Positions 1 through 12,726 of a stretch of DNA of 12,726 nt are shown here, one piece after another. Origin of the DNA: Candidatus Fermentibacterales bacterium (lineage in GTDB: Bacteria > Fermentibacterota > Fermentibacteria > Fermentibacterales > JAFGKQ01); NCBI GenBank assembly GCA_016928495.1, contig JAFGKQ010000029.1:1-12726 (forward strand), read 5' to 3'. Within the stretch, counting starts at the first letter, position 1. Each line of letters begins with the position of its first letter. The position numbers were made by a program, and so were the translations under genes. The notes below the pieces were generated by a model. That model was not told the origin of the DNA. It made no database searches and saw only the letters and a list, made by a program, of their open reading frames with translations.

Positions 1-1537
1 GCAGAACCGCGATGGCCCTGCCGAGTCCGACATCCCATCTCCGGACCCTGAACCAGCCCCGCGACTTCCAGTGCCCCACGAGCGACGGCACGAGAGTCAG
101 GCAGACCAGGTAGGATGCGGCAAGCGTGGATGCCACGGTGAAGGCGAAGGGCCTGTAGTAGAGCCTGAGCGTGCCCTGGCTCGCAAGGAGGGGCACGAAG
201 GCGACCATGGTAGTGAGGATGCCGCCGAGGACGGGCAGCGCAACCTCCCTCGCGCCGATCTCGGCAGCCTTCAGGGGCTCCAGCCCCTGCCGCCTCCTGT
301 AGCCTATGGACTCCATCACGACCACGGCTCCGTCCACCAGGAGGCCGAACGCGATGGCCAGGGCGCTGAGGGTCAGCACGTTGATGCTGTAGCCGACCAG
401 GTAGACGGCCGTCACTGCCAGGGCAGCGGAGAACAGGATCGAGCTGAGTATCAGAGGGGTCGACTGGAACCGCGGGTTGAGCAGCAGAAGCACCAGGATG
501 ATCCCGCCAAGGCTGAGCAGGGCCCTCCAGGAGAGATCACCAAGGTCCTCCCTGATGCTCTCGGTGCCGTCCTCGGTGATCTCGAGCCCTACCCCCTCCG
601 GCAGCTCGCCCTGGAGCTCGCGTACCTCGGACCTGACGCTGCCGGCGACCCTTACGGCATTGCTGCCGGGAGACCGGTCCACCTGAAGGCTGATCTGGTC
701 CAGCCCGTTGTAGCGGAAGATGCTCTGCCTGTTCTCGTTGAACTCCTGGACTATGCGATTGGAGATGTCGCCCAGCGTGACGAAGCGGGAGCCGCGGACG
801 GCCACCACCATCCTGGAGAAGTCCCGGATGGTCGAGGGCAGGGTGCTCACCCTGATCACGGTCTCGAGGCCCGAGGAATCCACTGCGACCCCGACGTTGC
901 GGTCTATCAGGCCGGACCTTATCCCCTCGGCGACCTCCGAGAGCGTCAGGTCGAGTGCCCGCATCGTCTCCAGGTCTACGTCGACCACGATCTGCTCTTC
1001 CCCGAGTCCCTCTATGAAGACCGAGCTGACACCCTCCAGTCTCTCGAGCCTCGGCTTGATCACGTCCTCGGCCAGCGCGACCAGAACGGTCTTCTCCGCC
1101 CCCGTAAGTGCGTAGATGAGGAAGCCTTCGCTCTCCATCTCCCTGGGGACTGACTGGCTCACCGTCGAGGGCAGGACGCCGTCGGGAAGGTCCTCGCGGA
1201 TGAGGGAGATTCGCTCCGTGAGCTCCATTGCCGCGACATCCATGTCGGTGCCCTTGGCGAACGAAACGGTCACCATGCTCTGGGAGGCCTCGCTCCTCGA
1301 GGAGATCTCCTCGACTCCCTCGACCTGTCTGGCTACCTCCTCGATGGGCCTGGTGAGCTGTTCCGTGACGGCCTCGGGCGCGGCCCCCTGCCAGATGGTC
1401 ACGACGTTGAGCGAGGGCAGCGTCGTCTCGGGGGTGCCCTCTATGGGTATCCTGGTGAAGGAAACCGCTGCCAGGAGCAGCAGGGCCGCGAAGACCACGG
1501 ACGTGCCTCTCGGACGGTTGAGGACTGTCCTAATCAT
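1..1537 (-). CDS. RND-family efflux permease, N-terminal part (runs off the left edge)
   Basis: This is the first 512 codons of a second inner-membrane RND (resistance-nodulation-division) transporter, a proton-driven exporter. It starts at ATG 1535-1537. Visible in order are an N-terminal TM helix (about residues 12-28), the porter-domain opening with the family-typical WQGAAPEAVTEQ near 49-60, a long periplasmic porter region, then TM helices from about residue 340. TM4 carries LLVDGAVVVME with Asp402; the AcrB-type second Asp of the proton relay is Gly403 here. A single relay Asp also occurs in CusA-like and other RND branches, so this does not imply inactivity. The start lies inside the end of the upstream RND gene (8-nt overlap, ATGATTAG), and only a distant GGGAG precedes it, so translation is probably coupled. 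The second porter half and TM7-12 lie outside the window. Substrate cannot be told. Confidence 0.93.
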   Translation of the reverse strand, partial: MIRTVLNRPRGTSVVFAALLLLAAVSFTRIPIEGTPETTLPSLNVVTIWQGAAPEAVTEQLTRPIEEVARQVEGVEEISSRSEASQSMVTVSFAKGTDMDVAAMELTERISLIREDLPDGVLPSTVSQSVPREMESEGFLIYALTGAEKTVLVALAEDVIKPRLERLEGVSSVFIEGLGEEQIVVDVDLETMRALDLTLSEVAEGIRSGLIDRNVGVAVDSSGLETVIRVSTLPSTIRDFSRMVVAVRGSRFVTLGDISNRIVQEFNENRQSIFRYNGLDQISLQVDRSPGSNAVRVAGSVRSEVRELQGELPEGVGLEITEDGTESIREDLGDLSWRALLSLGGIILVLLLLNPRFQSTPLILSSILFSAALAVTAVYLVGYSINVLTLSALAIAFGLLVDGAVVVMESIGYRRRQGLEPLKAAEIGAREVALPVLGGILTTMVAFVPLLASQGTLRLYYRPFAFTVASTLAASYLVCLTLVPSLVGHWKSRGWFRVRRWDVGLGRAIAVL

Positions 1538-4500
1538 GGGCGCGGCGAAGGGCTCCCTTTCCTCCGGCCACCAGCAGGTAGAGCATGGGAACGAGGACCA
1601 GCGTGAGCAGGGTAGCAACGCTTATGCCCCCGATGATCGCTATGGCCAGAGGCTGCCTGAGGCTGGCTCCGGCGCCTATGCCCAGGGCCATCGGGAGAAG
1701 CCCGAGCACGGTGGTGACGGTGGTCATGATGACGGGCCTGAACCTGTCCCTTGCGGCCCTCAGCACCGCATCCACCGGAGCGGCTCCCTCCCGCCTCACC
1801 TGGGAGATGCGCTCGACCAGCAGTATGCCGTCGTTGACGACTATGCCCGACAGCACCACCAGCCCGATGCCGGAGAGGGCGTTCCAGCTCTGGCCGGCCA
1901 GCCAGAGGGCGGCCACGACCCCGATTATGCCCATCGGTACCGTGAACATTATCACGAAGGGCTCCCGGAAGGACTCGAACTGGGCAGCCAGAAGGACGTA
2001 GACCAGCCCGACGGCAAGCAGGGCGGCAAACAGCAGCCCCTCGGTCGTCCTCTCCATCTCCTCCATCTCCGGCCCCATCCTCAGGGAAACGGGCACCCCG
2101 GCGAGAAGCGACTCGCCCAGAGCCTCGACCCCCCTGGCGAGCCCTGCCAGGTTGCTGCCGGTGGCCTCGATGCTCAGAGCGACCGCCCTGTTGCCCTGGT
2201 AGTGCTCGATGAAGCCCGGCGTCTGCCTCCTGTCCCACTCGACAAGCCTGGAGACCGGCACCAGCCCGCCCGACGTGGGCAAACAGCGATTCAGCAGGCT
2301 CTCGAAGGCAATGCCCTCACCGGCGCCGGTGAGCAGAAGCACGTCCACCCTCTCGTCCTGCCGGTAGTAGGTGGTGGCCGGCATGCCGCGGGCCATGCTC
2401 TCCACGAAGTCCCCGATCTCCCCGGCACTGACGCCGAGAAGCTCGAGGAGCTGCTGATCCACTCTCAGCACTATCTCCGGCGTGCCCTCGAGATAGTCCG
2501 GGTCGGCCTCCCTGACGGCGGGAAGAGCCTCCGCTCCCGCGGCCAGGGCCTCGGCGGCCAGCCGGTCCACCTCGAGGAGCTCGCCCTCGACGAAGACGGT
2601 GAGGTCGCTGCCTCCGCCCAGTATCTCGCCGAGAAGGGTCTCCCTCTCTTCGACGAGCAGATCGAAATCGTAGAAGGACTGCCATGCGTCGCGCAGAAGG
2701 GGCGCCGCTCGGGCCGCCTCCTCCGTGCCCGAATAGGAAGCGGTCAGCACGGCATCCACGCCCTCCTCCGCCCTTACGCCCAGCCTTGCCCAGACACTGC
2801 CCGCACCCGACTCCAGACAGAGGTCGACGGCCGTCTGCGAGAGCCCGACGAGCTGCTGCATCGAGGTCCCGGGCGGAGCGGAGAAACGCAGGTCAAGCTG
2901 ATCGACAGGCACGGATGGCAGGAGCTGCATCGGCAGCAGGGTCGCGCCGACGAGCGCGACACCCAGCACGCAGACCGCGACGAGCAGCACCAGTCCCGGA
3001 CGGCGCATCAGCAGCCGTAGCCACTCGGAATAGGAGTGCTTCAGCCTGCCCGTCGTGTCCTCGAAGCCCTTCTTCCTGCCTACTCGGGCTGCAAGTGAAG
3101 GGATCAGCGTGACCGCGACGAGAAGGCTCGCAAGCAGGGCGAAGCCCACCGCGAGGGCCTGGTCCCTGAAGAGCTGACTGGCAATGCCCTCGAGGTACAC
3201 GACGGGGAAGAACACGATGATCGTGGTGAGCGTGCTGGCGGTGATCGCCTTTCCCACCTCGCCCGTGCCGGACCTGGCAGCCTCGAGCCTGCCCAGGCCT
3301 TCCTCCCGCCTGCGGTAGATCGCCTCGAGGACCACGACCGCGTTGTCGACCAGCAGGCCGGTCCCCAGGGCGAGCCCGCCCAGGGACATCACGTTTATCG
3401 TGACGCCGCACAGATGGAGCAGGAAGAGAGCCAGGGCTATGCTGAGCGGAAGAGACAGGCCCAGGATAAGGGGGCTCTTCCAGTCCCTCAGGAAGAAGAA
3501 GAGCACACCGAAGGCCAGCAGCGCTCCTATTATCAGCGCCTCCACCACGCCGCCCACCGAGTCGGTTATGAACTCGGCATCGCTCTGTATGACCTCGAGG
3601 GTGATCTCGGGATACTCCGCCCGGAGCTGGTCGAGTATCTCCCCGACGTCTCCGGCTACCTCGACCGTGTTGGACTCGGCCATCTTCCTGACGAGGAGGA
3701 TCAGGCACCTGTCCCCGTTGAAGCTGGCCCACTCGGTGGGGGGCTTCTCCTCGAGACTGACCTCGGCTACGTCGCGCAGCAGCACCGGGCTGCTTCCCCT
3801 GAAGCCTATGACGGTGCTCTCGACATCGCTGAGGTCCCTGAACTCGCCGTCGAGGGAGAGGAAGAACTCCTTCTCGCCGTCGCGAACCAGGCCGCCGGGC
3901 AGGGTGAGGTTGGCGCCGGTGAGGGCCATGGAGATGATCTGCGGGTCGAGGTTGAGCTCCTCCACGGCGCCATCCCTCAGACGGACGTAGACCCCGGGGT
4001 CGGCCCCGCCCTCGAGCTCACAGGCGGCAACGCCGTCGATCTGCTCGATCCTGGTGGTGATGACCCTCCTCGCGAAGTCGCTGGTCTCGGTCCAGTCGCC
4101 CTCACGGGTGAGAAGGATCTCCATGAAGGGCCTTCGGGAGGGATCGTACTCGACCAGAGTCGGCCTGCCGGCATCGTCGGGCAGCCCCCAGCTCGCGATG
4201 TCGAGCTTCTCGCGGACCTCCAGCCGGGTGAAGTCCATCCTGGTTCCCCAGTCGAACTCGAGGGTAATGCGGCTCCTGTCGCCATAGGAGCGCGAGGTGT
4301 AGCCGCGGAGGCCCCTGACCCCGGCGAGCGACTCCTCGAGTGGATCCGTCACCAGACGCTCGACCTCGTAGGGGCTTGCGGAGGGGAAGGTGGTCTCGAT
4401 CGTCAGCCTGGGGTACTCGATGCTGGGAAGCAGGTCCACCGGCATCTTGAGAACCGCTATGGCACCCAGGACCGCCGCGACCACACTGAGAACGGTCAGG

Positions 4501-4538
4501 GCTACGGGGCGGGAAATGGCCGAGTCTGTGATCTTCAT
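1530..4538 (-). CDS. RND-family efflux permease, complete (HAE1/AcrB-like)
   Basis: This is a complete 1002-aa inner-membrane RND transporter, slightly shorter than AcrB-type pumps (about 1030-1050 aa). It has TM1 at about residues 12-31, a first porter half (about 40-330), TM2-6 (about 333-483), TM7 (about 513-535), a second porter half (about 540-830) and TM8-12 (about 833-990). The family motif FPSASPYEVE is at 51-60. TM4 has GLLVDNAVVVLE with Asp398-Asn399, where AcrB has Asp-Asp. TM10 has GIVVNDGILLVE (898-909), with Asn902 in the place of the AcrB lysine. Such substitutions are common in the wider HAE1 family. ATG 4538 is preceded by GGGAG three bases upstream. It is the first gene of a two-RND unit. 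No membrane-fusion or TolC-like gene flanks it inside the window, so its partners must lie past the left edge or elsewhere. Substrate unknown. Confidence 0.95.
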   Translation of the reverse strand: MKITDSAISRPVALTVLSVVAAVLGAIAVLKMPVDLLPSIEYPRLTIETTFPSASPYEVERLVTDPLEESLAGVRGLRGYTSRSYGDRSRITLEFDWGTRMDFTRLEVREKLDIASWGLPDDAGRPTLVEYDPSRRPFMEILLTREGDWTETSDFARRVITTRIEQIDGVAACELEGGADPGVYVRLRDGAVEELNLDPQIISMALTGANLTLPGGLVRDGEKEFFLSLDGEFRDLSDVESTVIGFRGSSPVLLRDVAEVSLEEKPPTEWASFNGDRCLILLVRKMAESNTVEVAGDVGEILDQLRAEYPEITLEVIQSDAEFITDSVGGVVEALIIGALLAFGVLFFFLRDWKSPLILGLSLPLSIALALFLLHLCGVTINVMSLGGLALGTGLLVDNAVVVLEAIYRRREEGLGRLEAARSGTGEVGKAITASTLTTIIVFFPVVYLEGIASQLFRDQALAVGFALLASLLVAVTLIPSLAARVGRKKGFEDTTGRLKHSYSEWLRLLMRRPGLVLLVAVCVLGVALVGATLLPMQLLPSVPVDQLDLRFSAPPGTSMQQLVGLSQTAVDLCLESGAGSVWARLGVRAEEGVDAVLTASYSGTEEAARAAPLLRDAWQSFYDFDLLVEERETLLGEILGGGSDLTVFVEGELLEVDRLAAEALAAGAEALPAVREADPDYLEGTPEIVLRVDQQLLELLGVSAGEIGDFVESMARGMPATTYYRQDERVDVLLLTGAGEGIAFESLLNRCLPTSGGLVPVSRLVEWDRRQTPGFIEHYQGNRAVALSIEATGSNLAGLARGVEALGESLLAGVPVSLRMGPEMEEMERTTEGLLFAALLAVGLVYVLLAAQFESFREPFVIMFTVPMGIIGVVAALWLAGQSWNALSGIGLVVLSGIVVNDGILLVERISQVRREGAAPVDAVLRAARDRFRPVIMTTVTTVLGLLPMALGIGAGASLRQPLAIAIIGGISVATLLTLVLVPMLYLLVAGGKGALRRAHD

Positions 4539-4617
4539 GTTCTCCCGGTCGCTACTGCCCGCAGGCTGCCATCGGGCGCCGGGGCCGGGGCAGAGCTTGC
4601 GCTGGTGTGCTGGGCAA

Positions 4618-4643
4618 GGCCTCGGGGCTCATGGCCCGGGGCC
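4618..4643. other. GC-rich hairpin upstream of the RND pair
   Basis: Left arm 4618-4626 and right arm 4635-4643 form a 9-pair stem around an 8-nt loop. Read on the plus strand all pairs form (one T-G wobble); read on the minus strand the same position is a C-A mismatch. No T-run follows on either strand. It sits in the 168-bp gap between the zinc-ribbon gene and the first RND gene. It may be an mRNA structure in the RND leader or chance pairing in GC-rich DNA. I see no convincing promoter in this gap. Confidence 0.25.
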
Positions 4644-4664
4644 TCAGTCACTACCCCGCGGATT

Positions 4665-4698
4665 CCGACGGGTTCCGCGCCTCGAAAGGCCCGTCCGG
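4665..4698 (-). terminator. Possible terminator after the zinc-ribbon gene
   Basis: Starting 8 nt past the TGA stop at 4707-4709, the minus strand can fold a two-part hairpin. The outer arms are CCGGACGGG (4690-4698) and CCCGTCGG (4665-4672), with one bulged base. The inner hairpin is GCCT-TTCG-AGGC (4679-4690), with a stable UUCG-type loop that shares one base with the outer stem. There is no U-tract, so intrinsic termination is doubtful. The structure could instead protect the 3' end or allow partial read-through into the RND genes. Confidence 0.3.
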
Positions 4699-4706
4699 TG
4701 TCCTGA

Positions 4707-5771
4707 TCACCTCTTCCTGAGGAAGGCGGTCCAGAGGCCGTAACCCACGGCGATCGCGGCAAAGACGATCGAGCCGATCCACCCTCCGTCCTTCACCAGC
4801 AGGGCCGAGAGCACTGCCAGTATGGCCATGTAGATGGAGAGCATCGTTACCTTGGACCAGGGGCCGACCGGCGCCTCCCCGGCTATGATGTCCCCGGTGT
4901 TGCCGTTCACGAGAACATGGTAGGGACTGCCCTCCCACTGGTACTCGAACTCCCAGAGCGGCACGTAGACCAGGTCCACCCCCAGGACACTGACGGTCGT
5001 GTCGCAATCGGTGATCCTGGTTGCGCGGCTCTTCGCCTTGTCGGCATGCAGGTTGATCACATCGTTCCTGGCCAGGTCCTCGGCGCGCTTCTGGGGGATC
5101 TGGCCGTTGAGTATCTTCATGCCCCTGATCTTCTCGAGGTCGAACTCCTCCCTGCCCTCGAGAAGATCCGTCTTCCCGCTGGAGGACGAGCCCATTCCGA
5201 ATCCCAGGAAGAACCTGCCCCAGTCCGCCTTTACCTTCGGGCGCCCCGGCTTCAGGGCCTCCATGCCCCAGAGGCTGGCCTCGTCCTCGCGGGCGTAGAT
5301 GGGCCAGCTATACTCCTCGGTGAACTGCCCGCTCGCCGGCTCCCAGTACTCCTCGCGCTTCTGCTGCTTGCCCGAGCCGACCGTGCGGGTCTTCTTGTTC
5401 ATGCCCCGCCAGTTGGTGGTGGCCGTGTTCTTCACCACCCAGAAGGGCAGCACCAGGCCATCCGAGCCGGTCCACCTGGCGGTGTCGGCCAGGTTGCGGG
5501 CCTTGAACATGCCCTTCTTCATCCAGGCGAAGATCTTCGCCCGGGCGCCATCCTCGTTGTGCTGCGCCGGGAGCACGTAGTGCGACTCGACCCTGACTAT
5601 CTTGTCGAAGCCGGCGATCATGCTGGTTGTGCCGCAGTAGCCGCACGTGAGAACCGACTCGCCCTCCAGATAGGGCACCGGGGCTCCGCAGTTGGTGCAG
5701 CTTATCTCACCCCTGCCCGCCGGGGAGGGCTCTGCAGGGCCCTGCGCTACGCCTTCGCCGTCGTTCTCCAT
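4707..5771 (-). CDS. Membrane-anchored zinc-ribbon protein of unknown function
   Basis: This 354-aa protein has an N-terminal zinc ribbon, CTNCGAP at Cys25/Cys28 and LTCGYCG at Cys43/Cys46, and probably two C-terminal TM helices (about 309-325 and 331-349) ending in LRKR. A long soluble middle section is rich in Trp and Lys. Residues 270-300 read as a 'PLWEFEYQWEG...VNGNTGDIIAGEAPV' segment. This resembles proteins usually annotated as TFIIB-type zinc-ribbon-containing, where a P.W....Y.G.....VNG.TG...G..P motif recurs. No enzymatic motif is visible. The hydrophobic tail suggests a membrane anchor with the ribbon on the cytoplasmic side (inference). ATG 5771 has AAGGA about 12 nt upstream. 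It is transcribed in the same direction as the RND genes but is separated by 168 bp with hairpins, so joint transcription is uncertain. Similarity is by pattern recall, not a search. Confidence 0.85.
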   Translation of the reverse strand: MENDGEGVAQGPAEPSPAGRGEISCTNCGAPVPYLEGESVLTCGYCGTTSMIAGFDKIVRVESHYVLPAQHNEDGARAKIFAWMKKGMFKARNLADTARWTGSDGLVLPFWVVKNTATTNWRGMNKKTRTVGSGKQQKREEYWEPASGQFTEEYSWPIYAREDEASLWGMEALKPGRPKVKADWGRFFLGFGMGSSSSGKTDLLEGREEFDLEKIRGMKILNGQIPQKRAEDLARNDVINLHADKAKSRATRITDCDTTVSVLGVDLVYVPLWEFEYQWEGSPYHVLVNGNTGDIIAGEAPVGPWSKVTMLSIYMAILAVLSALLVKDGGWIGSIVFAAIAVGYGLWTAFLRKR

Positions 5772-5809
5772 GGAGGCTCGCTTTCCTTGGTGAGGGGCCC
5801 TTCACGACC

Positions 5810-5838
5810 TTTGTAGCAACACCGGCGGGGTTTCGCAA
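5810..5838 (-). promoter_or_regulatory. Sigma70-like promoter for the zinc-ribbon gene
   Basis: On the minus strand TTGCGA (5833-5838) and TACAAA (5810-5815) are separated by exactly 17 nt; each matches 4 of 6 consensus bases. Transcription would start near 5803, about 32 nt before the ATG at 5771. It lies downstream of the porin terminator, as expected for an independent promoter. Support is by sequence only. Confidence 0.4.
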
Positions 5839-5920
5839 CGCCCGCGACCCGGCGGGGCGCGCCCAGGGGCTAAACTACTCCACGCGGGGCCGCTCGTCCA
5901 CGGAAAACGCCGGAAAGCTC

Positions 5921-5947
5921 GAAGGGCCCGGCGGAACCGGGCCCTTC
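5921..5947 (-). terminator. Terminator hairpin after the porin gene
   Basis: This is a perfect 11-bp inverted repeat, GAAGGGCCCGG (5921-5931) and CCGGGCCCTTC (5937-5947), with a 5-nt loop; a C-G pair at 5920/5948 extends it. It begins 33 nt past the porin stop at 5981-5983. On the minus strand the stem is followed by GAGCTTTCC and later CGTTTTCC, so the U-run is weak. Position and perfect pairing make it the most convincing terminator in the window. No plus-strand gene ends here. Confidence 0.7.
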
Positions 5948-5980
5948 GGCTTGCTCTTGCGACGGTCTGGACTCGAAGCC

Positions 5981-7024
5981 CTAGAACTTCATCCTCCAGT
6001 TGAGGTAGATGTCGGTGTAGCCGTCCATGTCCTCGAACTCGTAGCTGTAGTTCCTCGCACCGATCTGCAGCGTGTTCATGCTGGTCATGTGGAGGTTCAG
6101 GCAGAAGTCGATGGCGCCATAGTTGTCCTCGGGATCGCCAGCGCCCTCGGGCAACTGCGTGGCCGGGTCGACCTGCTCGTAGCGGACGGCAGGCTGGACA
6201 CCGGTGAGGATCCAGGCGTTCTCGACGCCGAAGTTGGCGTTGAGCTCGACGGTGTAGATACCGGCGCTCTTCGTCTCGGTGCCCGTGACCTCGGGACCCC
6301 ACCAGCCAAGGCTGAGGTACTCGGCGATGAAGCCGACGTCGATGCTGGGGCTGGCCGGGTAGTCGACGACTGCGTAGCCGCCGAAGCCGTTGGTGCTGAA
6401 GGTCTCGGTGGTGTCGGCAGGGTCATCGGCGCTGTACATCGCGAAGGAGCCGCCGATCTCCACCCACTCGGCCGGCATGGCCCAGCCATGGAGATGGACC
6501 ATCTTGTTGCTGTCGTTCTCCATCTGGTTGGCGCCGGAGCCGTTGGTGTAGGTGAGGTCTATGCCGCCCATGCCGAAGTCGGTCAGGAGGCCGAAGCCGA
6601 TGTCACGGCCGCCGTAGATGCCGAAGCCGGCATAGTCGGTGTAGAGAGGACGGTGAAGGAACCGGAGGCCCGAGCCGCTCTCGAGGTAGCCGTAGCCTAT
6701 GGGCTGCTTGAACTGGCCGCCCTGCAGGCAGACCTGGTCGGAGAAGTGGAGGTTGAGGTAGACGTCCTCCAGGTGGATGACGCCATCGTAGCTGTAGAGC
6801 TTGGCCTCGACCTTGGCGTCCAGGTAGTCGTTGACCATGGGAAGCCAGGCCAGGTCGGTCATGGCGAAGAACTCCATGTCCGGATCGGCGTCTTCCATGC
6901 CGTACATGTAGGCCGTAGCGAAGCTATAGCCCTTGAACTTCCAGAGCTCGCTCCCGCCGGTGGCGAACTCGCCGGCCAGAGCCACAAAGGTAACCGCTAT
7001 GAGCGCAACGAGTGCGTATCTCAC
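5981..7024 (-). CDS. Outer-membrane porin, phosphate-selective porin O/P-like
   Basis: This is a 347-aa outer-membrane beta-barrel. It starts at GTG (7022-7024), with AGGAGG eight bases upstream. Residues 1-17 are a typical signal peptide with likely cleavage after Ala-Leu-Ala at 15-17. The body alternates polar and hydrophobic/aromatic residues in short strands, with acidic loops. The last strand (YTDIYLNWRMKF) ends in Phe347, the usual signal for barrel insertion by the Bam machinery. Residues 103-127 (GGQFKQPIGYGYLES then RFLHRPL) match the pattern seen in OprO/OprP-type porins. At 347 aa it is somewhat shorter than OprP. Anion or phosphate selectivity is not shown: the loops are acid-rich, so the cargo could be something else. 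Two cysteines (99 and 308) are uncommon for this class. It is monocistronic, with its own promoter and terminator. Confidence 0.85.
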   Translation of the reverse strand: MRYALVALIAVTFVALAGEFATGGSELWKFKGYSFATAYMYGMEDADPDMEFFAMTDLAWLPMVNDYLDAKVEAKLYSYDGVIHLEDVYLNLHFSDQVCLQGGQFKQPIGYGYLESGSGLRFLHRPLYTDYAGFGIYGGRDIGFGLLTDFGMGGIDLTYTNGSGANQMENDSNKMVHLHGWAMPAEWVEIGGSFAMYSADDPADTTETFSTNGFGGYAVVDYPASPSIDVGFIAEYLSLGWWGPEVTGTETKSAGIYTVELNANFGVENAWILTGVQPAVRYEQVDPATQLPEGAGDPEDNYGAIDFCLNLHMTSMNTLQIGARNYSYEFEDMDGYTDIYLNWRMKF

Positions 7025-7032
7025 GGGAACCC

Positions 7033-7038
7033 CCTCCT
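7033..7038 (-). promoter_or_regulatory. Ribosome binding site fixing the porin GTG start
   Basis: AGGAGG on the minus strand lies 8 nt before GTG at 7022-7024, ideal spacing. It supports the non-ATG start, which is also the point from which a complete signal peptide is read. Confidence 0.8.
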
Positions 7039-7098
7039 GCTAGGTTTCGGGCGGCCGCCACCCTGGCTGCCTCCCGGTTGTCAACCTGTGAGCCACAT

Positions 7099-7112
7099 CC
7101 GGAACTTTCCGG
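7099..7112. promoter_or_regulatory. Palindrome over the porin transcription start (candidate operator)
   Basis: CCGGAA (7099-7104) and TTCCGG (7107-7112) form a perfect inverted repeat with a 2-nt centre. It begins 2 nt past the porin -10 box and covers the predicted start site near 7108. A dimeric repressor bound here would block porin transcription; as RNA it could form only a tiny hairpin. No regulator gene is adjacent. A second small palindrome, GGTTG-T-CAACC, lies at 7076-7086 in the leader. Confidence 0.4.
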
Positions 7113-7114
7113 GG

Positions 7115-7143
7115 TATATACAACCAGTAGGTGAAGATATCAA
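7115..7143 (-). promoter_or_regulatory. Sigma70-like promoter of the porin gene
   Basis: On the minus strand TTGATA (7138-7143, 5 of 6 to consensus) and TATATA (7115-7120, 4 of 6) are separated by 17 nt. The predicted start near 7108 gives a leader of about 84 nt before GTG 7024. It stands out as an AT-rich island in GC-rich DNA. Confidence 0.65.
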
Positions 7144-7146
7144 GTC

Positions 7147-7176
7147 TTGCCGTGTAACGGGGTGGCAGACTAGAAT
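7147..7176 (+). promoter_or_regulatory. Promoter candidate for the prepilin peptidase gene
   Basis: TTGCCG (7147-7152) and TAGAAT (7171-7176) are 18 nt apart, matching 4 and 5 of 6 consensus bases. Transcription would begin near 7183. Its -35 box lies only 3 bp from the porin -35 box on the other strand. A competing -10-like TATACT at 7210-7215 has no recognisable -35 and would give an almost leaderless message. Confidence 0.4.
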
Positions 7177-7222
7177 CTCCCCGTCCGGTCAGCTCACTGA
7201 CGTTTAACATATACTAAACATT

Positions 7223-8089
7223 GTGGGATTGGCAATGCTACCGGAGACAGCTCGTCAACTGCTGCTTCTTCTCTTCTCAGGCCTATTCGGCCTCGCCGTG
7301 GGCAGCTTCCTCAACGTGGTCTCGCTCAGGCTGCCCAGGGGGGAGAGCATCGTGAGGCCGGCCAGCCACTGCCCGGGCTGCGGCAGGCCCATCGCCTGGT
7401 TCGACAACCTGCCGGTGCTCAGCTACCTCCTGCTCAGAGGAAGGTGCCGCCATTGCCGGATGCGCATATCCCCGCAGTACCCGGCAGTCGAGCTGCTCAC
7501 GGGGCTTCTCTTCCTGGCCGCCGCAGCCGTCAGGGGCCAGGACATCCTGCTGGTCAGGGACATGGTCTTCGTCTCGCTCATGATCCTGACGGCGGTGGTG
7601 GACCTGAGGTTCTGGATAGTGCTGGACGAGGTGAGCCTGGGCGGCGCCGCGGCAGGGCTGGCCTTCTCTCTGCTCCCCGGTGGCGTGGGCATTCTCAGGA
7701 GCCTGCTCACCTCCGCCTCCGCACTGGCGCTCTTCCTGCTGATAAGGCTCGTGGCCTCCCTGGTGCTCGCACGCAGGCCGGGCTACACGAAGACCCCCGA
7801 GGGCCTCGACCACGACACAGACGGAGAGGGCTTCCAGGGAGGGATGGGCTGGGGCGATGTGAAGCTCGCGGCCTGCATGGGCGCCTTCCTGGGACCGGAG
7901 AGGACAGCGGTGGCGCTCTTCGCGGCCTTCCTGACGGGTGCCCTCACCGGGGTGGCCCTCATAGTCCTCGCCGGGCGGGACAAGAGGGTTCCGGTCCCGT
8001 TCGGACCCTTCCTCGCCCTGGGATCCGTCTTCTCCCTGTTCCTGGGTGACGCCGTCTGGCGCGCCTATACCGGGATCGGCGCCTGGTGA
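7223..8089 (+). CDS. pilD: Type IV prepilin peptidase / leader peptidase (PilD/GspO family)
   Basis: This is an inner-membrane aspartyl protease (family A24) that cleaves, and in many members N-methylates, type IV prepilins and type II secretion pseudopilins. As a 288-aa protein it shows the N-terminal domain with GSFLNVV.LRLPRG (27-40), the tetracysteine zinc motif CPGC (50-53) and CRHC (75-78), and DNLPVLSYL (61-69). The catalytic aspartates are Asp127 in AVVDLRF and Asp212 in GMGWGDVKL (207-215). VPFGPFLALG follows near 258-267. Both catalytic residues and all four cysteines are intact, so it should be active. An acidic stretch around 190-205 lengthens a loop before the second motif. The start is uncertain: GTG 7223 or ATG 7235 (284 aa), neither with a good ribosome site. 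No pilin genes are nearby, so its substrates are encoded elsewhere. Confidence 0.95.
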   Translation: MGLAMLPETARQLLLLLFSGLFGLAVGSFLNVVSLRLPRGESIVRPASHCPGCGRPIAWFDNLPVLSYLLLRGRCRHCRMRISPQYPAVELLTGLLFLAAAAVRGQDILLVRDMVFVSLMILTAVVDLRFWIVLDEVSLGGAAAGLAFSLLPGGVGILRSLLTSASALALFLLIRLVASLVLARRPGYTKTPEGLDHDTDGEGFQGGMGWGDVKLAACMGAFLGPERTAVALFAAFLTGALTGVALIVLAGRDKRVPVPFGPFLALGSVFSLFLGDAVWRAYTGIGAW

Positions 8090-8643
8090 GCGGCGAGCCG
8101 GGCACCAGGCAGCAGCCCTTCGAGCCCGATCCCGGCACCGGTGGCAAACGGAAGCGCAACTCCTGCAAGGTCATCGTGATCGGCTTCGACGGCAGGGTGC
8201 TCCTGACCAGGAACCGCGACGCGCTGGGCGACTTCTTCCTGCTTCCCGGGGGCGGCCAGCGCTTCGGGGAGACCCTGAGGGACGCCGCGCGCCGCGAGGT
8301 GCTGGAGGAGACCGGCTACTCGGTCGATGTCGGCAGGCTGTTGCTCGTGCGGGACTACATCGCGAGGAACCACGAGTTCTGCCTGGAGGAGGGAGACGTC
8401 CACCAGGTCGAGTTCATGTTCGAGGGCAGGATCCTGGACGGCAGGGTGACCCCAGACACTGCTGCCGGCGGATCGAGCCCGGATGCCTGGCAGACCGGCT
8501 TCGAGTGGGTTCCGGTCGAGGACCTCGCGACCTTCGCGGGCACGGGGGACCGGCGGATCTACCCGTCGGTGCTCGCCGGGCTGATACCCATGCTGGCCAG
8601 GGGCGAGAGCCTGCCCGGGACATACCTGGGCGACGTCAACTGA
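8086..8643 (+). CDS. Nudix hydrolase
   Basis: This 185-aa protein has a complete Nudix box at residues 56-78: Gly56, x5, Glu62, x7, then REVLEETGY, including the metal-binding REVLEE core. It should hydrolyse a nucleoside diphosphate linked to another moiety, using Mg2+ or Mn2+, in the cytoplasm. The fold starts at about residue 27 (CKVIVIGFDGRVLLTR); the first 25 residues are polar, Gly/Pro-rich and probably disordered. Substrate class (ADP-ribose, nucleotide sugar, oxidised nucleotide) cannot be read from the sequence. GTG 8086-8088 overlaps the TGA of the peptidase gene as GTGA, so the two are very probably cotranscribed and translationally coupled. There is no functional link known to me. 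It converges on the lipoprotein gene with only 10 bp between stops and no visible terminator. Confidence 0.92.
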   Translation: MSGEPGTRQQPFEPDPGTGGKRKRNSCKVIVIGFDGRVLLTRNRDALGDFFLLPGGGQRFGETLRDAARREVLEETGYSVDVGRLLLVRDYIARNHEFCLEEGDVHQVEFMFEGRILDGRVTPDTAAGGSSPDAWQTGFEWVPVEDLATFAGTGDRRIYPSVLAGLIPMLARGESLPGTYLGDVN

Positions 8644-8653
8644 CCCCTTCCCG

Positions 8654-9643
8654 CTAGTCCTCCAGCACGAAGACGTCCATGGTGCTGCCGACGCAGACCA
8701 GGGCCCTGTGGCCGTCGGGGGACACCCTGATGTCCTCGGGGACATCGATGCCCTCGATGGTGGCCTCGACGCTGCCCTCGTCCCTCGAGACGACGACTAT
8801 GCCCTGGCCCGGACACCCCGCGTAGACGTACTTGCCGTCGGGAGTCACCTCGACGCTGGTCGCCGTTGCCGGCAGAGGGACGGTCTCGTAGTGCTGGCCG
8901 GTTCCGAGGTCGATCAGCCAGATCTCGCTGCCGCAGCCAACCGCCGCGTAGACGGCATCCGGCCCGGTCTCCATGTCGTGGACTGTGCCGGATGTCCCGC
9001 ACTCCGTCACGGTGGTGAAGCCCGACGTCTCGAGCTTCTTCACGGTCGCGTCGCTCTGGTCCGCCACGAACACGGCCGAGCCATCGGGACTCAGGGCTGC
9101 CGCCGTCGCGCTGCCCACATCGGTGGAGAAGCTCCCCGAGACCGTCCAGCTGAGCGTGTTGACCACGGTGACGGTGCCGTCCTCGTGCACGACCCAGGCC
9201 ACGCCCCCCTGCGGCCTTGGCAGCAGGAACCGGGCAGGGGAGGTCTGGCCCAGGGGGATCGGGTCGTGGCCGTAGTAGGTATCGTTGCTGACGTAGTGGA
9301 GCATCGCGTCGGAGACCGCCATGGCGTAGCCGCCGTCCGCCGTTGAACCGACGTCGTTGAGAGGGTAGCCCAGGCTCAGCGTGTCGAGCAGGAAGCCCAT
9401 GTCGTGGTCCACGAAGCACAGGAAGCTCCCGGCGCAGAAGACACCGTCCTGCGAGGAGCCGATGAAGCAGCAGGACACCGGGGCACCCATCGAGGAGCAG
9501 TCTATGTCCTGGAGCGAGAAAACCGGGAACCCGACGGAGAAGTCGGGGCCCGTGGGCCCGCAGGAGGCGAGCGCGAGGAGCGCCGCTGCCAGGGGAAGCA
9601 CAACTGCCGGGATCTCCGGGTGTCTCGCGGTTCTGTGTCTCAC
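8654..9643 (-). CDS. Beta-propeller lipoprotein (YVTN/WD-like repeats)
   Basis: This is a 329-aa predicted lipoprotein. I start it at GTG 9641-9643 rather than further upstream. This start gives a signal peptide (basic MRHRTAR, hydrophobic 12-27) with lipobox LASC and lipidated Cys28. It also makes a GTGA overlap with the DUF72 stop and has GGAGAG about 8 nt upstream. The mature part has repeats of about 40 residues typical of propeller blades: LSPDGSAVFVAD (184-195), GPDAVYAAVG (227-236), VTPDGKYVYAG (266-276) and VSPDGHRALV (307-316). Such proteins are usually scaffolds or ligand-binding proteins on the periplasmic or outer face; no enzymatic site is seen. Besides the lipid cysteine there are nine others (49, 58, 59, 70, 76, 215, 237, 277, 317), which could form disulfides in the periplasm. 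Partner and ligand are unknown. Confidence 0.88.
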   Translation of the reverse strand: MRHRTARHPEIPAVVLPLAAALLALASCGPTGPDFSVGFPVFSLQDIDCSSMGAPVSCCFIGSSQDGVFCAGSFLCFVDHDMGFLLDTLSLGYPLNDVGSTADGGYAMAVSDAMLHYVSNDTYYGHDPIPLGQTSPARFLLPRPQGGVAWVVHEDGTVTVVNTLSWTVSGSFSTDVGSATAAALSPDGSAVFVADQSDATVKKLETSGFTTVTECGTSGTVHDMETGPDAVYAAVGCGSEIWLIDLGTGQHYETVPLPATATSVEVTPDGKYVYAGCPGQGIVVVSRDEGSVEATIEGIDVPEDIRVSPDGHRALVCVGSTMDVFVLED

Positions 9644-10482
9644 TTGTCGCTCTCCGTTTCCAGAAGCAGGTTTCTCATGAGGCCCGCGCTCTTCACGGCC
9701 TGCCCCGCATGGCAGTTGTTGAAGAAGAGGAAGACCGCCGGGAAGCTCGCTGCGATGCGAGCGAGCTCCGGCAGCCAGGCCGAGAGCTCCTCCCTGGTGT
9801 AGTCCCAGTCGTAGCGCTCGGCGCCCCCCTTCCACCAGGTGCGGGCGTTCCTGCCGTGGAACCTGACATAGCCGGGAGCCTCACCCTCGACTAGTGCCTC
9901 CCTCGGCGGCAGGTTCCCGATGGCCGGCAGATCGACCGAGACCAGGGACACCCCCAGCCCGGCCAGGCGCGGCCTGAGGGAGGGGACGTACCAGTCGCGG
10001 TGCCTGAGCTCCACCGACACGGGGGCAGAGCCCCTCGTCCTCTCCGCGATGACCTCCAGGTAACCCAGGCTGTCATCGCAGGGCCTGAACGAATAGGGGA
10101 ACTGGGCCAGCAGCCCCTCGAGCTTGCCGCTCTCCCGGAGCGGCCCCAGCATGGCGCCGTAGTCCGCCCACTGGGAGTCGGTGGCGTCCCTGGAGTGGGT
10201 CATGCTCCCATGGAGCTTGACGAAGAACCGGAAGCTATCCGGGGTCTTCGCTGCCATGTGCTCCATGACCCTGGGATGCAGTATCCTGTAGTAGGTGGAG
10301 TTGACCTCGACCGTGTCGAAGCTGGTCGAGTAGTAGTCGAGCATGCCGCCCTTCGGGGTGCCCGGGGGGTAGAAGGGGCCTACCCAGTCGTCGAAGCTGT
10401 AGCCGGACGTGCCTACGCGGAACCGCGAGCCGTTCCACAGGAGCCCGTCCGGACCATCACCCTGTTGCTCGGTCATATCCAC
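9640..10482 (-). CDS. DUF72 (YecE-family) protein
   Basis: This 280-aa protein shows the full series of DUF72 signatures: GTSGYSF (24-30), EVNSTYY (59-65), FVKLHGSMTH (87-96), QFPYSF (127-132), VELRHRDW (157-164), YVRFHGRN (205-212), YDWDYTREEL (224-233) and FNNCHAGQAV (254-263). Family members form a TIM-barrel-like fold and E. coli YecE is one; their biochemical role is not established. The conserved polar clusters look like an active site, and no signal peptide is present, so it should act in the cytoplasm. The start may be GTG 10482 or ATG 10476, two codons later. The gene begins 18 nt after dinB ends and overlaps the lipoprotein by 4 nt. This places it in the middle of a tight unit with a translesion polymerase, which suggests but does not prove a role in damage response. 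Confidence 0.95.
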   Translation of the reverse strand: MDMTEQQGDGPDGLLWNGSRFRVGTSGYSFDDWVGPFYPPGTPKGGMLDYYSTSFDTVEVNSTYYRILHPRVMEHMAAKTPDSFRFFVKLHGSMTHSRDATDSQWADYGAMLGPLRESGKLEGLLAQFPYSFRPCDDSLGYLEVIAERTRGSAPVSVELRHRDWYVPSLRPRLAGLGVSLVSVDLPAIGNLPPREALVEGEAPGYVRFHGRNARTWWKGGAERYDWDYTREELSAWLPELARIAASFPAVFLFFNNCHAGQAVKSAGLMRNLLLETESDK

Positions 10483-10500
10483 TGCCGTCCGCTCGATCGC

Positions 10501-11754
10501 TCAGACCGTCCTGCCGGTCCTGCGACTGCCGCCACGGTCGAGAAGATAGGGAGCGTGCGGCCCCGGCGGAAGGCTGTCGGCTCCCTCCCGCCCTTCACGC
10601 CGCTCCATGTAGGCGGCCAGGCACCTCCCGCTGAGCACGGCCCTCTCGCCGAACTTCTTTCTGATGGCGTCCGAGATGCGGTTGAGCCTCCCGGTGGGCT
10701 CCTCGAAGAGCTCGAGCTGGCCGTAAGAGGCCGGAACCAGCCCCCCGAGGGAGACCCCGATGAGCCTTATCGGGAACCCGAGCGCTTCCTCCGCCAGCTC
10801 TCGCGCTACCCTGAACAGCAACTGGTCCTGATCCGTGGGCTTCGATACCTGCCTTGCCCTGGTGTGGCTCTTCAGATTGGGGAGCCTGTACCTGAGGGTC
10901 ACGATACTGCCCCTGTAGCCTTCGTCCCTCGACCGGCCCGCCACCTTGCGGGCCATGTTAGCCAGCACGGGCAGGTACTCGCCCGGGGTGGCGACATCCC
11001 TGTGGAAGGTGTGCTCGTGGCTTATGGACTTCGGGGGCTCGGTCTCGTCCCAGGGGACTAGCGGCGTATGATCCACGCCCCTGCAGAGGAAGAAGAGCAC
11101 CTCCCCGTGGACGCCGAGCATCGCCCTGAGCCGCCGCAGGTCGAGCGAGCGCAGGTCGCCGATGGTCCTCATCCCGAAACGCAGGAGAGCCGCGGTCGTC
11201 TCGGGGCCGACCCCCCATATCCTGTCGACCGGGAGCTCCGTTATGTCTTCAGGCTCCAGCCTGCATATGCCTCTGGGCTTCGCCTGCTTCGAGGCCATCT
11301 TGGCCAGGAGCTTGTTCCCGCCTATGCCGATGCTGGCCCAGAGACCGGTCTCGCGGAGTATGGCCTTCTGGAGGCCGACCGCCACCATGGAGGCGCCGGC
11401 CTTTCCGTCCGGAGGCCCGAGCTCGATGAAAACCTCGTCTATGCTGACGGGCTCTATCAGCGGAGTGAAACCCATAAGCACTTTCAGTATCCTGCGGGTG
11501 TAGGTGCCGTACTTGCCCGTGCTGCCTTCCACGATCACGGCATCTGGAACCAGTCTGAGCGCGGCGGCCAGCGGCATGCCGGATCTCACGCCCAGACGCC
11601 TGGCTATGTAGTTGCAGGATGACACCACGGTGCGCAGCGAGGGGTTGCCGGATACTACCACCGGCCTGTCGCGAAGCCCGGGCCTGCCGAGTATCTCGAC
11701 GGACGCGAAGTAGGCGTCCATATCCACATGGAGTATGGTCCGGGCCTCTCCCAT
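10501..11754 (-). CDS. dinB: DNA polymerase IV (Y-family translesion polymerase)
   Basis: This 417-aa Y-family polymerase copies past damaged bases with low fidelity. Palm motif HVDMDAYFASVE (9-20) supplies catalytic Asp11 and the steric-gate aromatic Phe16; SIDEVFIEL (104-112) supplies Asp106 and Glu107. The YIARRLGVRSGMP segment (49-61), the GIGGNKLLAKMASKQAKP segment (143-160) and the helix-hairpin-helix thumb IWGVGPETTAALLRFG (179-194) are intact. The little-finger domain follows, then QLELF (346-350), a good match to the beta-clamp binding motif. It is internal rather than at the extreme C-terminus, followed by a conserved RLNRISDAIRKKFGE segment and a basic tail (about 384-417). All catalytic residues are present. 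ATG 11754 follows the stop of the small upstream gene by 15 nt with GGGAG nearby, so it is cotranscribed. Damage induction is likely from its promoter (inference). Confidence 0.97.
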   Translation of the reverse strand: MGEARTILHVDMDAYFASVEILGRPGLRDRPVVVSGNPSLRTVVSSCNYIARRLGVRSGMPLAAALRLVPDAVIVEGSTGKYGTYTRRILKVLMGFTPLIEPVSIDEVFIELGPPDGKAGASMVAVGLQKAILRETGLWASIGIGGNKLLAKMASKQAKPRGICRLEPEDITELPVDRIWGVGPETTAALLRFGMRTIGDLRSLDLRRLRAMLGVHGEVLFFLCRGVDHTPLVPWDETEPPKSISHEHTFHRDVATPGEYLPVLANMARKVAGRSRDEGYRGSIVTLRYRLPNLKSHTRARQVSKPTDQDQLLFRVARELAEEALGFPIRLIGVSLGGLVPASYGQLELFEEPTGRLNRISDAIRKKFGERAVLSGRCLAAYMERREGREGADSLPPGPHAPYLLDRGGSRRTGRTV

Positions 11755-11769
11755 CTCCCGTCCGCTCCC

Positions 11770-12024
11770 TCAGGCCCCGTCCCTGTACTCGAAGTCCAGC
11801 ACCCACCTCAGGGCGTACGAGTCGAAGTGCAGCTCGTAGACGTCGTCGTCAGTCGTCCTGAGGAGGAAGTGATAGTGCTTGTAGGCACCGACCCTGCTCT
11901 CCCAGGAAGACGAGACCCTGTCCACCCTGTGGACCTTCGCCCGCCATCTGAAACGGCAGGGTATGACCTCGCCGTCCCTGAAGCAGGTTATCATCTCGAC
12001 GGGCTCTCTGAACTCCACGACCAT
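11770..12024 (-). CDS. Small DUF6504-like protein upstream of dinB
   Basis: This 84-aa protein has a pattern resembling the DUF6504 family, as I recall it: an N-terminal EPVEM stretch, FRWRAKVHRVDRV in the middle, a Trp (WESR), then a strand-rich YELHFDSYALRWVLDFEYRDG end. Small proteins of that family are often encoded beside Y-family polymerase genes such as dinB or imuB; their function is unknown. The fold looks like a small all-beta domain; no signal peptide or TM helix is present. ATG 12022-12024 is preceded by GGAGG about 11 nt upstream. It is the first gene after the operator-bearing promoter. The family call is by memory of the motif pattern and gene context; the reading frame itself is secure. 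Confidence 0.75.
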   Translation of the reverse strand: MVVEFREPVEMITCFRDGEVIPCRFRWRAKVHRVDRVSSSWESRVGAYKHYHFLLRTTDDDVYELHFDSYALRWVLDFEYRDGA

Positions 12025-12047
12025 TCTTCTTCCGTCCTCCGGACAGA

Positions 12048-12076
12048 AGAATCGTAAACGTTTGTTTACTTGTCAA
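12048..12076 (-). promoter_or_regulatory. Promoter of the DUF6504-dinB-DUF72-lipoprotein cluster
   Basis: On the minus strand a perfect TTGACA (12071-12076) is followed after 17 nt by GATTCT (12048-12053). The latter is a weak -10, but it keeps the key A at position 2 and T at position 6. Transcription would start near 12041, about 17 nt before the ATG. A strong -35 with a weak -10 and an operator in the spacer is a usual design for a repressed, inducible promoter. Confidence 0.6.
12054..12069. promoter_or_regulatory. Operator-like inverted repeat in the dinB cluster promoter (candidate LexA box)
   Basis: GTAAAC (12054-12059) and GTTTAC (12064-12069) form a perfect 6+6 inverted repeat with a 4-nt centre, occupying 16 of the 17 spacer bases between the -35 and -10. 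The half-site spacing resembles the GAAC-N4-GTTC LexA box of Gram-positive bacteria, with one base changed in each half. The overlapping AAACGTTT core is also LacI/PurR-like. The target gene, a translesion polymerase, makes LexA the first guess; no regulator is encoded in the window. Confidence 0.5.
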
Positions 12077-12079
12077 GAT

Positions 12080-12099
12080 GCCCGGGAGGGAGACCGGGC
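12080..12099 (-). terminator. Possible terminator after the membrane-protein gene
   Basis: On the minus strand GCCCGG and CCGGGC (arms 12094-12099 and 12080-12085) pair across an 8-nt loop immediately after the TGA at 12100-12102. ATCTT follows. A 6-bp stem with a short T-run is weak, but its place between a stop codon and the next promoter, whose -35 begins 4 nt later, fits a terminator. Confidence 0.4.
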
Positions 12100-12726
12100 T
12101 CAGGGCTCGAAGAGCCGGATGGAGAGGCTATCGCCGTCCCAGACGACGAGGCCGTCCGCATCTCCCCGGGAGACCACGGCGGAGTCCTCCGCGAACCTGA
12201 ACCCCGCCCCCCTTCCGGGGCCCGCCAGGTACTCGACGAAGAACGGGAGCAGCTTGACCCTGCGGATCGCCTGCTCGCGGGAGACCAGCACCACGAACGA
12301 GAGATCGTCTCGCCCGAGCATGTCCATCCTCTCCGAGACGGCTTCGAAGATGGCCTCCCTCTCCTCTCCAGACCTGCGTATCTCGGCGGCCCCCCTGAAG
12401 GACGCGGGCACCCAGGCGAGCAGGAGCGCGGCAGGCACCGCCAGCCGCCACGGGAACGCTCTCCCCGGGCGGGCGGCCTCGCCGTAGGGGCCCGCGAGCA
12501 GGACCATCAGGAGCACGACGAAGAAGGCCGAGGGGGCGTAGGCGTAGTGCGCGCAGTGGACCGCAACCAGTGACTGGAAGGAGTGGAGCAGTCCTGCCAG
12601 CAGCAGGATCGAGAGCAGGCGGACCCTCTCTCCGGGACGCCTGCCTCTTCCGATCAGGAACACGATCGCGAGCGCCAGCAGGAGCAGCAGGTAGCCCCAG
12701 CGAAGGGGGCGCAGGGGAAGCCAGGA
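12100..12726 (-). CDS. C-terminal part of a polytopic membrane protein (runs off the right edge)
   Basis: The frame is open to the window edge and gives the last 208 residues of a larger protein; the true start lies outside. It shows about four hydrophobic segments: YLLLLLALAIVFLIG near 12-26, LLSILLLAGLLHSF shortly after, APSAFFVVLLMVLLAG, and LAVPAALLLAWVPA. A soluble C-terminal part of roughly 105 residues follows, probably extracytoplasmic. The HYAYAPSAF stretch after a TM helix resembles the R-Y-x-Y-x-P-S pattern found in some GT-C glycosyltransferase-like membrane proteins. A role in glycan or lipid-linked sugar transfer is therefore possible, but no catalytic motif is visible in this fragment. 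It is separated from the dinB cluster by a hairpin and a fresh promoter, so it is a different transcription unit. Confidence 0.75.
   Translation of the reverse strand, partial: SWLPLRPLRWGYLLLLLALAIVFLIGRGRRPGERVRLLSILLLAGLLHSFQSLVAVHCAHYAYAPSAFFVVLLMVLLAGPYGEAARPGRAFPWRLAVPAALLLAWVPASFRGAAEIRRSGEEREAIFEAVSERMDMLGRDDLSFVVLVSREQAIRRVKLLPFFVEYLAGPGRGAGFRFAEDSAVVSRGDADGLVVWDGDSLSIRLFEP

Follow-up and report, generated by a model that had tools for sequence, protein, structure and literature searches.

A predicted LexA operator within the promoter of a translesion polymerase operon of Candidatus Fermentibacterota

A perfect 16-bp palindrome lies within the dinB-cluster promoter of a Candidatus Fermentibacterota bacterium. 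In related genomes, the same 16-base site precedes lexA as well as further genes of the DNA-damage response, which makes it very probable that the palindrome serves this organism as its LexA operator (SOS box). This prediction rests on the comparison of sequences. Together, the motif, the set of genes that carry it, and a relative that naturally lacks lexA make the SOS response predictable from sequence in an uncultured FCB-group phylum.

The palindrome and the promoter of the dinB operon

The stretch of DNA analyzed here (the window; 12,726 nt) is one whole contig (C91) of a 2.3 Mb MAG that is 81% complete. The minus strand of window positions 12048–12076 reads TTGACA-A-GTAAACAAACGTTTAC-GATTCT (in full, from 12076 to 12048, TTGACAAGTAAACAAACGTTTACGATTCT). 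The palindrome, at 12069–12054, has 0 mismatches to GTAAAC-N4-GTTTAC and is separated by one base from the TTGACA, so that the palindrome and this base fill a -35 to -10 spacer of exactly 17 nt. The -10 element, GATTCT, matches the -10 consensus at 3 of 6 positions. The original prediction of a perfect inverted repeat that occupies the spacer between a TTGACA and a weak -10 is therefore an accurate description of the site. A generic sigma-70 scan did not list the promoter because its -10 falls under the threshold of the tool; orthologous dinB promoters have a better -10, TATTyT. The promoter is located ~30 nt ahead of the start codon of an 84-aa, DUF6504-like ORF, and the features of the locus are as follows:

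12071–12076, minus strand: -35 element TTGACA of the DUF6504-dinB operon promoter (from the sequence; TTGAC is at the same place in 29/29 orthologous promoters)
12054–12069, minus strand: predicted LexA box (SOS operator) GTAAACAAACGTTTAC, a perfect 16-bp palindrome with an N4 center (0 mismatches; the only perfect site of the genome; retained throughout the order at dinB and lexA)
12048–12053, minus strand: -10 element GATTCT, weak; TATTyT in orthologues (from the sequence and the column counts of 29 orthologous promoters)
11770–12024, minus strand: DUF6504-like ORF, 84 aa, with which the operon begins (E = 9e-4 to Pfam DUF6504, a hit that does not reach the gathering score)
10501–11754, minus strand: dinB, DNA polymerase IV, a Y-family translesion polymerase (Pfam IMS, E = 5e-41, and IMS_C, 2e-24; NCBIfam DNA polymerase IV models)
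9640–10482, minus strand: DUF72 gene (Pfam DUF72, 1.5e-53)

The translesion polymerase operon that had been proposed downstream of the repeat is thus real, with dinB flanked by the DUF6504-like ORF and the DUF72 gene. In the ORF list, 15 nt separate the DUF6504-like ORF from dinB and 18 nt separate dinB from the DUF72 gene, which is probably co-transcribed with dinB. Most of the named Fermentibacteria loci likewise have a small ORF (82–87 aa) ahead of dinB. Elsewhere in the window (2–4538, minus strand), two long overlapping frames resemble genes for RND-type efflux transporters.

At ≤2 mismatches, the palindrome is the sole site in the window, where 0.02 are expected from dinucleotide shuffles. 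It is likewise the one perfect site in the 2.3 Mb genome, against 0.02 expected by base composition (window GC, 66%). One further site occurs in the genome at 1 mismatch, and the reversed control pattern gives none; at 3 mismatches, the genome has no excess over the control (71 vs. 81). Both sites at ≤1 mismatch precede polymerases of the translesion type, and the motif is accordingly uncommon at unrelated promoters.

Conservation of the box in the order and at lexA

Our sample of the order comprised 42 genomes, namely the host and 41 further species in families f2 and f3; the other relatives retrieved belonged to different phyla or were placed no further than “same domain.” The host is itself a member of Candidatus Fermentibacterota. 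Named public genomes with the box before a DUF6504-like/dinB pair are those of Candidatus Fermentibacteria, Aegiribacteria, and candidate division Hyd24-12, and NCBI taxonomy assigns Fermentibacter to Candidatus Fermentibacterota, within the FCB group. There were 29 perfect sites in 26 of the 42 genomes, compared to two for the reversed pattern, and 288 sites at ≤1 mismatch, compared to 108, although these counts are drawn from related genomes, which are not independent trials. Eighteen genomes of other phyla contained no perfect site and showed no enrichment at ≤1 mismatch (62 vs. 99 for the control, summed by hand).

We retrieved 30 dinB loci, of which 29 had enough upstream DNA to be read. 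All 29, from three families, carry the box ~300 nt (290–442) before dinB and upstream of the small ORF, as was anticipated if the motif were kept at orthologous promoters. The layout is fixed: TTGACN, one base, the 16-bp box and, in most cases, TATTyT. The boxes of families f1 and f2 match GTAAAC-N4-GTTTAC at 10–12 of the 12 positions in 24/24 loci, with CTAAAC, GTGAAC, GTTCAC, and GTATAC among their half-site variants; in shuffled 500-nt upstream regions, a 10/12 match arose in 1.9% of trials and an 11/12 match in 0.1%. Those of f3 are GCAAAC-N4-GTTTGT, ACAAACGTATGTTTAT or ACAAACGGATGTTTGT. The GTAAAC form suggested earlier as the motif of the lineage consequently holds for f1 and f2, but not for f3, where the form is RCAAAC-N4-GTTTGY. 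Across dinB promoters, AAC and GT are fixed, and the third T of the right half is present in 22/29. An apparent exception to AAC in G004 was discarded as a tie artifact of the first-choice site; the G004 dinB site, ACAAACGGATGTTTGT, fits. Throughout the order, A at half-site position 4 and the outer GT…AC prevail in most promoters, with f3 having a flank of its own.

The host lexA gene (contig C41; L003:1483–2157, minus strand) is preceded by TTGACA and then by GTAAACAAATGTGCAG, which runs into the ribosome-binding site, AGGAGG. The left half of this site is perfect, whilst the right half is degenerate (3/6). An AAC-N4-GT site was found at the same position, between TTGAC and the ribosome-binding site, in 33 of the 34 genomes read, being GTAAACATATGTATAG in genus g2 and GTAAACATATGTTTCC or close variants in g8. 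The lexA site of G002 is weaker, and a second lexA copy in G006 has no site at that position. The host LexA scores 206.8 bits against TIGR00498, aligns along almost its entire length with LexA proteins of solved structure, has LexA repressors as its closest solved structures, and retains the cleavage site (VAAG) together with the Ser and Lys motifs of the active site; it is predicted to be of the canonical, self-cleaving type. In relative G001 (genus g2, 98% complete), lexA and dinB are both missing, and the genome contains no site at ≤1 mismatch. It appears to have lost the two genes and every box naturally, which is the pattern expected from loss of the whole system.

The original prediction looked for the motif at both lexA and recA of the same genome. 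It was present, in an imperfect form, at lexA, but neither recA, which sits in a cinA-thpR-recA run, nor its upstream operon genes have a box (best match, 8/12), so that the prediction does not hold for recA of this species. Elsewhere in the order, recA is boxed in 12 g8 genomes, by GGAAACATATGTTTAC or similar sequences some 120 nt before the gene, and in two g7 genomes, by GAGAACANATGTTYAC, whereas recA of g2, g5, g9, and the f3 genome G006 has none. Because regulation of recA varies within the order, the lack of a box at the host recA does not outweigh the evidence from lexA. The uvr genes had also been suggested as targets, and we rejected uvrA: its best match across 30 genomes was 9/12, and with the box absent in all of them it serves as a clean negative control.

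Function of the box and its relation to known LexA motifs

The box spans the 17-nt spacer of the dinB promoters, and so LexA binding could block RNA polymerase. A LexA dimer on the box would cover the -35 to -10 region and keep RNA polymerase off the DUF6504-dinB(-DUF72) operon. If the host follows the LexA pathway, DNA damage would lead to RecA filaments on single-stranded DNA and these to self-cleavage of LexA, upon which the translesion polymerase would be made.

Palindromes in promoter spacers are typical of many repressors, and the host recA is without a site. Both points could be accommodated if the box were the operator of some other dimeric repressor (of the TetR, GntR, or LacI type) that governs the dinB operon without LexA. 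We consider this highly improbable, given that the same box is found at lexA itself, as in autoregulation, at dnaE2-like and gyrI-like genes, and at recA in g7 and g8; that it is missing together with lexA and dinB in G001; and that it has its AAC-N4-GTT core in common with published LexA operators. A palindrome arising by chance, or acting at the level of RNA, would be in keeping with one short site noticed by eye in one MAG, but the likelihood of either is negligible. Set against the 0.02 perfect sites expected genome-wide, the conservation of both sequence and position at 29 dinB loci in three families argues decisively against chance, and as the box is upstream of the inferred transcription start, it cannot be an attenuator of the dinB transcript. 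The identification of the repeat as the LexA box of the lineage is hence supported by the predicted sites at lexA, dinB, and other damage genes.

LexA motifs diverge between phyla, with 17 distinct ones reported by 2021 (PMC8565304). We found no SOS motif for Fermentibacterota in the literature searched, and one may have been published elsewhere. The B. subtilis operator is GAAC-N4-GTTC (as cited in PMC4234289). The Fermentibacterota box has in common with it a dyad with an N4 center, an AAC-N4-GTT core, and a location over promoters of lexA and damage genes. It differs in that half-site position 4 is mostly A (AAAC/GTTT) rather than G/C and that the outer bases are GT…AC (f1/f2) or RC…GY (f3); furthermore, uvrA is outside the regulon here and recA is inside it only in some genera. 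The window site, with AAAC/GTTT in both halves, departs from strict GAAC/GTTC half sites, yet falls within the Bacillus class when this is defined by the AAC-N4-GTT core in a dyad alone. The C. difficile operators, such as those of lexA, AGGAACAAATGTTTGC, and recA, GAGAACAAATGTTTGT, keep GAAC in at least one half among those listed (PMC4234289). They resemble the Fermentibacterota box in core and AT-rich center, and one C. difficile half is already GTTT (PMC4234289), but AAAC occupies both halves here and the outer bases differ. The Streptomyces venezuelae SOS box, tCGAAC-N4-GNNCGa, the targets of which include lexA, dnaE2, and dinP (PMC9380542), is likewise a 16-bp imperfect palindrome with an AAC-N4-G core, and differs in its outer bases and at position 4. 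The motifs of Bdellovibrio (TTAC-N3-GTAA), Geobacter (GGTT-N10-AACC), and Bacteroidetes (CTAA-N5-TTAG) (PMC8565304) play the same role with a different spacing and sequence, and the Fermentibacterota motif belongs to none of them. Its assignment to an unfamiliar type was therefore overstated: as judged from these sequences, it is a variant of the known Gram-positive AAC-N4-GTT (GAAC-N4-GTTC) class and not a foreign type.

It could even be argued that GTAAAC-N4-GTTTAC, albeit a LexA site, has drifted only slightly from the SOS box of Gram-positive bacteria, leaving no separate phylum motif to name, and we give this view somewhat less than an even chance. It concerns the name, and is compatible with the LexA-operator reading on function. 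The core common to Bacillus and Clostridium operators (e.g., lexA of C. difficile; PMC4234289) speaks for it, as do the GTGAAC…GTTCAC sites at dinB in G018 and G003, and the GTAAACATTTGTTTAC carried by a Candidatus Geothermincola lexA locus (L110), because of which the form of the motif is not exclusive to Fermentibacterota. Against it are the prevalence of position-4 A and outer GT…AC in most promoters of the order, the separate flank of f3, and the GAAC half retained by the listed C. difficile operators. Under either name, closeness to the Gram-positive core is a data point on the drift of LexA specificity. As a separate observation, contigs of Patescibacteria, Gracilibacteria, and Peregrinibacteria (L092, L096, L099, L104, and L113) contain TTGAC-NN-GTGAAC-N4-GTTYAC-TATT, which in L092 is at a lexA-like gene.

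Other genes preceded by the box

The host genome has only about four convincing sites. As had been proposed for dnaE2, its 1-mismatch site, GTGAACTTTTGTTTAC, is ahead of a dnaE2-like polymerase that is cut by the contig end. The g2 orthologues of this gene are also boxed, and the full-length orthologue gives hits to models of DNA polymerase III alpha and of error-prone polymerases but none to a PHP domain; the LexA-boxed dnaE2-like polymerase at L205:130–3006 has no recognizable PHP domain in its first 250 residues. A 2-mismatch site, TTGACTT-GTAAACATATGTGTAG, precedes a DEDD-exonuclease/GIY-YIG gene related to UvrC and Cho, which is followed by an SbcD-like gene. Among the host 2-mismatch sites, only C232 looks genuine; C20 and C21 were rejected as lying inside reading frames, C315 as having no promoter-like context, and C236 as being at a gene boundary without a damage gene. 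Further boxes lie in g2 upstream of one GyrI/SbmC-like, one radical SAM, and one glyoxalase-like gene, and of a DUF3276 gene that diverges from another radical SAM gene. Beyond dinB and lexA, the boxed genes (dnaE2-like, exonuclease/UvrC-like, GyrI-like, and, in g7 and g8, recA) fit an SOS regulon.

The motif also marks uncharacterized small genes as probable damage-response effectors. We tentatively propose, while rating it at rather under even odds, a lineage-specific Fermentibacterota SOS regulon with a LexA motif of the GTAAAC class, in which control of recA has been gained or lost between genera and effectors are conserved by position, notably small proteins linked to mutS (with a LexA box that overlaps a -35) and perhaps IS91-like transposases.

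In f2 (g2, g7, g8, and g9) and f3, a box that is often a perfect GTAAACAGGTGTTTAC is found 3′ of mutS, before short ORFs of ~80–130 aa (L036, L045–L057, L179, L165, L286, and L284); in g8 it overlaps a -35 (TTTACA-N17-TATAGT). No box is located downstream of the host mutS. The short ORFs, which are candidate, uncharacterized SOS effectors, have no Pfam or NCBIfam match, and a Foldseek comparison with structure models of the mutS-linked proteins turned up nothing below E = 0.001. A second structural aligner returned a common split-barrel arrangement (Z up to 8.8 over 84 residues, rmsd about 3), which is uninformative on function.

Two further observations were made in g2 genomes. A family of ~185-aa proteins (YVNRYR…RQEGY…), with no Pfam or NCBIfam match, is encoded after TTGACAT and a GTATACATATGTTTAC box (L173, L180, L189, and L199). 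In several genomes, GTAAACATCCGTATAC-like boxes beside TTGAC are located upstream of IS91-like transposases or their remnants (L184, L190, L194, and L196), and transposition of these elements in g2 may possibly be under SOS control.
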